Shown here piece by piece: positions 1 through 64,000 of a stretch of DNA of 64,000 nt. Every line of letters starts with the position of its first letter. The stretch's first letter is position 1. A model generated the notes under the pieces. That model was not told the origin of the DNA and ran no database searches. It worked only from the letters and a program-made list of their open reading frames with translations. Position numbers and translations under genes: made by a program. The stretch spans positions 1-64,000 of the IMG/VR virus record IMGVR_UViG_3300026097_000015. One strand, given 5' to 3'. This DNA is from a virus.

Positions 1-111
1 GAGTATGTGCCCAAGAAGGACACAGTCGAGTACACCGTATTCGTTCGCTTCGGTATTCAGTGGGAGGAAGAGGATGCAGTAGCATATGCAGACGCAGCTG
101 CTGACAGCTAA
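1..111 (+). CDS. C-terminal end of a structural protein, probably the major capsid protein (partial)
   Basis: The frame is open from the window edge to a TAA at 109-111, leaving the last 36 residues, which are acidic and end in an alanine-rich stretch. Codon use (gtc, gac, ttc, cgc) is more GC-rich than in neighbours, as in the major tail protein gene, which fits a highly expressed virion protein. It lies directly before a strong terminator and the head-tail connector genes, the usual place of the major capsid gene. The identity is inferred from position; the fragment is too short for a family call. Confidence 0.6.
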   Translation, partial: EYVPKKDTVEYTVFVRFGIQWEEEDAVAYADAAADS

Positions 112-130
112 TCCCTGATCACATGTACTA

Positions 131-164
131 GAGGGGCAGGGCACATTCGCCCTGTCCCTCTTTA
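131..164 (+). terminator. Intrinsic terminator after the capsid gene
   Basis: A 12-bp stem (131-142 with 149-160, one G.U pair) closes a 6-nt loop and is followed by TTT. It sits 20 bp after the stop of the capsid-like gene and just before a new promoter, so it separates the capsid transcript from the connector genes. Confidence 0.8.
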
Positions 165-170
165 CATTTC

Positions 171-179
171 TGGTATAAT
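171..179 (+). promoter_or_regulatory. Extended -10 promoter (TGGTATAAT) for the head-tail connector operon
   Basis: TG-G-TATAAT with no evident -35 box, 10 bp after the terminator. The predicted start near 186 gives a short leader that contains AAGGAG before the ATG at 198. Confidence 0.7.
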
Positions 180-197
180 TTAATAAGAAGGAGTGTC

Positions 198-593
198 ATG
201 ACAGAGACAAACAAAAGCAAAAAAACAAGCACGGGTAAGACTAATGCCAAAGAAACAAAGTCAGATGATAGCCTAATCACTGCTGCTTCAAAAAGAAAAA
301 CACCAAAAACAGAAAAAGACGTTTTGGGCCACACAGAGTCTGGAGCAATCGGAACAGCCAAGCAAGAGATAAAGCCTAAAAAGGTAGCTTCAAGTACAGG
401 AAAAGCTTCAGCAAAAAAGAAAGCTCCAACAGTAGCAGTTTACTCTGAAAAGAATGTAAGCTGGTCAGGGGTTGGAAAAGTATATAGAGGTTATAATATC
501 GTAACCCAGGAACAGGCAGACAAATGGTTAACTCGTAATCATTGTCGTCTAGCTACTCCAGAAGAAGTAGCACAGGAGTTTGGAGAAGGTTAA
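198..593 (+). CDS. Lysine-rich protein after the capsid gene, function unknown
   Basis: 131 residues; ATG chosen because AAGGAG lies about 5 nt upstream. The first ~75 residues are Lys/Ser/Thr-rich and look disordered. Residues ~85-131 form a compact domain with WSGVGKVYRGYNIVTQEQAD and a conserved-looking RLATPEEVAQEFG end. Small proteins in this slot, between capsid and connectors, are often capsid accessory proteins. I do not recognise the family; a virion or assembly role is inferred from position only. Confidence 0.6.
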   Translation: MTETNKSKKTSTGKTNAKETKSDDSLITAASKRKTPKTEKDVLGHTESGAIGTAKQEIKPKKVASSTGKASAKKKAPTVAVYSEKNVSWSGVGKVYRGYNIVTQEQADKWLTRNHCRLATPEEVAQEFGEG

Positions 594-597
594 TTAA

Positions 598-1476
598 ATG
601 CAAAAATTAAGAGTGGCACCCTATGACTTGTCTGTAACCTTGGAGGTATCATCTCCAAATACAGAGTATGACTATACTATTACAGACTTGTCAGACAAAT
701 CTGTGCTATCTCTTAGCGTAAACTCTAATACAGACTCTCAGGTAGAAATACCTCTGTCTGCAGAGTTTGATACAAATTATTTAATCGAAATCGACGGAGA
801 AGAAGCTGAGGTTGAGGTAGTAAGACCATACGTAGACCCCAACAGCATGGCGACCTCTTCCTCGGATATATCTGCCTACACTAAGAACGAAGAGCTTGCA
901 AGAGCGGTGATTGATTCCATAATCACCGAAGGATTTTATTATAAGAAACACGTATTGCAGACCTCGGGTCTTGGTGCAGATTTTTTACCACTATGGTCAA
1001 ATGCCAAGAAAATTTTGAGGGTATACGAAAACAATGTTTTAATCTATGACTCAGTAGACCCAGATAGCTATGATAGAGCTTTCGAGATAACAGCAGATAA
1101 AACAGCTATTACAGAAACATCGCCAGGACTAAGAAACAGAAGAGAAGGTGCTGCCGTACAGCTACCCTCAGCTGGCTCTGACTGGCTAGACATAAAATAC
1201 ACCTTTACAGGATTTCCCAAAACCTATGACTATATTATAGTTTTCGAAGAAGGCTATCGCAATGTACCTTCAGATATTCAAAGAGCGACAGAGCTTTTGG
1301 TAGAAGACATCGCATGCGGTAAGCTTGATTATTTCAAGAGATATGTAACTCAATACGATAACGATCAGTTTAAGATTAAGTTTGATGGTAAAACATTTGA
1401 GGGTACGGGAAACATTGTTGTAGATAAAATATTGTCTAAATATGCAAGGGGTATAAGAACTCTAGGAGTCTTATAA
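598..1476 (+). CDS. Head-to-tail adaptor-like protein with N-terminal beta domain
   Basis: 292 residues. The first ~80 residues are beta-rich and read like a small Ig-type or sandwich domain. The C-terminal third (IQRATELLVEDIACGKLDYF onward) has the helical pattern of head-tail connector proteins of the HK97 gp6 / lambda gpW neighbourhood. It begins 4 bp after the previous gene and its stop overlaps the next ATG (TAATG), so the genes are translationally coupled. The adaptor role follows from fold impression and gene order. Confidence 0.6.
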   Translation: MQKLRVAPYDLSVTLEVSSPNTEYDYTITDLSDKSVLSLSVNSNTDSQVEIPLSAEFDTNYLIEIDGEEAEVEVVRPYVDPNSMATSSSDISAYTKNEELARAVIDSIITEGFYYKKHVLQTSGLGADFLPLWSNAKKILRVYENNVLIYDSVDPDSYDRAFEITADKTAITETSPGLRNRREGAAVQLPSAGSDWLDIKYTFTGFPKTYDYIIVFEEGYRNVPSDIQRATELLVEDIACGKLDYFKRYVTQYDNDQFKIKFDGKTFEGTGNIVVDKILSKYARGIRTLGVL

Positions 1477-1922
1477 TGGACTGTAATACTAATGACTACC
1501 TATTCCCCATGGTCATTGATATTTATTATCCTATAACTGACGTAGGTCCATACGGTAACTCTAATCGTCAATGGATTTTTGACAAGAGTGTCCCCTGCCA
1601 CATTCTTCCCGCAGGGTCTAACTCAAAAGAAGAGATAAGGCCAGATATTTTAATAACTCAGGATACCTTGCTGACAGGTAGAGTAAAAAGCGATATCAGG
1701 ATCTCTAGCAGGAATGAGCCAAACGCAATTACAAATATTTTGCTCACCAACTTAAGAGATGCCGAATGCAATGAACTTTATGTTGAGACCTCTGGGCCTA
1801 GGACAGGAAAGTCCACAATATTTGAGGCAGCCACTCAACAACCTTACCTGGGAGCATTTGGCGGAATTGAATTTTACAAAGTAGTTTTGAGAAGATCAGA
1901 GAATCAGGCAACGGACGTATAA
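1476..1922 (+). CDS. Head closure / stopper-like connector protein
   Basis: 148 residues starting at the ATG that overlaps the previous stop by one base. The sequence is mostly beta (ILITQDTLLTGRVKSDIRIS) with a compact end, as in head-completion proteins that plug the connector after packaging. Gene order adaptor-stopper-neck-terminator-major tail protein is standard for siphoviruses and supports the call; no diagnostic residues are visible. Confidence 0.5.
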   Translation: MDCNTNDYLFPMVIDIYYPITDVGPYGNSNRQWIFDKSVPCHILPAGSNSKEEIRPDILITQDTLLTGRVKSDIRISSRNEPNAITNILLTNLRDAECNELYVETSGPRTGKSTIFEAATQQPYLGAFGGIEFYKVVLRRSENQATDV

Positions 1923-1923
1923 G

Positions 1924-2601
1924 ATGCTAAGGGTACAGTTTGATGATGGACAGTTTGCAAGAGAGATGAATAATATCGTAAAGTATGCCACAGGCTTCTT
2001 GGAGGGTGCTCAAGCAGGAAAAACTCAGCTATTTCATTTGATAGCAAACGAAACTATTGAGCTTGTGAAGCAGTACATTGACTCCTCAGCCAGAACAAAC
2101 CCAGCAGCATTGCATCACGTTTATGAATGGTATCAAACGGGAAGTCCAGATGCCAGACTTTTTGATATAGATTACACAGTTAGTAATCTTGGCCTATCTT
2201 TTAGGTCTACGTTCTCTCAATCTATTAGCATAAAGAACGGATCGAATGTTCCCTTTTTCGATAAAGCTAGGCTAATGGAAGAAGGAACCCCTGTAGTAAT
2301 TAGGCCTAAGAATTCTCAAGTCCTTGTCTTTAACGACGAGGGGCAGGAGGTCTTCACCAAGAAGCCAGTAACAATAGAAAAACCTGGAGGAAATACTGAT
2401 GGAGAGTTTGAAAGAGCTTTCGACTTATTCTTCGCATCATACTTTTCTCAAGCTTATTTAAGGTCAAGCGGAATCATGGACTTTATTCAATCTCCAGTGG
2501 CTTTTAAAAATAACATGCGAGCAGGCAAGCGAGGTGGAAAGGCCAAAGGGTATCAGACAGGGTATAGATGGATAGCTAGTGGAGGAATGAATAAAAATTG
2601 A
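1924..2601 (+). CDS. Neck / tail-completion protein candidate (HK97 gp10 position)
   Basis: 225 residues, starting 1 bp after the preceding stop. It has an N-terminal helical region (~1-60) and a basic C-terminus (RAGKRGGKAKGYQTGYRW). Proteins of this size and charge at this position are usually neck or tail-completion proteins linking head and tail. It overlaps the following TTG start by 4 bp (TTGA). The role is inferred from order. Confidence 0.5.
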   Translation: MLRVQFDDGQFAREMNNIVKYATGFLEGAQAGKTQLFHLIANETIELVKQYIDSSARTNPAALHHVYEWYQTGSPDARLFDIDYTVSNLGLSFRSTFSQSISIKNGSNVPFFDKARLMEEGTPVVIRPKNSQVLVFNDEGQEVFTKKPVTIEKPGGNTDGEFERAFDLFFASYFSQAYLRSSGIMDFIQSPVAFKNNMRAGKRGGKAKGYQTGYRWIASGGMNKN

Positions 2602-3146
2602 CAGTAATTAATACACCAATACTTTGGATTAACGAGTATCTTAAAGAAAAGATAAGTGAAGACGTATTTGGTTCTACAAATGCAGTTCCCTTCTTGCCAA
2701 CTGGGCCTTCGATCATTAATGCTATAACTGAGCAGTTTGTCAGCAATGAAGAGGAAGTGATTGCCGTCTACGATAGAATGTTTCGTAAAAGAAAAAGAGC
2801 ATTTCCTCACATAAAATGTGAACAAGTTTTGTATTATTTCTATGCAAACGGCAGCAACGACAAGCTTAATATGATTAAGATTCAAGAAGCAGTAATGCGA
2901 ACAATGGATAACGAAGATGAAACTGCCGAAGACCTAAACAAATGGGCAGCTCAAAAGGGTTCTATAACCTTTAATGACTATGTCAATGGAGTCCCTCAGA
3001 CAGTCACAGTGACCCCTGATTTCTACTTTCACGGATTTAAAATTTATCATTTAGAAGAAGCTAGGGATATCATTGATTTTGGAACCGCAAGAACTTTTGC
3101 GGCAAACAAAATAATTATTGACTATGATTATCATAGAATAGATTAA
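2598..3146 (+). CDS. Tail terminator-like protein
   Basis: 182 residues from a TTG at 2598 overlapping the previous TGA; the weak start suggests coupled translation. Its place just before the major tail protein gene is that of the tail terminator (lambda gpU type), which caps the tail tube before head joining. The N-terminus (PILWINEYLKEKI) and alternating beta/helix pattern fit, but no signature motif is visible. It is followed by an 80-bp gap holding the next promoter. Confidence 0.5.
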   Translation: MTVINTPILWINEYLKEKISEDVFGSTNAVPFLPTGPSIINAITEQFVSNEEEVIAVYDRMFRKRKRAFPHIKCEQVLYYFYANGSNDKLNMIKIQEAVMRTMDNEDETAEDLNKWAAQKGSITFNDYVNGVPQTVTVTPDFYFHGFKIYHLEEARDIIDFGTARTFAANKIIIDYDYHRID

Positions 3147-3168
3147 TTGTAAAAAATACAAAAACTAA

Positions 3169-3177
3169 TGATATAAT
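3169..3177 (+). promoter_or_regulatory. Extended -10 promoter (TGATATAAT) for the major tail protein
   Basis: TG-A-TATAAT, no clear -35. The predicted start near 3184 leaves a ~44-nt leader ending in AGAGGTG 7 nt before the ATG at 3228. Confidence 0.7.
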
Positions 3178-3227
3178 TGCATTGAGGAAACACGCCTACT
3201 TACTATATAGAAAAAAGAGGTGAAAAA

Positions 3228-3863
3228 ATGGCATATACACGTGGTTCGAGTGCTAACATTATTGTTGGTGCAGCAGCACTATTTGCATATGAGCCTGTCG
3301 CAGGAGCTTCCGAGCTTACAGACAGCGACCTGCCCGACTACGTTGACGGAACATCATTCAAGGACACCTTGGATGACGACGCAGACTTCCGCAATGTTGG
3401 TTACACCATGAATGGTTTGGAAGTTGTTTTCCAGCCAGACTTTGGTGAGGTACAGGTAGATCAGCTTCTTGACGTTGCAAAGCTTTACAAGCAGGGCATG
3501 CAGGTAAACCTAAACACTGGTTTTGCTGAGTCAACCCTGGAGAACCTATTGTTCTCTATTGCTGGCAAGGACGAGGACTTGGAAACAGTATCAGGTAACC
3601 CATCACTTAACCTGTCCGCAGGTGACATCGGTGAGGTTCCAGTCGAGCGTGGCCTAGTTGCAGTTGGCCCAGGCTCAGGAGATGCTACACTTTCAGAAAA
3701 CTTGGAGCGTATTTATGTTGCGTTCCGTGCACTCTCAATTGAGAATGTTACAGTTTCTGCAAAGCGTGACGAGCCTACAATGTACGAAGTTTCATTCCGT
3801 TTGCTTCCAAACGATACAGCTTCATACGGTAAAATTGTAGACCGTACAATCACAGCTAGCTAA
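3228..3863 (+). CDS. Major tail protein
   Basis: 211 residues; the ATG follows AGAGGTG. This subunit polymerises into the tail tube. Support: its own promoter and a strong terminator directly after it, codon choice distinctly more GC-rich than neighbours (as in the capsid fragment), and position between terminator-like and chaperone genes. The sequence is acidic and beta-rich, with a C-terminal MYEVSFRLLPNDTASYGKIV typical of tail-tube strands. A short frame overlapping its start at 3220 is spurious. Confidence 0.8.
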   Translation: MAYTRGSSANIIVGAAALFAYEPVAGASELTDSDLPDYVDGTSFKDTLDDDADFRNVGYTMNGLEVVFQPDFGEVQVDQLLDVAKLYKQGMQVNLNTGFAESTLENLLFSIAGKDEDLETVSGNPSLNLSAGDIGEVPVERGLVAVGPGSGDATLSENLERIYVAFRALSIENVTVSAKRDEPTMYEVSFRLLPNDTASYGKIVDRTITAS

Positions 3864-3882
3864 TTTTTAGTTAACAGTCTTA

Positions 3883-3909
3883 AACCGCCCCCCAAGTGGG
3901 GCGGTTTTT
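3883..3909 (+). terminator. Intrinsic terminator after the major tail protein
   Basis: A perfect 9-bp GC-rich stem (3883-3891 with 3898-3906), 6-nt loop, then TTTTT ending at 3909. The U-tract runs straight into the next extended -10 element (TG at 3909-3910), so the end of one transcript and the promoter of the next share bases. Confidence 0.9.
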
Positions 3910-3917
3910 GCTATAAT
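3909..3917 (+). promoter_or_regulatory. Extended -10 promoter (TGCTATAAT) giving a leaderless mRNA
   Basis: TG-C-TATAAT overlaps the U-tract of the preceding terminator. The last T of the hexamer is 3917 and the ATG of the chaperone gene is 3924, exactly 7 nt on, where transcription would normally start. No ribosome-binding site fits between them. Confidence 0.75.
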
Positions 3918-3923
3918 GGGGTA

Positions 3924-4601
3924 ATGGCTACCAAGATCTACGATTCTGACTTTATCAATCTAGTCGACGGTACCGAATTGTATATTACACCATTAAAAAT
4001 TAAATTCTTAAGAGAGTTTATGGAAGAGTTTAATGCTGTAAAAGAATCTAAAGATGACGGCGAGGCTATCGGCTATTTAACGAGGTGTGCAAAAATATGC
4101 ATGAAGCAGTATTACCCCAAAATACAAACTATAGAAGAGCTAGAAGACTCAATAGATATGCCAACAATTTATAAAATATTAGATGTTGCTGCTGGAATTA
4201 AAATAAATGAAAACTCAGACGAAAAGGTAAAAGATCAGGCAACCGACAGCGGCTCTTCCTGGGAAGATTTGGATTTAGCCAGGCTAGAGTCTGAAGTGTT
4301 TTTACTCGGTATCTGGAAAGACTATGAGGAATTAGAAACATCCTTGTCTATGCCAGAGCTAATAGCCACTCTTGGATCAAAAAGAGAATTAGACTACGAA
4401 GAAAAAAAGTTTTTAGCAGCTATTCAGGGGGTAGATTTAGACAAAGAATCTGGAAAACAAGACGATTGGGAGAAAATGAAGGCGAGAGTCTTTAGTGGCG
4501 GAGCTACAGATAACCCTAATGACATCATGTCTTACCAGGGAAACAAGGCAGCAAAAGCGGGCTTTGGCATAGGCATGGGACTAGATTACGAACAAGTGTA
4601 G
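3924..4601 (+). CDS. Tail assembly chaperone, long form (G-T like)
   Basis: 225 residues. Residues ~1-95 are clearly paralogous to the next gene: both carry DGT-x-PLKI-x-LREFM-x-F near the start and a P-T-(I/V)-Y-K-I motif near residues 85-92. The remaining ~125 residues, absent from the paralogue, are acidic/helical and end in a Gly-rich tail (GFGIGMGLDYE). This matches the G-T fusion that other siphoviruses make by -1 frameshifting, here encoded directly. It should bind the tape measure during tail assembly. The start appears leaderless. Confidence 0.7.
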   Translation: MATKIYDSDFINLVDGTELYITPLKIKFLREFMEEFNAVKESKDDGEAIGYLTRCAKICMKQYYPKIQTIEELEDSIDMPTIYKILDVAAGIKINENSDEKVKDQATDSGSSWEDLDLARLESEVFLLGIWKDYEELETSLSMPELIATLGSKRELDYEEKKFLAAIQGVDLDKESGKQDDWEKMKARVFSGGATDNPNDIMSYQGNKAAKAGFGIGMGLDYEQV

Positions 4602-4619
4602 TAAAATACGGACCCTTTG

Positions 4620-4628
4620 TGATATAAT
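4620..4628 (+). promoter_or_regulatory. Extended -10 promoter (TGATATAAT) for the short chaperone and tape measure
   Basis: TG-A-TATAAT 18 bp after the long chaperone gene. The predicted start near 4635 gives a leader with a small hairpin (4635-4649 region, GGTCT with GGACC) and AGAGAGGAAA before the ATG at 4666. Confidence 0.7.
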
Positions 4629-4665
4629 TGTATAGGTCTAGTTCGGACCACAAGAGAGGAAAATA

Positions 4666-4986
4666 ATGGCGACAACAGTCAACGAAAAGAAAACAGTCAC
4701 ACTTATTGATGGCACTAAGGTTGAGGTTCGTCCACTAAAAATATCCCTTCTTCGTGAATTCATGAAGAGGTTTGAGGGCATTGCTGCGGTGGCGGAAGAT
4801 AACGATAAGTCAATGAATCTGCTTATGGAGTGTGTACAAATCGCTATGCGTCAGTACAAGCCTGAGCTTGCAGATGACAAGGAAGGCCTAGAAGAAAACC
4901 TAGACCTTCCAACTGTTTACAAGATTGTCGAGGAAGCATCTGGAATTAATATGAGCCAGACTCCTGTCGGCAACCTTGGCAAATAA
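4666..4986 (+). CDS. Tail assembly chaperone, short form (G like)
   Basis: 106 residues, preceded by GAGAGGAAAATA. It matches the N-terminal half of the upstream gene (shared DGTKVEVRPLKI / LREFM block and LPTVYKIVEEASGI block) but stops after NLGK. Only 19 bp separate its stop from the tape measure, so there is no room for a downstream frameshift extension. Having its own promoter and a good ribosome site would let it be made in excess of the long form, as lambda gpG is over gpGT. Codon use is GC-richer than in the long paralogue. Confidence 0.7.
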   Translation: MATTVNEKKTVTLIDGTKVEVRPLKISLLREFMKRFEGIAAVAEDNDKSMNLLMECVQIAMRQYKPELADDKEGLEENLDLPTVYKIVEEASGINMSQTPVGNLGK

Positions 4987-5005
4987 CTCAAAGAGGTGCT
5001 AGCGA

Positions 5006-8000
5006 ATGGCTGATATTCAGTCAAACATTAATATAAATGTAGACACTACGAATGCTACAGCGGCAATTCGTAATCTACAGGCTCAGATATCAGCATTCCA
5101 TCAGCAAATGCAGAAGTCGGGGTCTGCGGCAAATGCCGCAACCTCGGCTAACATGCAGCGTAACTTAATAAACTCTGTCAACGCTACCAAAAAATTCTCT
5201 GCCTCTATGGCAACGGTAAGCACACAAACAGAATCTTTTACAAATTCCTTAGAAAAAAACAAGCTGTCCATGGGGCAGTACTTCAGATATGCAGGGGCAT
5301 CTACCAGATCCTTCGGACGCCTATTTAAGAGCGAGTTCAATACAATCAGCCAAGTTGCTGAGTCTCGTGTAAGAACTTTACAAACTCAATATGTCAAGAT
5401 GGGCCGTGACGCCAGCGGTGCCATGAAGGCACTTAAGGTCAGGCCCCTGTCCCTTGATATGCAAAACCTGTCTACTCAGACAATGGTGGCTGCACAAAAA
5501 CAACAAATTTTTAATCAACTGTTAAGGCAAGGATCTACAAACCTTCTAAACTTCGGTAAAAATACTCAGTGGGCTGGTCGACAGCTAATGGTCGGATTCA
5601 CCATCCCCTTGGGCATTATGGGAATGACTGCTGTAAAGGAATTCCAGAAAATTGAAGAACAGGTTATTAAGCTAAAGCGTGTCTATGGGGACATGTTTAC
5701 CACAAACGCAGAGACTGACAGGGCGGTAGAGCAAGTTAGAATGCTTGCTGAAGAATTTACCAAGTATGGTATTGCCGTAGAGTCGACAATTGGCCTAGCG
5801 GCTAGCGTAGCCCAAATGGGTAACGTTGGTGCAGACATGGTTAATCAGGTTACAGAAGCCACAAAGCTTGCAGTTCTTGGAGGCATGGAACAAGAGAAGG
5901 CTCTTGACACAACCATCTCACTAACGAATGCTTTTGGAATTGCTACTGAAGACCTTACCGATAAAATTAACTTCCTGAACGCAGCAGAAAACCAAACAAT
6001 TCTTGCAATTGATGACTTTACTGAGGCCGTCCCTAAAGCTGGTGCTGTAGTCGCACAGCTCGGGGGAAGCGTAGAAGATCTTGCATTCTTTCTAACTGCT
6101 ATGAGGGAAGGTGGTGTTAATGCGTCGCAAGCGGCTAACGCCTTAAAGTCATCCCTAGCACGACTAGTTAACCCAACAGAAAAGGCTCAAGAAGACCTCA
6201 GGGCCTTGGGGATTGACGTTCTTTCAATTGTAGAAGGTAACGTCGGAGACCTTAAGGGAACTATTATGGACCTTGGGGTTGCCCTAGACGAACTGCAACC
6301 ACTTCAGCGTTCTCGGGCATTGGAAGAGCTTTTTGGTAAATTCCAGTTTGCAAGAATGTCTACACTGTTCAACAATATTGCCAGAGAAGGCTCTCAGGCT
6401 CAAGAGATCTTAAAACTAACAGGCAATACTGCGGCAGAGTTACAAATACTTGCTGATAGAGAGTTGTCTAGAGTAGAGGAATCTCCAGCTACGAAACTGC
6501 AAAAGCAGGTAGAAAAGCTGCAAGCCGCACTAGCTCCAATTGGGGCCGAGTTTATTAAGCTGGTTACTCCTATTGTAGAGTTTTTCACTAATTTACTTAA
6601 AAAGTTTAATGAAATGGACGACGGAGCAAAGTCTTTCGTAACTGGATTAATCACGGTCCTTGGGCTAATAGCCCCAGTAGCTATCATGACTTTCGGTCTA
6701 GTTGCCAACGGTATTGCAAACTTGATGAAAGCTTTTAACGCCTATCGGTCATTCCTACAAATTCTTAGTGGATCAAACAGAAGTGTGGTTACTAGCACTC
6801 AGTATATGACTCAAGAGCAGCTAGAGGCCGCATCTGTAGCCACAAATCTGGGTCAAGCCCATCAGCATTTGGCACAACAGTTTACGGTAGAAGCAAGTGC
6901 TTTAGAAAAGCTAAGAGCAGTATATCAAGCAGCGACACTAGAGATGCAAAGATATAATGCAGCCAGTGCCGTTGTTCCCGCACGAGCAGTAAGGCCACCA
7001 ATAGCAAGAGCTACGGGTTCTAGGAGAGCTTCTTCTCCAGGAGGGCCCTTAGGATTTAATAAGGGAACCTTAAATGTACCAGGCCCGAGGGGTGCAGGAG
7101 ACATTGTTCCAGCCGTACTCTCTCCAGGAGAGGCGGTTATTCCAGCAAGGCAATCTCAAAAATATTCAGGCTTTATTGAAGATATTATGAATGATCAGGT
7201 TCCAGGCATGATGTTCGGAGGATTTGCCAGCATGTTTGGGATGAGGGGAATGCTAGGCAGATCTAGAGTTGCCACAAGAATGAGCAGTGACGCTTTTAGA
7301 GGGTCTCTAAGGTCTGGAGATTTAAACTATAAGAGCGGATTTGCCACGGGAACTGGTGCAGACTTCACAGATCGCATGGGTAGGCCGATGAGAGAGCATC
7401 AGCTAATGCGTAGGCAGGCTGAGAAAAAACTTTATGGAACCCCCTTAGGAAGTAATGATCCTTCAATGCGTCCGACCTATGGATCGGTTGCGACTACTCC
7501 ATTACAAAGAATTTTAAACCTAATCTTTGGCGGAAGAAAAGGTCGTCAGTTTAATCAGGTCACCAACCCTATGGCATCAAATCTGGATCAGTATGGTGAC
7601 ATTTCCTTAATCGGTAAGAGAGGTATGAATCAGAGAGCCTCTACCTTTGTAGGCGATACGCTTCTAAAATATTCAAAGAATCCAGCATGGCTAAAGGGCA
7701 CGTCTCCAATGAAGGGGGCTACATCTAGTCAGCTAGGCACCGCAGGCTTTGATTCATTCAGCAAACCATTTGGAACAAACAGGACAGCTGACGGAGGAAC
7801 AAGCGTCAATTCCGCACCCTCTTACATTGAAGCTCAAACTATGGGTGGCTTTAACTATAGGGAAATAGATAAAATTGTTACCAGAGACCCAGCACTAAGA
7901 AAACAGCTTAAGGCTGAGCTAGGTGCAGCAGGTCTCGGAGGCGTCAGGGTTGGAGGCCCAGGATTTGTATCTAATCTATTAACAAAGCTGGGCGTTCCTG

Positions 8001-11000
8001 GATTTAAGAACGGTATATTTAGTGTGCCAGGTCCGATGGGGGCGGGGGACGTTGTCCCTTCAATGCTTTCTCCAGGAGAAGCAGTAATTCCCGCAGATAA
8101 GGCTAAGAAATATCGTGGCTTCATAAAGGCAATGATTTCTGACAATATCCCTGGATTTGAAGGAGGTATCGCAGACTTTGCCTCTGTTGACGGTAATTCC
8201 TCAGTCATGCCTTCTGGAAGAGCCATTCAGTCTACCAACCCAAGACAAGCATCTCAGTTATCCTCAGTAATTAATAAGCTATTAGAAGGTTTTAAGATGC
8301 TGGGATTCTCCGTTGAGCAGGCAGAACAAGAAATTCTTGAAATGGCTACTGCAGCAGAAAAAAACGGAAAAGTAACTGCCAAGAATTTTGAAGCACAGTC
8401 CAAAGGTTCAGGAGCAGATATTGCCTCCAACAATACGATAGCAGCTAGACGAAATGCTGGCAGGACTCCTTACGTAAAGGGTAATGAAGGGGCCGCTTCC
8501 CTTCACATGGGTGCACCGCAAGAGCTTACAGATATTGATAGACAAGAGCTTATAAAAGATCTTGAGTCCAAGGGGTATGGGGATGACGCAGCAACTAGAA
8601 AACTTAGAAGCAATCCAAGAGCTAAAGTAACAAGTGATGCAACTGTAATTGCTCCTGCAATTATGAATAAGTCTGGCAAGGTGACTGGAAAAGAAGCATC
8701 TAACATCATTTCCAGTGCCCCAGGAATGGCCACAGCAGACATAGCCGCAGCTAGTGGACTTGATTCAAGCGACGAAGTGCTTAGGCAAGCAGAGCAAAAC
8801 ATGCAAATGTATCTTTCAGAAATGGGAGATGAAATATTAACAGATACTCAGGTTTCAGATGCTCTTCGTAGAGCAATCGTAGACGCAGCAGATAGCGTGA
8901 AGGGCGAGTCTGGCAAAAAAGTTAAACAACAGCTTGATAATAAACGAATTATTGTCGGGGGAAGAGGAACAACTAAAGATAAGTTAGCAAGGGTTGGTCT
9001 TCCTCAGGGATACAATTTTACTACATCAAGCGGAAAGAACGTTACTGGCCCTGAACAGGGAGCGGGTACATACCTTAGTAGAAACACAAAGACAAGATTC
9101 CACGAGCAGGCAGAAGGCCTAACTGTTCAAACTGCTAAGAATAAACCTTCGATGGCAATGCGTTCAGCCGCAAAGCCTACCAGAAGAGCTAGCAGTCCAG
9201 CTAAAGACGCAAGCGGTGATGCAAAAGAATATTCAAATACTTTTAATAATGATGTAGAAAACAAGAGTAAAGATCCATACCAGCTTGCTAGAGACAATCG
9301 TAATAGCCCCCACCCTCAAGCAAAGAAGGATGGAGCAGATGACGCAAGAGCCTATAACAATTCTTATAGAAGAGCTTCGGGGTCTGCAGGAGGACCCCCT
9401 CCAGTGCCAAAGCCTCGAAGGGCAACCGCTCCAGCAGGACCAGTAAGCCCTAATGGAGTTCCTATAGCTCCAGGATATACTAGCCCTGTCGTACAACCAG
9501 CTAATGCTGCGACAGCAGCAGATAAATCTGGAAAAGGCTTTTTCTCTAAGTTTGGTGAAAAGGCTCGTGATGCTGGCAGCTCATTGGGTCGTAAAGCCAT
9601 AAGCACCCTAGAGAATAGCAGCGTTGGAAGAAAAATTGGTAGTCAGATGGCTGCGGCAGCAGGAAATACTCTGACAGACAGTCAAGGCAATATAATCTAT
9701 GACGCAAACACTGGAGAACAGTTTGATACTCAAGGTAACGTCGTAGCAACAGGGGGCACACCGCCTGCTCCAGGACAAAGCGGAGAAGTTTCTCAAGACG
9801 TAGCTATTGGGCCAGATGGAAACCCAATGGTAGACAAAAAAGGAAGACCGCTTTCCCAGAAAGATGCTACCAAACAGGCTCGCAAACTGGCTAGCAGGCA
9901 AAAGAGAGGCATGGTAGCAGGACGTCTGGGCGGAGCAATGGGATCAGCTTCAATGATGCTGGGAATGTCCTCAATGATGCCAGGAATGGGGGACAACCCT
10001 GTAATGAAAGCAATTCAAGGATTTATGCCTGCTCTCTTTGGGCTGTCAGCAGTTATACCCCTTCTGGCAGCCATGCCCTTACCAATTACAGCAGTTATCG
10101 CAGCTCTTGGAGCCCTAGCGTTTGGTCTTTACAAGTATAATGCAGATCTTAAAGAGTCAAGGGAAGCTGGCGTAGAATTAGGCAATGCACTTACAATAAC
10201 TTCCGATAAGCTAATCGAAATGTCTAAGGCAACTGGTACTGTTAGTGCCACTGAGGCAAGAAAAAGAGCACAAGAAGACCAGGTAAGCGGAACCTCTGCT
10301 AGCCAGAGACAGTTCGGAATGAACTTCATGGAATCAGATGCTGGTAAGTCTATACTCTCTGAGATAGAGACTATCGCTACCAGTGGTCTGGGTCTCGAAG
10401 AAGCATCAGAGTCTATAGGCAGACAACTTTCTATGGCAGTTTATCAAGGAATCCTGTCTCCAGAAGAAGCAAATAGCGTTATCGCTGCACTCGGTGCAGA
10501 AATGGATGATTATCAATTTTCTGCAGACATACAGGGGCAACTGATATCTCTGATTGGCCCCAACGGAAAAGACATAACTGAAGAGCCTTTGGATGTTGCT
10601 TTGGCAATTCAGGAATCTGGGGCCGATCAAGTAGAAAGCTTCGCCTCCATGGTAGAAACCAGGCTTTCTCAAGACTTTGATCTATTTGATAGTTTGATTG
10701 ACGATGCGGACGTGTCTAAAAAGTTTGAAGAGCTTTCTCCTGAAGTTCAGGCAGAAGTAAAGTTTAGAGCAGATCTAGAGCAGCAATACGGAGATGGCGG
10801 CTTCGGCAGAATATTTGCGGGTTTCCAAGGATTCTTGATGGACAATGCCATTTTTGGCGGAGATTTACTAAGGTCCAGTGAGGGTGTTTACACACAGGCT
10901 AAAAAGTTTGTAGAAGAAGCATCTGTACTGACTGATCCAGTTAAATTACAGTCTGCGGCTGTCCAGGTAGGAATAGGTCAGGTCTCTGAAAATCAGCAAG

Positions 11001-14000
11001 TATTGGATGCCCTACAAGCTCAGTTTGCTCAAAAAGAAAAAGCTCTAGAGGCTGACATTGATGCAGAAGAAAATGCAGAAAAAAGAAAGTCTTTAGAGGC
11101 AGAGCTTACTGATCTTCAAGCAGAAAGAAAATCTGCGGTAAGTGAGCTAAATAGTGCGAATGCAAGCACTTTGGGTCAAATAGTTGAAATGAGAGATCTT
11201 TACAAAGATACTGATGCTTTTGCAAAAGCAATCTCGACATCCGTTCTTGCTGGTTTCGAGGATGATGACCCGCTAAAAATTCTTGCGGAAGAAACCGTAA
11301 AACAGCTGGAAAACCTAGAAGACTCTGACTTTAAGACTAATATACAGCTAGGCTTTGCAAGCGGAGAGCTGAGTATGTCAAATGTTCAGTCTTTGTTAAA
11401 TGCAATTGAAACCGATCCTTCAGTAAGGATGGACTTTGCAGTCATCGTAAACGATCAGGGATTCGCCGAAGCATCTCAGCTAATGACTTTGTTGGGGATG
11501 GCAGGCTTAGAAGGAGAGGAGCTAACTGCGGCAATTAGAATATTTTCTTTCTTTGATGACCCTGAAGAGTTTAGTAAAAATATTGCAGCATTAACCGAGT
11601 TAGCACAGCTAGAAACTGAGTATGGCGTAAAGATTGATTTAGAAGACGAAAACTTTGAGAAAAAGCTCAAGGCTGGAACAGATGCCATAGATGCTTTAGA
11701 AGATAAGCCAGATGTCATTAAAAAAACAGATCTAGAAATTATGAATCTGCCCATGTTCGAGGGACTTCTCGCTAACTGGGAATCAATGCTAGGCAGTAGC
11801 GATACAGTTACAAAAACAGCTATCCTAGAGTATATTCTAATGTCTAAAGGAATTGATAACGACCTGATAGAAAGATACCGACAAGAGGTTCTGGGAGGGG
11901 TCCCCTTCGCCATGGTTGGCCTAACGGACCAGCAGGCTATGGACAGAGCTACCGCATTTTATCAAAAGCAAGGAAATAAAACTGAATATGAGGAAGATGA
12001 TCCAGAGGACGATGGGCTAGGAGACGATACTGGGCCAGTAGCCTCTGCTTTAGATTCTATTGTTTCTAAGCTTCGTGACGTAAGAGACGAAACGATTAAA
12101 GCTACTAAAGGCTGGACCTCGTCCATAGAGCAACTACAAAAATTGTTTGGCGGAAACAAGACTATTAGAATTTTTGACGGATTACAGCAATCACTCCGCA
12201 GCCTTGGAGCTGGAGAAAACCTAATTGAACTAATTGTTGGGATGGACCCAGACGAGTTTGAAAGACGTAAGGATCAACTATTTACCATCAAAGGCGGACA
12301 AATAGTCGGTCTTAAAGATGCAGCTATCAGCATCGGAGATGCCTTAAACTCCATAAAGGTAGGAGAGTTCCAGAACTCTCAGGAACAAATTATAGCAGAT
12401 ACCGCTAATCAAGAAATTGCACTGCAAAAGCTCACAGACGCAGGACTATCTCTTTCAGAGGCATATGAGATTGTCGCAGACAAAGCCCTTGCCGCAGCCC
12501 TGGCCACTGGGCAGATAACTGGAGAAGAGTTTGATGAGCTTATAGAAAAAATTGACGCAGCTTCAGAGGCAGCTGAAAGATTCGATGCAATTAAAAAGGT
12601 CTCATTAGATATTGAGTCAAGAAACGAAGAGATTAGAATACAAAGTTTTATATCTGGAGAATTTGATCCTTCTGTGGCGGAAGATGCTTTGCAGATTGCT
12701 GCTATCATAAGTGATGAGGGCCTAAAGGGTATGATAGCTGCAGGGGAGCAGGGTGCAGAAATTTTTGCTGAAAGACTGCAACAAATAACCACTTCCAAAT
12801 CTTTCCTAGAAAAAGTTTTCTCTCAAGGGTTCAGCAATGCTATGGAGGCATTTAATGTAAAAGAGCAGCAAGTAAGGCTGACCGTTGCCGCTGAGCTAGA
12901 GGCAGGAACTTTTGCTAACTCTATATATGCCGAGGCAGAAGACCTAGAGTCAGTTTTTGGGGTAGATCAGCTATCGGACTTGCTTGGAATTTCAAAAGAC
13001 ACTGTTCTAGACGCCTTGTCTTTGGTAGATCCAGAAGCTATCGTAAAGGCTTCTCAAGCCCAGATAGAAGCGATAAATTTTGCAATAGATGATCTTGATG
13101 CAGAGCTTCAGCTAATACAAGAAGAAGAAGAAAAGATTAATGAGGAATACGATAAAAGAGTAGAAGCTCTAGAGAAAGTATCTGAAATTAACGATAGGAT
13201 TAAAAGGTCTCAAGAGTCCCAGTTAGGAATTGCCAGTGCCCTATCTCGTGGGGACATTGCCGCCGCTGCCAAAGCGGCACAAGAGGCAAGGGCAGAGGAA
13301 GCTAAGGCAAGGATTGAACAAGAAAAGAGTGCTCTAGAGAAAAAGAGAGAGGCAGAGCTAAGCGAGCTAAGAACTAAGGATGGCCTAACTCGTGAGCAAA
13401 TTGAAACAAGAATAAAAGATCTTAAAAGGGAAATATTTAACATTGAAGAGGACACTCTAGAGCCTGCACGACTTGCCCTTAGCCTTTCTGAAATGCTGCT
13501 AGATAAAGAAATACAGAGCCTTACAGTTTTGGGTAAAACTAAAGAGGCCTGGACTGCAATTAAAAATGAGGTAGACCTTGCAAAGATAGCTAGCGATGAG
13601 TTCGTTGCCTCAATGATGGCAGCTCTGGGAAGCTATCAAGATTTGATTCGTGCATACAACGGAGAGACACAGCCAACACCTTCCAGAGGTTCAGGCTCAG
13701 CTCCCGTGGCAGAAGAAGAGGAAGAAACTAAAAGGATAAATTCTTCTTACACAGTCGTAGCTGAGGCACAGCGGGCTGGAAACTCTAATGCTGAGGTCTT
13801 GGACAGAGATACTGCTGCTGCCGCCGCCTACGAAGCTGTTCACGGATCAGGAGTATCTGGTGGCGATACAACAATTAAGGCTTCAAGCACCTTAGAATTT
13901 GCGGATAAGGTTCAGGCCAAAGTTCTAGAAAACAGAAATGCAGTCAGAAGTGGAACTCTTTCGGATTCTCAAAGATCGAAACTAATGAATGAAAACATAG

Positions 14001-14440
14001 ATCTAATGCAAAGCTCAGGTTTAAAGTTTGCAGTGGGAGGAATAGTCCCTAGATTTGGCATGGGCGGAAAGGTTTCATACAAGGCTGGAGGCGGCGTATT
14101 GCCTTCACAGGCCTCGGGAGCGGGCAGAGTGGGATATTTCCCTATGGGTGGTATGATACCTTACAAGGCCAGCGGAGGGCTGTTCCAGAGCATAAACACA
14201 GACACTGTCCCCGCAATGCTAACCCCTGGAGAGTTTGTAGTAAGAAGGTATGCTGTTGACAAATATGGTGTAGATAAGCTAAAATCTATCAATAATGGAA
14301 CATACAGCGGTGAATCAGTGTATAATTATAATCTAAGCGTTAATGTCAAGTCTGATGCCAATCCAGACGACATAGCTAGAACAGTTATGACTAAGATTAA
14401 GCAGGTAGACTCACAAAGGATGAGGGGCAATAGGTTTTAA
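5006..14440 (+). CDS. Tail tape measure protein
   Basis: 3144 residues. It sets tail length and is released during DNA entry. Residues ~185-450 contain the TP901-type core (WAGRQLMVGFTIPLGIMG onward). Hydrophobic segments lie at ~542-574 and ~1673-1711. Charged coiled coil runs at ~2680-2825 (QEEEEKINEEYDKRVEALEK). Two related VPGP-x(2)-GAGD-x-VP-x(2)-LSPGE modules lie at ~684-735 and ~999-1054, with a third, DTVPAMLTPGEFVVRRYAVD, near ~3067-3093. Low-complexity Ser/Ala/Pro/Gly-rich stretches occur at ~1400-1600. RBS AGAGGTG precedes the ATG. It is one of the longest tape measures I would expect; several antisense frames inside it are shadows. Confidence 0.95.
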   Translation: MADIQSNININVDTTNATAAIRNLQAQISAFHQQMQKSGSAANAATSANMQRNLINSVNATKKFSASMATVSTQTESFTNSLEKNKLSMGQYFRYAGASTRSFGRLFKSEFNTISQVAESRVRTLQTQYVKMGRDASGAMKALKVRPLSLDMQNLSTQTMVAAQKQQIFNQLLRQGSTNLLNFGKNTQWAGRQLMVGFTIPLGIMGMTAVKEFQKIEEQVIKLKRVYGDMFTTNAETDRAVEQVRMLAEEFTKYGIAVESTIGLAASVAQMGNVGADMVNQVTEATKLAVLGGMEQEKALDTTISLTNAFGIATEDLTDKINFLNAAENQTILAIDDFTEAVPKAGAVVAQLGGSVEDLAFFLTAMREGGVNASQAANALKSSLARLVNPTEKAQEDLRALGIDVLSIVEGNVGDLKGTIMDLGVALDELQPLQRSRALEELFGKFQFARMSTLFNNIAREGSQAQEILKLTGNTAAELQILADRELSRVEESPATKLQKQVEKLQAALAPIGAEFIKLVTPIVEFFTNLLKKFNEMDDGAKSFVTGLITVLGLIAPVAIMTFGLVANGIANLMKAFNAYRSFLQILSGSNRSVVTSTQYMTQEQLEAASVATNLGQAHQHLAQQFTVEASALEKLRAVYQAATLEMQRYNAASAVVPARAVRPPIARATGSRRASSPGGPLGFNKGTLNVPGPRGAGDIVPAVLSPGEAVIPARQSQKYSGFIEDIMNDQVPGMMFGGFASMFGMRGMLGRSRVATRMSSDAFRGSLRSGDLNYKSGFATGTGADFTDRMGRPMREHQLMRRQAEKKLYGTPLGSNDPSMRPTYGSVATTPLQRILNLIFGGRKGRQFNQVTNPMASNLDQYGDISLIGKRGMNQRASTFVGDTLLKYSKNPAWLKGTSPMKGATSSQLGTAGFDSFSKPFGTNRTADGGTSVNSAPSYIEAQTMGGFNYREIDKIVTRDPALRKQLKAELGAAGLGGVRVGGPGFVSNLLTKLGVPGFKNGIFSVPGPMGAGDVVPSMLSPGEAVIPADKAKKYRGFIKAMISDNIPGFEGGIADFASVDGNSSVMPSGRAIQSTNPRQASQLSSVINKLLEGFKMLGFSVEQAEQEILEMATAAEKNGKVTAKNFEAQSKGSGADIASNNTIAARRNAGRTPYVKGNEGAASLHMGAPQELTDIDRQELIKDLESKGYGDDAATRKLRSNPRAKVTSDATVIAPAIMNKSGKVTGKEASNIISSAPGMATADIAAASGLDSSDEVLRQAEQNMQMYLSEMGDEILTDTQVSDALRRAIVDAADSVKGESGKKVKQQLDNKRIIVGGRGTTKDKLARVGLPQGYNFTTSSGKNVTGPEQGAGTYLSRNTKTRFHEQAEGLTVQTAKNKPSMAMRSAAKPTRRASSPAKDASGDAKEYSNTFNNDVENKSKDPYQLARDNRNSPHPQAKKDGADDARAYNNSYRRASGSAGGPPPVPKPRRATAPAGPVSPNGVPIAPGYTSPVVQPANAATAADKSGKGFFSKFGEKARDAGSSLGRKAISTLENSSVGRKIGSQMAAAAGNTLTDSQGNIIYDANTGEQFDTQGNVVATGGTPPAPGQSGEVSQDVAIGPDGNPMVDKKGRPLSQKDATKQARKLASRQKRGMVAGRLGGAMGSASMMLGMSSMMPGMGDNPVMKAIQGFMPALFGLSAVIPLLAAMPLPITAVIAALGALAFGLYKYNADLKESREAGVELGNALTITSDKLIEMSKATGTVSATEARKRAQEDQVSGTSASQRQFGMNFMESDAGKSILSEIETIATSGLGLEEASESIGRQLSMAVYQGILSPEEANSVIAALGAEMDDYQFSADIQGQLISLIGPNGKDITEEPLDVALAIQESGADQVESFASMVETRLSQDFDLFDSLIDDADVSKKFEELSPEVQAEVKFRADLEQQYGDGGFGRIFAGFQGFLMDNAIFGGDLLRSSEGVYTQAKKFVEEASVLTDPVKLQSAAVQVGIGQVSENQQVLDALQAQFAQKEKALEADIDAEENAEKRKSLEAELTDLQAERKSAVSELNSANASTLGQIVEMRDLYKDTDAFAKAISTSVLAGFEDDDPLKILAEETVKQLENLEDSDFKTNIQLGFASGELSMSNVQSLLNAIETDPSVRMDFAVIVNDQGFAEASQLMTLLGMAGLEGEELTAAIRIFSFFDDPEEFSKNIAALTELAQLETEYGVKIDLEDENFEKKLKAGTDAIDALEDKPDVIKKTDLEIMNLPMFEGLLANWESMLGSSDTVTKTAILEYILMSKGIDNDLIERYRQEVLGGVPFAMVGLTDQQAMDRATAFYQKQGNKTEYEEDDPEDDGLGDDTGPVASALDSIVSKLRDVRDETIKATKGWTSSIEQLQKLFGGNKTIRIFDGLQQSLRSLGAGENLIELIVGMDPDEFERRKDQLFTIKGGQIVGLKDAAISIGDALNSIKVGEFQNSQEQIIADTANQEIALQKLTDAGLSLSEAYEIVADKALAAALATGQITGEEFDELIEKIDAASEAAERFDAIKKVSLDIESRNEEIRIQSFISGEFDPSVAEDALQIAAIISDEGLKGMIAAGEQGAEIFAERLQQITTSKSFLEKVFSQGFSNAMEAFNVKEQQVRLTVAAELEAGTFANSIYAEAEDLESVFGVDQLSDLLGISKDTVLDALSLVDPEAIVKASQAQIEAINFAIDDLDAELQLIQEEEEKINEEYDKRVEALEKVSEINDRIKRSQESQLGIASALSRGDIAAAAKAAQEARAEEAKARIEQEKSALEKKREAELSELRTKDGLTREQIETRIKDLKREIFNIEEDTLEPARLALSLSEMLLDKEIQSLTVLGKTKEAWTAIKNEVDLAKIASDEFVASMMAALGSYQDLIRAYNGETQPTPSRGSGSAPVAEEEEETKRINSSYTVVAEAQRAGNSNAEVLDRDTAAAAAYEAVHGSGVSGGDTTIKASSTLEFADKVQAKVLENRNAVRSGTLSDSQRSKLMNENIDLMQSSGLKFAVGGIVPRFGMGGKVSYKAGGGVLPSQASGAGRVGYFPMGGMIPYKASGGLFQSINTDTVPAMLTPGEFVVRRYAVDKYGVDKLKSINNGTYSGESVYNYNLSVNVKSDANPDDIARTVMTKIKQVDSQRMRGNRF

Positions 14441-15124
14441 ATGACAAACTCTACATACATTTCAGGTAGAAGAAAAAATGCAAGACCACAGGGGATGCTA
14501 TGGGCAGAAAATCCTGGGTATCTTGACAACGGGGTTTATGTGCCGAATGGATTTGAAGTAGGAACAGATCCTGCGGGAAAAGATGAGTCTCTCCTTAATC
14601 AATTCATAATACTATCTGATGACAATCGCTCTTCTATTGATTTTGCAACAGAAAGAATTGAAAAACGTGAACGTATGGTTAACGGAAGAATGAGGTCGTA
14701 TCACATTGCAGACAAAATGACTATTGCCCTTTCTTGGGACATGTTGCCATCAAGATCATTCTCCAATAACCCACTTTTTGATAGTAGTGGAAACCCGACT
14801 AGCTTGATTGATGACGTAAACGGTGCAACAGACATAGCCTATTCGGGTTCTCCAAAATACAAAGATCAGCAGTACACCTCTGATGGTGGTGCAGGAGGGG
14901 TAGAGATACTTGACTGGTATAATCAGCATCAGGGATCTTTTTGGGTATACCTAGCGTACGATAACTATGCTAATTTCGGAAAAGACGAAGCATCTTATCA
15001 AAATCTAGCCATCTATAATGAAGTTATTGAAATGTTTTTTTCTGACTTCTCCTACTCTGTACAAAGGAGAGGTGGCAGTAATTTCGACTTCTGGAATATA
15101 TCTGTTACCATGGAAGAGGTATAG
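14441..15124 (+). CDS. Distal tail / minor tail protein
   Basis: 227 residues, ATG abutting the tape-measure stop. The first gene after the tape measure is usually the distal tail (Dit-like) protein that forms the tail-tip hub. Beta-rich C-terminus (VIEMFFSDFSYSVQRRGGSN, then a WNISVTMEE end) fits the Dit N-domain fold. It overlaps the next start by one base (TAGTG). Confidence 0.65.
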   Translation: MTNSTYISGRRKNARPQGMLWAENPGYLDNGVYVPNGFEVGTDPAGKDESLLNQFIILSDDNRSSIDFATERIEKRERMVNGRMRSYHIADKMTIALSWDMLPSRSFSNNPLFDSSGNPTSLIDDVNGATDIAYSGSPKYKDQQYTSDGGAGGVEILDWYNQHQGSFWVYLAYDNYANFGKDEASYQNLAIYNEVIEMFFSDFSYSVQRRGGSNFDFWNISVTMEEV

Positions 15125-18100
15125 TGTTTCAAAATCAAGAGCTACAAAACCATCTAGAAGAATCTTCTGTTATAAAAACTAGATCAGCCGTTATTGCTGA
15201 ATGGAATCTAAATTCTTCTGATAATATTTTGCAGGTAGGAAACTATAGATATCGACCAACAGAATCTGAGTCGCTATACAATAGTTTGCCAAGCTCTTTT
15301 GACATAAATGATGCTGGTAACTTTTATACTAATGCTACCTACTCTGACGTATTGATTGACGGAGGCCTAGAGTCTGAAACAGAAACTCCAATAACTTTTT
15401 TATCAAGAAAAGAAAAAGAGAATATTCTCTATTCTCTAGAGGATTGCTTCAACAGAAATCGGCCCAGGTCTGGTATAAACAAGCTACGCTATTTTGAAGG
15501 AAAATTCACACATCATACTAATCTAGATATGGCCTCTAGGCCCAGGTATTACATGCCGCACAAAGATGATACTTTTAAGTACTGGACCTCCTATAGACAA
15601 GAGGACGGAGAAGAGCGTGGAATAGCCAATACACTGTTGAATGATCAACACTTCATAGATGACGCAGCTCCTTATGTTGTATACAAAGACCCTATCTTGG
15701 CAAATAGAATAGTTTTAAAAATGCAAACAAACGTAGGGACAGTTGATCTAGGTCCATTTGCAAGCAACGTGGGTCCAAAACAAGACCCACTTTTCGGAAC
15801 AAGTAACAAAACAACTCCCGTGACTTGGTCGGTACAAACATTAAAAAACAACAACTGGTCAAGCATTGCTAGCTTTAATTCTTCATCTACCCGCTCAGAC
15901 GGTACAGCTATCGTAAAAGAGGATGGATACCTAGAGCTTTTTTACGGACTAATAATACCAGAAAGATACCAAAGCTTTTACTTTCAAGACACGGTCTCTT
16001 CAGTTGCTATGCTGCCTAACTCTAACACGCAAGGGTATGCTTATTTGCTAACCAGTTCAGCATCAGACAAGGGGACATTCTACGTATGGCATAATGAACA
16101 GTACGAGACTTTTGTTCCTAGCTATGGATGGCAAGTGCTTGAAGACCAGACTAGTGATCAAATAGTCTACGTAACAGAGCTGGTCAACCCCCAGCCTTTC
16201 TTAGACGGTTCAACGGGTCAAAGCGTATATCGAGAAATTGATGAGATAGAGGGGATCAGGCTCGCTGTTCGAACAATGAACAAAGTAGACGCAACTTTCG
16301 ACCTGATAGAGATGTCTCCTAGAATTTCAGCAGATCTTTCTGGCAGGACGACAGCCTTTTCAGTGACTAAGCCCGCATCAGATTTGGGCATAAGCGGGCT
16401 ACCAGTAGGTCAGCTCCTAGCCTCGACAGGCTCTTTATCTATTTTTGATTATGACCAGGCATTTAATAAGAATAATTCAGAAAGCATAATTTCTAAATAC
16501 ATAACTCAAAACCTAAAAGTAAGTTTTTATGAGGCAATCATTAGTTCAAACGAAGAAGAGTATTACGTTCCAATAAAAACAATGTACGCCGAAGGCTTGC
16601 CAGAATACAATAATCGTGATAGGTCAGTAGAGATACAACTAAGAGATTTATTTTATTATTTTGAATCGTTGACAGCTCCACAAATTCTTGCACAAAATGC
16701 ATCCGTGTCTTACGCAACTTCTCTACTGCTAGACTCTATCGGATTTTCAAATTATGTATTTAAAAGATTGCCAGAAGAGGACGAGGATATTATCCCGTAT
16801 TTCTTTATTCCGCCTGACACAACTGTTGCAGAAATTTTGAGTCAAATAGCGGTGTCAACACAAACAGCCATGTTTTTTGACGAATACAACAATTTCGTAA
16901 TGATGAGCAAAAACTATATTATGCCTGCAGAGGGTTCCAGGCCTGTAGACATGGTTCTTAAAGGGTCTAAAGATTCAGAAGACACGGGCGTGGTAAAGAA
17001 CTCAGGCACAAAGACTAAGCTGTCAAATATTATAGATGTTTCCTCTCAAGACAATAAGCTATACAATGACGGACGGATTAACTACACTAGTAGATACCTA
17101 CAAAGATCTGTGGGAACAATAAAGCAAGCAAGCCTTATCGACAGAGAAAGACTTTGGATATATAAACCAGTTCTACTGTGGGAGGTCGCCCCAACAGAAA
17201 GGGTGAGGTCAGTTAATAACGAGGTTTCTAATCAATCTAGCTATGTCCTAGGTGCCATAGCCTTAAACTCAAATCTTTCAAAAGAGGTTCCAGTAGTTGT
17301 AAACAATCAGGTAATAAACAATGTAATAGATCTTGGTGAGGGCGTTTATTGGGTTACCAGGTACAGTGGATACTTCCATGCCAATGGCGAAGTAATTAGA
17401 TACGATGCGGTTGAGTACAATGTATCTGGAACTGGCAATGTGTGGATTAACAGTATTCAAGAGTACCAAAACTATTTTTCTAAGCTGCCTTTCAATGGCA
17501 AAATATATCCGACAGGATTAGTCAGGATATACTCAGAACCAAACTTTGAAACAATAAGCGGTGTCACTCAACTTAGAAACGGTCCAGTCGCAAAACACGG
17601 TAGGGGGCAGTTCGGAACAGAAATTGTTGATCATTTTGCGGGACTGAGTCCGTATTGGTACGACAACGACAACGTTAGAGGCTGTGATATGCAGTCGGAG
17701 TATCTATTCAATCTTTCAGGATTAGACGTAAACACTCTTAATCTAGAAACAACTGGATCGGCGGGGGTCTCCAACGAGCTTGCTAAAAAAACTACGAGAA
17801 ACAGTATTATAAAAAACTTTTTAAGTACATCCTATAAGTCAGAAAACTCAATAAATGATTTGTATTCTACTCAGACAGGGACTGTTCAGTCCTCTGCCTT
17901 AATTATGAATGGTCCATCGTTTTCAACAACAGATTCCCCAGTTGATTTTATTTCTTATGTATACAAACCTTTAAACAATAAATTTAGACATTTTGGAACC
18001 AGGATGAGGATAGTAGGAAAGATAGAAAACAACGAGGTGCGTGGTCAAACAGGTATCGGAAGTATTCCTTACTATGTTTCTGAAACTACAAATCCAAGTC

Positions 18101-19419
18101 AAAACAACAATATCGGAGGATCTTCGGGTGGGCTTGCCTTCATGGTTAATCCAAATACCAATATCGGATATTACTTTGAAATAGCAGCCTTAACGGCTAA
18201 CAGTGTAGACGACTATGCGTCATCCGAAAATATTCACAATGTGGTCTTTTATAAAACAAACAGAAATGGAGATAGCGGTCAAGCCGTTCCTATAAAGCTA
18301 TTTGGTGGTATGGCCAATATCATTGTAGACGATGGAAGATTTGTCGGACAGAACAGGATGGCCGCAGAAGAGAGCCCCACAGTCTACGACCTGGCGGTAG
18401 AGTATGAGGATATTGGAACAACTAGAAGATTTTACTTGTACATTAATAACAAAATCGTTGCAACTGTAGACGACGAGTCCCCTCTTCCAGTATTTAATAA
18501 CATGGGTCTTTTTGTTAGAGGTTCCTCTAGAATTATGTTTGAAAACATTTATGCATTAACGAATAACTATTCACAAAATACGGTGTTTGGATTGGACACT
18601 CCAGTATCGTCTATTTTTGATGATGACGAGGTAGATGTCAATGAGTCTTTTCGTAAATATGCAATGAGTGGTATCATCCAATCCACCTATCTATCAGGAA
18701 TAGACCCATCTCAACCTCCAAAGTACAATATATATTTTGAAGAATTTGGAACAATTATGAGAGAGGCTGACTATTTCAATATTCGTTATGATAAGGCTTA
18801 CCCAGCACTGTACGCCCAGCTGTCTCCAACCTTTAATAAAATAAAGGGATATACCGTTTCTGGATTTACTGCAAGTTCGTATGGGGCAGAGTTTTTAATC
18901 TTTAACTCAACTGACACAGCAATTAATTTAGATGAAACTTCTGGAAACTATCTCAGAATTCAAGGAGTAACTTTTACTCAGCAGGCGACCAACGAACTCA
19001 CAGTAGATAACTATTATGAAAGTGTCGGAGACCTTTCTAATCCTGAAATAAGAGGAGACTCTCTAGTGGTCTCTCCATTAAAGGTAAGAGAAGACTATAA
19101 GCAAATAAAGTTCAACAGAACTATCAACGGAAGAAAAGAGTTCGTTCTCGACGCACCTTACATTCAGTCTCAGGACGATGCAAGAGATCTCATGTCCTGG
19201 GTAATATCAAAAGTAAGTGTCCCTAGAAAATCAGTTGGCATAGAGATATTTTCAAACCCAATGCTTCAGCTGGGGGACGTAGTCTCTGTGGACTATCAGT
19301 CAGATCCTGGCATAGATGATATCTTGTCAGCACAGAGTAGGTTTGTAGTATATAATATAGAGTATACAAGAGATGCAAGCGGTCCGTCTATGACTATATA
19401 TCTAAGTGAGGTGGTTTGA
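15124..19419 (+). CDS. Large tail-tip protein with concanavalin-like domain
   Basis: 1431 residues from a GTG overlapping the previous stop. It is the largest protein after the tape measure, in the tail-hub/Tal position. Residues ~930-1160 look like a LamG/concanavalin-type sandwich (GGLAFMVNPNTNIGYYFEIA, later RRFYLYINNKIVATVDDESP), which often binds sugars. The last ~120 residues (KEFVLDAPYIQSQDDARDLM, then QLGDVVSVDY) resemble the C-terminal part of baseplate hub proteins. Role: tail-tip structure and probably host-surface contact. No peptidase motif was seen. Confidence 0.7.
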   Translation: MFQNQELQNHLEESSVIKTRSAVIAEWNLNSSDNILQVGNYRYRPTESESLYNSLPSSFDINDAGNFYTNATYSDVLIDGGLESETETPITFLSRKEKENILYSLEDCFNRNRPRSGINKLRYFEGKFTHHTNLDMASRPRYYMPHKDDTFKYWTSYRQEDGEERGIANTLLNDQHFIDDAAPYVVYKDPILANRIVLKMQTNVGTVDLGPFASNVGPKQDPLFGTSNKTTPVTWSVQTLKNNNWSSIASFNSSSTRSDGTAIVKEDGYLELFYGLIIPERYQSFYFQDTVSSVAMLPNSNTQGYAYLLTSSASDKGTFYVWHNEQYETFVPSYGWQVLEDQTSDQIVYVTELVNPQPFLDGSTGQSVYREIDEIEGIRLAVRTMNKVDATFDLIEMSPRISADLSGRTTAFSVTKPASDLGISGLPVGQLLASTGSLSIFDYDQAFNKNNSESIISKYITQNLKVSFYEAIISSNEEEYYVPIKTMYAEGLPEYNNRDRSVEIQLRDLFYYFESLTAPQILAQNASVSYATSLLLDSIGFSNYVFKRLPEEDEDIIPYFFIPPDTTVAEILSQIAVSTQTAMFFDEYNNFVMMSKNYIMPAEGSRPVDMVLKGSKDSEDTGVVKNSGTKTKLSNIIDVSSQDNKLYNDGRINYTSRYLQRSVGTIKQASLIDRERLWIYKPVLLWEVAPTERVRSVNNEVSNQSSYVLGAIALNSNLSKEVPVVVNNQVINNVIDLGEGVYWVTRYSGYFHANGEVIRYDAVEYNVSGTGNVWINSIQEYQNYFSKLPFNGKIYPTGLVRIYSEPNFETISGVTQLRNGPVAKHGRGQFGTEIVDHFAGLSPYWYDNDNVRGCDMQSEYLFNLSGLDVNTLNLETTGSAGVSNELAKKTTRNSIIKNFLSTSYKSENSINDLYSTQTGTVQSSALIMNGPSFSTTDSPVDFISYVYKPLNNKFRHFGTRMRIVGKIENNEVRGQTGIGSIPYYVSETTNPSQNNNIGGSSGGLAFMVNPNTNIGYYFEIAALTANSVDDYASSENIHNVVFYKTNRNGDSGQAVPIKLFGGMANIIVDDGRFVGQNRMAAEESPTVYDLAVEYEDIGTTRRFYLYINNKIVATVDDESPLPVFNNMGLFVRGSSRIMFENIYALTNNYSQNTVFGLDTPVSSIFDDDEVDVNESFRKYAMSGIIQSTYLSGIDPSQPPKYNIYFEEFGTIMREADYFNIRYDKAYPALYAQLSPTFNKIKGYTVSGFTASSYGAEFLIFNSTDTAINLDETSGNYLRIQGVTFTQQATNELTVDNYYESVGDLSNPEIRGDSLVVSPLKVREDYKQIKFNRTINGRKEFVLDAPYIQSQDDARDLMSWVISKVSVPRKSVGIEIFSNPMLQLGDVVSVDYQSDPGIDDILSAQSRFVVYNIEYTRDASGPSMTIYLSEVV

Positions 19420-19916
19420 TGGTTAGTGCTGTCCCCAACTCTCCTGAGCCAGTGTCCTCAAATTCAGGTTGGAACCAAGTAAAAATAGCTGATCCAGATA
19501 TAATTTTGTTTGAAGATGAGTCTGTACCCATTGAGGTTATGACTAACCTAATTTTTGAGCAGGTGGGCGGTCAAGAGATAATTAACATCTCTCGCAATGA
19601 CTTAATTAATGGTCAAAGTGTTATCTATAGACCGATTAAAAATTTAGAAGATATATATATAAGGTATAACTCTAAGAATATTGTCTCTGTGCAGGACTCC
19701 TCAGACGAAATATTTAACAGCTTTTCTATAAAGTTTGTAAACCACGTACCAGAAGAGGGTAACGGTCCAGCAGGAAGGTATGTGTACATAGATTCTGTAA
19801 CAGGAGACCTAGCTGTTGAGGTAGTTGCGATCGAAAGAAATGAACAGGTTGAGATTCAAGTAGCCAACACAGTAACAAGCTTTGATGATACAATATATAT
19901 AGAGGGTTCTTCATGA
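19419..19916 (+). CDS. Minor tail protein, unknown function
   Basis: 165 residues from ATG 19419, which overlaps the previous stop as TGATG; an in-frame TTG 3 nt upstream is less likely. The sequence is short, acidic and beta-rich (IIFEQVGGQE-like strands, VYIDSVTGDLAVEVVAIER). It is coupled on both sides within the tail-fibre cluster (ATGA with the next gene). A virion role is inferred from position. Confidence 0.55.
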   Translation: MVSAVPNSPEPVSSNSGWNQVKIADPDIILFEDESVPIEVMTNLIFEQVGGQEIINISRNDLINGQSVIYRPIKNLEDIYIRYNSKNIVSVQDSSDEIFNSFSIKFVNHVPEEGNGPAGRYVYIDSVTGDLAVEVVAIERNEQVEIQVANTVTSFDDTIYIEGSS

Positions 19917-21046
19917 TAACAAATACTGGAAAAAACATTCTTGCTAAATACTTAATAGGTCAGGCTCCAGCCTATGCTTCTTATATTGCTGTGGGTTGTG
20001 GAGCACAGCCGTTGAACTCAGACGCAACTTTGGGGGATTACTCAGAGAAAAACTCTTTAGATTTTGAAATGTTTAGGGTGCCGATAACTTCTCGTGGATA
20101 CGTAAATGAAGATGGAATAGACAAAATAGTCTTTACTGCAGAGTTGCCTACAGAAGAACGATACGAAATATCAGAAGTCGGAGTCTACTCCGCAGCTGCA
20201 AACCCTTCAGCAGGTGCCAGGGATAGCAGAAATATATATGCGTTTACGCAAACCGAAAACTGGGAGTATCACTCAGAATCAGAAGCTACTGCCATTCCAG
20301 TAGTCTACGAACCTTTGGACGGAGAGGCAAACAATAATGTCATTAATCAACCTTACGACGTATTTCAGACAAACGCAGATAATAGAATTTTTGCCAATCC
20401 TCAAAGAGTTGAAAGATATGAGAGATGCAGGTTTTTAAATAACATTATCTCTATTGTTGGAGACATGTCAACTATTTCAGAAAATCAGGACGGTAGCCTC
20501 TCTCTGGACTCAGGAAATCACATTCACCTCAATGGCGTGTCAGCCAGCCTAGACCAGAATGCACCTACAGATGAGCTTAGGTTCGCATTTTCTGTTGCCA
20601 ATAAAGATGGCTCATCCTCAGACATTCCCAGTAATATTAAATTAATTGTAGAGTTTGCAGACTCAGATCCTTTCGGAACTGGAGAGTTTGCCAGATTAGA
20701 AGCCAGTCTGGATCATACCCCAGGGGACCCAGAGTTAGACTTTAGTACTAACCGATACTTTGTCGTAACTAGACAGCTTCAAGAGCTTGTGAAAAGCACA
20801 GGATTTTCTTGGAGTCAGATGAATATTGCAAAGGTATATGTTTGTGTTTCGGATAGCCTGGGAAACCCATCTGATCAATTTTATTTAAACATGGACGCAC
20901 TGCGTTTAGAAAATGTGACGATACAGAACCCACTGTACGGCATGACTGGTTACAGCGTTATTCGTGCAGCTAATGCAGAAACTTTGATTAAGGTCGCCAA
21001 CACTACAAACTTTGTAGAGTTCAGGTTTGCCATAGGTGTGCAGTAA
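19913..21046 (+). CDS. Tail fibre / baseplate wedge-like protein
   Basis: 377 residues; ATG overlaps the preceding TGA by 4 bp. The start MITNTGKNILAKYLIGQAPA, followed by YIAVGCG, is the kind of N-terminus seen in tail-fibre and baseplate attachment proteins that include an ERYEISEVGVYS strand. The rest is beta-rich with a jelly-roll flavour (residues ~170-320). Likely part of the receptor-binding apparatus. It overlaps the next gene by TAATG. Confidence 0.6.
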   Translation: MITNTGKNILAKYLIGQAPAYASYIAVGCGAQPLNSDATLGDYSEKNSLDFEMFRVPITSRGYVNEDGIDKIVFTAELPTEERYEISEVGVYSAAANPSAGARDSRNIYAFTQTENWEYHSESEATAIPVVYEPLDGEANNNVINQPYDVFQTNADNRIFANPQRVERYERCRFLNNIISIVGDMSTISENQDGSLSLDSGNHIHLNGVSASLDQNAPTDELRFAFSVANKDGSSSDIPSNIKLIVEFADSDPFGTGEFARLEASLDHTPGDPELDFSTNRYFVVTRQLQELVKSTGFSWSQMNIAKVYVCVSDSLGNPSDQFYLNMDALRLENVTIQNPLYGMTGYSVIRAANAETLIKVANTTNFVEFRFAIGVQ

Positions 21047-21546
21047 TGGCTGACTCAGTTATCCGCAAGGCTATTTACAGGCAGGACGCTCTGCCAGAAA
21101 TTAACGTAGACTTGGAGGGATATCTTATTAGATATCGAATTATATCGGAAGATAGAAACAGAACCTCTCACTGGTCCCCATTGTTTCTGGTCAAGCCTAA
21201 TTACAATTATGTCTCAGGCCTTACCTCAATAGGCAAGTCTGCAGATCACGTGAATGTCATCTGGGATCCAGTGCAAATTTACAAGGATAATAACCTAATT
21301 CGTAATGCAACGGAGTACGACATTTGGCTAAGGTGGGATAAAGAAGACGGTGGCGACTGGATATATTCCGAGAGGGTGGAAGGCACATCATCTATTTTTA
21401 TTATACCCAACACATATTTTATAAATGGTGTAGACCAGGGGGCCAAGCCAAATTCTTTAACAGTAGAAATATTTTTAAAAGGTACTCCAATTACAAGAGA
21501 TAAAGATTTATTAAAAGTGTATACTATTGGACCTGAGACAGTTTAA
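21046..21546 (+). CDS. Minor tail protein with fibronectin-like fold
   Basis: 166 residues, starting in a TAATG overlap. The pattern of aromatic and hydrophobic strands (YLIRYRIISEDRNRTSHWSP, VNVIWDP, YDIWLRWD) reads like one fibronectin type III sandwich. Such domains decorate phage tails and may bind surface glycans. The function is inferred from the pattern and the surrounding tail genes. Confidence 0.55.
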   Translation: MADSVIRKAIYRQDALPEINVDLEGYLIRYRIISEDRNRTSHWSPLFLVKPNYNYVSGLTSIGKSADHVNVIWDPVQIYKDNNLIRNATEYDIWLRWDKEDGGDWIYSERVEGTSSIFIIPNTYFINGVDQGAKPNSLTVEIFLKGTPITRDKDLLKVYTIGPETV

Positions 21547-21547
21547 G

Positions 21548-21556
21548 TGATATAAT
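21548..21556 (+). promoter_or_regulatory. Extended -10 promoter (TGATATAAT)
   Basis: TG-A-TATAAT only 10 nt before the ATG at 21566. AGGAG lies between them at 21557-21562, upstream of the predicted start (~21563). Transcripts from this promoter would therefore lack it, while read-through transcripts would carry it. Confidence 0.6.
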
Positions 21557-21565
21557 AGGAGAGTT

Positions 21566-22009
21566 ATGGCAAAATTACCACTACCCGAAAGAGGACAGCC
21601 CTTAGACCTGTCCTATATTTATCAGATGGCATCTGTGATCAACGAGCTATCTTCCCAAATATCTCCATCGAACTACAAGTATGTAACGCTAGACACCCCA
21701 TCATCTGGTAAGCAAAGCGTAAAGGCCTCAGAGGCAAGGATAATTGGCGGATATGTCTCAGTAGCCGCAAACAGCACCGTTAACGCAGGTAACGAAAGGG
21801 CATTCTCTTACGACTTTCCATCAGATTTTAAATACGCCCCTATAGCTACAGCCACCCCAATTAATATTGGAAACACTCAAGCTGGAAAAGACGTATCCGT
21901 TGTTCTTAAAAGCGTCACAACCTCAAGGGTAGAAGGTGTTGTTAAATTTAACACTAGTGGTGACGTTTCTATTGCCCTTAACTTAATGATAATAGGTATC
22001 CCAAACTAG
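21566..22009 (+). CDS. Small beta-rich virion-like protein
   Basis: 147 residues. After an N-terminal helical segment (LSYIYQMASVINELSSQI) the rest is beta-rich with a lectin-like flavour (ISVAANSTVNAGNERAFS-type strands, VSVVLKSVTTSRVEGVVKFN). Last gene of the tail cluster; such proteins are often fibre tips. It has its own promoter. I do not recognise the family. Confidence 0.5.
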   Translation: MAKLPLPERGQPLDLSYIYQMASVINELSSQISPSNYKYVTLDTPSSGKQSVKASEARIIGGYVSVAANSTVNAGNERAFSYDFPSDFKYAPIATATPINIGNTQAGKDVSVVLKSVTTSRVEGVVKFNTSGDVSIALNLMIIGIPN

Positions 22010-22017
22010 GAGATTCC

Positions 22018-22560
22018 TTGACCAAGAAAAACGGTTATCGAACTAGAGAAGAGTACAACAACTCTCCGATAATACCTGGCAACAAAAAGGTATGGTTTTT
22101 AAATGGAGATCTGGTCAGGGTGCATCATTTAAACAGATCAAACGGAATTATGTCAGTCTACAATATTATAAAAGATCAAATTGAAAGTTGTTTAATATCT
22201 GATTTTAAAAATAATAGACAAAGAGCATACACTGTAGGAGAGACAGCAGATCTCGTAAATAGGCACAAGAAATATATGCCAAGCTTAATGTTGCGTGGTG
22301 TAATCCCTGAGCCAACGGGAAGCCAAAAAGGTGGTGAGCGAGGCTGGCAAGTCAGAAGTTACTATTCAGAGTCACAGGTTAAAGAGATTCGTGATATACT
22401 TGCAACCTATCATATGGGAAGACCTAGAAAAGACAAGCTCATTACAAATGATATAACTCCTACGACACAAGAGTTGCAAAGACGGATGGGTGATGGTATA
22501 CTGACATATACGAGAACAGAAGACGGCAGGTATATACCTGTGTGGAGTGAAAGCATTTAG
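22018..22560 (+). CDS. MerR-like helix-turn-helix DNA-binding protein
   Basis: 180 residues from TTG 22018, preceded by AGGAGA. Residues ~75-130 (YTVGETADLVNRHKKYMPSL, then WQVRSYYSESQVKEIRDIL) have the helix-turn-helix plus wing layout of MerR/excisionase-type domains. It sits at the boundary between tail and replication genes. Possible roles are transcriptional regulator or replication accessory; no partner is evident. Confidence 0.6.
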   Translation: MTKKNGYRTREEYNNSPIIPGNKKVWFLNGDLVRVHHLNRSNGIMSVYNIIKDQIESCLISDFKNNRQRAYTVGETADLVNRHKKYMPSLMLRGVIPEPTGSQKGGERGWQVRSYYSESQVKEIRDILATYHMGRPRKDKLITNDITPTTQELQRRMGDGILTYTRTEDGRYIPVWSESI

Positions 22561-22580
22561 CTTTCAAAGAAGGGTATGAG

Positions 22581-22787
22581 ATGAAAAATTCAGAGACAAA
22601 AGTCAGTGTGACCCTCGGGTATACACTAAACCTTGGCAACTTTCAGTCACTACGTGTTGACCTAGGGGTTGAAGACGACAAAAGAGAAGATGAAAAGGTT
22701 GAAGAGGCCTTTGAGCGTGTCTATGCTTTTGTAGAGACAAAGCTCGCTGAAAAAGTCAAAGAAGCATCTGCTGAGATTGATTCCTAA
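22581..22787 (+). CDS. Small conserved-looking phage protein upstream of the helicase
   Basis: 68 residues; RBS AGAAGGGTATGAG. It contains SVTLGYTLNLGNFQSLRVDL, a beta-hairpin pattern that I associate with short proteins in phage replication modules, then an acidic helix. The stop overlaps the next ATG (TAATG). Function unknown. Confidence 0.6.
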   Translation: MKNSETKVSVTLGYTLNLGNFQSLRVDLGVEDDKREDEKVEEAFERVYAFVETKLAEKVKEASAEIDS

Positions 22788-23095
22788 TGGCAGAACGCAA
22801 AGACCGAATGGCTTTGCTTAGTAGATACTCAAAACTGCATACTTTGCACTACGAGGAAAAGCCAAGACTTAATTTAAATGTGGAGCAGTGGGCTGCTGAT
22901 GCTCTGATAGAATCCTACGGAATGTCTCACTGCTATGATATGATGCAGCACTACTTTGATGCAGCAAGGTCCCCCTCATGGAAGTATTTTGCAAACTATG
23001 CACATGAAGTAGACAATTCTATTAGAAGAGAAAAACAAGATCAAGAAGAGAGGGCTGCTCGTCGGGAGATGGCAGCAAGGTGGTTAAATGAGTGA
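22787..23095 (+). CDS. Helicase-adjacent small helical protein (possible loader)
   Basis: 102 residues, coupled to genes on both sides (8-bp overlap with the helicase). All-helical and rich in aromatic and charged residues (SHCYDMMQHYFDAARSPSWK). Its size and place directly before a DnaB-like helicase are compatible with a helicase loader or replisome accessory, but no loader signature is visible. Confidence 0.5.
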   Translation: MAERKDRMALLSRYSKLHTLHYEEKPRLNLNVEQWAADALIESYGMSHCYDMMQHYFDAARSPSWKYFANYAHEVDNSIRREKQDQEERAARREMAARWLNE

Positions 23096-24308
23096 TGTAG
23101 AGGCAAAGGTCATATCTGCGGTTTTAGAAGACAAACAAATACATGTATTGTTACAGGCAAACGTTGAAAGCTTGTTGCACACCCACGCAGACGTCTGGCA
23201 GTTTATTAGAAACTACTCGGAGCAGAATGCTGCATTGCCTCCAAAAGATTTAGTAATAGAAAACTTTAGAGACTTTCACATGGTAGATGGGGTCGGTGCC
23301 ACTAAGCATCACCTACAAGAGCTTCAAAGTCAGTACTTAAACAACAGCCTTAAAGAAATTATTACAAATGCAGCTTCGGATATCCAGGGCGGTAAAGGTG
23401 CAGGAGCGTTGGAGTTTTTAATCAACAAAACTTCAGAGCTAAAGAAGAACACATCCGTAATTAAAGATATTGATGTTACAGATATACACTCTGCAGTTGC
23501 ATACTACGAAAAGCTCAAAGAGGATCAGGCCTTAGGGTCTGTTGGCATTAAGACGGGGCTTCCAGGTTTTGATAACTATCTACCATCAGGCATTACAAAA
23601 GGACAGCTCGGAGTATTTCTTGCTTACCCTGGTATTGGAAAGTCATGGCTGTCATTATATTTTGCCGTACAGGCCTGGAAGCAGGGAAAGACTCCCATGG
23701 TCGTAAGTCTTGAGATGTCGGAAACAGAAGTTCGTAATCGTGCCTTTACAATTATGGGAGAAGGATTGTGGTCACATCGTAAGCTAAGTGCAGGTGCCGT
23801 CGAAATTGATGATTTAAAACGCTGGCACTCCAAAAATGTAGATGGCAAACCAGAGTTTCATATTATATCTAATGATTCAGGGGGAGAGATTACCCCATCT
23901 GTTTTGCGTGGAAAGATTGATCAGTATAAGCCTGATTTTGTTATTGTGGATTATTTACAGCTAATGTCTCCAAATCAAAAGTCAGAAAACGAAACTGTCA
24001 GAATGAAAAATCTTTCACGTGAGTTAAAGCTTATGGCTATTTCAGAGGAGGTGCCAATTATGGCAATTTCTTCAGCCACACCCGATGATGTAACAAAGCT
24101 AGATACCGTTCCCACTTTGGGCCAGACTGCTTGGTCAAGACAGATTGCTTATGACGCTGACTGGGTTATGGCACTAGGTAGAGGTCCAAACTCCGATGTT
24201 ATTGAATGCGTATTCCGTAAGAATCGTAATGGGTTTATGGGGGAATTTATGATACAAGTAGACTTTGACAAAGGATATTACAGATATAAGGATCTTGAAG
24301 ATAATTAG
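23088..24308 (+). CDS. DnaB-like replicative helicase
   Basis: 406 residues. It unwinds DNA at the fork using ATP. Walker A at ~178-186 (YPGIGKSWL), VSLEMS at ~205, Walker B VIVDYLQLMSP near 285, and a C-terminal RKNRNG arginine-finger region near 380. The N-terminal ~150 residues are helical, as in DnaB. The gene is followed by primase and polymerase, so the window carries a nearly complete replisome. Confidence 0.9.
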   Translation: MSDVEAKVISAVLEDKQIHVLLQANVESLLHTHADVWQFIRNYSEQNAALPPKDLVIENFRDFHMVDGVGATKHHLQELQSQYLNNSLKEIITNAASDIQGGKGAGALEFLINKTSELKKNTSVIKDIDVTDIHSAVAYYEKLKEDQALGSVGIKTGLPGFDNYLPSGITKGQLGVFLAYPGIGKSWLSLYFAVQAWKQGKTPMVVSLEMSETEVRNRAFTIMGEGLWSHRKLSAGAVEIDDLKRWHSKNVDGKPEFHIISNDSGGEITPSVLRGKIDQYKPDFVIVDYLQLMSPNQKSENETVRMKNLSRELKLMAISEEVPIMAISSATPDDVTKLDTVPTLGQTAWSRQIAYDADWVMALGRGPNSDVIECVFRKNRNGFMGEFMIQVDFDKGYYRYKDLEDN

Positions 24309-24311
24309 TTG

Positions 24312-24317
24312 TATAAT
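24312..24317 (+). promoter_or_regulatory. TATAAT -10 giving a leaderless mRNA
   Basis: A perfect TATAAT whose last base (24317) is 7 nt before the ATG at 24324. No good -35 is visible and there is no ribosome site. Confidence 0.55.
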
Positions 24318-24323
24318 AGTATC

Positions 24324-24650
24324 ATGTCTAGTTTGCATCACAAGCCCATAAAAAGGTTTGGCTTTCAGGGAAAGATATATGATGATTCTGCCATAGCGAG
24401 ACTGCGGCAAGAATACAGGAGAATAGTTCTCCTAGAAATGACTTTGTCTGGATATGTTCCAAGACTTGACATAGCAGAAGACTTTACATTAGAATATGAT
24501 TACGAAACACAATACTTTAACTTTAAATTATCGATACATGGAATATACGTAGGAAAGAAGCAGAGCGAATGGATAACAGGGGTAGACGGAGCAGTTCCAA
24601 TATATACTCAGAAGAGCAAATTAAAAGAGTACTCGCAGGATCGGGCATAA
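24324..24650 (+). CDS. Unknown protein between helicase and primase
   Basis: 108 residues from ATG 24324; an in-frame TTG at 24309 lies upstream of the predicted transcription start and was not used. N-terminal basic region (HHKPIKRFGFQGK), then a helix and a beta-rich second half (FTLEYDYETQYFNFKLSIHG). It overlaps the primase gene by 82 bp in another frame. Function unknown. Confidence 0.65.
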   Translation: MSSLHHKPIKRFGFQGKIYDDSAIARLRQEYRRIVLLEMTLSGYVPRLDIAEDFTLEYDYETQYFNFKLSIHGIYVGKKQSEWITGVDGAVPIYTQKSKLKEYSQDRA

Positions 24651-25513
24651 ACGTTGAAACTGACCTGGACTCAGACTTCTTAATCTTTTGTCCGTTTCAT
24701 CCAAATAACAGAACTCCTGCTGGAGAAATAAATAAAGAGACAGGCACATTCTTCTGCTTCTCTTGTCATTATGTATCAGATCTCCTTGGCGTCGTTATGG
24801 AAACAACTGGCAGGACTTACTTTGAGTCTGCCAGGTTCATAAAAAGTAAAGAGTCTGAGGTAGACCTGTCTAAAATTGTTTCTAAAAAGTTAGAGGTCAA
24901 ACAAGAGTACAAGCCTTTTGACGAAGCGCTTATTATAAATTTAAATCAACAAGCATTGAACTCCGATAGAGCCAAGAGCTACTATGATGGTAGGCTAATT
25001 ACGGAAAGCTCCATAAAAAAGTTTTATCTAGGCTATTCTGAAAAACAGGACATGGTAACTATTCCAGTATCAGCTCCAGACGGAATGCCTGTGGGGTTTG
25101 TGGGTAGATCAGTAGAGGGTAAAGTTTTTAAAAATACTCCTGGGCTACCCAAAAGCAAAGTATTATTCAACTTACACAGAGTTAAAGCTTCTGATGTTGT
25201 GTATGTAGTAGAGTCCTCATTTGATGCTATCAGGCTGGACCAGGTTGGTCTGCCAGCGGTAGCGACTCTCGGAGCAAATGTATCAAAAACACAGATAGAG
25301 TTACTAAAAAGATTCTTCAATAACATTATCGTTATTGCAGATAACGATGATGCAGGGGGAAATATGAAAGACAAGATTCTAGACAATCTTGGCGGACGTA
25401 CTTCTGTTTTGCATCTAGATAAACAATATAAAGATATTGGCGATATGTCAGACGAAGGAATAAAAAACTTAGAATATACCTTTGACAAATCAATACAAGC
25501 CATGCTAAAATAA
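24569..25513 (+). CDS. DnaG-like primase
   Basis: 314 residues. It makes RNA primers. A zinc-binding half-site CPFH (~41-44) and CFSC (~63-66) match the CHC2-type finger of DnaG; the TOPRIM domain shows VVESSFDAIRL near 214 and IADNDDAGG near 255 (the acidic metal site). There is no C-terminal helicase-binding domain. The start lies 82 bp inside the upstream gene; IYSEEQIKRVL upstream of the finger looks conserved, so the overlap is probably real. Confidence 0.88.
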   Translation: MDNRGRRSSSNIYSEEQIKRVLAGSGINVETDLDSDFLIFCPFHPNNRTPAGEINKETGTFFCFSCHYVSDLLGVVMETTGRTYFESARFIKSKESEVDLSKIVSKKLEVKQEYKPFDEALIINLNQQALNSDRAKSYYDGRLITESSIKKFYLGYSEKQDMVTIPVSAPDGMPVGFVGRSVEGKVFKNTPGLPKSKVLFNLHRVKASDVVYVVESSFDAIRLDQVGLPAVATLGANVSKTQIELLKRFFNNIIVIADNDDAGGNMKDKILDNLGGRTSVLHLDKQYKDIGDMSDEGIKNLEYTFDKSIQAMLK

Positions 25514-25539
25514 AACACCTAGAATAAAGGAGAGAGACT

Positions 25540-26193
25540 ATGAGCGTTATTAAGGGACTCAAAGATATTAATGCCCTGCTCGACAAACCAAAGTATGAAA
25601 ATACTTCTAAAGTAAGATGGCTCAAGCTTGCAGATGGACAATCAATTAAGATTCGTTTTATTGAAGAGCTCGACGACGAGTCACCACACTACGATGACAG
25701 CAGAGGCCTAGCCCTTGTTGTTAAAGAACACACTAACCCAAAGGACTACCGTCGCAAGGCTGTGGACACCATGGAGACCGAAGGCCGTGACTGGGCCGAG
25801 GAAATGCACCGCAAGGATCCTAAGGCAGGCTGGAGAGCACGTCTAAGGTTTTACTGCAACGTCCTAGTTGACGATGGCATCGAAGACCCCTATGTGGCAA
25901 TTTGGTCAATTGGTGTGGGTAAGCAGTCACCATTCAACACTGTTCGTGAGTATGCTCTAGAAACAGGCAGCATTTCAAACATGACCTGGAAGCTAAAGCG
26001 AAACGGTATGGGTACAGAAACCAGCTATACCCTAATTCCAGGTGGTCCTGATGCTGAGCCGTTCGACTGGGGCAGCTACGAGCCATTTCCTCTAGAGTCA
26101 GCACTAAGCAAAGTGCCATATGCAGAGCAAGAAGCCTTTTATCTAGGCTTCGACTCACCCACCTCATCCGTCACTTCTAATATCGACTGGTAA
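25540..26193 (+). CDS. Probable single-stranded DNA-binding protein
   Basis: 217 residues; RBS AAGGAGAG. KVRWLKLADGQSIKIRFIEE near the N-terminus is the strand pattern of T4 gp32-type phage SSBs, and the acidic ending (SSVTSNIDW) resembles an SSB tail. Codon use is GC-rich compared with neighbours, consistent with high expression. The gene lies between primase and polymerase. Without a structure match the call stays probable. Confidence 0.65.
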   Translation: MSVIKGLKDINALLDKPKYENTSKVRWLKLADGQSIKIRFIEELDDESPHYDDSRGLALVVKEHTNPKDYRRKAVDTMETEGRDWAEEMHRKDPKAGWRARLRFYCNVLVDDGIEDPYVAIWSIGVGKQSPFNTVREYALETGSISNMTWKLKRNGMGTETSYTLIPGGPDAEPFDWGSYEPFPLESALSKVPYAEQEAFYLGFDSPTSSVTSNIDW

Positions 26194-26201
26194 GGAAAAC
26201 T

Positions 26202-29200
26202 TTGCAATACGCTGGACTACATGTACACACGCACTTCAGTCTTTTTGACGGAATCGCTACTCCTCAAGAATACGTTGATCGTGCAAGCGAGGTTGGAATG
26301 ACCTCTCTTGCAATTACTGATCACGGTTCTTTGTCGGGGCACAGGGAGTTCTATCGTGCTGCAAAGGAAAAGGGCATAAAGCCAATCCTTGGTGTGGAGG
26401 GTTATATAACCGAAGACAGGTTTGACAGGAGAGATTCATCAGAAAGAACCACTCCCCTTGACCTTGTTTACAACCATATAATCCTCCTCGCCAAGAACAG
26501 GGTTGGCCTAGATAACTTAAACAAGCTTAATGAAATAGCTTGGACAGAAGGATTCTTTAAAAAGCCAAGAATGGACAAAGAAGTTCTGGCAAAGTATAAA
26601 GAGGGTCTAATCATTCTTTCAGGATGCCTGAGTGGCTCTGTAGCTAAGGCTGTAGAGCAAGGAGAGCTAGCAGCGGCTAAAGAAGAAATAAAATGGTATA
26701 AAGGTGTTTTTGGAAAAGACTATTACATTGAAGTAATGCCACACAACCCTGCAGAAATTAATCAACAACTGCTAGAGCTTGCTGATGAGTTTGAGGTTCA
26801 GGCTGTTGCTACACCAGACTGTCACCACGCACACACGGGGCAGAAAGAAATTCAAGAACTTAAGCTTATCCTTAATACCTATAGCAATAAGATCAAGAAA
26901 GATTCTACTTACGCAAAGTCAACAAAGTATGAAAACCTCAAAGACAGACTAAACTATCTATACGGTGAGCGTGATATTACTTTTGACAATTTTGACATAC
27001 ACCTGTTATCTCCAGAAGAGATGCAGGCTGGCATGGTCAAGCAGGGTATTGAGAGAGAAGACATTTACCAAAACTCTCTAAAGATTGCAGAAGGCGTAGA
27101 AGACTACAAAATTGTAGACAATATGAACCTTCTGCCAGCTCAATATCAGCAACCAGATAAAGAGGTCAGAGAACTAGCCCTAGAGGGCCTAGAAAAGCTA
27201 GGGTTGGAAAATAATCAAGACTATCTCGATAGGCTTGACGAAGAACTAGAGGTTATCTCTGACAAGAAATTTAGCCCATACTTCTTGGTTGTTCGTAATA
27301 TGATTAATTGGGCAAAGAAAAATGACATCAAGGTAGGGCCAGGTCGTGGGTCATCGGCAGGATCTTTGCTCTGCTATTCATTGGGCATAACAGACATAGA
27401 CCCAATTAAGCATGGATTACTTTTCTTCCGCTTCATTAATCCAGATCGTAATGACTTCCCAGATATTGATACTGACATTCAAGACACTAGGCGTGAAGAC
27501 GTAAAAGATTATTTAGTAAGGCAGTATGGGCACGTAGCCTCTATTGCAACATTCCTAGAGTTTAAGGATAAAGGTGTTATTCGTGACCTTGCTAGAGTGT
27601 TGCACATACCTCTAACAGATGTAAACAAGGTAAGCAAGTTGTTTGATACCTGGGACGAGTACTGCACGTCCAGATCAACAGCTTGGTTCAGAGAGAAGTA
27701 CCCAGAGATTGAACAGTACGGCGAGCAGCTTCGTGGTAGGATTCGTGGTACTGGTATTCACGCTGCAGGAGTTGTGACAAGCAAGGAGCCAATCTTTAGG
27801 CACGCACCCCTAGAGACAAGAACTTCTCCAGGCAGCAAAGAGCGTATCGCTGTTGTGGGGGTAGATATGCAAGAGGCAGAGCGTATTGGGCTAATTAAGA
27901 TTGACGCTCTAGGACTAAAGACTTTAAGTGTAATTGATGACACTCTTAAGATAATTAAAGATAGATCAGGTAAAGGCATAGACTTGCTTACGGTAGACAT
28001 GTCAGATGCCAATGTGTACAAGATGTTATCTGACGGATACACCAAGGGAGTTTTTCAGTGTGAGGCTACCCCTTATACTAACTTACTAGTAAAGATGGGT
28101 GTAAAAAACTTTGATGAGCTAGCGGCTTCTAACGCTCTTGTTCGTCCAGGTGCTATGAATACTATCGGAAAAGACTACATTCTTCGTAAACATGGTAAGC
28201 AAGATATTGCATACCACCACACGACCATGAAGCAGTTTACTCAAGACACTTATGGCTGTATCCTTTATCAGGAACAGGTTATGCAAGCCTGTACCGAACT
28301 AGGCGGCATGACAATGGTAGAGGCTGATAAGGTTCGTAAGATTATCGGAAAGAAAAAGGATGCAAAAGAGTTTGACGTTTTTAAAGATAAGTTTATTGCT
28401 GGTGCCTCAGAGTATCTCAGTCCTAATGTGGCTGCTGATCTATGGCATGATTTTGAAGCCCACGCAGGGTATTCGTTCAATAAGTCTCACGCTGTTGCGT
28501 ACTCTACGCTATCGTACTGGACGGCATGGCTAAAGTATTACTACCCAATTGAGTTTATGTACTCCATTCTTAAAAATGAGAAAGATAAGGATGCTCGTAC
28601 AGAGTATCTTATTGAGGCTAAGAGAATGAATATTCCCATCAGACTTCCTCACATTAACGATTCGGATGCTGACTTTAAGATTGAGGGGAAGGGCATCAGG
28701 TTCGGACTGACAGCCATTAAGTACATCTCTGACAACATTGCAGAAAAGCTTCTGGCAGGAAGACCATTTAACTCTTACGCTCAGCTACAAGAGTTTGTGT
28801 CTGCTAAGGGTTCAGGAATTAATAGCCGTTCTCTCCAAGCTCTAAAAGCTATTGGGGCTGCAACTTTTGAGGACAATCCTCGTAATGACGAAGAGATCAG
28901 AGAAAATCTGTACGACTACCTAAACCTGCCTGAGTTTAACATTCAGATACCACAGCACTATCATGCCTTTATAGATGAGGTCTCAGACTTCGAGGAAAAG
29001 GGATCGTTTGTGTTGCTGGGTATGGTCAAGGGCATCAAGCGAGGTAAGGGATGGTCTAGGGTAGAAGTTCTTGATAAGACTGGCTCTATTGGTATCTTTG
29101 ACGAAGAGCAGACTACGATTGAGTCGGGAAAGACCTACCTAATGCTGGCAAGCGATAACAGGATCGTAAAAGCTATTCCAGCGGATACAATGACAAGCTC

Positions 29201-29480
29201 TGATGATGCACTAATTAAAATATTGAATTATCGCATGCTTCCCTATGGCGAAGATGAGATGTTTGTGGTATCCTTTAAACCCAGAATGACGAAGGCGGGT
29301 AAGAAGATGGCGTCAATGACGCTTGCTGATGCTACAAGAGCATTGCATCCAATTACGGTATTCCCAACAAGCTTTGCGAAAGCTTATATGAAAATTCAAG
29401 AGGGAAGCGTTTATAAGTTTTCCCTAGGCAAGACAAAAGACGGCACAGTAATAATGGAGGATGTATTTGATGTCAACTAG
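26202..29480 (+). CDS. dnaE: DNA polymerase III alpha subunit (C family)
   Basis: 1092 residues from TTG 26202, preceded by AAGGAAA. Main replicative polymerase. N-terminal PHP domain with HVHTHFSLFDG (~6-16) and ITDHGSLSGH (~38-47); polymerase motif GPGRGSSAGSL near 380; catalytic acidic motif PDIDTDIQD near 420; helix-hairpin-helix and OB-like region after ~900 (GSFVLLGMVKGIKRG). It lacks an inserted 3'-5' exonuclease; a separate DEDDy exonuclease is encoded 1.4 kb downstream. Length is close to bacterial DnaE1-type enzymes. Confidence 0.95.
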   Translation: MQYAGLHVHTHFSLFDGIATPQEYVDRASEVGMTSLAITDHGSLSGHREFYRAAKEKGIKPILGVEGYITEDRFDRRDSSERTTPLDLVYNHIILLAKNRVGLDNLNKLNEIAWTEGFFKKPRMDKEVLAKYKEGLIILSGCLSGSVAKAVEQGELAAAKEEIKWYKGVFGKDYYIEVMPHNPAEINQQLLELADEFEVQAVATPDCHHAHTGQKEIQELKLILNTYSNKIKKDSTYAKSTKYENLKDRLNYLYGERDITFDNFDIHLLSPEEMQAGMVKQGIEREDIYQNSLKIAEGVEDYKIVDNMNLLPAQYQQPDKEVRELALEGLEKLGLENNQDYLDRLDEELEVISDKKFSPYFLVVRNMINWAKKNDIKVGPGRGSSAGSLLCYSLGITDIDPIKHGLLFFRFINPDRNDFPDIDTDIQDTRREDVKDYLVRQYGHVASIATFLEFKDKGVIRDLARVLHIPLTDVNKVSKLFDTWDEYCTSRSTAWFREKYPEIEQYGEQLRGRIRGTGIHAAGVVTSKEPIFRHAPLETRTSPGSKERIAVVGVDMQEAERIGLIKIDALGLKTLSVIDDTLKIIKDRSGKGIDLLTVDMSDANVYKMLSDGYTKGVFQCEATPYTNLLVKMGVKNFDELAASNALVRPGAMNTIGKDYILRKHGKQDIAYHHTTMKQFTQDTYGCILYQEQVMQACTELGGMTMVEADKVRKIIGKKKDAKEFDVFKDKFIAGASEYLSPNVAADLWHDFEAHAGYSFNKSHAVAYSTLSYWTAWLKYYYPIEFMYSILKNEKDKDARTEYLIEAKRMNIPIRLPHINDSDADFKIEGKGIRFGLTAIKYISDNIAEKLLAGRPFNSYAQLQEFVSAKGSGINSRSLQALKAIGAATFEDNPRNDEEIRENLYDYLNLPEFNIQIPQHYHAFIDEVSDFEEKGSFVLLGMVKGIKRGKGWSRVEVLDKTGSIGIFDEEQTTIESGKTYLMLASDNRIVKAIPADTMTSSDDALIKILNYRMLPYGEDEMFVVSFKPRMTKAGKKMASMTLADATRALHPITVFPTSFAKAYMKIQEGSVYKFSLGKTKDGTVIMEDVFDVN

Positions 29481-30486
29481 TATAGAAGAAGCAATGTCAC
29501 AGCTTGATCCTAAACTTAGGAAGCGTGTACAAAATGGAGTGGGCATTGAAACCGAGTTTCAGCCTACACCTAGCCCTGGCTTAAACAAGGCTTTGGGAGG
29601 AGGATTGCCCTACGGTAGGCAAATTCTTTTATGGGGCAGTAAGTCTAGTGCGAAGTCATCTATGTGTCTTCAAATGGTTGGCGAAGCACAAAAGAACGGC
29701 AAGCTATGTGCGTGGATTGATGCAGAGATGTCTTATGATGAGTCGTGGGCCAAGAGGCTAGGGGTAGATACAGAAAACTTAATCTATTCTGAGGCTAGGA
29801 GCATTAACGATATGACAGACGTGGCAGTAGGCCTGTTGAACGCAGGTGTCGATATGATTATTATAGATAGTATTAGCTCTTTACTCCCAGCTGTATATTT
29901 TGAAAAAGACTCTTCTGAGCTTAAACAGCTTGATCAGACTAAGCAAATAGGGTCAGAGTCAAAAGATTTAAAACATGCCTGGCTAATGATTAACTATGCA
30001 AACAATAGAGATAAGCCAGCACTCGTTGTTGCAATTTCTCAATCAAGAAATAACATTAATGCCATGTACACTAGCCAGCAGCCAACAGGAGGCTTGACAA
30101 CTCAGTATATGTCATCTACAATTATTAAGTTGTTCTCATCCACATCTGATTCTCAAGCGATCAAGGCAAAGGTGAAGATGGGGGACAAGCTAATTGAGCA
30201 AAAGGTTGGACGAAAAGTTCGCTGGGAAGTGACTAACTCAAAGACTTCTGCTCCTGGGGATAGTGGTGAGTATGATTTTTACTTTAAGGGAGACCTTATT
30301 GGAATTGACGTTATTGCAGACTTGGTGGATACCGCAGAGATGAATGGCCTTGTAGAGCGTACGGGCGCCTGGTATTTATTAGAGGACGGTTCTAAGATTC
30401 AGGGTAGAACTGCCTTTATCGAAAAGGTAAAGGAAGATGAAGAGCTACGCAACAAGATTATAGAAGGACTCAATGGCACGCTATAA
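29470..30486 (+). CDS. recA: RecA-like recombinase
   Basis: 338 residues. ATG 29470 is chosen because GGAGG (29456-29460) is 9 nt upstream; an ATG at 29461 would abut it. Strand-exchange ATPase. Walker A is GSKSSAKSS at residues 56-64, with Ala61 where almost all RecAs have Gly. Walker B-like MIIIDSISSLLP near 133; loop motifs SQSRNNINAMY and TGGLTTQYMSS follow. It overlaps the polymerase gene by 11 bp. It may be nearer UvsX/phage RecA than cellular RecA. Confidence 0.9.
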   Translation: MSTSIEEAMSQLDPKLRKRVQNGVGIETEFQPTPSPGLNKALGGGLPYGRQILLWGSKSSAKSSMCLQMVGEAQKNGKLCAWIDAEMSYDESWAKRLGVDTENLIYSEARSINDMTDVAVGLLNAGVDMIIIDSISSLLPAVYFEKDSSELKQLDQTKQIGSESKDLKHAWLMINYANNRDKPALVVAISQSRNNINAMYTSQQPTGGLTTQYMSSTIIKLFSSTSDSQAIKAKVKMGDKLIEQKVGRKVRWEVTNSKTSAPGDSGEYDFYFKGDLIGIDVIADLVDTAEMNGLVERTGAWYLLEDGSKIQGRTAFIEKVKEDEELRNKIIEGLNGTL

Positions 30487-30655
30487 TCTGTACTCTGGTA
30501 AATTTATTTGTCAGTCTTGCAACAAAGAGACTCAGACTGCAAGGTTTTACTCAGAGACCAAGGTTCTTACATGGATGTGTAAGGATGGTCATCTTTCAGA
30601 AGTTGACTTATCAACTAATAAAAAGAAAAAGAAAGATTATGAGCGAGAGAAGTGA
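30473..30655 (+). CDS. Small zinc-ribbon-like protein
   Basis: 60 residues, overlapping the recA end by 14 bp. It has CQSC (~14-17) and a second C-x(2)-D-x-H pair (CKDGH), enough for one zinc site, then a Lys-rich tail. Part of the recombination operon; function unknown. Confidence 0.6.
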   Translation: MARYNLYSGKFICQSCNKETQTARFYSETKVLTWMCKDGHLSEVDLSTNKKKKKDYEREK

Positions 30656-30935
30656 AAGCAAAAGAATCAATGCTAAGCAACACAAGAACTCAGGAAGAAA
30701 TACAAAAAAGGGAGACGCAACTTGGCACAACTTCGTAGTAGATTTTAAAGAGTATCCTAAAGGCATCACAGTCAATCAAGACGTGTGGGCAAAGGCAGTA
30801 ACGGATGCGATGAAGTCAAACGCAGATCCAGCATTAATCTTAATTCTGGGAGAAGGAAACAAGAAAACAAGGCTAGCGGTGCTAGAGCTTAGCTTGCTAG
30901 AACAAATGATAGAAGAATTAGAGGAAAACAAATGA
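30639..30935 (+). CDS. Possible PD-(D/E)XK nuclease / resolvase-like protein
   Basis: 98 residues from ATG 30639; longer in-frame starts upstream lie inside the previous gene and give an unrelated N-terminus. GDATWHNFVVDFKEYPKG suggests an Asp followed by D-x-K, the core of small restriction-type nucleases, and LAVLELSLLEQMIEEL ends the protein. Its recA-exonuclease neighbourhood supports a recombination role, but the motif is short. Confidence 0.5.
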   Translation: MSERSESKRINAKQHKNSGRNTKKGDATWHNFVVDFKEYPKGITVNQDVWAKAVTDAMKSNADPALILILGEGNKKTRLAVLELSLLEQMIEELEENK

Positions 30936-31663
30936 AGGTATTATTTTTAGATATAGAGACAACGCCTATGCAGGCGTATACCTGGGGACTATGGGATCAA
31001 AACATAGGCATTAACCAGATCATCAAGTCAACGGAAATGATGTGCTTTGGTGCTAGGTGGCTAGGCCAGAAAAAGGTACACTTTAAGTCAGTGCACCATC
31101 ACGGCAAAGAAGAGATGCTAAATCACCTATACGATATGATGGATGAAGCGGACATTCTTGTAGGGTGGAACTCAGCAGCCTTTGATCATAAGCACATCAG
31201 CAGAGAATTTCTGGAGGCTGGTTTTACACCACCCTCACCCACTAAAGACCTAGACTTAATGTCTGTCGTAAAGTCAAACTTTAAGTTTCCTAGTAACAAG
31301 TTAGACTATGTTGCTCAGAGACTGGGAGTAGGAGCCAAGGTTCAGCACTCAGGATTTCAGCTATGGATTGATTGCATGGACGGCAAGTCAAAAGCTTGGG
31401 CAGAAATGAAGAAGTATCAGATACAGGATGTAGACCTCCTGGTGGACCTGTATGACATTTTGCTACCCTGGGCGGATGGTCCTAACCTTCCAGCCTACAA
31501 CATGCTAGAGCAGGCTTGTGTGGCCTGTGGATCCCATAATTTGGAAGAGCGTGGAGTATCTGTAGGGACTACTGGATCTTATCCACGGTACCTATGCTTA
31601 GACTGTGGCAAATGGTCCAGAAGCACTAAGTCAAACTCTACTACCGACATGACTAACGCATAA
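30932..31663 (+). CDS. DEDDy 3'-5' exonuclease with C-terminal zinc ribbon
   Basis: 243 residues, ATGA-coupled to the previous gene. Exo I D7-I-E9, Exo II Asp85 (NSAAFDHKH) and Exo III Y162-x(3)-D166 are all present, giving a complete DnaQ/RNase H-type active site. Residues ~196-222 form a zinc ribbon (CVACG, CLDCG). Because the polymerase has no exonuclease insertion, this is a good candidate for the proofreading activity, though a recombination exonuclease is also possible. Confidence 0.8.
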   Translation: MKVLFLDIETTPMQAYTWGLWDQNIGINQIIKSTEMMCFGARWLGQKKVHFKSVHHHGKEEMLNHLYDMMDEADILVGWNSAAFDHKHISREFLEAGFTPPSPTKDLDLMSVVKSNFKFPSNKLDYVAQRLGVGAKVQHSGFQLWIDCMDGKSKAWAEMKKYQIQDVDLLVDLYDILLPWADGPNLPAYNMLEQACVACGSHNLEERGVSVGTTGSYPRYLCLDCGKWSRSTKSNSTTDMTNA

Positions 31664-31670
31664 GGATTCG

Positions 31671-31679
31671 TGATATAAT
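31671..31679 (+). promoter_or_regulatory. Extended -10 promoter (TGATATAAT) giving a leaderless mRNA from GTG
   Basis: TG-A-TATAAT ends at 31679. An ATG at 31683 is only 4 nt away, upstream of a normal transcription start, while the in-frame GTG at 31686 is exactly 7 nt away. This favours the GTG start. Confidence 0.65.
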
Positions 31680-31685
31680 ATTATG

Positions 31686-32003
31686 GTGGAACAAGAAGTA
31701 CCTAAAGAAACAAATACAATTGAAAAAGTAAATGGACTTTCTGAGATAGCTGAGTTCATGGATGACGAGGAGCTTACCGCTGCTCTTACCATGGTTGCAA
31801 AGCTTATCCTTAAGCCAGATATTCCTCTTAATGTTGCGACTGTTGAGATAGTCAGGCTGCAAGCAATTGCGGCAAAGATGTCCTTCAAAGCAACATGGGC
31901 TGCTAATGTAGAAAAAGGCGATAGGGCTAAAAAGAACATTTATTATACAGCTGCTAGCTCTATCAATGATCTAGTTGCTGCACTAAAATATATCACAAGA
32001 TAA
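31686..32003 (+). CDS. Unknown protein between exonuclease and Cas4-like nuclease
   Basis: 105 residues from GTG 31686, chosen from promoter spacing; ATG 31683 would add one residue. All-helical (MDDEELTAALTMVAKLILKP) with a basic C-terminal half (KATWAANVEKGDRAKKNIYY). It looks like a compact helical bundle. No family recognised; linked by position to recombination genes. Confidence 0.65.
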   Translation: MEQEVPKETNTIEKVNGLSEIAEFMDDEELTAALTMVAKLILKPDIPLNVATVEIVRLQAIAAKMSFKATWAANVEKGDRAKKNIYYTAASSINDLVAALKYITR

Positions 32004-32007
32004 GGCT

Positions 32008-32805
32008 ATGGCAAAAAATTTACTAAACGAAGTCATGATGAAATCTGCTAAGAGTGTTTCAAAATCATTCTTAGACAAGCAGGAACTCATAGACAAAATC
32101 CAGTATGGATACATCGCAAAGCGTGGTCCAAGACATCAGCAAAAGAAAACTTTTGCACCGTCAACCATTGCCTTTAGTCACGGAGAATGTCCACGATATT
32201 GGTACCTTGCGTTTGAGGGTGGCACTTTTACAGATAATGCTGATGCATATGGCGGTGCGAACATGACTAATGGCACTAAGTCTCACGAGCGTATCCAGCA
32301 AGCTATGGATGACGCAGGAATACTAAAAGACGCAGAGTTTAAAGTTACTTCAGATGATCCACCTATCTTTGGGTATGGAGATGTGATCCTTGATTGGGGT
32401 GGCGAAGACCTGCTTGGCGAGATTAAGACTATGCCGATGGAAGGTTTTGAATATCGTAAACAAAGCGGCAAGCCAAAACCTGGTCACCTAATTCAGTTGC
32501 TTATTTACATGCGTATTCTTAATAAGCAGCGAGCAGTTTTAATTTACGAAAACAAGAACAATCATGATTTGTTAATCATTCCTGTAGAGGCCAATGATTA
32601 TCATAAACAGTGGGTAGCTCAGGCTTTTGATTGGATGAAAACAGTCCGTCAGGCTTGGGAAGAGAAGACGTTGCCTACCAAGAATTACAGGTCTAATTCT
32701 AGAATCTGTAAGACTTGTCCCCTCAGAGCAGTCTGCGATGAAGCGGGTAAAGGTGACATTCAGATCAATTCCCTGGAGCCACTGGATGAAGCAAAAGCAC
32801 TGTGA
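32008..32805 (+). CDS. Cas4-like RecB-family exonuclease
   Basis: 265 residues. It combines a PD-(D/E)XK core (Glu/His in GTKSHERIQ, GYGDVILDWG, GEIKTMP, then HLIQLLIYMR) with four cysteines placed as in the Cas4 iron-sulfur cluster: one in GECPRYW and three in CKTCPLRAVC. Such phage enzymes resect DNA ends for recombination. No CRISPR array or other cas gene is present, so a CRISPR role is not implied. Confidence 0.85.
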   Translation: MAKNLLNEVMMKSAKSVSKSFLDKQELIDKIQYGYIAKRGPRHQQKKTFAPSTIAFSHGECPRYWYLAFEGGTFTDNADAYGGANMTNGTKSHERIQQAMDDAGILKDAEFKVTSDDPPIFGYGDVILDWGGEDLLGEIKTMPMEGFEYRKQSGKPKPGHLIQLLIYMRILNKQRAVLIYENKNNHDLLIIPVEANDYHKQWVAQAFDWMKTVRQAWEEKTLPTKNYRSNSRICKTCPLRAVCDEAGKGDIQINSLEPLDEAKAL

Positions 32806-33088
32806 ATGGTGTGACAAACCATTTGAAACTAAAATATCTTATCAGATATACTGCTCTCCCGAATGTCGTGAGTTAGCAACTAAGGAAAAGATAGCTGAAA
32901 GATATAACCGCAAAAGGCGTAATAGCCCTAAGCACAAGAATCGTAAATGCAAATCTTGTAAAGCCTCTCTTTCTGTTTACAATGATGGGGAGCTTTGCTC
33001 TCTCTGTATCGTAAATCCTCCAGAAGTATCTAAAACTTTGCGTCAGATAAAAGGACTAGCCAATGGTAAAGATCAGCTCGATAATTGA
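32786..33088 (+). CDS. Double zinc-finger small protein
   Basis: 100 residues. ATG 32786 is used because GGAG (32775-32778) lies 7 nt upstream; an earlier ATG gives a tail overlapping the nuclease. Two treble-clef-like sites are visible: CEWC...CSPEC and CKSC...CSLC, separated by a basic Arg/Lys stretch. Nucleic-acid binding is likely. It overlaps the flanking genes. Confidence 0.65.
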   Translation: MKQKHCEWCDKPFETKISYQIYCSPECRELATKEKIAERYNRKRRNSPKHKNRKCKSCKASLSVYNDGELCSLCIVNPPEVSKTLRQIKGLANGKDQLDN

Positions 33089-33647
33089 GGCCACAAGGCC
33101 ACAAAGATTTTGTGCGATAGATGCAAGCACAAACAGTATTGCATTTGCTATATTCAACGGCAAAGAGGTGGAAAAGCACGGCAAGATACTTTTTAAAGGC
33201 AATAACACTTACGACAAGGTAACAGACGCCGCTCGTAAAACATTGGGGGTCATGAAGATCTTTGAAATAAAGCATATAGTGATTGAACACACAGTTTTTA
33301 TGAATAGTCCAAAGACTGCAGCTGACCTAGCCCTGGTACAGGGGGCAGTCCTTGGTGCAGCAGGTAGCGAGGGGGCTAAGATAGAGGGGTCAGTCAGCCC
33401 AATTACTTGGCAGACCTTTATTGGCAACGGCAAGACAGACAAATACGATAAGCAAAAGATTGTGGATGAAAACCCCGACAAATCAAAATCATGGTACAAA
33501 ACCAGAGAGCGTCAACTAAGGAAACAAAAGACTATTAACTTTGTTAATACTTATTATGATAAAAACATTAGCGATGACGATGTGGCTGATGCGGTTGCAA
33601 TCGGACATTACGCAATTCACAACTGGGACAAGATAAGGAAAGGTTGA
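33063..33647 (+). CDS. ruvC: RuvC-like Holliday junction resolvase
   Basis: 194 residues. RNase H-fold resolvase with Asp20 (CAIDAST), Glu75 (IVIEHTV) and the C-terminal acidic pair in SDDDVADAVAIGHY, the RuvC catalytic set. It would cut four-way junctions before packaging. It completes a recombination cluster with RecA, DEDDy exonuclease and Cas4-like nuclease. It overlaps the preceding zinc protein by 26 bp. Confidence 0.88.
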   Translation: MVKISSIIEATRPQRFCAIDASTNSIAFAIFNGKEVEKHGKILFKGNNTYDKVTDAARKTLGVMKIFEIKHIVIEHTVFMNSPKTAADLALVQGAVLGAAGSEGAKIEGSVSPITWQTFIGNGKTDKYDKQKIVDENPDKSKSWYKTRERQLRKQKTINFVNTYYDKNISDDDVADAVAIGHYAIHNWDKIRKG

Positions 33648-33658
33648 CAGGAAGAGCA

Positions 33659-33814
33659 ATGGGTGCTAAACTGTATAAATCAGAAAGTTGGCTAAGGAAG
33701 AGGTATCTTTTGGATAAGAAAACACCACAAGAGATAGCCAAAGAAGCTGGAGCCAGCGTTGAAACTATTTACACATATTTGGCAAAGTTTGGATTAAGGA
33801 AGTCAAGGCGTTGA
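33659..33814 (+). CDS. Short helix-turn-helix protein
   Basis: 51 residues; RBS AGGAAGAGC. KKTPQEIAKEAGASVETIYT followed by YLAKFGL is a textbook trihelical helix-turn-helix, like those at the ends of homing or regulatory proteins. Basic at both ends. It may bind DNA as a tiny regulator. The stop overlaps the next TTG start (TTGA). Confidence 0.65.
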   Translation: MGAKLYKSESWLRKRYLLDKKTPQEIAKEAGASVETIYTYLAKFGLRKSRR

Positions 33815-33993
33815 GAATAATTAAGCACTTTTGGAAAGTTGGAAAGAACACATTTAAACAACTTACTTGTAAGCACGAGCTTACAGATTCCGCATCTTGC
33901 CCAGTAACTGGGATGACGTATGTTAGATGCACAAATTGTTGGAAAAGAGTAGACGTTCATTTTACGGAATACACCAATGACAACACAGAATGA
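33811..33993 (+). CDS. Small cysteine-rich zinc-ribbon-like protein
   Basis: 60 residues from TTG 33811 overlapping the previous TGA. Cysteines in LTCKHELTDSASCPV and RCTNCWKR can form one zinc site. It overlaps the next gene by 17 bp. Function unknown. Confidence 0.5.
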   Translation: MRIIKHFWKVGKNTFKQLTCKHELTDSASCPVTGMTYVRCTNCWKRVDVHFTEYTNDNTE

Positions 33994-34243
33994 TATAGTA
34001 AAAGTATGCTCTGATATTAGCATAATGCTTCAAGAGAAAAACATAGCTTACGGAGACTCTGCCTTGGATCCAGTTCGCATATTCTCCAAAGCAAGCTCTA
34101 TTGAACAATTGCTTGTCAGAATTGATGATAAGCTTTCTAGATTTGCCAGAGGTTCAGATTACCCAGGAGACAACGACATAGATGACTTAATAGGCTACCT
34201 AGTCCTATTAAAGATTGCAAAGGAGAGACATGGCACGACGTAA
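33977..34243 (+). CDS. DUF1599-like small protein
   Basis: 88 residues. AYGDSALDPVRIFSKASSIE, then LLVRIDDKLSRFARGSD and DDLIGYLVLLKIA, match the pattern of the DUF1599 (nucleotide-modification-associated) domain, a MazG-like helical fold. Such proteins may bind or hydrolyse nucleotides; the phage's dNTP genes downstream make this plausible. Exact activity unknown. Confidence 0.65.
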   Translation: MTTQNDIVKVCSDISIMLQEKNIAYGDSALDPVRIFSKASSIEQLLVRIDDKLSRFARGSDYPGDNDIDDLIGYLVLLKIAKERHGTT

Positions 34244-34529
34244 GAAGGTTGTACTTCCAGAGACTAAGTTTAAAAGGGAATATGAGTATAAATTTCCTGA
34301 CTTTAACGACACTTTGTTACCAGGGGATATTTTTAAGGTTCGTGGGGAGTATGGAACAAAGTTTAAGTTTGCTAGTGTAGTTACAAATGACGAGACTGGT
34401 GATCAGTGGATTGACTGCTACGAAGTTTACAGGGGCACAAAAGGATTGCAGGCTGGCGTGCAAAGGTCGTTTAAGTTTGATAGAATTAAACGTATACCTA
34501 GAAAGCGTGTAAAGAAAAATGTCAACTGA
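34230..34529 (+). CDS. Unknown basic beta-rich protein
   Basis: 99 residues. ATG 34230 is preceded by AGGAGAG; an in-frame ATG at 34215 lies before that site. Highly basic ends with a beta-rich middle (GDIFKVRGEYGTKFKFASVV), reading like an SH3-like or Tudor-like barrel. It lies directly before the terminase genes. No function assigned. Confidence 0.6.
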   Translation: MARRKKVVLPETKFKREYEYKFPDFNDTLLPGDIFKVRGEYGTKFKFASVVTNDETGDQWIDCYEVYRGTKGLQAGVQRSFKFDRIKRIPRKRVKKNVN

Positions 34530-35061
34530 GGAAGATGTAGTAAAACACTTAGATCAAGTCAATACTGTTGTTGGAGAATATCTAAAGGGCAACGACGCCA
34601 CGACAATCTCTAAAGAGCTCTCTATGCCCCGCAAGAAGGTCGTTTCTTTAATTGATGAGTGGAAGTCAATGGCTTCAGATAATGCAGCAATTCGAGCCAG
34701 GGCCAAAGAGGCTTTGGTTGCCGCAGACACCCATTACAGCAGGCTTATACAAAAGGCATATGAAGTTATTGATGATGCGACTACCCAGGGCAACTTAAAC
34801 GCCAAAAGTGGTGCAATTAAAATTGTTATGGATCTAGAGTCAAGAAGAATAGAGATGCTGCAAAAAGCTGGACTTTTAGAAAACAAAGAGCTTGCCGAAG
34901 AGATGGTAGAAATAGAGGAAAGGCAGCAGGTCTTGATTGGTATTCTAAAAGATGTTGCATCGGAGCACCCAGAAATTCGTGATCAAATTATGCGCAGGCT
35001 TTCAGCCGCTACCAAAAGCGGAGAAGCAGTTACTATTGTTCAAAGCTCGGAGAACGACTAA
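34519..35061 (+). CDS. terS: Terminase small subunit
   Basis: 180 residues, overlapping the previous gene by 11 bp and the large subunit by one base (TAATG). N-terminal helix-turn-helix (~20-50: NDATTISKELSMPRKKVVSL), then long helices ending in KDVASEHPEIRDQIMRRL. This layout is that of phage small terminases, which recognise the packaging site and stimulate the ATPase. Confidence 0.75.
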   Translation: MSTEEDVVKHLDQVNTVVGEYLKGNDATTISKELSMPRKKVVSLIDEWKSMASDNAAIRARAKEALVAADTHYSRLIQKAYEVIDDATTQGNLNAKSGAIKIVMDLESRRIEMLQKAGLLENKELAEEMVEIEERQQVLIGILKDVASEHPEIRDQIMRRLSAATKSGEAVTIVQSSEND

Positions 35062-36845
35062 TGTTTGATGACTTTTTAGAGGCCTTGCAAGATAATCCAT
35101 TTGAGGAAGAGCCTGTAGATGTTGTTACTTTTGTAGAGTCCGAGGATTATCTGGGACAGCCTCAGCTATCTGAAATACAATATGACATTGTTCGGGCAAT
35201 GAGCCAAATCTATAAAAAAGAAGACCTGGAGTTGCTGCAGGGCGATGAGGGGACTCAGTACTACAAGAAGTATACAAAAAATGAAGTAATCCTTCAGCTA
35301 GGTAAGGGTAGCGGTAAGGACTTTGTAGCCACCGTAGCTGTAGCCTTTATCGTATACAAGTTGCTATGCCTCAAAGATCCATCAAGATATTATGGCAAGC
35401 CATCTGGAGATGCTATTGATATTCTTAACGTAGCCATCAACGCACAGCAGGCAAAGAACGTTTTCTTTAAAGGTTTTAAAAGCAAGATTGAAAGATCTCC
35501 ATGGTTCGCAGGCAAGTATTATGCAAAAATGGATAGCATCGAGTTTGATAAAGCCATTACTGTTTATTCAGGGCACTCAGAAAGAGAGTCTCACGAGGGT
35601 CTAAACCTTCTTGTAGCAGTTTTGGATGAGATATCTGGCTTTTCTACTGAGGTAGGTACAGGCAATGATCAAGGCAAAACAGCTGACAACATCTATAGGG
35701 CGTTCCGTGGAACAGTGGACTCTCGTTTCCCAGATTTAGGAAAAGTTATCATGCTATCATTTCCAAGGTATCAGGGAGACTTTATCTCTGCAAAGTATGA
35801 AGACGCTATCCTTGAAAAAGAAGTAGTTACTAAGACTCATAAATTTGTTTTAAATCCAGACCTTCCAGAAGATATGGAAGGCAATAGCATGCAGATAGAG
35901 TGGGAAGAGGATCACATTATTTCCTACAGATATCCTGGGGTCTATGCCCTTAAAAGACCTACCTGGGAAGTCAATCCCACAAGGAATATAGAAGATTTTA
36001 AGGTTGCTTTTTATACAGACTTGGGCGATGCAATGATGCGTTTCTTGTGTATACCTACTTATTCTTCTGATGCATTTTTCAAGCAAAGAGATAAAGTGCA
36101 AAACTCAATGACTGTTCGTAATCCACTAGATAGCTTTAGAAGGTTTGATGAGTCATTCAAGCCAGATCCAGACAAAAAATACTTTGTTCATGCTGACCTT
36201 GCACAGAAGCACGATAAGTGTGCTGTCGCAATTGCTCACGTAGATAAGTGGGTAAACATTCAAGTAATCAAAGACTATGAGCAGGTGGCCCCTGTAGTTG
36301 TGGTAGATGCCGTTGCTTGGTGGGAGCCAAAAACAGAGGGGCCAGTTGATTTATCAGAAGTAAAGCAATGGATTCAAAACCTCCGTAGGCTTGGGTTTGA
36401 TATTGGGTTGGTTAGCTTTGACCGCTGGCAGTCATTTGATATTCAGAATGAGCTTAAGGCTGTAGGTATGAAAACAGCGACGGTGTCTGTCGCAAAGAAG
36501 CATTACGAGGATATGGCAATGTTAATGTATGAAGAAAGATTGGCTATGCCAATGATTGACTTGCTATTCGAGGAGCTTACTGAGCTTAAGATTATGAAAA
36601 ATAATAGGGTTGACCACCCTCGCAAAAAATCTAAGGACCTGGCAGACGCAGTTTGTGGAGCTGTTTATAATGCTATATCTCATTCAGTTAGAGACACTAA
36701 CTTAGAAATTGACGTACATACTTTTAATTCTAGAGGAAAAAATCAAGATTCTGATGCATATTCTTCAGAAGGTATGATAGACTATAAACCTAAAAAAATA
36801 CCAGATGATGTGCGTGACTACCTAGAACGCTTCAACATGTTGTAG
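35061..36845 (+). CDS. terL: Terminase large subunit
   Basis: 594 residues; packaging motor ATPase and headful/site nuclease. Walker A LGKGSGKDFV near 80-88, Walker B LVAVLDEIS near 185, then an RNase H-type nuclease with VHADLAQKHD (~376), SFDRWQS (~452) and KDLADAV (~527). All three acidic nuclease positions are present. It lies at least 33 kb from the capsid genes on the linear map, unlike the usual terL-portal-capsid order. Confidence 0.93.
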   Translation: MFDDFLEALQDNPFEEEPVDVVTFVESEDYLGQPQLSEIQYDIVRAMSQIYKKEDLELLQGDEGTQYYKKYTKNEVILQLGKGSGKDFVATVAVAFIVYKLLCLKDPSRYYGKPSGDAIDILNVAINAQQAKNVFFKGFKSKIERSPWFAGKYYAKMDSIEFDKAITVYSGHSERESHEGLNLLVAVLDEISGFSTEVGTGNDQGKTADNIYRAFRGTVDSRFPDLGKVIMLSFPRYQGDFISAKYEDAILEKEVVTKTHKFVLNPDLPEDMEGNSMQIEWEEDHIISYRYPGVYALKRPTWEVNPTRNIEDFKVAFYTDLGDAMMRFLCIPTYSSDAFFKQRDKVQNSMTVRNPLDSFRRFDESFKPDPDKKYFVHADLAQKHDKCAVAIAHVDKWVNIQVIKDYEQVAPVVVVDAVAWWEPKTEGPVDLSEVKQWIQNLRRLGFDIGLVSFDRWQSFDIQNELKAVGMKTATVSVAKKHYEDMAMLMYEERLAMPMIDLLFEELTELKIMKNNRVDHPRKKSKDLADAVCGAVYNAISHSVRDTNLEIDVHTFNSRGKNQDSDAYSSEGMIDYKPKKIPDDVRDYLERFNML

Positions 36846-36857
36846 TTAGGACTAAAA

Positions 36858-37266
36858 TTGAGTATAGACATAATCTATTTCTCAAATCACACTGGGAATA
36901 CACACAGATTTGTAGAAAAATTTAGAGAGGCAACAGGTGTTAACGTTACAAGAATTGATATTCGTACTAGTGCTGGTTCCGATTCCGTTCGTGCTAGCAG
37001 TGAGTATATTCTTTTTGTTCCAACTTATGGCGGGGGTAGTGAGAAGTCTGCAATCCCCAGACAGGTTCGATATTTTTTAAACGTTCCTGAAAATAGGGAT
37101 AAACTCCGTGGTGTTGTAGGCTTTGGCAACACCAACTTCGGAGCACATTACTGCAAAGCAGCAGAACTAATATCTGCAAAAACAGGAGTTCCGATTATTG
37201 ATCGTATAGAAATTTTTGGGGCACCTGGAGACATAGAACGATTACAAGGAAGACTAGAGGCCCTAT

Positions 37267-37277
<11 letters not shown>
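36858..37277 (+). CDS. nrdI: NrdI flavodoxin-like protein
   Basis: 139 residues from TTG 36858. Flavodoxin fold: [21 protein letters not shown]-phosphate loop at 4-21, FVPTYGGG near 52, GFGNTNFG near 90. NrdI supplies the oxidant for the manganese cofactor of class Ib ribonucleotide reductase. It overlaps nrdE by 11 bp in an nrdI-E-F operon. Confidence 0.92.
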
Positions 37278-40361
<3,084 letters not shown>

Positions 40362-40363
40362 CA

Positions 40364-40392
40364 TTGACATCTGAATTAATAAGTTGTACAAT
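40364..40392 (+). promoter_or_regulatory. Consensus promoter for the tRNA cluster
   Basis: TTGACA (40364-40369), 17-bp spacer, TACAAT (40387-40392), 11 nt before the first tRNA. Close to perfect sigma-70/sigA consensus. Confidence 0.85.
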
Positions 40393-40402
40393 GGTATAGT
40401 AG

Positions 40403-40474
40403 TCCCCCTTAGCTCAGCGGCAGAGCAGAGAGCTGTTAACTCTAAGGTCCGTGGTTCGAATCCACGAGGGGGAG
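40403..40474 (+). tRNA. tRNA-Asn (GTT)
   Basis: 72-nt cloverleaf: 7-bp acceptor (TCCCCCT/AGGGGGA), D arm, GTT anticodon in a 7-nt loop (the outermost anticodon-stem pair is mismatched), standard TTCGAAT T loop. CCA is not encoded. First of four tRNAs behind a strong promoter. Confidence 0.93.
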
Positions 40475-40547
40475 CGGAGACTAAAATCTCCTCTGTACAC
40501 ACTAGCATGACTCATAAGAACCATTCACATAGTCACTGTACAGGTTT

Positions 40548-40618
40548 GCGACTATTGCATAAGGGTAGTGCGTAACCTTGCCAAGGTTAATGTGCGAGTT
40601 CGAGTCTCGCTAGTCGCT
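40548..40618 (+). tRNA. tRNA-Gly (GCC)
   Basis: 71-nt cloverleaf: acceptor GCGACTA/TAGTCGC, anticodon stem TAACC/GGTTA with GCC, T stem GCGAG/CTCGC. CCA not encoded. The 73-nt gap before it contains a small GGAGA/TCTCC hairpin. Confidence 0.92.
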
Positions 40619-40622
40619 CAAA

Positions 40623-40696
40623 GGTCTCGTAGCTCAGTTGGTTAGAGTGCCGCCCTGTCACGGCGGAGGTCGCCAGTTCAAGTCTGGTCGGGATCG
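40623..40696 (+). tRNA. tRNA-Asp (GTC)
   Basis: 74-nt cloverleaf with anticodon stem CCGCC/GGCGG, GTC anticodon and G discriminator. The acceptor includes two G.U pairs. It is 4 nt after tRNA-Gly, so they are probably processed from one precursor. Confidence 0.92.
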
Positions 40697-40700
40697 CAGT

Positions 40701-40772
40701 GCCCTCTTAGCTCAGTGGTAGAGCAACGCACTTGTAATGCGTAGGCCATCGGTTCAAATCCGATAGAGGGCT
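40701..40772 (+). tRNA. tRNA-Thr (TGT)
   Basis: 72-nt cloverleaf: acceptor GCCCTCT/AGAGGGC, anticodon stem ACGCA/TGCGT with TGT, T stem ATCGG/CCGAT. CCA not encoded. The next promoter starts 1 nt after it. Confidence 0.94.
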
Positions 40773-40773
40773 C

Positions 40774-40782
40774 TGATATAAT
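40774..40782 (+). promoter_or_regulatory. Extended -10 promoter (TGATATAAT) for the lysis cassette
   Basis: TG-A-TATAAT directly after tRNA-Thr; the leader carries AAGGAG 5 nt before the ATG at 40799. Confidence 0.75.
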
Positions 40783-40798
40783 AGTCTTAAGGAGAAAA

Positions 40799-41638
40799 AT
40801 GAGAAGAAGACTTGATTGGAAGCCAAATTTTGATGAGCGTTCCAAGGGATTTGGAGTAGGGAGCCTTGTCTCCCAACAGCCAGTAGACATTACTAAGCCA
40901 ACAATTTGGCAACATGGCACGGTTTTAGATCAAGGTGCCGAGGGTGCCTGCGTGGGTTTTGCATGGACTGGTGCTACAATTGCTAAACCTATGCCCCCAG
41001 AAACACAGCCAGAGTTTGCACAAGGTAATTCATTCGCAATTAATCTTTACAAAGAGGCACAAAAGATAGACCCATGGCCAGGGGAAAACTATAGCGGAAC
41101 ATCTGTTCTTGCAGGTGCAAAGATTGCTAAAGAAAAAGGAATCATTGATGAATATCGATGGTGTTTTAGTATAGAAGAGTTAAGAGACGCAGTGATTAAT
41201 GTCGGCCCAGTCGTAATTGGGGTCAATTGGTACAAAGATATGTATTCCACTGATAACAACGGAATCGTTAAGGTTGCAGGAGATCACGTAGGTGGTCATG
41301 CAATTATGGTTACTGGCTTTATTCCAGATTATAATGTAAATAACTTGTCTACACCAGTTTTTGAGTGGGTAAATTCCTGGGGACCTGGATATGGCAAGGG
41401 TGGTAGGGGATACATAACCTACAAGGATATGGAAAGACTAATAGAAGAACGTGCAGAGATGTGCGTTCCTATTAAAAAGAATACTCCAGTATTGTTTGGA
41501 ACAAACCCAGAGCCAAAAAAGGAACCAAAAAAAGAAAAACAGGATACAAAGCCAATCCAGGTAAATCCTAGCCAGATCAATCACTTGATTGCTGGTTTGA
41601 TTAGAATCATTCAAAACATATTCAAAGGTAAGAGTTAA
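40799..41638 (+). CDS. Papain-like (C1) cysteine peptidase, probable endolysin component
   Basis: 279 residues. Papain fold signature: oxyanion Gln45 and catalytic Cys51 (DQGAEGACVGFAW), His167 (GGHAIMVTGF), Asn192 (WVNSWGPGYGKGG). The core occupies ~1-235; a Lys/Pro-rich linker (~240-258) leads to a hydrophobic/amphipathic C-terminal helix. It overlaps the M23 peptidase gene (TAATG) and precedes holin-like genes, so it probably cleaves peptidoglycan peptides during lysis. A virion-maturation protease is the alternative. Confidence 0.8.
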   Translation: MRRRLDWKPNFDERSKGFGVGSLVSQQPVDITKPTIWQHGTVLDQGAEGACVGFAWTGATIAKPMPPETQPEFAQGNSFAINLYKEAQKIDPWPGENYSGTSVLAGAKIAKEKGIIDEYRWCFSIEELRDAVINVGPVVIGVNWYKDMYSTDNNGIVKVAGDHVGGHAIMVTGFIPDYNVNNLSTPVFEWVNSWGPGYGKGGRGYITYKDMERLIEERAEMCVPIKKNTPVLFGTNPEPKKEPKKEKQDTKPIQVNPSQINHLIAGLIRIIQNIFKGKS

Positions 41639-42615
41639 TGTCAATTATTTATCCAATAAAGGGTAGTCTTAACCGAAGCTTTAAGATTACGTCCCCTTTC
41701 GGACCAAGAGTTCATCCCATTTCAGGAAAACGCAGTAATCATAACGGCGTTGATCTAATCAGAAAAGACGGGAAACCTAACGAGCCTATCCTTGCACCAG
41801 AGGCTGGAAAAATTTTAACTGCACGTAAGTCAAACCACCCTACAGGCGGGTACGGATACTACGTAAAGATGCAGGGTAAGAGTGGGGTTGTTCATCTTAT
41901 GGCACATCTGGTAAAAGGTAGCCTACGGATAAAGAGCGGAGATGTAGTAGAGCAGGGAGATGTCCTCGGATTGATGGGAACTACTGGCAATTCTACTGGA
42001 GTTCACTTGCATTGGGAAGTAAGGATAAACGGTAAGTTCGTAGACCCAATTAAATGGATTCAAAATAATGGAGAGCCAGACCTTCCTAACGATTTTGCTG
42101 CCTGGACCAAAAAGCAGGGAGACAAGTCGGCATCTGTTCATATCAAAAATGCACCCAAAGGCTCTAAGGTTGTGGTCAAACATAATGAGGTTACCGTATT
42201 TCTTAAAACTGTTAGACTTAAAAAGCATTCTGGTTTGGGGACAAGCATTGATCTTCAACAAGGCAAGAACGTTATAGAAATTTTTGTAGATGGTTTTAGA
42301 GTAAAAAGAACTGCTTACACACGAAAATCAAATTCAGGGGGTACTATCATACCACCTAAAGATGACAAAGGCTCCAAGGATGTAGTCTGGGAGCCTGCAA
42401 CACCTGAATACAGGCACGATAAGATGGAAAGAGAGGGGCAGCTTCCTAAGGTTAGGAATAGGTCCGATAAAACTCATATCGTTAAGTCAGGAGAAAACTT
42501 AACATCTATTGCAAAACAATACAATTCTACTGTGCCTAAAATAAAAAAGCATAACAATATAAAGAATGCCAATTTAATTAGAATTGGTCAAATCATCAAG
42601 ATACCACAGGAGTAA
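41638..42615 (+). CDS. M23 endopeptidase with C-terminal LysM domain
   Basis: 325 residues. Zinc peptidase motifs H35-x(3)-D39 (NHNGVDLI) and H123-x-H125 (GVHLHWEV), as in lysostaphin-type enzymes that cut peptidoglycan cross-links. A beta-rich middle domain (~155-225) precedes a LysM module at ~278-325 (HIVKSGENLTSIAKQYNSTV) that binds glycan. Likely endolysin partner of the C1 peptidase upstream. Confidence 0.9.
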   Translation: MSIIYPIKGSLNRSFKITSPFGPRVHPISGKRSNHNGVDLIRKDGKPNEPILAPEAGKILTARKSNHPTGGYGYYVKMQGKSGVVHLMAHLVKGSLRIKSGDVVEQGDVLGLMGTTGNSTGVHLHWEVRINGKFVDPIKWIQNNGEPDLPNDFAAWTKKQGDKSASVHIKNAPKGSKVVVKHNEVTVFLKTVRLKKHSGLGTSIDLQQGKNVIEIFVDGFRVKRTAYTRKSNSGGTIIPPKDDKGSKDVVWEPATPEYRHDKMEREGQLPKVRNRSDKTHIVKSGENLTSIAKQYNSTVPKIKKHNNIKNANLIRIGQIIKIPQE

Positions 42616-42618
42616 ACG

Positions 42619-42972
42619 ATGGCTAGAAAAAGAAAAAATGAACTACAGAAATGGCTAGGCAAATTAAAGGTAGACATAAAGAAACCTTTTGACTGGCTTT
42701 TCTTTATGGGTGGCGAGAAGATCCCCGAGGATAGCCCAGGCCCTTCCTGGAAGTTCCGCAGAAAGCTAATCTTTGGTGCGTACAGACTAAGTGTAGCTAT
42801 GATTATCTTTGGAGCTGTAACATTTTTCTACGATACTAATGTATCAAACAACTTAGTAACTGGTGGAATTGCCATACTGACAATTATTATTGGTGCATAC
42901 ACCGCAACTGCCACATGGCAGGACATTAAGATGTATAATAGTAATAAAGATTCATATGAAAATATGGAATAA
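42619..42972 (+). CDS. Small membrane protein of the lysis cassette (possible holin)
   Basis: 117 residues. A basic N-terminus, then two transmembrane segments (~55-72 LSVAMIIFGAVTFF; ~79-97 LVTGGIAILTIIIGAYTATA) and a charged tail. Two membrane proteins following endolysin genes commonly form a holin/antiholin pair. Starts 3 bp after the peptidase stop. Confidence 0.65.
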   Translation: MARKRKNELQKWLGKLKVDIKKPFDWLFFMGGEKIPEDSPGPSWKFRRKLIFGAYRLSVAMIIFGAVTFFYDTNVSNNLVTGGIAILTIIIGAYTATATWQDIKMYNSNKDSYENME

Positions 42973-42991
42973 ATAAAATAAGGAGACATAT

Positions 42992-43237
42992 ATGTTATCA
43001 AGTCCGAAATGGTGGGGTCTGGCACTAGAGCGTGCAATCCGTACCCTGGCACAAACAGCAATTGCTACCATTACAGCAGGAACAGCTGTAGGAGCTCTAC
43101 AGGTAGATTGGGTTAATGTTGCTAGCGTAGCTGGTTTAGCAGGTATCCTTTCTATCCTTACTTCAATTGCATTCCCCTCAAAGGAAATGAAAGAAGTCAA
43201 GATTGAAGCAGCAAAGCTGGAGGCTGAAAAGAAGTAA
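42992..43237 (+). CDS. r1t-type holin
   Basis: 81 residues; RBS AAGGAGA. ALERAIRTLAQTAIATITAG followed by VDWVNVASVAGLAGILSIL and LTSIAFPSKE matches the r1t holin pattern common in actinophages: two membrane helices and a charged coiled C-terminus. It would permeabilise the membrane to release the endolysins. Confidence 0.85.
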   Translation: MLSSPKWWGLALERAIRTLAQTAIATITAGTAVGALQVDWVNVASVAGLAGILSILTSIAFPSKEMKEVKIEAAKLEAEKK

Positions 43238-43416
43238 TGCCCACTTATGAATATAAGTGTTCTACCTGCGATACCCCGTACAACAAAGTACGGGGTATTT
43301 CAGAAGCAGAGCCAGAGTACTACTGTGAGACTTGCAATAAACAACTTTTGCGTGTATACTCGAAACCTGTTGTTAGTTTTTCAGGCAGCGGATTTTACAG
43401 CACAGATAAAAAATAG
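43237..43416 (+). CDS. FmdB-like zinc-ribbon protein
   Basis: 59 residues, ATG overlapping the holin stop (TAATG). MPTYEYKCSTCDTPY start, second CETCNK knuckle and a Ser/Gly-rich end (SFSGSGFYST) are the FmdB/CxxC-CxxC-SSSS family layout, known as small regulatory-type proteins in actinobacteria. A longer frame at 43247 in another register is spurious. Confidence 0.8.
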   Translation: MPTYEYKCSTCDTPYNKVRGISEAEPEYYCETCNKQLLRVYSKPVVSFSGSGFYSTDKK

Positions 43417-43424
43417 GAGATACC

Positions 43425-43682
43425 TTGGCAAGACCTTTAGCAGGTAATAAACCAGAAGTAGAGGAGTGGACCCCCAATGCTCTCGATAGATGTGACTATG
43501 AGTGTCCAGCTCAGGCCATGGTTAAGGCTACAGGAATGTATGGAGAGCTAATGTTTTGCCATCATCATTACAATCAAATCTCTAACAGCAACTCTAAAAG
43601 CAATAAGCTTAAAGCATTTGCATTTGATGTGCAAGATAAGAGTAGCGTTCTAGAAGTTAATCGGCTGAAAGAAGATTCATGA
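43425..43682 (+). CDS. DUF7455-like small zinc protein
   Basis: 85 residues from TTG 43425, preceded by AGGAGA. DRCDYECPAQAMVKATGMYG then ELMFCHHHYN gives three Cys plus His, similar to the short actinobacterial DUF7455 proteins. The last 35 residues are Asn/Ser/Lys-rich and polar. Function unknown; consistent with an actinobacterial host. Confidence 0.7.
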   Translation: MARPLAGNKPEVEEWTPNALDRCDYECPAQAMVKATGMYGELMFCHHHYNQISNSNSKSNKLKAFAFDVQDKSSVLEVNRLKEDS

Positions 43683-44020
43683 TGAGCGAAAAAGATCCCA
43701 AAGAAGAGTGGTTCGAGAACATGATTCTTGAAGGTGTAGTTGAGTTTTCGGGTATTGACGAAGAAACTGGAGAGATGCTGTATAACTTTTCTCCAGACGT
43801 AATAGAGAAGCATCCAGATGTTTTTGAAAGGATGGTAGCTGAAATTCAAAAAGAAATATACGTGCTTTGGGAGAAGGGCTTTTTATCCATGAACATAGCG
43901 GATGAAAATCCTTTGGTACAAATTACCCCCAAGGCTTTAGACGCAGATGCAATTAAGATAGAGCTTACACGTGATGAGCAAAGAAGTCTAGAGCTCATAA
44001 TGATGTACATGTCTACCTAA
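43679..44020 (+). CDS. Unknown acidic protein
   Basis: 113 residues, ATGA-coupled to the previous gene (a second ATG follows at 43682). Acidic and mostly helical (DVFERMVAEIQKEIYVLWEK), with a second half that may be a small alpha/beta domain. No recognisable family; followed by a new promoter. Confidence 0.6.
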   Translation: MMSEKDPKEEWFENMILEGVVEFSGIDEETGEMLYNFSPDVIEKHPDVFERMVAEIQKEIYVLWEKGFLSMNIADENPLVQITPKALDADAIKIELTRDEQRSLELIMMYMST

Positions 44021-44021
44021 T

Positions 44022-44030
44022 GATATAATT
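44022..44030 (+). promoter_or_regulatory. Extended -10 promoter (TGATATAAT)
   Basis: TG-A-TATAAT immediately after the previous stop; predicted start near 44037, inside the purine-rich GGAGGAGGG that precedes the ATG at 44047. The leader is therefore very short. Confidence 0.65.
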
Positions 44031-44046
44031 GTAGGAGGAGGGCTTT

Positions 44047-44484
44047 ATGGACTTTTTTGCAGGATCTTTAATAACTTTGTTAGTCTCTGCCGTTGTGTAC
44101 AGGCTAATAGTTAAAGAACGTAAAAGTCTAAGCTTCTTCGCACCTAAGTATACCCAAAGTTATAATTATATACTTTTAAAACCCATTCTTGGAGATCACC
44201 CTGTCTATGACGTGATTAATGAAAAAATGCGGACACAGGCAACAGATCATTTTGATTCAAAGCATATCAGGATGGTAATTATGGACGATTACGCTTACTG
44301 GATTAGGAACAATGTTTTGGTGTGTGCGGAGCTGAATGAAGAAGGCTTTGATGAAAAAACTACAAAAGAGGTTGACATAATGGGTATGGATAAGGTAGAA
44401 TTGAACAAGATGATTACGGTTGTCGATAAGCTGACGGAGGGAAACAAACATGATGGTGGGAGTCCAGGGGACAAAAAGTTTTGA
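44047..44484 (+). CDS. Membrane-anchored unknown protein
   Basis: 145 residues with one N-terminal transmembrane segment (FAGSLITLLVSAVVYRLIV) and a soluble domain on one side (YWIRNNVLVCAELNEEGFD). Strong RBS. The C-terminus overlaps the next gene by 35 bp. Function unknown. Confidence 0.6.
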   Translation: MDFFAGSLITLLVSAVVYRLIVKERKSLSFFAPKYTQSYNYILLKPILGDHPVYDVINEKMRTQATDHFDSKHIRMVIMDDYAYWIRNNVLVCAELNEEGFDEKTTKEVDIMGMDKVELNKMITVVDKLTEGNKHDGGSPGDKKF

Positions 44485-44800
44485 TGACTATCAAATAGTC
44501 TTAAGAGCAATGCACACCGCCTTATCTGACAAACCAGAAAGCGATTCAGAGTTTTTTGTGTATTCTGCAGGTCCAGCAAACATTAATCAAATGGTAAAAG
44601 AATTTGTTAATGTTACGGAGAGAAGTATGAAGGGGTATGGCATTAAATCCAAGTATACTCTAGTTCCCCCTAGCTGGATAGAAGAAAACATAGTAGATTT
44701 TTCTTATATTGTATACCTTTCTAAGCCTGGCGAGAGAACGTCTAGCTTGGTAGAGGTTGCAGAAGAAAATAACATAGACGTGGGTATATACAGATACTAG
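44450..44800 (+). CDS. SLOG / DUF2493-like Rossmann protein
   Basis: 116 residues; GGAGGG lies 9 nt before ATG 44450. SFDDYQIVLRAMHTALSD, FFVYSAGPANINQMVKEFV and a C-terminal DVGIYRY resemble the compact Rossmann fold of SLOG proteins that bind nucleotide-derived ligands, found in phage and defence contexts. The assignment is by pattern and not certain. Confidence 0.5.
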   Translation: MMVGVQGTKSFDDYQIVLRAMHTALSDKPESDSEFFVYSAGPANINQMVKEFVNVTERSMKGYGIKSKYTLVPPSWIEENIVDFSYIVYLSKPGERTSSLVEVAEENNIDVGIYRY

Positions 44801-44809
44801 GAGTTAAAG

Positions 44810-45019
44810 ATGCTAATTAAATCTTTAAACAGCATGGAAAAAATAGTTAGTCAAAACAAAGCCCTAGGCTGGGATGGATGGAGTGTTACAGACAGCAAGC
44901 CCTCCCCAACAGCTTGGAGATCTAAAGACGGAGTATACGTTAATGGTCAGTGGTTCCTCCAGAGAAGGTACGAAATCACTCCTGATGGATGGCATATCCC
45001 TCGAAAATTTGTGAGGTAG
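44810..45019 (+). CDS. Small Trp-rich protein
   Basis: 69 residues; RBS AGGAG. KALGWDGWSVTDSKPSPTAW and RRYEITPDGWHIPRKFV give seven aromatic Trp/Tyr positions in two repeated-looking D-G-W turns. Similar short proteins are common in actinophages. Function unknown. Confidence 0.65.
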   Translation: MLIKSLNSMEKIVSQNKALGWDGWSVTDSKPSPTAWRSKDGVYVNGQWFLQRRYEITPDGWHIPRKFVR

Positions 45020-45023
45020 CACA

Positions 45024-45311
45024 TTGGAAAACGAAGACTGGAAGAGGTCTGCGTCTTGCTTAAACTACGAAACAAATCTATTTTTTGATGAATATGAAGA
45101 AAATGAAAACCTTAGACCTGCCATCGATAAGATATGTTCGGACTGTCCCGTAGCAAGGCAATGCTTTGCTGTAGGGGTTTCCCAAAAAGAGTGGGGAGTT
45201 TGGGGAGGAATATTTCTTGAAAATGGCAAAATTAACAGAGAGTTTAATAGGCACAAAGCAAAGCAAGACTGGGCAAAAACATGGCAGTATTTAACAATTG
45301 ATAAGAAGTAG
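45024..45311 (+). CDS. WhiB-family iron-sulfur transcription regulator
   Basis: 95 residues from TTG 45024. Cys12, Cys38, Cys41 and Cys47 are spaced as in WhiB ([4Fe-4S] ligands; CSDCPVARQC), followed by the family's GVWGG turn. WhiB proteins bind the principal sigma factor and are confined to actinobacteria and their phages, so this is the strongest host indicator. It may steer host or phage promoter choice. The basic C-terminal DNA-contact tail is modest. Confidence 0.88.
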   Translation: MENEDWKRSASCLNYETNLFFDEYEENENLRPAIDKICSDCPVARQCFAVGVSQKEWGVWGGIFLENGKINREFNRHKAKQDWAKTWQYLTIDKK

Positions 45312-45314
45312 GGT

Positions 45315-45413
45315 ATGAACGAGATATTTTTTCAGATAGCGGTTCTAGCAGGTGTTTGGAGTAACGTCACCTTGGGAGTAATTGCTTTGCGTGATAGGAG
45401 AAAAAAGAAATAA
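45315..45413 (+). CDS. 32-residue single-pass membrane peptide
   Basis: ATG 45315, stop in TAATG overlap with the next gene. One hydrophobic helix (FFQIAVLAGVWSNVTLGVIA) then a basic RDRRKKK end, so the C-terminus should be cytoplasmic. Coupling on both sides supports expression. Confidence 0.55.
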   Translation: MNEIFFQIAVLAGVWSNVTLGVIALRDRRKKK

Positions 45414-45655
45414 TGTACAATCTTGAAATGAAAAAAGCAGTCCATTCTTTGGACACGTACAAGCCAAAAAACTTTGGAGTTGTCATTGTAGATAATGATC
45501 AGTTCCTTACCGTAAAAGCACCTGAGAAAAACTTTAATCAGTTGCTTGACGAAGACAAGCGTCGTGCGGTAGAATATATGGTAAGGGTAAAGTCTGCCCT
45601 GGAAGATCTAGGAGCAATAGTTTTGCTCGTAAGGGAAGGTGGCGAAGATGTCTGA
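45413..45655 (+). CDS. Small unknown protein
   Basis: 80 residues. NFGVVIVDNDQFLTVKAPEK is a two-strand segment followed by an amphipathic helix (DEDKRRAVEYMVRVKSALED) and a final strand (AIVLLVREG). The compact alpha/beta pattern and tight coupling (TAATG upstream, 8-bp overlap downstream) indicate a real gene. Family not recognised. Confidence 0.65.
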   Translation: MYNLEMKKAVHSLDTYKPKNFGVVIVDNDQFLTVKAPEKNFNQLLDEDKRRAVEYMVRVKSALEDLGAIVLLVREGGEDV

Positions 45656-45812
45656 TAGCTTTGAGATTACAGAAGATCAGCGAAAAGTTGCTAACGCATT
45701 GATAACCGAGGGTATGAGGATTGAGCGTGAAAGAATTCTTAACGTTATTAATGCCAACAAAACAAAAACAATATCAATTAGCAAGCTAAACAAACTTATT
45801 TCGGAGAACTAA
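45648..45812 (+). CDS. Short helical protein
   Basis: 54 residues, overlapping the previous gene by 8 bp; GAAGGTGGCGAAG precedes the ATG. All helix with a central GMRIERERILNVINANK. This R-E-R-I-L motif recurs in other tiny genes of this genome (for example at 53934). Function unknown. Confidence 0.55.
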   Translation: MSDSFEITEDQRKVANALITEGMRIERERILNVINANKTKTISISKLNKLISEN

Positions 45813-46214
45813 TTGTCATTTTTAGAAATACTAGTAGCTGCCCTAATCGTAATTGCATTTGGGGGCATAGTATCCTATACCGTACATTTAAAGTATAAAA
45901 ATGTAAAGCTTGCAAGCGGCATGGTCCAAGCCGTTGTGGACAAAAACACTATTAAGAAACAGCTGGAAGATCTAGTATCTAATAAAACTGTTAAAGATAT
46001 AGAAGAGACAGATGGGTTCTTAAAGTTTTTGTCAGAGTCAAGAGACTCTGCCTTTGAATATATTGAAGACGTACAGAAAACACTCTATTTGTTTAAAGAT
46101 AATATGGAGCCTATTGTAGAAGCGTATAGAGACTCTGGTACTGCCCCAGAGCATATGAGGCAGGTCGTAAAGGCTTATGATGAGGTTGTAAGCCTGTTGC
46201 CAGCAGACGAATAA
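45813..46214 (+). CDS. Membrane-anchored coiled-coil protein
   Basis: 133 residues from TTG 45813, directly after the previous stop. N-terminal transmembrane helix (LEILVAALIVIAFGGIVSYT), then a long acidic helical region. Bitopic layout similar to small phage spanin-like or septal proteins, but host walls here would not need a spanin. Function unknown. Confidence 0.6.
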   Translation: MSFLEILVAALIVIAFGGIVSYTVHLKYKNVKLASGMVQAVVDKNTIKKQLEDLVSNKTVKDIEETDGFLKFLSESRDSAFEYIEDVQKTLYLFKDNMEPIVEAYRDSGTAPEHMRQVVKAYDEVVSLLPADE

Positions 46215-46216
46215 TC

Positions 46217-46225
46217 TGCTATAAT
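46217..46225 (+). promoter_or_regulatory. Extended -10 promoter (TGCTATAAT) for hsp20
   Basis: TG-C-TATAAT; predicted start near 46232 leaves a ~50-nt leader with AAGGAGG 7 nt before ATG 46281. Confidence 0.7.
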
Positions 46226-46280
46226 ATATTTGCTCGCCTAAATAGGGGGCATGAAACTCGCTTAACACAAGGAGGAAAAT

Positions 46281-46688
46281 ATGATGATGTCTATTGTAGA
46301 CCCATTCGAAACATTTGGTCGGGAATTCGACAGAATGTTTCCAAGTAAAGTAACAGCAACAGCTAAGCCTAGCTACCCACCATACAATCTAATTGAGTGG
46401 AGTCCAGAGCAGTTTACCCTGGAATTTGCGGTAGCTGGATTTGATCAAGAACAAATTGATATCTCTGTAGAAAAGGGTATCCTAATCGTCAAAGGCGAAC
46501 AGGAAGAAGAGGCAGGGGAAATCAACTATCTACATAAGGGTATTGCAGCTCGAAAGTTCGTAAGGAAGTTTGAGCTACCTGAATATGTGGAGGTATCAGA
46601 GGCTAGTCTCACTAACGGAATTTTGTCTATTGAATTAGTTAAAGAAATTCCAGAGGAAGAGAAGCCGAAGAAAATTACAATTAAATAA
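46281..46688 (+). CDS. Hsp20 / IbpA-like small heat-shock protein
   Basis: 135 residues. Alpha-crystallin domain at ~35-125 with the family hallmarks FAVAGFDQEQIDISVEKGIL and LTNGILSIELVKE (the A-x-x-x-x-G-x-L-type motif is present in SEASLTNGIL). It holds unfolding proteins. Start ATG 46281 is set by the RBS; two further in-frame ATGs follow. Phage sHsps are known from cyanophages; together with the GroES-like gene it gives the phage two chaperone-type proteins. Confidence 0.9.
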   Translation: MMMSIVDPFETFGREFDRMFPSKVTATAKPSYPPYNLIEWSPEQFTLEFAVAGFDQEQIDISVEKGILIVKGEQEEEAGEINYLHKGIAARKFVRKFELPEYVEVSEASLTNGILSIELVKEIPEEEKPKKITIK

Positions 46689-46690
46689 GT

Positions 46691-46696
46691 TATAAT
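46691..46696 (+). promoter_or_regulatory. Promoter -10 (TATAAT) of candidate small RNA 1
   Basis: A perfect TATAAT 2 bp after the hsp20 stop; the predicted start (~46703) falls at the base of the stem-loop described next. No good -35 is visible. Confidence 0.5.
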
Positions 46697-46702
46697 ATAG
46701 TT

Positions 46703-46793
46703 AGGTCCCCACACGGACTTTAGGATGGAATTAGTTACTCTTTCTATATACGGCCATCGTGCGGTATTTCGTTGTGTGGGGATCTTTCTTTTT
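46703..46793 (+). ncRNA. Candidate small RNA 1, closed by a long-range stem and ending in a terminator
   Basis: The 5' arm 46705-46714 pairs with 46774-46783 (10 bp including one end G.U, core CCCCACAC/GTGTGGGG), enclosing ~59 nt, and the 3' arm is followed by CTTTCTTTTT. A TATAAT lies 7 nt upstream of the predicted first base. No start codon with ribosome site opens a frame of note. The architecture is of a ~90-nt independent RNA. Target and function unknown. It could also be a large terminator for hsp20, but a 59-nt loop is atypical. Confidence 0.55.
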
Positions 46794-46794
46794 A

Positions 46795-46803
46795 TGATAG
46801 AAT
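46795..46803 (+). promoter_or_regulatory. Extended -10 (TGATAGAAT) giving a leaderless mRNA
   Basis: TG-A-TAGAAT begins 1 nt after the U-tract of the small RNA; its last base 46803 is exactly 7 nt before ATG 46810. Terminator and promoter are fused, as at 3883-3917. Confidence 0.65.
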
Positions 46804-46809
46804 AGTATT

Positions 46810-48084
46810 ATGCCATATTCAATAGGAGAGCGTGGAAGCTACGGATGTAGTGGATACCCAGTAATCAAAGATGATGACAACACCGTGATGGGATGTCACC
46901 CAACAATGGCTGAAGCTCGGAATCAAATTACAGCAATCAACATGAGCGAATCTGAGCAAGGCAAGAAAAGAATTCCGTCAGGAGTAGAAGGTTTTGAATC
47001 TGCATCTGCGGAGCCATCAGTGCTTGATAGACAAGCCTACGAGGAAAAAGAAGTTCTCACGTCAGGCGGAGGGGTAGGAATTAAGAATCCACAAGCCTGG
47101 CCAGGAACAGAAATAGAATACAGAAAGCCAAATCTAGTGCATAAAAATCATATAAAAGAAGGTGACTTCGTAATGGGAATGACCGTAGAGGGAATTGCTC
47201 ACGGTCGTGTAGAGCATATCATGTGGGAAGGTGGAGTTTTGGGTGAGCCAGGAACAGAATACGCCTTAGAATCAATGCCTCCAGAAAACCCAGCTATGTC
47301 CGTAAGGGTCTATGAGTATGACGAAGACGGATCTTGGGAGGCAACCCCATACAGTATTGGAATGATGTTCCAGGATGCACAGATACTAGATAGCTTAGAT
47401 AATCATGAAATGCCAGAAAGTATGCAAGATGATATGATCGAAATGTCTAAGGCAGAAACTTACTCTCCTAACGATGGCATGAAGGCCGCAGCTAGAAGAG
47501 CACTAAAGTGGAAAGAAGAAGGAAAGGCCACTGGGGCAGGGACACCCGTCGGATGGGGTAGGGCCACAGATATCGTAGCAGGGAGATCCATGTCACTTAG
47601 TGTTGTGAAAAGGATGTTTTCGTTTTTTTCTAGACACGAGAAGGCTTCTAAAGGTGCAGAAGGATTCCGTTCAGGGGAAGAAGGATACCCATCTAATGGT
47701 AGAATTATGTGGGACGCATGGGGAGGGGACGCAGGATTTTCTTGGTCCCGTGCAATAGTAAACAGAGAAAAGGATAAGGCATTGTTCGGAGATATATTTA
47801 AAGGGCCTATTGGAAAAATGCCCAGTAGAAATTACGCAGACTGGTTTATGAAAGCAGAAGAGCCAAAGGTTGGAGACATGGTCTCATGGAATAGTTCTGG
47901 GGGTAGAGCTAAGGGAAAGATTACCAGAATCCTTCGCAGTGGATCTTACAGCCCTCCAGGGACCGATGTAACCATTACAGCTAGTGAGGAAGAGCCAGCA
48001 GCAGTTATTAGATTGTACAATGGGGATGAGCCTACTGATCAAATGGTAGGGCACAAGCTTAAGACGCTTCGCCGTCTTCCATAA
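46810..48084 (+). CDS. Multidomain phage protein with a capsid-protease-type C-terminal module and Tudor-like domain
   Basis: 424 residues. N-terminal ~1-45 YSIGERGSYGCSGYPVIKDD segment (a K/R-poor turn region found in phage structural fusions); middle ~115-200 beta-rich domain (GDFVMGMTVEGIAHGRVEHI). Residues ~225-330 carry NDGMKAAARRALKWKEEGKA followed by SGEEGYPSNGRIMWDAWGGD, a module I know from phage portal/protease fusions. The last ~70 (PKVGDMVSWNSSGGRAKGKI) match the HVA1/DUF2945 Tudor-like domain. Start appears leaderless. Function unknown, possibly virion-associated. Confidence 0.6.
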   Translation: MPYSIGERGSYGCSGYPVIKDDDNTVMGCHPTMAEARNQITAINMSESEQGKKRIPSGVEGFESASAEPSVLDRQAYEEKEVLTSGGGVGIKNPQAWPGTEIEYRKPNLVHKNHIKEGDFVMGMTVEGIAHGRVEHIMWEGGVLGEPGTEYALESMPPENPAMSVRVYEYDEDGSWEATPYSIGMMFQDAQILDSLDNHEMPESMQDDMIEMSKAETYSPNDGMKAAARRALKWKEEGKATGAGTPVGWGRATDIVAGRSMSLSVVKRMFSFFSRHEKASKGAEGFRSGEEGYPSNGRIMWDAWGGDAGFSWSRAIVNREKDKALFGDIFKGPIGKMPSRNYADWFMKAEEPKVGDMVSWNSSGGRAKGKITRILRSGSYSPPGTDVTITASEEEPAAVIRLYNGDEPTDQMVGHKLKTLRRLP

Positions 48085-48220
48085 TAAGAGCTACAATCTC
48101 TTCAGTATACTTTTCATAGTCTATTTCTAAGATAAAGTTTTCTTTATCTATTTTATGTAGCTTAGACTCTTGACCTATAGCAAACAGTATTTCTCGAATG
48201 CTGTCTTTTAATTCTTTCAA
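48059..48220 (-). CDS. Small acidic helical protein, last gene of the minus operon
   Basis: 53 residues from TTG at 48220 overlapping the HNH stop (TTGA). Sequence begins MKELKDSIREILFAIGQESK and ends EEIVALIMEDGEAS. It resembles the C-terminal half of the 86-residue gene at 49152-49412 (helical, E/K/I-rich). Its 3' end overlaps the convergent plus-strand gene by 26 bp. Confidence 0.55.
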   Translation of the reverse strand: MKELKDSIREILFAIGQESKLHKIDKENFILEIDYEKYTEEIVALIMEDGEAS

Positions 48221-48495
48221 GCTGCTTCTTGTTCCCTTTGATATGTTCTAATTTTATGACAATTGGCACAAACGACGTCGCACTTTGCAACCTCGGCCCA
48301 TGCCATCTGCTCTCCGTAATTTCTTAATACCCTGTAGACACCATCAAGCTTTTTGAATTCTGGCTTGTGATCAAACTCTAAAACATAATGAGGAAATTTA
48401 TTTCTGCAGTCTTTGCAGCCAGATTTTTCTTTATAGAAATGTAGGTCACGCAACACCGCAGCCATGGCTTTACGATGTTTCGCTGTTTTGACCAT
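48217..48495 (-). CDS. HNH endonuclease-like protein
   Basis: 92 residues. Zinc knuckle CKDC and CANCH, with LEFDHKPEFKK supplying the central D-H of the HNH fold. Small free-standing HNH proteins in phages may assist packaging or act as mobile nucleases. It is not next to the terminase, so the packaging role is less supported. Overlaps the next upstream gene by one base. Confidence 0.8.
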   Translation of the reverse strand: MVKTAKHRKAMAAVLRDLHFYKEKSGCKDCRNKFPHYVLEFDHKPEFKKLDGVYRVLRNYGEQMAWAEVAKCDVVCANCHKIRTYQREQEAA

Positions 48496-49124
48496 TATTC
48501 TGCAATAACCTCTTCAGGCTTAACTGCTTTAGCAAACACAACACGGCTTGCCATTTTACTAGATGCAATGATAGCCAGAGGAGCTGCTACTCCAAGGATG
48601 GTTCCAGCCCACATGCGTGGCTCTGTCCATGCCCAGTTCCAATAATCAAAGGTGTGAAACGCATTTGCAACAACTGCTAGGCCACCGAAGGCAATCATTC
48701 CTACTAAAGATCCCATAGTTTTTTCGGGCATACCATTTTCAGAAACTCTTGAGGCAAGAACGAGGTATGCCACCAAGAAAAGAAGATACATTAATTCAAT
48801 AAAGAAAAAGAATAGCCCTGCCATCCAGTCTTGAGAAAGCCCTACAAAGACAGCAACAGATGTGATGCCATTAAAAGATACAATGGCAGAAGCTACGAAG
48901 GCTAGGGCAATTCCTATTAGCCATGACCAAAGAACTATCTTCTGGTCTACCTGAATCTTAGGAGCTCTCTTTAGCTCTTGAGCCTCATACTTTTCTCTGT
49001 TGCTCTTCTCAAGCCTTAGCTTAGACTCCTGCTTCTCAACTTCATTGTTTTTAGAAGCATTCTGCTTTTGCCTCTGCTCAATTATTCTCTGTCTGTTAGG
49101 GCTAAGCCCTCCTGGATTACTCAT
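48495..49124 (-). CDS. DUF2637-like four-helix membrane protein
   Basis: 209 residues. A basic Q/E/K/R-rich N-terminus (~1-62), then four transmembrane segments between ~64 and ~195 (VLWSWLIGIALAFVASAIVS; WMAGLFFFFIELMYLLFLVA and two more), resembling actinobacterial DUF2637 membrane proteins. Function unknown. Near-leaderless start. Confidence 0.7.
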   Translation of the reverse strand: MSNPGGLSPNRQRIIEQRQKQNASKNNEVEKQESKLRLEKSNREKYEAQELKRAPKIQVDQKIVLWSWLIGIALAFVASAIVSFNGITSVAVFVGLSQDWMAGLFFFFIELMYLLFLVAYLVLASRVSENGMPEKTMGSLVGMIAFGGLAVVANAFHTFDYWNWAWTEPRMWAGTILGVAAPLAIIASSKMASRVVFAKAVKPEEVIAE

Positions 49125-49132
49125 ATTAAATA

Positions 49133-49141
49133 ATTATACCA
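49133..49141 (-). promoter_or_regulatory. Extended -10 (TGGTATAAT), near-leaderless
   Basis: On the minus strand TG-G-TATAAT ends at 49133, 9 nt before the ATG at 49124; the predicted leader is about 2 nt. Confidence 0.6.
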
Positions 49142-49151
49142 TAATTAGGGG

Positions 49152-49412
49152 TTAAGAAGCTGCTTCGTAATGCTCTGCATCTAGCTCTTCTTTTAAAATT
49201 GATATGATCTCTTTGATTGTTCTGCGAATAACCGTCTTGTCAGTTCTACCATCACCAATTTTCCAGGGAATAGAATTAAGTTTATTTTCTAAAAGCTTAA
49301 CTATTCTTTCTTTTTCTCGTATAGATCCTTCATTCAGAATGTCGTTTATATCAATTACTTGTTCGTCAATATCTGAGTTACTATGTAGGTCAAGAATATC
49401 GTAGTCTTTCAT
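49152..49412 (-). CDS. Small acidic protein
   Basis: 86 residues; RBS GGGAG upstream. Acidic N-terminus (DLHSNSDIDEQVIDINDILN), then helix with KERIVKLLENKLNSI and a second helix (IRRTIKEIISILKEELDAEH). Its end resembles the tiny gene at 48059-48220. TATAAT about 45 nt upstream on the minus strand may be its promoter. Confidence 0.65.
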   Translation of the reverse strand: MKDYDILDLHSNSDIDEQVIDINDILNEGSIREKERIVKLLENKLNSIPWKIGDGRTDKTVIRRTIKEIISILKEELDAEHYEAAS

Positions 49413-49475
49413 AACTACTCCCTTCGTATTGAATTATATTAGAACAATTATACGCCATAATTGATATCAATGTAT

Positions 49476-49508
49476 AAAAAAGAGCTAGACATATAATGCC
49501 TAGCCCTT
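49476..49508 (-). terminator. Intrinsic terminator after thyX
   Basis: Minus-strand stem of 9 bp (49500-49508 with 49480-49488, one G.U), 11-nt loop, then a T-run at 49480-49476. It ends the nrdH-groES-thyX transcript. Confidence 0.8.
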
Positions 49509-49524
49509 TAATAATAAAACTATT

Positions 49525-50244
49525 TTAACAGTCTTCGTAAAGCAAATCAATTGTTTCTGGAAATGCTTGCCTAGTTAGATTAAGAACAGCCTCAGCATAT
49601 TCTCTAATTTCGCTTTGTGCATCATGAGGCATTCTTTGGTCCAGAAATGTAAGGACACCTTGCAGAGACACTGTCCACCTGTATCTTACGTACATGCCAT
49701 ACGCAGGTAAGAACAGCCTGGCAATTTCTGGTGCTACACCTTGCTCCATAGCACTTTGATACGCCTCTTCTCCAAGCCTTACGACCTCTTCTAGTCTGTC
49801 TGTAAGCCTCTGGCCAGCACTAGAATCTAATGGTGCTCCAGAACCCTGCTTACTATTTTCAGGCTTAGAACGCCACTCAGAGGCTTGTGGGATGTAGAAC
49901 TCTTCATCTTCTGTAATGTAACGCCTAGATGATTCGTTCCATCCATTTTGATCATCAATGTGGGACGAGGCTACAGCATACTTCCACCATTGCCTAGCTA
50001 CAAAAAGCGGAGCATAAACTTCAAAAGTAAGTGCAGCATGTCTAAAAGGACTAGTATGCTTTTCACGTAGCAAGAACTTCAACAGCTTTGCATCTTTTTC
50101 ATCAAATTCATTCTTTTCTTTATCGTAAGATACCCTAGCAGCATTCACTACGGCCAAGTCATCGCCTAGCATGTCTACTAGTCTTACGTAGCCCTTGTCT
50201 AAGACCTTGATTGGCTCTGGACTTTCCCTAATATAAACTGTCAT
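49525..50244 (-). CDS. thyX: Flavin-dependent thymidylate synthase
   Basis: 239 residues. Makes dTMP from dUMP using FAD and folate. The ThyX motif is present in divergent form: R84-Q85-W-W-K-Y-A, a ten-residue insertion, then N-E-S-S-R-R-Y at 103-109, so the usual R-H-R is replaced by K-Y-A. HTSPFRHAALTFEV precedes it. C-terminal PHDAQSEIREYAEAVLNLTR fits the family. ATGA overlap with the upstream gene; same operon as nrdH. Confidence 0.88.
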   Translation of the reverse strand: MTVYIRESPEPIKVLDKGYVRLVDMLGDDLAVVNAARVSYDKEKNEFDEKDAKLLKFLLREKHTSPFRHAALTFEVYAPLFVARQWWKYAVASSHIDDQNGWNESSRRYITEDEEFYIPQASEWRSKPENSKQGSGAPLDSSAGQRLTDRLEEVVRLGEEAYQSAMEQGVAPEIARLFLPAYGMYVRYRWTVSLQGVLTFLDQRMPHDAQSEIREYAEAVLNLTRQAFPETIDLLYEDC

Positions 50245-50420
50245 TTGTGTTTGTCCCTATTCCCTGCACCTCTATTTAAGCCATAGATATATCCTGCCTG
50301 CCAGACTTTTAGGTCATGCTCTCCAGGAGGGGATTGCAGTCCAGACATCCAGTCTTCCATATCCTGCTTTGCTTTTCGAATGGTTGCAGCAGTCTCTTTG
50401 TTGTATTTTCTTTGTTGCAT
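50241..50420 (-). CDS. Small helical protein, paralogue of the 52646 gene
   Basis: 59 residues from ATG 50420; an in-frame TTG at 50435 also exists, but alignment with the paralogue favours the ATG. KETAATIRKAKQDMEDWMSG then VWQAGYIYGLNRG aligns with KETQRVMEHAQQDLQSWMAQ ... AWQEGYIAGVQRG in the other gene. Function unknown. Confidence 0.65.
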   Translation of the reverse strand: MQQRKYNKETAATIRKAKQDMEDWMSGLQSPPGEHDLKVWQAGYIYGLNRGAGNRDKHK

Positions 50421-50427
50421 TCTACGA

Positions 50428-50709
50428 TTACTCAACGTCCAACACCGCCAATATGTCCTTGTACGGGATTAGAACATAGTCTTCGTAATCTACCCCAGAA
50501 AACTTGGAGTACGTCACCTTGTCTCCTGGTTTGAGATCTATCTCTAGCTTGCTACCATTAGGAAACACCAAGCCAGGACCAACAGCCTCCACAATCGCCT
50601 CTGACGGCTTTTCGTCATTCATACCAGTTAGCACTAGGCCAGAGCTTGAAAGCTGCTCCTCATCCTTAACAGGTTTTAGCAAAACCTTGTCTTCAAATGG
50701 CTTAATCAT
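50428..50709 (-). CDS. GroES-like co-chaperonin
   Basis: 93 residues with the Cpn10 barrel: PFEDKVLLKPVKDEEQLSSS, GPG turn (AVGPGLVFPNG), GDKVTYSKFSG and ending YKDILAVLDVE. The mobile loop is present (SSSGLVLTG). No GroEL is in the window, so it would pair with a host GroEL, as T4 gp31 does. In operon with nrdH and thyX. Confidence 0.88.
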   Translation of the reverse strand: MIKPFEDKVLLKPVKDEEQLSSSGLVLTGMNDEKPSEAIVEAVGPGLVFPNGSKLEIDLKPGDKVTYSKFSGVDYEDYVLIPYKDILAVLDVE

Positions 50710-50733
50710 TTTTACCCACCTTATATTGTTTAT

Positions 50734-50955
50734 TTAATTAGCTAGACCATCTAGCCTATCTGGCTGGAATCCAGACCAGGAATCGTTATCTGTAATGACA
50801 ACAGGAGCAGCCATAAAACCTAAATTAAGAATCTTATCTAATGCATCTGGATTCTTTGATATATCTATCGTATCGTACTCCAGGCCAGCTTTATCTAAAT
50901 GTCTTTTTGTAGCGTCGCACTGGACGCAGGCAGGCTTTGTGTATACCGTTATCAT
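50734..50955 (-). CDS. nrdH: NrdH-type glutaredoxin
   Basis: 73 residues; redox C10-V-Q-C13 after TVYTKPA, cis-Pro in AAPVVIT, and SGFQPDRL end typical of NrdH. It reduces NrdE. It is encoded on the opposite strand and 10 kb from nrdIEF. First gene after a consensus promoter; RBS AAGGAGA. Confidence 0.92.
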   Translation of the reverse strand: MITVYTKPACVQCDATKRHLDKAGLEYDTIDISKNPDALDKILNLGFMAAPVVITDNDSWSGFQPDRLDGLAN

Positions 50956-50985
50956 TTATCTCCTTGTTAAAATATATTAGGGTCA

Positions 50986-51014
50986 ATTATACCGTTTATT
51001 GCCTCGGTTGTCAA
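50986..51014 (-). promoter_or_regulatory. Consensus promoter for nrdH-groES-thyX
   Basis: Minus strand: TTGACA (51014-51009), exactly 17 bp, TATAAT (50991-50986). Transcript start near 50979, 24 nt before the nrdH ATG, with AAGGAGA in the leader. Confidence 0.9.
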
Positions 51015-51016
51015 AA

Positions 51017-51730
51017 CTATATACGCCAACCCATACCAATTAGCTCTAGCAACAGGTCTGTCTTGTCGTAGCTACCAGCTTTTACACTCTTGAACAGTGC
51101 TACCCTATCGGAGCCACCTATAACTACATCAGGGGTCTCCATGTACTTCAGCTTCCAGCCTTTTCTTTTAAGCTTATGATCAACATAATAAGACATCCAC
51201 AAATCTTCTATTTTTAACGCACCTGCGGGGTAGTTGTAAACAAGATCATCCTCAAGAAAAAGCTTTGCATCAACCATAGAAATACCAGTTCCACAATACT
51301 TAATTTTGTATTTATTGGACCAGACTCTTTCACGATCTCTATAGTAATTTTTACCGTATAGTCTCCAGGCAAATCCAGATTTATACGTTTTGGGCTCCCA
51401 TTGAGACAAAACCTTTTCTACGTAGGTTTCGGGGAAGCTAATGTCATCATCAATAAATAAAATAGCCTTATATTTATGTTTAGCAAGATAACGCCCTATA
51501 AATAATCTTCGAAAAGCAAAGTAATCATTGCCATCATGGCTCACCCAGATGTTTAACTGACCATTAAAAGATCTAGCCGTTTCTTCAACCTTATTTTTAT
51601 ACTTGTCATTTGAGTTTGAGATATATACATCAAAATTCTGATAAGTTTGTCTAGAAAGCTTATTCAGGGTATTCCTAAGAGCTGGTATTCTTTGCCAGGT
51701 AAGTAAAACCACTGCCACATCTTTCCCCAT
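51017..51730 (-). CDS. Glycosyltransferase, GT-A fold
   Basis: 237 residues from ATG 51730 overlapping the previous stop (TGATG). N-terminus VAVVLLTWQRIPALRNTLNK and the metal motif FIDDDISFPETY near residue 96 are GT2-type. Probable sugar transfer to virion protein, DNA or host surface. The -35 box of the nrdH promoter follows within 10 bp of its stop. Confidence 0.75.
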   Translation of the reverse strand: MGKDVAVVLLTWQRIPALRNTLNKLSRQTYQNFDVYISNSNDKYKNKVEETARSFNGQLNIWVSHDGNDYFAFRRLFIGRYLAKHKYKAILFIDDDISFPETYVEKVLSQWEPKTYKSGFAWRLYGKNYYRDRERVWSNKYKIKYCGTGISMVDAKLFLEDDLVYNYPAGALKIEDLWMSYYVDHKLKRKGWKLKYMETPDVVIGGSDRVALFKSVKAGSYDKTDLLLELIGMGWRI

Positions 51731-51882
51731 CAAAACAGATCTTCCTCTATATCTTCATTAAACTGTATTACCGATATCCTGTATTCACAGGCTGTGCATT
51801 TTTCTATAAAGTTTGTAATGTCTTTGCCAGCTATCTTTGTAACAAGATCAAAGACTAGCTCAGATTTGCAAACAGGACACAT
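51730..51882 (-). CDS. 50-residue zinc-ribbon protein, leaderless
   Basis: MCPVCKSELVFDLVTKIAGK ... KCTACEYR: two CxxC knuckles. The ATG at 51882 is 7 nt from the end of a TGCTATAAT promoter, so it appears leaderless. Coupled to the glycosyltransferase by TGATG. Confidence 0.7.
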   Translation of the reverse strand: MCPVCKSELVFDLVTKIAGKDITNFIEKCTACEYRISVIQFNEDIEEDLF

Positions 51883-51888
51883 CCTTTA

Positions 51889-51897
51889 ATTATAGCA
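51889..51897 (-). promoter_or_regulatory. Extended -10 (TGCTATAAT) giving a leaderless mRNA
   Basis: Minus strand TG-C-TATAAT, last base 51889, exactly 7 nt before the ATG at 51882. Confidence 0.7.
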
Positions 51898-51903
51898 TTA
51901 ACC

Positions 51904-52638
51904 TTAAGCTATGCGTTTGACATCTTTAACATTACCTTCAAAGTTTTCGTAAAGATCATTGACGCCAGATATCTTGGCCAGCTTTTTACGAGTATTCTTA
52001 ATATATCTTGCCCTAGCTGCCGAACGCTCAGGTATTTGGACAGTTAAATTATTCTCATGGATATAGGAAATGCCAAGAACTGTCTTACAATTGCGTGTAG
52101 TTAAATCATTTAGTTTATTAAACTCTCGTAATCTTGTCCAGTACTCCCAGTCTCCCCCAAACCTCACTTGCTCAAAATATCCTATGCCATCAAACACCTC
52201 TTTTTTAAAAAGTGCATGAGCCATTGTGGTTATGTCTGTAATCTCTTTGCTGTCCGAGAGCCTGGTCCTGGTAAAGGTATCTCCCACACCCACAACGTTT
52301 TTATCTAAATACTTTATTAAGGTTGCATAGCGATGTTCGAAAGAAACATCATCAGCATCGTGTGTTGTGAAGTAGCTCCAACGTTCTTTGCTGCCAATTA
52401 AAAGCCCCATGTTCCTGGAGTAATACGCTCCTTGATTTTTTTTATTAGAATAAACAGAAACCCTTGAGTCTTTTTTCGCATAACTCTTTGCTATCTTGAC
52501 GGTCTTGTCCGCAGAGCAATCATCAATAACTATAAGCTTAAGATGCCTATAGGTTTGATTTAAGATACTTTCAATAGCCCGTCCAATAGTTTCCTCAGAG
52601 TTATATGCTGGCATCACAACAAGGATTGTTTTCTTCAT
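51904..52638 (-). CDS. GT2-family glycosyltransferase
   Basis: 244 residues. LVVMPAYNSEETIGRAIESI, IDDCSADKTVKIAKS and HDADDVSFEHRY (DxD near 118) are the nucleotide-sugar and metal motifs of GT2; RFGGDWEYWTRL near 175 is the acceptor-site E-D/W region. A second glycosyltransferase lies next door. No ribosome site; TCTAAT 7 nt upstream may act as a -10. Confidence 0.85.
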   Translation of the reverse strand: MKKTILVVMPAYNSEETIGRAIESILNQTYRHLKLIVIDDCSADKTVKIAKSYAKKDSRVSVYSNKKNQGAYYSRNMGLLIGSKERWSYFTTHDADDVSFEHRYATLIKYLDKNVVGVGDTFTRTRLSDSKEITDITTMAHALFKKEVFDGIGYFEQVRFGGDWEYWTRLREFNKLNDLTTRNCKTVLGISYIHENNLTVQIPERSAARARYIKNTRKKLAKISGVNDLYENFEGNVKDVKRIA

Positions 52639-52645
52639 TAAATAA

Positions 52646-52828
52646 TTAGACTTCTTCTACTTCTGTTACTACCTTAGACTCGGAGATACCACGCTGAACC
52701 CCAGCGATGTATCCTTCTTGCCAGGCCTTGATAGCTTGCTCGTTAGTGTCACGAGATGCCTGTGCCATCCAAGATTGGAGATCTTGTTGAGCGTGCTCCA
52801 TTACTCTCTGTGTTTCTTTGTCATGCAT
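52646..52828 (-). CDS. Small helical protein, paralogue of the 50241 gene
   Basis: 60 residues. AQQDLQSWMAQASRDTNEQA then AWQEGYIAGVQRG matches the gene at 50241-50420. The leader AGAAGGGTATGAG is identical to that before the gene at 22581, perhaps a shared ribosome-site context. Function unknown. Confidence 0.65.
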   Translation of the reverse strand: MHDKETQRVMEHAQQDLQSWMAQASRDTNEQAIKAWQEGYIAGVQRGISESKVVTEVEEV

Positions 52829-52842
52829 TTTCTCATACCCTT

Positions 52843-53511
52843 CTAGTATCTTACGTATACTACATTACTATCTTCTATGTTAGCAAACTCTTGTATAGAA
52901 CGCAACTCTGTGTTTTTCTCAACATTGGCGGTATGCACCATCAGACCTCCGCCAACATAAACTCCAATGTGAAAATAGCTAGAGGCACCAAGCTTTTGAA
53001 AACCTACTAAGTCTCCTGCAATAGGAGTCTTAACCCTTGTACCATTAACAACTTGAGAAGTTGCAGAGTGCTCCACTTCAATTCCCTGTCCCTGCAGATA
53101 CCACTTAGTAAGTCCAGAGCAATCCCAAATCTCAGGCGTGGCCCCAAATCCATAGGGAGCAACGCCTACCTGGGCTATTAGTTTTGAAATCTCTCTATCT
53201 CTAATTTCCTGTTTAGATATAAACAGATTACTTTCTGCCCATTCATTCATCCTGATAGTATTCTGCTTTTCTGCCTCCAAGCGAATTTCCGCTTCTCTAA
53301 CCTTACGCTCGCCTTCTTTTTCTAGAATAATCTTGTCTAGATCATCTAGCTGAGTCCTAATTTCGGGGGATGTAGGCTCAACAAATTCTTTAACATAAAC
53401 AATGTTTAAGTTATTAGAGTTACCCTGGATTGCATCTGCATTAACAGATGACCCAGTAAGCACAAATATGCTGAGCACAGCGGTAAAGTTAAGTATATTT
53501 TCTTTAATCAT
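52843..53511 (-). CDS. NlpC/P60 peptidase with signal peptide
   Basis: 222 residues. Probable signal sequence (~1-26, ILNFTAVLSIFVLTGSSVNA), a charged coiled coil (~50-112), then an NlpC/P60 domain with Cys131 (IWDCSGLTKWY), His181 (SSYFHIGVYVGGG) and His193. Cuts peptide stems in peptidoglycan. Secreted cell-wall hydrolases of RipA type look like this; a role in lysis or superinfection control is possible. Confidence 0.85.
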   Translation of the reverse strand: MIKENILNFTAVLSIFVLTGSSVNADAIQGNSNNLNIVYVKEFVEPTSPEIRTQLDDLDKIILEKEGERKVREAEIRLEAEKQNTIRMNEWAESNLFISKQEIRDREISKLIAQVGVAPYGFGATPEIWDCSGLTKWYLQGQGIEVEHSATSQVVNGTRVKTPIAGDLVGFQKLGASSYFHIGVYVGGGLMVHTANVEKNTELRSIQEFANIEDSNVVYVRY

Positions 53512-53517
53512 AATAAA

Positions 53518-53631
53518 TTATTTCTGAGTAAACCTGTGTCCAGATTGGTGAAGATGAAAGGCTATCCTGGCATCTAGTTCCTGAAAGTTAATCCCTCGAA
53601 GAACTTCTCCACAAATACAGGTAACTGACAA
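53518..53631 (-). CDS. 37-residue zinc-finger-like peptide
   Basis: TTG start at 53631 with AAGGAG 7 nt upstream. MSVTCICGEVLRGINF ... FHLHQSGHRF gives a C-x-C ... H-x-H ... H set compatible with one zinc. It resembles the C-terminal CTCGEPVDDYREHLAE end of the 55460 gene. Short, so moderate confidence. Confidence 0.5.
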   Translation of the reverse strand: MSVTCICGEVLRGINFQELDARIAFHLHQSGHRFTQK

Positions 53632-53668
53632 TGAAAATCTCCTTAGACTTTATATTTTTTATATTGTA

Positions 53669-53872
53669 CTACAGCTCACGAAGGTCGTCAAGCAAATTAT
53701 CGTGAGTATTTTCATCAGTGATCTTATTAATAAGGCTTTCTAGAAATGACTCTCTTCTAAACTGTGCCATAATTTCTTTGCCAGTTACTTTATATTCAAG
53801 CTTGCCGTTTTCATCGTCATAAGATAAGGTGTAGACCCTGTCCTCAAAAATAGGATATTCTTCATTAAACAT
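53669..53872 (-). CDS. Small acidic protein at the divergent promoter
   Basis: 67 residues. Beta-rich start (YTLSYDDENGKLEYKVTGKE) then an acidic helix. A TATAAT 9 nt from the ATG on the minus strand gives a near-leaderless start. Transcribed away from the gene at 53934; the 61-bp gap holds both promoters. Function unknown. Confidence 0.6.
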   Translation of the reverse strand: MFNEEYPIFEDRVYTLSYDDENGKLEYKVTGKEIMAQFRRESFLESLINKITDENTHDNLLDDLREL

Positions 53873-53880
53873 AGACTACT

Positions 53881-53886
53881 ATTATA
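53881..53886 (-). promoter_or_regulatory. Minus-strand -10 (TATAAT) of the divergent pair
   Basis: TATAAT on the minus strand, preceded by TGATG, 9 nt before the ATG at 53872. No strong -35. Confidence 0.5.
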
Positions 53887-53898
53887 CATCAAAAACGT

Positions 53899-53927
53899 TT
53901 GACAATGTGTACAAAATAACATATAAT
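53899..53927 (+). promoter_or_regulatory. Perfect consensus promoter giving a leaderless mRNA
   Basis: TTGACA (53899-53904), 17 bp, TATAAT (53922-53927). The ATG of the next gene is 53934, exactly 7 nt after the last T, with no ribosome site. It drives the 54-57 kb string of small genes. Confidence 0.85.
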
Positions 53928-53933
53928 ATTATT

Positions 53934-54077
53934 ATGCATTCAACAGACGATATGGAATCTGCCTATTACGAAGGCGTACAGGCAGAAAGAGAACGTATCC
54001 TAGAGCTAATTGAGCTATGGCTTGGAGACGACGGCCTAGAGTTTGATGACATTCACCCAGAGATATTGAACGGTTAG
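53934..54077 (+). CDS. 47-residue acidic helical protein, leaderless
   Basis: MHSTDDMESAYYEGVQAERE then RILELIELWLGDDG. The Y-x(2)-G-x-Q-A-E-R-E-R-I motif recurs in short genes of this phage (45648, 55830). Start set by the consensus promoter 7 nt upstream. Function unknown. Confidence 0.7.
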   Translation: MHSTDDMESAYYEGVQAERERILELIELWLGDDGLEFDDIHPEILNG

Positions 54078-54082
54078 AAGAT

Positions 54083-54250
54083 ATGGAAAAAGATACTAGC
54101 TACCTGGACGAACAGTTGGCAGAAATAAATAAAATTTTAGACGAAGTAGATAAAGAGCTACAGTTTGTCAGCAGGGGTATCGAAGAAGTAGAGATGAGTA
54201 CCAAACTACTTAGCGTAGAGATTGATTACAATTTAGACTTTTTAGAATAA
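54083..54250 (+). CDS. 55-residue coiled-coil protein
   Basis: Starts 5 nt after the previous stop with GGTTAGAAG upstream. The whole sequence is an acidic heptad-like helix (LDEQLAEINKILDEVDKELQ). Probably an oligomeric adaptor; function unknown. Confidence 0.6.
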   Translation: MEKDTSYLDEQLAEINKILDEVDKELQFVSRGIEEVEMSTKLLSVEIDYNLDFLE

Positions 54251-54254
54251 AGAC

Positions 54255-54283
54255 TTGCAATTAGGCTTTGACTTCGATATACT
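54255..54283 (+). promoter_or_regulatory. Probable promoter (TTGCAA-17-TATACT)
   Basis: TTGCAA at 54255-54260, 17-bp spacer, TATACT at 54278-54283, 25 nt before the ATG at 54308. Each box has one or two mismatches to consensus. Confidence 0.55.
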
Positions 54284-54307
54284 GTATAAAGGTATAGAGA
54301 GGCGTAG

Positions 54308-54553
54308 ATGCAGGTGGATTTATTCAACTATTACGGATTAGACTGGCTGTCCATGCTATTTGGATTTTATGGTATGTGGCTGTTAGGCAAAAAGCGTAAA
54401 GTTAGTTTTATTTTTACGGGTATCGGAATGGCTCTAGCACTTACTGTTGCTGTGATGGCAAGTCAGTATGGCTTTATGGTTGCCAACTCCATTATGATCG
54501 GACTCTCTACAAGAAACTATATACTTTGGTATAAAGAAGACAAGGTTAACTAG
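54308..54553 (+). CDS. Small three-helix membrane protein
   Basis: 81 residues with ~3 hydrophobic segments (WLSMLFGFYGMWLLGKKRKV; FIFTGIGMALALTVAVMASQ; FMVANSIMIGL). The G-x-Y-G-M-W-L-L-G-K-K-R-K turn resembles PnuC-like small phage membrane proteins. Function unknown. Confidence 0.65.
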   Translation: MQVDLFNYYGLDWLSMLFGFYGMWLLGKKRKVSFIFTGIGMALALTVAVMASQYGFMVANSIMIGLSTRNYILWYKEDKVN

Positions 54554-54565
54554 AAGAGGAGCGTA

Positions 54566-54670
54566 ATGTTTCCAGAAATGCAAGCATTGTTAGGAACCGC
54601 CTGGGCATATTGGTTGTCCTTTGGGGCACTACTTATTTGGTGGGGAGCGTATAAATGGCTAAGGAAATAG
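54566..54670 (+). CDS. 34-residue membrane peptide
   Basis: ATG 54566 after AGAGGAGCG. One long Trp-rich hydrophobic helix (LLGTAWAYWLSFGALLIWWG). Overlaps the next gene by 16 bp. The ribosome site and coupling support it. Confidence 0.6.
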   Translation: MFPEMQALLGTAWAYWLSFGALLIWWGAYKWLRK

Positions 54671-54903
54671 ATTTTGACGAGTGGCTACAGACTGGCTACG
54701 ACCAAGGCTGGATAGGCCCACCAGTTTGTGAAACTCATGATGGTCTGCCGATGTCTATAGCAGAGGATTATGCGTTTGAAGAGGGTGAAGACCCTTGCAT
54801 TCATATCCTGAGGCTATACGAAGACAAAATAGATAAGCAACAAGTAGAAGATGGCCACTCGCCTTCACAGTGGAGGGCATCCAACATGGGGCTTAAAAAA
54901 TGA
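54655..54903 (+). CDS. Small acidic phage protein
   Basis: 82 residues; RBS GGGGAGCG. GWIGPPVCETHDGLPMSIAE then EEGEDPCIHILRLYED: Cys/His-containing, similar to short actinophage and cyanophage proteins with the same GPPVC-x-THDG turn. Function unknown. ATGA overlap with the next gene. Confidence 0.7.
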   Translation: MAKEIDFDEWLQTGYDQGWIGPPVCETHDGLPMSIAEDYAFEEGEDPCIHILRLYEDKIDKQQVEDGHSPSQWRASNMGLKK

Positions 54904-55115
54904 CATTCTTAATGGCCAACAAAGATACATACATAACAAGTATGAAGGACGATGACCACGATCTCTTGATTGAAGAGGGTGGCTTCCTATTTCATATTAC
55001 ATCAGATAGGCAAACAAAATATTTAGAGCCTAGAGAGGTAGCTTTGTACTCTCCTGAGAATAACCTGGGGGTAAGCTACGGTTACGAGGGGGACTGGGAT
55101 GAGTTTAATCTATAA
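54900..55115 (+). CDS. Unknown acidic beta-rich protein
   Basis: 71 residues, coupled by ATGA. Two-sheet pattern with KDDDHDLLIEEGGFLFHITS and a YSPENNLGVSYGYEG turn. Family not recognised. Confidence 0.6.
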   Translation: MTFLMANKDTYITSMKDDDHDLLIEEGGFLFHITSDRQTKYLEPREVALYSPENNLGVSYGYEGDWDEFNL

Positions 55116-55221
55116 GATAGAAAGAACTCTATGTCCTAAATGTCATAGGCTCATGATAGCCTATGTTGACAGAGAAAATGTAGAATATGAATGCATATAC
55201 AAGGAGTGCAAAGATGAATGA
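55099..55221 (+). CDS. 40-residue zinc-ribbon peptide
   Basis: ATG 55099 after GAGGGGGAC, inside the end of the previous gene. CPKCH and a C-x(6)-C pair (ECIYKEC) suit one zinc ion. Stop overlaps the next start. Confidence 0.6.
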   Translation: MSLIYKIERTLCPKCHRLMIAYVDRENVEYECIYKECKDE

Positions 55222-55405
55222 ACAGCCAATAAACATACATAGATATATTAATTTAGGGTTTAGGTGGTTGCATTATATCCACTATACCCCCAAGTCTTAC
55301 AGCACGTCTCACTGGGGATGGATGACAACGACGTTCAAAGATCCATCAATTGATTTTTATTTTGGTAAGCATGTGTTTGTGTTTACCCTAAGGAAGAAAG
55401 ATTAG
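55214..55405 (+). CDS. Small aromatic-rich protein
   Basis: 63 residues. ATG 55214 is chosen because AAGGAG lies 7 nt upstream; a longer reading from 55187 lies inside the zinc peptide. FRWLHYIHYTPKSYSTSHWG and FYFGKHVFVFTLRKK give a beta-rich, aromatic protein. Function unknown. Confidence 0.6.
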   Translation: MNEQPINIHRYINLGFRWLHYIHYTPKSYSTSHWGWMTTTFKDPSIDFYFGKHVFVFTLRKKD

Positions 55406-55448
55406 TAACTTATAGGTTACATCTGTTAATGTAACGTATAGGTGACAT
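55405..55448 (+). repeat. Tandem operator-like repeat (two 18-bp copies)
   Basis: 55405-55422 and 55431-55448 match at 16 of 18 positions (GTAAC-x-TATAGGT-x-ACAT). The first copy contains a perfect inverted repeat GTAAC/GTTAC; start-to-start spacing is 26 bp. They lie between two genes, just before the ribosome site of the 55460 gene, as expected for a dimeric repressor or activator. Confidence 0.65.
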
Positions 55449-55459
55449 AAAGGACGATA

Positions 55460-55828
55460 ATGCCATTACATGTAGACATTAAGATTAATGAACGCCTAAT
55501 CAACACAATATATATTGGTCGTATGCGTGGGGGAACAAGGCCAGACGATGTCAATGACTACCTTGTTGTTGAAGGGGATAAGCCACTAAGCCTAGAAGAC
55601 TGGCATAAGAATGGATTCTCATACACTCATCGGTATGGTGATGGAGCAGAGACATGCGTTCTTAAAGGTTTGCAAGCTTTGGGGTACGATAGTGCTGTCC
55701 CAGCGGCCACTGTCCAGGAACACGAACCTACCGACAAAACAGCAGGGGGATTTTTAAATATCTGCACATGTGGAGAACCTGTAGATGATTACAGAGAACA
55801 TCTAGCTGAAAAAATTGGGGAGGTCTAG
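55460..55828 (+). CDS. Unknown phage protein with C-terminal zinc-like motif
   Basis: 122 residues. Beta-rich N-terminus (INERLINTIYIGRMRGGTRP), middle YTHRYGDGAETCVLKGLQAL, and C-terminal ICTCGEPVDDYREHLAE. The L-I-N-T-I-Y-I-G-R-M start is shared with small actinophage proteins. Preceded by the operator-like repeats, so its expression is probably regulated. Confidence 0.65.
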   Translation: MPLHVDIKINERLINTIYIGRMRGGTRPDDVNDYLVVEGDKPLSLEDWHKNGFSYTHRYGDGAETCVLKGLQALGYDSAVPAATVQEHEPTDKTAGGFLNICTCGEPVDDYREHLAEKIGEV

Positions 55829-55829
55829 G

Positions 55830-56009
55830 ATGAGCATTGAACAAAAATTATATTGGACCAAGGGGTACGAAGCTGGTGTTAAAGATACAGAAGAAAGAAC
55901 TATAAAACTGTTAGAGGATGAACTTGAACATGATTGGGATGATATTACAGTCACAAGAGATGCAATCATCAGGTCACTAATCGCACTAATCAAAGGAGGG
56001 CAGAAGTGA
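55830..56009 (+). CDS. Small helical protein
   Basis: 59 residues from ATG 55830; GGGGAGG lies 6 nt upstream, which excludes the in-frame ATG at 55815. YWTKGYEAGVKDTEERTIKL is the recurring Y-x(2)-G-Y-x(2)-G pattern, followed by an aliphatic helix. GTGA overlap with the next gene. Confidence 0.65.
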   Translation: MSIEQKLYWTKGYEAGVKDTEERTIKLLEDELEHDWDDITVTRDAIIRSLIALIKGGQK

Positions 56010-56344
56010 GCTTTGCAAGATTCAGTAATTCAGATATTTATATGTTTGAGCATGTAGGTGGCTTTATTGAGTGCTGTGGTTGTTGGTTTGTAGATTGGGA
56101 TACAGAAATTTATCCTCAGCTAAAAACACCACGGGAAGCTTTGACACATCTAGACTCTCACGAAAAAGCAGGGCATGACATAGGGAATGCTCGTAATAGA
56201 ATTATAGACACGTATGATGATTTAGATATTAAAATAGATCCTTACGTGACACCACCAGAAGTTATAGAAAGAGTTAGGCAAAAAATGAGGGCATCTCAAG
56301 AACATCCTCCACAACATTTTAGAGATAGGAGCAACGGTGAATGA
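56006..56344 (+). CDS. C2H2-like zinc protein
   Basis: 112 residues from GTG 56006 (RBS GGAGGG). FIECCGCWFVDW then LTHLDSHEKAGHD provides Cys and His ligands as in a single C2H2-type finger found in actinophage proteins. The rest is helical and polar. Function unknown. Confidence 0.65.
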   Translation: MSFARFSNSDIYMFEHVGGFIECCGCWFVDWDTEIYPQLKTPREALTHLDSHEKAGHDIGNARNRIIDTYDDLDIKIDPYVTPPEVIERVRQKMRASQEHPPQHFRDRSNGE

Positions 56345-56489
56345 AAAAGAAAAGTCAATCAAAATACTAGAATCGTATTTTAAATTAATTAAAGAGTCTG
56401 AAGATAAGTCTGAAAATCCTGAATGGGATAGAGGATTCCAGGCAGCAATAGCATTAATAAAGTCGGAATATAATTGGAAGGATTCGTAA
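56337..56489 (+). CDS. 50-residue helical protein
   Basis: GTG 56337 with AGGAG 6 nt upstream; an ATG at 56341 gives a frame of 10 codons only. NPEWDRGFQAAIALIKSEYN shares the W-x-R/K-G-F/Y-x-A pattern with the 55830 gene. Stop in TAATG overlap. Confidence 0.6.
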   Translation: MNEKEKSIKILESYFKLIKESEDKSENPEWDRGFQAAIALIKSEYNWKDS

Positions 56490-56563
56490 TGGAGATATTG
56501 GCAGTATTGTCTTTAGTTGCCATGCTTTGGATAGCAGTTTGGTTTACAACTAATGACAGATGA
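56489..56563 (+). CDS. 24-residue membrane peptide (tentative)
   Basis: MEILAVLSLVAMLWIAVWFT then a short polar end. One transmembrane helix, translationally coupled on both sides (TAATG, 11-bp overlap). Very short, so tentative. Confidence 0.4.
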   Translation: MEILAVLSLVAMLWIAVWFTTNDR

Positions 56564-57266
56564 TCTTTCAAACGTAGTAGCAGAAGAAGACTTTCAAACT
56601 TGGAGGATTTTTCCTAAGTATCGTAATCTTTTTAATAAGATGGAGATTGCGTTACAACAAGGCTTGAAGGCAGGACCTGCAGCGGTCAACCCTTTGCATG
56701 ATGGCTACTATATTTCAAGACCTATTTATAATTTATACGGGATGGGCATAGGTGCCAAAAGGTTTTGGTACAGTGATGACATGTACAACCAATTACTTAA
56801 CAATGATGTAGTTCCGCCTGGGCACTTCTGGTGTGAGTGGGTTGAAGGAGATCACCTGAGTATAGACTTTCATCGTGACCCCAAGACTAAGATATTCTAC
56901 ACACGCAGTGTCTGGCAGGGTAAGCATTACACAAGCGATAACCTAACACAGTTCTCGTCATGGACTAGATTAGATAGTGATATTCATCCTTACGACATTA
57001 AACTTAAACTACCCTGGAATGATGAAAAGATTACAGCAATAAACTTAGAGTACAAAGGTAAATACGTAATAGAGGCACACCTTAGATTAGGTAATGACCC
57101 TTGGGATGACCTAGAGACTGGAACAGTAGTTACACCAGTATGGGATGATGCAGAAATAGATCCATCCAAAGAGTTTCGGGGTAACCTTCATCAAGACATG
57201 GAAGCTTACAGTGCAAGTGGACACATATCAAATGTAAGAAAAGGATACTACATAGATAGACCTTAA
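56553..57266 (+). CDS. Unknown 237-residue protein
   Basis: Residues ~20-110 (FNKMEIALQQGLKAGPAAVN; DGYYISRPIYNLYGMGIGAK; PPGHFWCEWVEGDHLSIDFH) have the look of a nucleotide-dependent enzyme of an ATP-grasp kind, with Gly-rich turns and acidic pairs, but no definite motif. I recall similar hypothetical proteins from aquatic phages. It precedes tRNA-Met by 8 bp. Confidence 0.6.
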   Translation: MTDDLSNVVAEEDFQTWRIFPKYRNLFNKMEIALQQGLKAGPAAVNPLHDGYYISRPIYNLYGMGIGAKRFWYSDDMYNQLLNNDVVPPGHFWCEWVEGDHLSIDFHRDPKTKIFYTRSVWQGKHYTSDNLTQFSSWTRLDSDIHPYDIKLKLPWNDEKITAINLEYKGKYVIEAHLRLGNDPWDDLETGTVVTPVWDDAEIDPSKEFRGNLHQDMEAYSASGHISNVRKGYYIDRP

Positions 57267-57274
57267 TTAAACAA

Positions 57275-57348
57275 GGGGTGGTAGCTCAGCTGGTTAGAGC
57301 AAACGACTCATAATCGTTCGGTCATGGGTTCAAGTTCCATCCACCCCA
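57275..57348 (+). tRNA. tRNA-Met (CAT), elongator type or tRNA-Ile2
   Basis: 74-nt cloverleaf: acceptor GGGGTGG/CCACCCC (normal first pair, so not an initiator), anticodon stem AACGA/TCGTT with CAT, T stem ATGGG/TCCAT (one G.U). CCA not encoded. If the anticodon C is lysidinylated it would read AUA as Ile. Confidence 0.9.
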
Positions 57349-57363
57349 CTAAAACTGTAAAAG

Positions 57364-57372
57364 TGATACAAT
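57364..57372 (+). promoter_or_regulatory. Extended -10 (TGATACAAT)
   Basis: TG-A-TACAAT 15 nt after tRNA-Met; last base 57372 is 10 nt before ATG 57382, which has no ribosome site. Near-leaderless. Confidence 0.5.
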
Positions 57373-57381
57373 AGATAACTA

Positions 57382-57936
57382 ATGTATGAAATATCAATGC
57401 CAAGGTTTGAGGCAATCGTAATAAAAGATCTCATTTCAACAGCAACAAACATTTTAGAGTATGGTTCTGGCGGTACAACTTATTACGCTTATCAAAATAA
57501 TAAAACAGTAACTACAGTTGAAACAGACAAAAACTATTTAAATAATCTTTTAGATACATGCAATCATTCAGATCTGATTAAGCCTATCCATGTAGACGTG
57601 GGGGAAACGACTGACTGGGGGTACTCTTTGGGATTGCCAGAAGGCTTCAACACAATCAGGCAATACATAAGAGTACCATGGGACATAGATGATTTTAATC
57701 TTGTCATTGTTGACGGTAGGTTTAGGGCAGCAACATTTATGTATAGCTGGAACATGGCCAAGCCAGGGACTACCTTCTTCTGGGACGACTTCGTAAACAG
57801 AAACCACTACAAAGAAGTGCTACAGCATATTAACCCTGATGCATATGTTGGCAGGGCAGCTATATTCGTAAAAGAAGATAATTACTTTAAGTTCAGCGAC
57901 GAAATGATTCATAAATACGTTAGTGATCAGCGTTAA
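57382..57936 (+). CDS. Class I SAM-dependent methyltransferase-like protein
   Basis: 184 residues. Motif I NILEYGSGGTTYYAYQNN near 23-40 (E-x-G-x-G), acidic motif II TVETDKNY near 49, and FNLVIVDGRFRAATFM near 109 form the SAM-binding core. Substrate unknown; possibilities are nucleic acid, sugar or protein. Similar proteins occur next to glycosylation genes in other phages. Confidence 0.75.
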   Translation: MYEISMPRFEAIVIKDLISTATNILEYGSGGTTYYAYQNNKTVTTVETDKNYLNNLLDTCNHSDLIKPIHVDVGETTDWGYSLGLPEGFNTIRQYIRVPWDIDDFNLVIVDGRFRAATFMYSWNMAKPGTTFFWDDFVNRNHYKEVLQHINPDAYVGRAAIFVKEDNYFKFSDEMIHKYVSDQR

Positions 57937-57987
57937 AGCGAAGCGATAAAGTTCGGCGGTAAATAGAGTGCAATACAATCGAAACGA

Positions 57988-58016
57988 TTGACAAACTCTA
58001 ATATCAGATGTATAAT
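57988..58016 (+). promoter_or_regulatory. Perfect consensus promoter for a structured leader
   Basis: TTGACA (57988-57993), 17 bp, TATAAT (58011-58016). Predicted start near 58023. Confidence 0.85.
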
Positions 58017-58022
58017 ATATTC

Positions 58023-58114
58023 AGCATAGGCAATAGCTGAGCTAGAGGCCCTAGGGGAGTTTCGGACGAAGCTCTTCTAGGGTTCTCGTTATTTAGATTT
58101 AGAAACGGTATAAA
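58023..58114 (+). ncRNA. Structured leader or small RNA upstream of the 58115 gene
   Basis: An 11-bp stem (58049-58059 with 58072-58082, two G.U) with a 12-nt loop dominates this ~92-nt transcript start. No U-run follows the stem, so it is more likely a 5' leader than a terminator. The downstream ATG at 58115 has no clear ribosome site, which raises the chance that the structure controls its translation. Confidence 0.5.
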
Positions 58115-58309
58115 ATGGAAACAGCAATAACCACAGATGTAGACACAACAGTCTTCTATACAAAAGAAGATGTACAAGGATGGACTGTAGTAAAGAAATG
58201 TACAGAATGTAAGTTTGCAGTTTTCACTGGCAAGTCACAAGATGTAGATAAGTCTACTAAAACTATCAATGATATATTTGATAAAGGTCACAACTGCATA
58301 ATTTTTTGA
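58115..58309 (+). CDS. Small Cys-containing protein
   Basis: 64 residues. TVVKKCTECKFAVFTGKSQD has one CxxC; a second Cys near the end (GHNCIIF) with the preceding His could complete a zinc site. Expressed from the strong promoter through the structured leader. Convergent with the tiny membrane gene, 4 bp between stops. Confidence 0.6.
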   Translation: METAITTDVDTTVFYTKEDVQGWTVVKKCTECKFAVFTGKSQDVDKSTKTINDIFDKGHNCIIF

Positions 58310-58313
58310 GGGT

Positions 58314-58490
58314 CTACAACATAAGCATAGACAAATTCATACTCAATTGATGTATAGCAAGAATACCTATAAGAACACCAACTAATCTAAACCAAAAAAG
58401 AAATACGGGATTGGCCCTAATCTTTTCTTCTAGGTTTATATAGGAATATAGAAAACCTAAGATCAAACCTAATAGTGCAAATTCTGTCAT
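58314..58490 (-). CDS. 58-residue two-helix membrane protein
   Basis: Minus-strand ATG at 58490. MTEFALLGLILGFLYSYINL, a short charged loop EEKIRANP, then FLFWFRLVGVLIGILAIHQL: two transmembrane helices. A TGTTACACT extended -10 ends 6 nt before the ATG, so it is leaderless or nearly so. Holin-like in outline, function unknown. Confidence 0.65.
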   Translation of the reverse strand: MTEFALLGLILGFLYSYINLEEKIRANPVFLFWFRLVGVLIGILAIHQLSMNLSMLML

Positions 58491-58495
58491 ATTCT

Positions 58496-58504
58496 AGTGT
58501 AACA
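58496..58504 (-). promoter_or_regulatory. Extended -10 (TGTTACACT) for the two-helix membrane gene
   Basis: Minus strand TG-T-TACACT; last base 58496 is 6 nt from the ATG at 58490. Confidence 0.5.
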
Positions 58505-58636
58505 CACATAAATCTTTTGAAGGCTACGCCTTTATACCAAGATGATTTGTTACCCTCGCAGAATTGATTCTATGGCTTCTGAGAGCTATTTTATAGCCAT
58601 CGTAATGAAATAATATCTTACTGATTATAAAGCTAT

Positions 58637-58662
58637 GTGGAGGGAAGTGGAGTTATGTGGAG
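58637..58662 (+). repeat. Three GTGGAG repeats at 10-bp spacing
   Basis: GTGGAG at 58637, 58647 and 58657, one helical turn apart, followed by GATATATGG. The last copy starts an inverted repeat (58659-58667 with 58710-58718). Looks like a protein-binding array on one DNA face. Confidence 0.6.
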
Positions 58663-59282
58663 ATATATGGATAATGGAACACATAGTTATAAAACCGTAA
58701 TCAAAATTTTATATCTCCATAGCCCCATATCCTATATAATGCTAAAACAGTCTGGGATTTCAAAAGCTTCATCGTAATGTCTTTTTGGGAGATAGTGTTT
58801 ATATATAGGGGGATAATTACCAAGATAGGTAAATTTTATACCCTCAAAAAATATAAATAAATCTAATAAAATAAACAAAAATAAATAAAAATAGATCAAA
58901 ATGTTTTAAAAATAAAGAAAATGTTTTATTCTCTTATAGGGGGTATTAACGTATAATGGTTAACCAATATATGATATACATACCTAGTGTAAGTACTATA
59001 CCTTCCAGCATTTTATACCCTCCTTCGTAATAAATAATAAATTAATTAATAATGCCTACGGCATCTGTTATAAAATTTGGGGTATACCAACAGATAACCC
59101 ATTAAGTGTTAATATACCTATACATATAATACATATACTAGATTAAGATCATATACCCTGGATGTTACATACATGTTAAATAGTTTTATTATAGATATAC
59201 TAAAACAACCAGCGATTTCAAAAGGTCCATCGTAATACTTTTTAAACTAAATAGTTTTTAATATAGGTCATGCTCGATGCAT

Positions 59283-59358
59283 AAAAAAAAGAAGCTGGAT
59301 AGCTAGTTCATAGCCACATCGCAATGACGTTAGCTAGCTTGCACCTATCCAACTTCTA
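59283..59358 (-). ncRNA. Candidate small RNA 2, closed by a terminal stem with U-tract
   Basis: Minus strand: 59357-59345 pairs with 59302-59290 (13 bp, one G.U), with an inner GCTAG/CTAGC extension, then eight T at 59290-59283. A perfect consensus promoter places the transcript start at ~59358, the first base of the stem. Length ~75 nt. The apical part contains ATTGCGATG, a variant of the surrounding repeat. No reading frame of note. Target unknown. Confidence 0.65.
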
Positions 59359-59364
59359 TACATA

Positions 59365-59393
59365 ATTATATCCTATATAGCCCAGGATGTCAA
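59365..59393 (-). promoter_or_regulatory. Perfect consensus promoter of candidate small RNA 2
   Basis: Minus strand TTGACA (59393-59388), 17 bp, TATAAT (59370-59365). An ATTACGATG repeat box lies just upstream of the -35 at 59408-59400. Confidence 0.85.
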
Positions 59394-59486
59394 GTTGATC
59401 ATCGTAATACCCTCAAAACAACCCACGATTTTATATGATCCATCGTAAAGGTTTTTATATATGGGATATGGTAACATTTTGATAAC

Positions 59487-59504
59487 TTTGGGTCGATCAC
59501 AGAA
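59487..59504. repeat. TTTGGG(G)TCGATC repeat, copy 1
   Basis: TTTGGGTCGATCACAGAA next to a minus-strand terminator hairpin. A near-identical copy lies at 62990-63007, also beside a minus-strand terminator. Confidence 0.6.
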
Positions 59505-59527
59505 TACCCCCTTTTGTCAAGGGGGTA
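59505..59527 (-). terminator. Hairpin terminator at the end of the minus operon
   Basis: Perfect 9-bp stem TACCCCCTT/AAGGGGGTA with 5-nt loop, 9 bp after the last minus-strand gene. The tail on the minus strand is only TTCTG, so termination may be partial. Confidence 0.6.
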
Positions 59528-59536
59528 TAAACTTTA

Positions 59537-59845
59537 CTAGTCTGTGTCAGTGATATCTAGATACTTGTTGTGAAGATTGAGAATACCTGATAACTCGTTA
59601 TCTGTTAGAGAGTCTAATGTCATTTTCTCTAGGGCAATAAAAAAGCATAGGCTAGTGTATAGGTTGTTCTCATAGAGAAATGTCCTATACACATCTGGCG
59701 TATAAACAACTTCCTCGTCACCCCAAAACTGTTCTTCAAGGTCAAGTGTAAATCTGTTTAGAGTGTCTGCTATATCGTATAACTCGGACATTTCTTCTTC
59801 GGTGTATTTTGTCATATCTAAAACCCTATCATATCCTATGGACAT
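59537..59845 (-). CDS. Unknown acidic helical protein
   Basis: 102 residues; ATG directly follows the previous stop. A later in-frame ATG (59815, MTKYTEEEM) is possible. Acidic and helical (ELYDIADTLNRFTLDLEEQF). Last gene of the leftward operon. Family not recognised. Confidence 0.65.
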   Translation of the reverse strand: MSIGYDRVLDMTKYTEEEMSELYDIADTLNRFTLDLEEQFWGDEEVVYTPDVYRTFLYENNLYTSLCFFIALEKMTLDSLTDNELSGILNLHNKYLDITDTD

Positions 59846-60130
59846 TTATTCCATACTCCTAGCTAGTAGGTCATCAAGCACATCATACCCTTCATCCTCT
59901 AGACCTAATGCAGCCAACAGCAGGTCAAAGGTTTCATCAATAAAGGTATTTGCTTCTTTGTTTCCTGAAACAATCTTTTCACTTAGTAAATATGCAAGGG
60001 GTAGCCCTAAGTCATTGTATTCAATAAAGTCTGAAAAATCAGCGTCTGCCCGATAATTCATCCATAGGTCTGCTAGGATGCCGCACTTGTCATTGAAAGT
60101 CGTCTGTCCTGTATTGTCTGAACCGCTCAT
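59846..60130 (-). CDS. Conserved-looking acidic phage protein
   Basis: 94 residues. FNDKCGILADLWMNYRADAD, FIEYNDLGLPLAYLLSE and FIDETFDLLLAALGL match a small acidic protein I associate with many aquatic and actinobacterial phages, of unknown function. The start at 60130 overlaps the upstream gene by 41 bp and lacks a clear ribosome site, so a shorter form is possible. Confidence 0.7.
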   Translation of the reverse strand: MSGSDNTGQTTFNDKCGILADLWMNYRADADFSDFIEYNDLGLPLAYLLSEKIVSGNKEANTFIDETFDLLLAALGLEDEGYDVLDDLLARSME

Positions 60131-60335
60131 CTATATCATCACTCAATTCTTCTCTTGCTGTTTCTTGGTTTGTCTTTGCGTAGTAGGCACTATCCGCTAT
60201 TTCCTGTAACCTGTTGTAGTTTATAGTTGGCTTATGCCTAGCTATATAAACTCCTACTTGGTCTAGGTCTAATCGCAAATCAGAAAGCATATCAGCCATT
60301 TTGCCTGCTACCTGTTCTTCTCTGCTTTTTCTCAT
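60090..60335 (-). CDS. Small helical protein
   Basis: 81 residues with GGAGG upstream on the minus strand. Basic N-terminus, then helices (MADMLSDLRLDLDQVGVYIA; ETAREELSDDIDERFRQYR). Behind a promoter of its own. Function unknown. Confidence 0.65.
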   Translation of the reverse strand: MRKSREEQVAGKMADMLSDLRLDLDQVGVYIARHKPTINYNRLQEIADSAYYAKTNQETAREELSDDIDERFRQYRTDDFQ

Positions 60336-60350
60336 ATACCTCCGTATTCT

Positions 60351-60379
60351 ATTATCTCATAAAAAGGTGATGGGGGCAA
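60351..60379 (-). promoter_or_regulatory. Probable internal promoter (TTGCCC-17-GATAAT)
   Basis: Minus strand TTGCCC (60379-60374), 17 bp, GATAAT (60356-60351) preceded by TGA. It would drive the last three genes of the operon. Confidence 0.55.
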
Positions 60380-60413
60380 GGGGAAAGTAGGAATACCCTC
60401 AACCCCACCAACT

Positions 60414-60845
60414 CTAATAGACCATTCTGGGGTCTAAATCTTCAATGTACTTGGGAAGCGTCTCTAGGAATTCTAGTATCCTAAGTGACAAACGGTCTTT
60501 ATAATTTGCCATGAACGTATCTAAATCAATAAAGCCATCTAGTCCAAAGTCAAGCCAACCGTCCATGCTTATTTGTTCTAACATACTGTGGTTCTTGGGG
60601 TCCTGTGTTTTCTTTGCCCAGTCAACTAGGCCAATTGCCTCAGCTTCCTTTGTAAGAAGAGTAATTGTATAATCAGTATCCATTATAGGAAGAGGTGACT
60701 GTTGCCATACACGTGCATTAATCATCCACAGGTCCTGGTCCCAGAATGTATCCTCACCATACCATTGCTCAGGACACCATACATTAAGGTCCCAGTCAAT
60801 CTTTGTTTTAGTTTTGTTCTTGTTACGAATCATTGTTGCTGTCAT
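60414..60845 (-). CDS. Unknown Trp-rich phage protein
   Basis: 143 residues from ATG 60845, in ATGA overlap with the upstream gene and with GGAGGGAAAG before it; longer starts at 60911 lie inside that gene. DWDLNVWCPEQWYGEDTFWD and MDGWLDFGLDGFIDLDTFMA are acidic, aromatic stretches. Function unknown. Confidence 0.7.
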   Translation of the reverse strand: MTATMIRNKNKTKTKIDWDLNVWCPEQWYGEDTFWDQDLWMINARVWQQSPLPIMDTDYTITLLTKEAEAIGLVDWAKKTQDPKNHSMLEQISMDGWLDFGLDGFIDLDTFMANYKDRLSLRILEFLETLPKYIEDLDPRMVY

Positions 60846-61033
60846 TTCTTTCCCTCCAAGGTAGGCTCTTCTTCTTCTGGTAGCCAGAAAACTTCTTCTG
60901 TCCATCCCCACTTCACTATGCCATCTATATATACAGCATCATATGCTTTGGCCTTAGCTTCTTCGGGGGAGTCTGCTTCAACCTCAGTCATCCCCCACTC
61001 AATACGTTTTACATATACTTCATATGTACTCAT
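60842..61033 (-). CDS. Small acidic protein
   Basis: 63 residues. YEVYVKRIEWGMTEVEADSP followed by EEAKAKAYDAV is a short beta-helix unit of a type frequent in phage genomes (the ADSPEEA turn). ATGA-linked on both sides. Function unknown. Confidence 0.7.
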   Translation of the reverse strand: MSTYEVYVKRIEWGMTEVEADSPEEAKAKAYDAVYIDGIVKWGWTEEVFWLPEEEEPTLEGKK

Positions 61034-61185
61034 GATGTCTCCTTTGCATATTCAAGCAACAACCTGATGTGATGCACTATTTGTTCTGGGGATAGGTCTT
61101 CTCTCTCAATGTATTCGTATACACGGTCAAGCACCTCTCCATCTGTCGTTTCGCTATTCATTGTAAAAATATCTGCGTAATTCAT
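61030..61185 (-). CDS. 51-residue helical protein
   Basis: Minus ATG 61185, stop in ATGA overlap. Ends with EQIVHHIRLLLEYAKETS; the E-Y-I-E-R-E-D-L-S-P-E-Q segment is a helix-turn-helix-like layout but lacks a recognition signature. Coupled to neighbours. Confidence 0.6.
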   Translation of the reverse strand: MNYADIFTMNSETTDGEVLDRVYEYIEREDLSPEQIVHHIRLLLEYAKETS

Positions 61186-61631
61186 TATGCATTCTCCTCT
61201 GCATATAGTTTTGCTTCAGGGTCTTCTGGTGATACAGGTCGCAACCCATACCCCTCACAATCTGAACAGTCAGGGTCACCTTCGTCATTGCTTTCATCAA
61301 AGCAGTGGCACTCAATGTCTAATGACAATACCACAACCTCGCTAGAATCTTTCCACGGTATCTCACAGACATAGTAACCTAGTCTATCTACAATACCAAT
61401 ACCTGGAACCAATAGCAAGGACATCTCTCCCTGAACCATTGTCCAAACATAGTGGTTGTCTTTAGATAAGACATAGTCTAATTCTTCACCATAGGTTTCA
61501 AACATTAGTTCATTGCCTGTAACAAGGTGGTTCTCTTGTGGCTTGAACCGCTCTTCCCATTCGCTCTGAGTCATCTCATATGCATCTAGATTGATGACAT
61601 CGTCCATATCCCAATTGCCATTGTCATTCAT
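61185..61631 (-). CDS. Unknown acidic protein with DnaJ-type cysteines
   Basis: 148 residues. The second half is beta-rich (YVWTMVQGEMSLLLVPGIGI), then IECHCFDESNDEGDPDCSDC provides four Cys resembling the C-x-C...C-x(2)-C zinc knuckle of phage DnaJ-like proteins. Very acidic. Function unknown. Confidence 0.65.
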   Translation of the reverse strand: MNDNGNWDMDDVINLDAYEMTQSEWEERFKPQENHLVTGNELMFETYGEELDYVLSKDNHYVWTMVQGEMSLLLVPGIGIVDRLGYYVCEIPWKDSSEVVVLSLDIECHCFDESNDEGDPDCSDCEGYGLRPVSPEDPEAKLYAEENA

Positions 61632-61634
61632 TAT

Positions 61635-61739
61635 TTACCTACTTTCTTCTTTACATACTTCACAATGATAGTTATCTGTTTGGGGGTAGTAGTCTAACAC
61701 TCTATCCTCCATACAGCAATCACAAACATCTAATATCAT
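61635..61739 (-). CDS. 34-residue zinc-ribbon peptide
   Basis: Minus ATG 61739 with AGGAGTGG upstream. VCDCCMEDRV ... HCEVCKEE carries two CxxC pairs, the minimum for one zinc ribbon. Lies between two larger genes of the operon. Confidence 0.6.
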   Translation of the reverse strand: MILDVCDCCMEDRVLDYYPQTDNYHCEVCKEESR

Positions 61740-61747
61740 ACCCACTC

Positions 61748-62278
61748 CTAGTGATGAAAGTCTACAGGAACAATGTACCAGTTGTCAACACCAGCCTCAA
61801 TGCTTTCACGAACAACTGAGGGGTAAGTTATCTCATTGATGATATCAAAGAAAAAACTGTGATAGTTCCAGCTAGCTCCTGCTATGTTTGCTAATTTAGT
61901 TAGGGGGTATAAAGCAATACTAGAATGGTAATCAGGATACAATCCTTCTTTATTATTCTCTATATTATCTAATATCTGAGGTAAGTCTATCTCCCTAGAT
62001 TGGTCTAATGCTCGTCCCAGCTCTGCTAAGTGATACTCATGAGCCTTGATTAGATACTCATGAAACTTGGGGTCGTCTTGATGTGCTACATCACCAACAT
62101 ACTTACTGTCGTAAGGCTTATCACTACTACTCCAGCGTCCACCACCTGTAACAAACCAGTCATACCATGTATTGATGATTTCACTGTCGCCCATTTGCAT
62201 ATTGAGAAATGCTTCAACATCTCCATGTGCCTCCTCTGCACTGTCAGCCTGTGTGGCTACATATTGAATTACGTGCAT
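61748..62278 (-). CDS. Conserved-looking phage protein
   Basis: 176 residues. VIQYVATQADSAEEAHGDVE, then TWYDWFVTGGGRWSSSD, is a pattern I recall from several actinophage proteins (an opening strand-helix plus a WYDWFV-GGRW motif). Aromatic C-terminal half. Unknown function; possibly a small regulator of host metabolism. Confidence 0.65.
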   Translation of the reverse strand: MHVIQYVATQADSAEEAHGDVEAFLNMQMGDSEIINTWYDWFVTGGGRWSSSDKPYDSKYVGDVAHQDDPKFHEYLIKAHEYHLAELGRALDQSREIDLPQILDNIENNKEGLYPDYHSSIALYPLTKLANIAGASWNYHSFFFDIINEITYPSVVRESIEAGVDNWYIVPVDFHH

Positions 62279-62318
62279 AGATTTCCTACTTTCTATTTGT
62301 TGTCAGCCTACCAGTTAT

Positions 62319-62663
62319 TTATACGTTTGTCAAGCTGTTTGCGTATTCTTCTACAAAATGCTCAAAGTCAAAAACGATACTGTGATATGTAACAGTATTA
62401 TTAGTGAAGTCAGCTGACAAGGTGTCATAGCTTTCTTCTCCAGCCTGATAGCTGGTTAGTCCAAAACCTGTTTCACTAGTCCACTCATTACCAATCAGCT
62501 GCGAGACTACGATACGGATTGCATAGGGAACATCTCCCCAACGTGGCTCTGCTTTTTGCAGGGCATATGCAAAGTCTCTAACCTTACTATCCCCACCCCA
62601 GTGTGAGTATAGCCATACGCTACCTTTTTCATCTTTCAATTCAAAATTAGTTCTTGCTCCCAT
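62319..62663 (-). CDS. Conserved-looking phage protein
   Basis: 114 residues. ARTNFELKDEKGSVWLYSHW then GGDSKVRDFAYALQKAEPRW is a block typical of small actinophage proteins of unknown function. Beta-rich, ends in a helix (FEHFVEEYANSL). Confidence 0.7.
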   Translation of the reverse strand: MGARTNFELKDEKGSVWLYSHWGGDSKVRDFAYALQKAEPRWGDVPYAIRIVVSQLIGNEWTSETGFGLTSYQAGEESYDTLSADFTNNTVTYHSIVFDFEHFVEEYANSLTNV

Positions 62664-62675
62664 GATTCCTACTTT

Positions 62676-62858
62676 CTATTTGTCTTCTACATATCCTAGT
62701 GCAACTCCACAGGAATTGCAAGTCTCAGGGGTATAAAGTTCAACAGCTCCATACCATCCATTATAGTAATCAGAGTCCTTCGCACAAAAATCTGAACAAT
62801 AGTATTCATAGTCTAATACGTCACCCTGTTTATCTTCAATCAATGCTATATGAGCCAT
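62676..62858 (-). CDS. Small zinc-finger protein
   Basis: 60 residues. YYCSDFCAKDSDYYNGWYGA then ETCNSCGVALGYVED: paired cysteines form a treble-clef-like site. RBS AGAGGT precedes the ATG. Function unknown. Confidence 0.7.
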   Translation of the reverse strand: MAHIALIEDKQGDVLDYEYYCSDFCAKDSDYYNGWYGAVELYTPETCNSCGVALGYVEDK

Positions 62859-63017
62859 ACCTCTACCTTTCTCTGATACTCAGAGCCTATCACATGGTAT
62901 GGACATTTACAAGTAGAAGTCCAGGATTTTCCAGGATTTTTCTTAATGCTTCGTAAATGTTTATTTATCTTTATATATATATGAATAAATTTGGGGTCGA
63001 TCCCAGAAAAAGAAAAA
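62859..63017 (-). promoter_or_regulatory. Intergenic region with weak promoter and tandem CCAGGATTTT
   Basis: A weak minus-strand promoter candidate (TTGTAA 62912-62907, 17 bp, TAGGCT 62889-62884) may restart transcription for 62858 leftward. CCAGGATTTT occurs twice in tandem at 62921-62940, and the second TTTGGGGTCGATC repeat lies at 62990-63007. Confidence 0.45.
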
Positions 63018-63033
63018 GGAGGCCGAAGCCTCC
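63007..63033 (-). terminator. Intrinsic terminator, minus strand
   Basis: Minus strand stem GGAGGC/GCCTCC with a UUCG loop (63033-63018), then TTTTTCTTTTTC. Ends the transcript of the genes to its right. Confidence 0.85.
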
Positions 63034-63052
63034 CCTTTCCCATCAACCAACC

Positions 63053-63208
63053 TTATTTATCCTTATACTTCTCATACTGCCTTTTACGCAATTCGTTTTG
63101 AATTTTGATATCCCTGAATGTTTCAGATGCCTTGGCAAATTGAGATGCCCCAATCGCAAACATTATCAAAGGTGCAAATATAAATAGCAATATAATTAGA
63201 AACTCCAT
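63053..63208 (-). CDS. 51-residue bitopic membrane protein
   Basis: Minus ATG 63208, 1 nt after the previous stop. One N-terminal helix (FLIILLFIFAPLIMFAIGAS) then a charged helix (IKIQNELRKRQYEKYKDK). Membrane-anchored; function unknown. Confidence 0.65.
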   Translation of the reverse strand: MEFLIILLFIFAPLIMFAIGASQFAKASETFRDIKIQNELRKRQYEKYKDK

Positions 63209-63209
63209 A

Positions 63210-63431
63210 TTACGCCTCTACCCTATCCAAAATCTCAACTTCTAGGGTAGGTCTAATATCACTAACCATATAGTCAAGAATGTCATCAACAGCTTTGTCT
63301 AGGAAGTATTCTTCCAACATAGACCTAGTTAGTTCATGACCATTAGCTAATACAGTTTTGATATGCTCATCATCATCTATGTAGTATTCTAATGCTAGGT
63401 TTACCTTTGCTACCCTTTCGGTTCTAAACAT
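63210..63431 (-). CDS. Unknown acidic protein
   Basis: 73 residues from ATG 63431 (GGAG adjacent and GGGAGG 15 nt upstream; 8-bp overlap with the previous gene). Longer starts at 63503 would lie inside that gene. Acidic and helical (LTRSMLEEYFLDKAVDDILD), similar to short proteins of phage DNA-metabolism operons. Confidence 0.6.
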   Translation of the reverse strand: MFRTERVAKVNLALEYYIDDDEHIKTVLANGHELTRSMLEEYFLDKAVDDILDYMVSDIRPTLEVEILDRVEA

Positions 63432-63756
63432 CTCCAAAAGATTCCTCCCTAATGTTGCTTGCGGTTTTGGTATCGCCATCAAGGATAGCTGATACATAGT
63501 CATATCTATTGTTTTCGTGCATATTTACAATATCATCCCATTGGTCAGCTGTCAAGTTATCAGGCTCAAATTGTCTGACATCCCCTTGACCATAGTCACC
63601 ATCAGCGGTAACCCAAGCATTGCTTTTGATAGCAACTTCTAGCAAATGTTCGTGAGCGTCTATGATACCCTCCAGATAATTCTCGTGAGAAGCGTCTGTT
63701 GTGTTATCAAGCTCATTCTTGAAATCTCTTAGTCTGTTGTTTATATATTGAATCAT
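63424..63756 (-). CDS. Unknown acidic helical protein
   Basis: 110 residues from ATG 63756, in ATGA overlap with the upstream gene and after AAGAGGC. LRDFKNELDNTTDASHENYL, then HEHLLEVAIKSNAW. Function unknown; a longer reading from 63774 is less likely. Confidence 0.6.
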   Translation of the reverse strand: MIQYINNRLRDFKNELDNTTDASHENYLEGIIDAHEHLLEVAIKSNAWVTADGDYGQGDVRQFEPDNLTADQWDDIVNMHENNRYDYVSAILDGDTKTASNIREESFGDV

Positions 63757-63893
63757 TTGTGTGCCTCTTTCCATACATCTGTCTTTTGGACTGCCTCTTC
63801 TCCAAATACCTCTGATAGCTCTCTCAGGGCATCTTGGAATCCGTGGAAGTATCCTCTGTCATATAGTTCTTCTAGTATTTCAAGCTTAGTCAT
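63753..63893 (-). CDS. 46-residue helical protein
   Basis: Minus ATG 63893. LEILEELYDRGYFHGFQDAL has the R-G-Y/F-x(2)-G-F pattern seen in other tiny proteins here. ATGA-coupled on both sides. Confidence 0.6.
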   Translation of the reverse strand: MTKLEILEELYDRGYFHGFQDALRELSEVFGEEAVQKTDVWKEAHK

Positions 63894-64000
63894 CTTGCGT
63901 TCACTCCATATTTCTGTGTAAGCGTTGTCTTTATTTGTTCCATCCTACCAGTTAGCACGGACACTGAATGCATACTTAGGTCTTTGATACAACTTACATC
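63890..64000 (-). CDS. C-terminal end of an unknown gene (partial)
   Basis: The minus frame is open from the right window edge to a TGA at 63892-63890, giving at least 36 residues ending MEQIKTTLTQKYGVNAR. An internal ATG near residue 20 could be a start, but the frame continues into the missing sequence. The stop overlaps the next ATG. Confidence 0.5.
   Translation of the reverse strand, partial: DVSCIKDLSMHSVSVLTGRMEQIKTTLTQKYGVNAR

What the first reader, a model, noticed from the sequence alone, without database searches (positions are those of the whole stretch)
59283..59393. Candidate small RNA 2 with perfect promoter and terminator inside the non-coding block
On the minus strand a perfect TTGACA-17-TATAAT promoter puts the transcript start on the first base of a 13-bp closing stem whose other arm runs into eight U. 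The plan is the same as in small RNA 1, 12.5 kb away. The loop carries ATTGCGATG, a variant of the repeat box that also sits just upstream of its own -35.
Basis: partly seen in the sequence, partly recalled or inferred. Interest (0 to 1): 0.72.

Follow-up and report, generated by a model that had tools for sequence, protein, structure and literature searches.

The report
Phage hairpin RNA inside origin-like repeats
A bacterial virus seems to carry a tiny gene, with a perfect start signal and a strong stop signal, that makes one ~75-letter hairpin RNA inside a repeat array that looks like its DNA replication control region; related viruses share the array and its start signals but not this RNA.

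Summary
On the minus strand, TTGACA-17-TATAAT (59393-59365) lies 7 nt before a 13-bp closing stem (59357-59290) that runs into eight T (59290-59283). The RNA folds at -30.3 kcal/mol (z -4.2). The full combination appeared in none of 3000 shuffled blocks. No reading frame crosses it and no Rfam family matches.

The context is new. Strand-oriented ~35-bp repeats (ATTACGA core) fill the block and recur in the same place in about 70 uncultivated relatives, usually with a conserved ATCAGTAAG element and often DnaA boxes, so it looks like a replication-control region. Strong promoters pointing the same way are common in these blocks. The hairpin, however, was found only in this phage. Its -35 falls in the right half of a repeat, and its core holds a degenerate repeat copy.

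Best reading: a lineage-specific, self-terminated transcription unit working like lambda pO/oop, where transcription at the repeats may matter more than the RNA. That functional step is inferred. A trans-acting sRNA or a plain roadblock terminator remain possible. In contrast, 'small RNA 1' proved to be a deeply conserved, covarying RNA family.

The parts
59365..59393 (-). promoter of RNA2, TTGACA-17-TATAAT, 12/12
59283..59357 (-). RNA2, predicted ~75-nt transcript: 13-bp closing stem (59357-59345 with 59302-59290), inner hairpin, U8 tail
59283..59302 (-). 3' arm and U-run, intrinsic-terminator end
59301..59327 (-). degenerate copy of the array repeat inside RNA2 (TCATTGCGATGTGGCTATGAACTAG)
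   Evidence: local alignment to the 58606 unit scores 27, reached by 4 of 1000 shuffles
59372..59408 (-). array repeat whose right half supplies the -35 of RNA2
   Evidence: compare L118 ATTACGATGCATGCTTTGAAATCCTGG
59413..59449 (-). array repeat (TTTACGATGG...)
59200..59236 (-). array repeat
58995..59031 (-). array repeat, overlapping the ribosome-binding site of a 21-aa ORF
58742..58778 (-). array repeat
58576..58606 (-). array repeat
58617..58625 (-). conserved ATCAGTAAG element at the far end of the array
58310..59536 (.). whole repeat-bearing, mostly non-coding, origin-like block

Best explanation
RNA2 is a compact transcription unit: polymerase starts at 59357 from a perfect sigma-70-type promoter and stops after ~75 nt at its own 13-bp/U8 terminator. 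It sits inside a conserved array of oriented repeats that is most likely the phage's replication-control region. It probably works like lambda pO/oop: because the -35 is built into a repeat unit, the repeat-binding protein and RNA polymerase compete there, so firing of this promoter feeds back on occupancy of the array, while the built-in terminator keeps polymerase from running on through the rest of the array and the ATCAGTAAG element. The RNA itself may be a by-product or a minor partner. Shown here: promoter, hairpin and U-run, their rarity, the array and its conservation, the overlap of the -35 with a repeat. Inferred: that it is transcribed, that the array is an origin, that a protein binds the repeats, and the regulatory effect.
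For: Promoter-hairpin-U8 combination in 0 of 3000 shuffled blocks; fold z -4.2. Array of ATTACGA units strongly strand-biased (367 against 3) in syntenic blocks of relatives, with (A/T)CAGTAA(G/C)AT in 58 of 70 blocks and DnaA boxes in many. Same-strand promoters are over-represented in these blocks: perfect 12/12 in 19 of 56 non-redundant blocks against 5 on the other strand. The -35 of RNA2 coincides with TTGAAA of the repeat and the RNA core aligns with another repeat. In lambda, the pO promoter beside the origin iterons affects replication while oop RNA seems dispensable for it (PMC3985674).
Against: No expression data. Origin function is untested; cumulative GC skew peaks near the block rather than having its minimum there, which by the usual rule would not mark an origin, though coding direction also changes there. 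Perfect DnaA boxes were not found in the window's own block. The hairpin is unique to this phage, so it cannot be essential to the array.
Confidence: 0.4

Rival explanations
1. RNA2 is a trans-acting or antisense regulatory sRNA. Its apical AUUGCGAUG could pair (one G-U) with CAUCGUAAU copies in rightward transcripts that run into the block from the 57988 promoter, or with other phage or host mRNAs.
For: Stand-alone gene anatomy; the box complement occurs several times on the opposite strand; phage-encoded sRNAs are a known kind (PMC12197685).
Against: No conservation; duplex scan against phage ORF leaders gives no target above shuffles (best energy matched or beaten by 3 of 60 shuffles, and that best hit is a spurious ORF); the pairing box is largely closed in the predicted inner hairpin.
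Confidence: 0.27
2. The hairpin is mainly a roadblock terminator that stops leftward read-through from the 60-64 kb genes before it enters the array; the promoter upstream is secondary.
For: 13-bp stem plus U8 would stop any leftward transcript; relatives L124, L163 and L113 have other U-tailed hairpins in the same direction in their blocks without a good promoter at the stem.
Against: A 42-nt span inside the closing stem is unusual for a terminator; a perfect promoter placing the start on the stem is not explained; another hairpin lies earlier, at 59524-59507 just after the operon.
Confidence: 0.2
3. Chance or a remnant of a small inverted-repeat insertion with no function.
For: Absent from all relatives at the same place.
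Against: Shuffle controls; single copy in the genome; no clear target-site duplication adjoining the stem; repeat-derived core and -35.
Confidence: 0.08
4. A leaderless mini-ORF, as at many promoters of this phage group.
For: Leaderless small ORFs start 6-7 nt after the -10 in relatives' blocks.
Against: Frames across RNA2 are broken and no ATG lies at the predicted 5' end.
Confidence: 0.03

Closest known systems
Lambda pO promoter and oop RNA (PMC3985674, PMC12197685)
   Same: Short, self-terminated transcript of similar size (about 77 nt, from own knowledge) from a promoter beside phage origin repeats.
   Different: oop is antisense to cII and opposes pR; RNA2 overlaps no gene, and its array is not inside a replication gene. 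No sequence relation was sought or claimed.
Small RNA 1 of the same phage (46704-46793)
   Same: Promoter, closing stem at the 5' end, U-rich end, stand-alone.
   Different: RNA1 is conserved in at least 20 relatives with an invariant core and covarying stem; RNA2 is unique and does not match the RNA1 model.
Iteron-type plasmid and phage origins
   Same: Oriented short repeats, AT-rich stretch and, in many relatives, DnaA boxes.
   Different: No initiator protein identified; function untested; a transcribed copy of the repeat inside an RNA is not a standard part.
Stoperator-type sites of mycobacteriophage L5 (own knowledge)
   Same: Asymmetric sites used in one orientation relative to transcription; some boxes lie inside promoter spacers in relatives.
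   Different: Here clustered mainly in one intergenic block rather than scattered, and no repressor identified.

Membership tests
Stand-alone bacterial/phage small-RNA gene | own promoter and intrinsic terminator bounding a short transcript | tested here: met
Stand-alone bacterial/phage small-RNA gene | no coding frame | tested here: met
   frames broken
Stand-alone bacterial/phage small-RNA gene | transcript detected | not testable with these tools
   no RNA-seq available
Stand-alone bacterial/phage small-RNA gene | structure conserved with compensatory changes | tested here: inconclusive
Any Rfam family | covariance-model match | tested here: not met
RNA1 family | core CTTAGGATGGATTAGTTACC inside the closing stem | tested here: not met
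   the RNA1 model hits only 46701-46788 (and its reverse strand) in the window
Lambda oop RNA | antisense to a regulatory gene transcript | tested here: not met
   no ORF of 60 aa or more on the opposite strand at 59283-59357
Lambda pO-like promoter | promoter at origin repeats whose activity alters replication | not testable with these tools
   position at repeats shown; effect needs experiment
Iteron-type replication origin | oriented repeats, AT-rich stretch, initiator/DnaA boxes | tested here: inconclusive
   repeats and AT-rich stretch present; DnaA boxes in many relatives but no perfect one in the window block

The most novel reading that the evidence does not exclude
The phage has turned one unit of its replication-control repeat array into a gene for an RNA that carries a copy of the repeat, so that the RNA, by pairing with the array strand or by titrating the repeat-binding protein, feeds back on replication initiation: an RNA-borne iteron decoy.
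Probability: 0.08. Interest if true: 0.75.

Novelty: new member of a known kind. Interest (0 to 1): 0.36.

Why it matters
If transcribed, it is a very clean small-RNA gene in an uncultivated phage group, nested in a conserved repeat array that may be the replication origin of a large uncultivated lineage of tailed phages related to Streptomyces phages. It would allow a test of whether transcription at phage origins is tuned by short self-terminated units, as argued for lambda pO. The array itself and the RNA1 family are the more general prizes.

Tried and rejected
BLASTN of the block against named phages: no match. Neighbour protein 59537-59845 as bait: no relatives, nor 56553-57266; the 94-aa protein 59846-60130 worked but has no match in named phages. 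Stem pattern GAAGTTGGATAG..CTATCCAGCTTC: none in IMG/VR. Repeat-embedded promoter pattern: one unrelated hit in a GC-rich contig. Promoter + AGAAGnTnGATAG pattern: three copies of one region without the hairpin. Target scan of RNA2 against phage ORF leaders: nothing above noise. tRNA-like or Rfam identity rejected. Coding rejected. Relationship to RNA1 rejected by model. Drawing relatives by taxonomy is not possible for a virus record.

Full report
What is there. On the minus strand, bases 59393-59365 are TTGACA, 17 nt, TATAAT. Seven bases later (59357) begins AGAAGTTGGATAG, which pairs with CTATCCAGCTTCT ending at 59290, followed by the rest of a run of eight T ending at 59283. The 75-nt RNA folds at -30.3 kcal/mol, z -4.2. 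The combination is absent from 3000 dinucleotide shuffles of the block and 40 of the genome. The frames across it contain stops.

Where it is. The record is a 101,544-base IMG/VR virus. Its terminase is 53% identical to that of Streptomyces phages such as Samisti12 and EGole and up to ~80% identical to many IMG/VR contigs. The block 58310-59536 contains the largest gap between ORFs in the genome and lies between convergent gene sets.

The block in relatives. With the conserved 94-aa protein next to the block (59846-60130) I fetched 80 contigs. Their downstream blocks carry ATTACGA on one strand 367 times against 3 on the other. The unit is roughly ATTACGAwss, six variable bases, AAAAATCCCAGAAAGTT; about 35 bp. 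Seventy blocks have at least three boxes, and 58 of those the (A/T)CAGTAA(G/C)AT element; in many, 2-4 DnaA boxes (TGTGGATAA) follow it. This is an origin-like architecture; origin function is an inference. The window has seven units (59449, 59408, 59325, 59236, 59031, 58778, 58606), counting the degenerate one inside RNA2, and ATCAGTAAG at 58625.

RNA2 against the array. The -35 TTGACA coincides with TTGAAA in the right half of the unit: ATTACGATGATCAACTTGACATCCTGG in the window against ATTACGATGCATGCTTTGAAATCCTGG in L118. The RNA core TCATTGCGATGTGGCTATGAACTAG aligns with the 58606 unit TCATTACGA--TGGCTATAAAATAG at a score reached by 4 of 1000 shuffles. So both the promoter and the RNA core look built from repeat units.

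Conservation. RNA2 has no relative: BLAST, block alignment, an IMG/VR stem pattern and a single-sequence covariance model over 878 kb find only itself, its own reverse strand and ordinary terminators. In contrast, promoters on the same strand are common in the blocks: 12/12 promoters in 19 of 56 non-redundant blocks on that strand and 5 on the other, with none in mononucleotide shuffles. Of 35 distinct such promoters (at least 11/12), only the window's is followed by a strong hairpin (-30.3; next -18.1 kcal/mol). L124 and L163 have a U-tailed 18-19-bp hairpin elsewhere in the block without a good promoter.

Mechanism. The most economical reading is a pO/oop-like unit: promoter firing at the array, limited to ~75 nt by its own terminator, coupled to occupancy of the repeats. 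In lambda, loss of pO impairs replication through changed transcription and possibly weaker binding of O to the iterons, while oop RNA itself seems dispensable for replication (PMC3985674). Shown here: anatomy, rarity, array conservation and overlap. Inferred: transcription, protein binding, and effect. The main rivals are a trans-acting or antisense sRNA and a roadblock terminator.

Comparison with RNA1. RNA1 (46704-46793) is a true conserved family: at least 20 relatives upstream of the same gene, an invariant core, a closing stem with compensatory changes in 9 of 12 pairs, and model hits to loci not used in building it such as L014 and L095; it matches nothing in Rfam at gathering score. 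RNA2 shares the plan, not the family.

Limits. Metagenome contigs could not be scanned. The promoter consensus is that of sigma-70; the host is unknown, perhaps an actinobacterium judging by kinship of the phage.

Noticed in passing
46704-46793 (+); L187, L190-L192, L195-L199, L201, L202, L206, L207, L209-L211, L218, L220, L227, L232; L014:19747-19840; L095:16995-16905(-): Small RNA 1 is a conserved structured RNA upstream of the phrog_2859 gene: TATAAT, covarying closing stem (9 of 12 pairs with compensatory changes), invariant core CTTAGGATGGATTAGTTACC, U-rich end. Not in Rfam.
   Followed up: partly
58310-59536; downstream of the A1 gene in L103-L182: Conserved, strictly strand-oriented ATTACGA repeat array with ATCAGTAAG element and, in many relatives, DnaA boxes: a candidate replication origin of a large uncultivated phage lineage.
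   Followed up: partly
58946-59011 (-); L085 and L093 blocks: Tiny ORF with a good ribosome-binding site, MLEGIVLTLGMYIIYWLTIIR; similarly placed short hydrophobic peptides can be read in L085 and L093.
   Followed up: partly
57988-58084 (+): Another perfect TTGACA-17-TATAAT promoter, followed by a 17-bp hairpin (58047-58084) ahead of the 58115 ORF: a further small RNA or a structured leader.
   Followed up: no
L094:7690-8176 (-): Cluster of several promoter/hairpin/U-run units next to a weak tRNA match in relative G008, one of them a 68-nt hairpin with an 11/12 promoter: phages of this group may carry several small RNA genes.
   Followed up: partly
53899-53934 (+); L095, L065, L097, L100: Several promoters place an ATG 6-7 nt after the -10, implying leaderless mRNAs.
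   Followed up: no
blocks of L113, L122, L123, L128, L167 and others such as L124, L163, L146, L153, L088, L095: A small leaderless-type ORF (MSPR... or similar) sits between early repeats of the array, a slot comparable to that of RNA2.
   Followed up: partly
L093:4357-4681 (-): Relative G008 encodes a tmRNA (Rfam RF00023).
   Followed up: no
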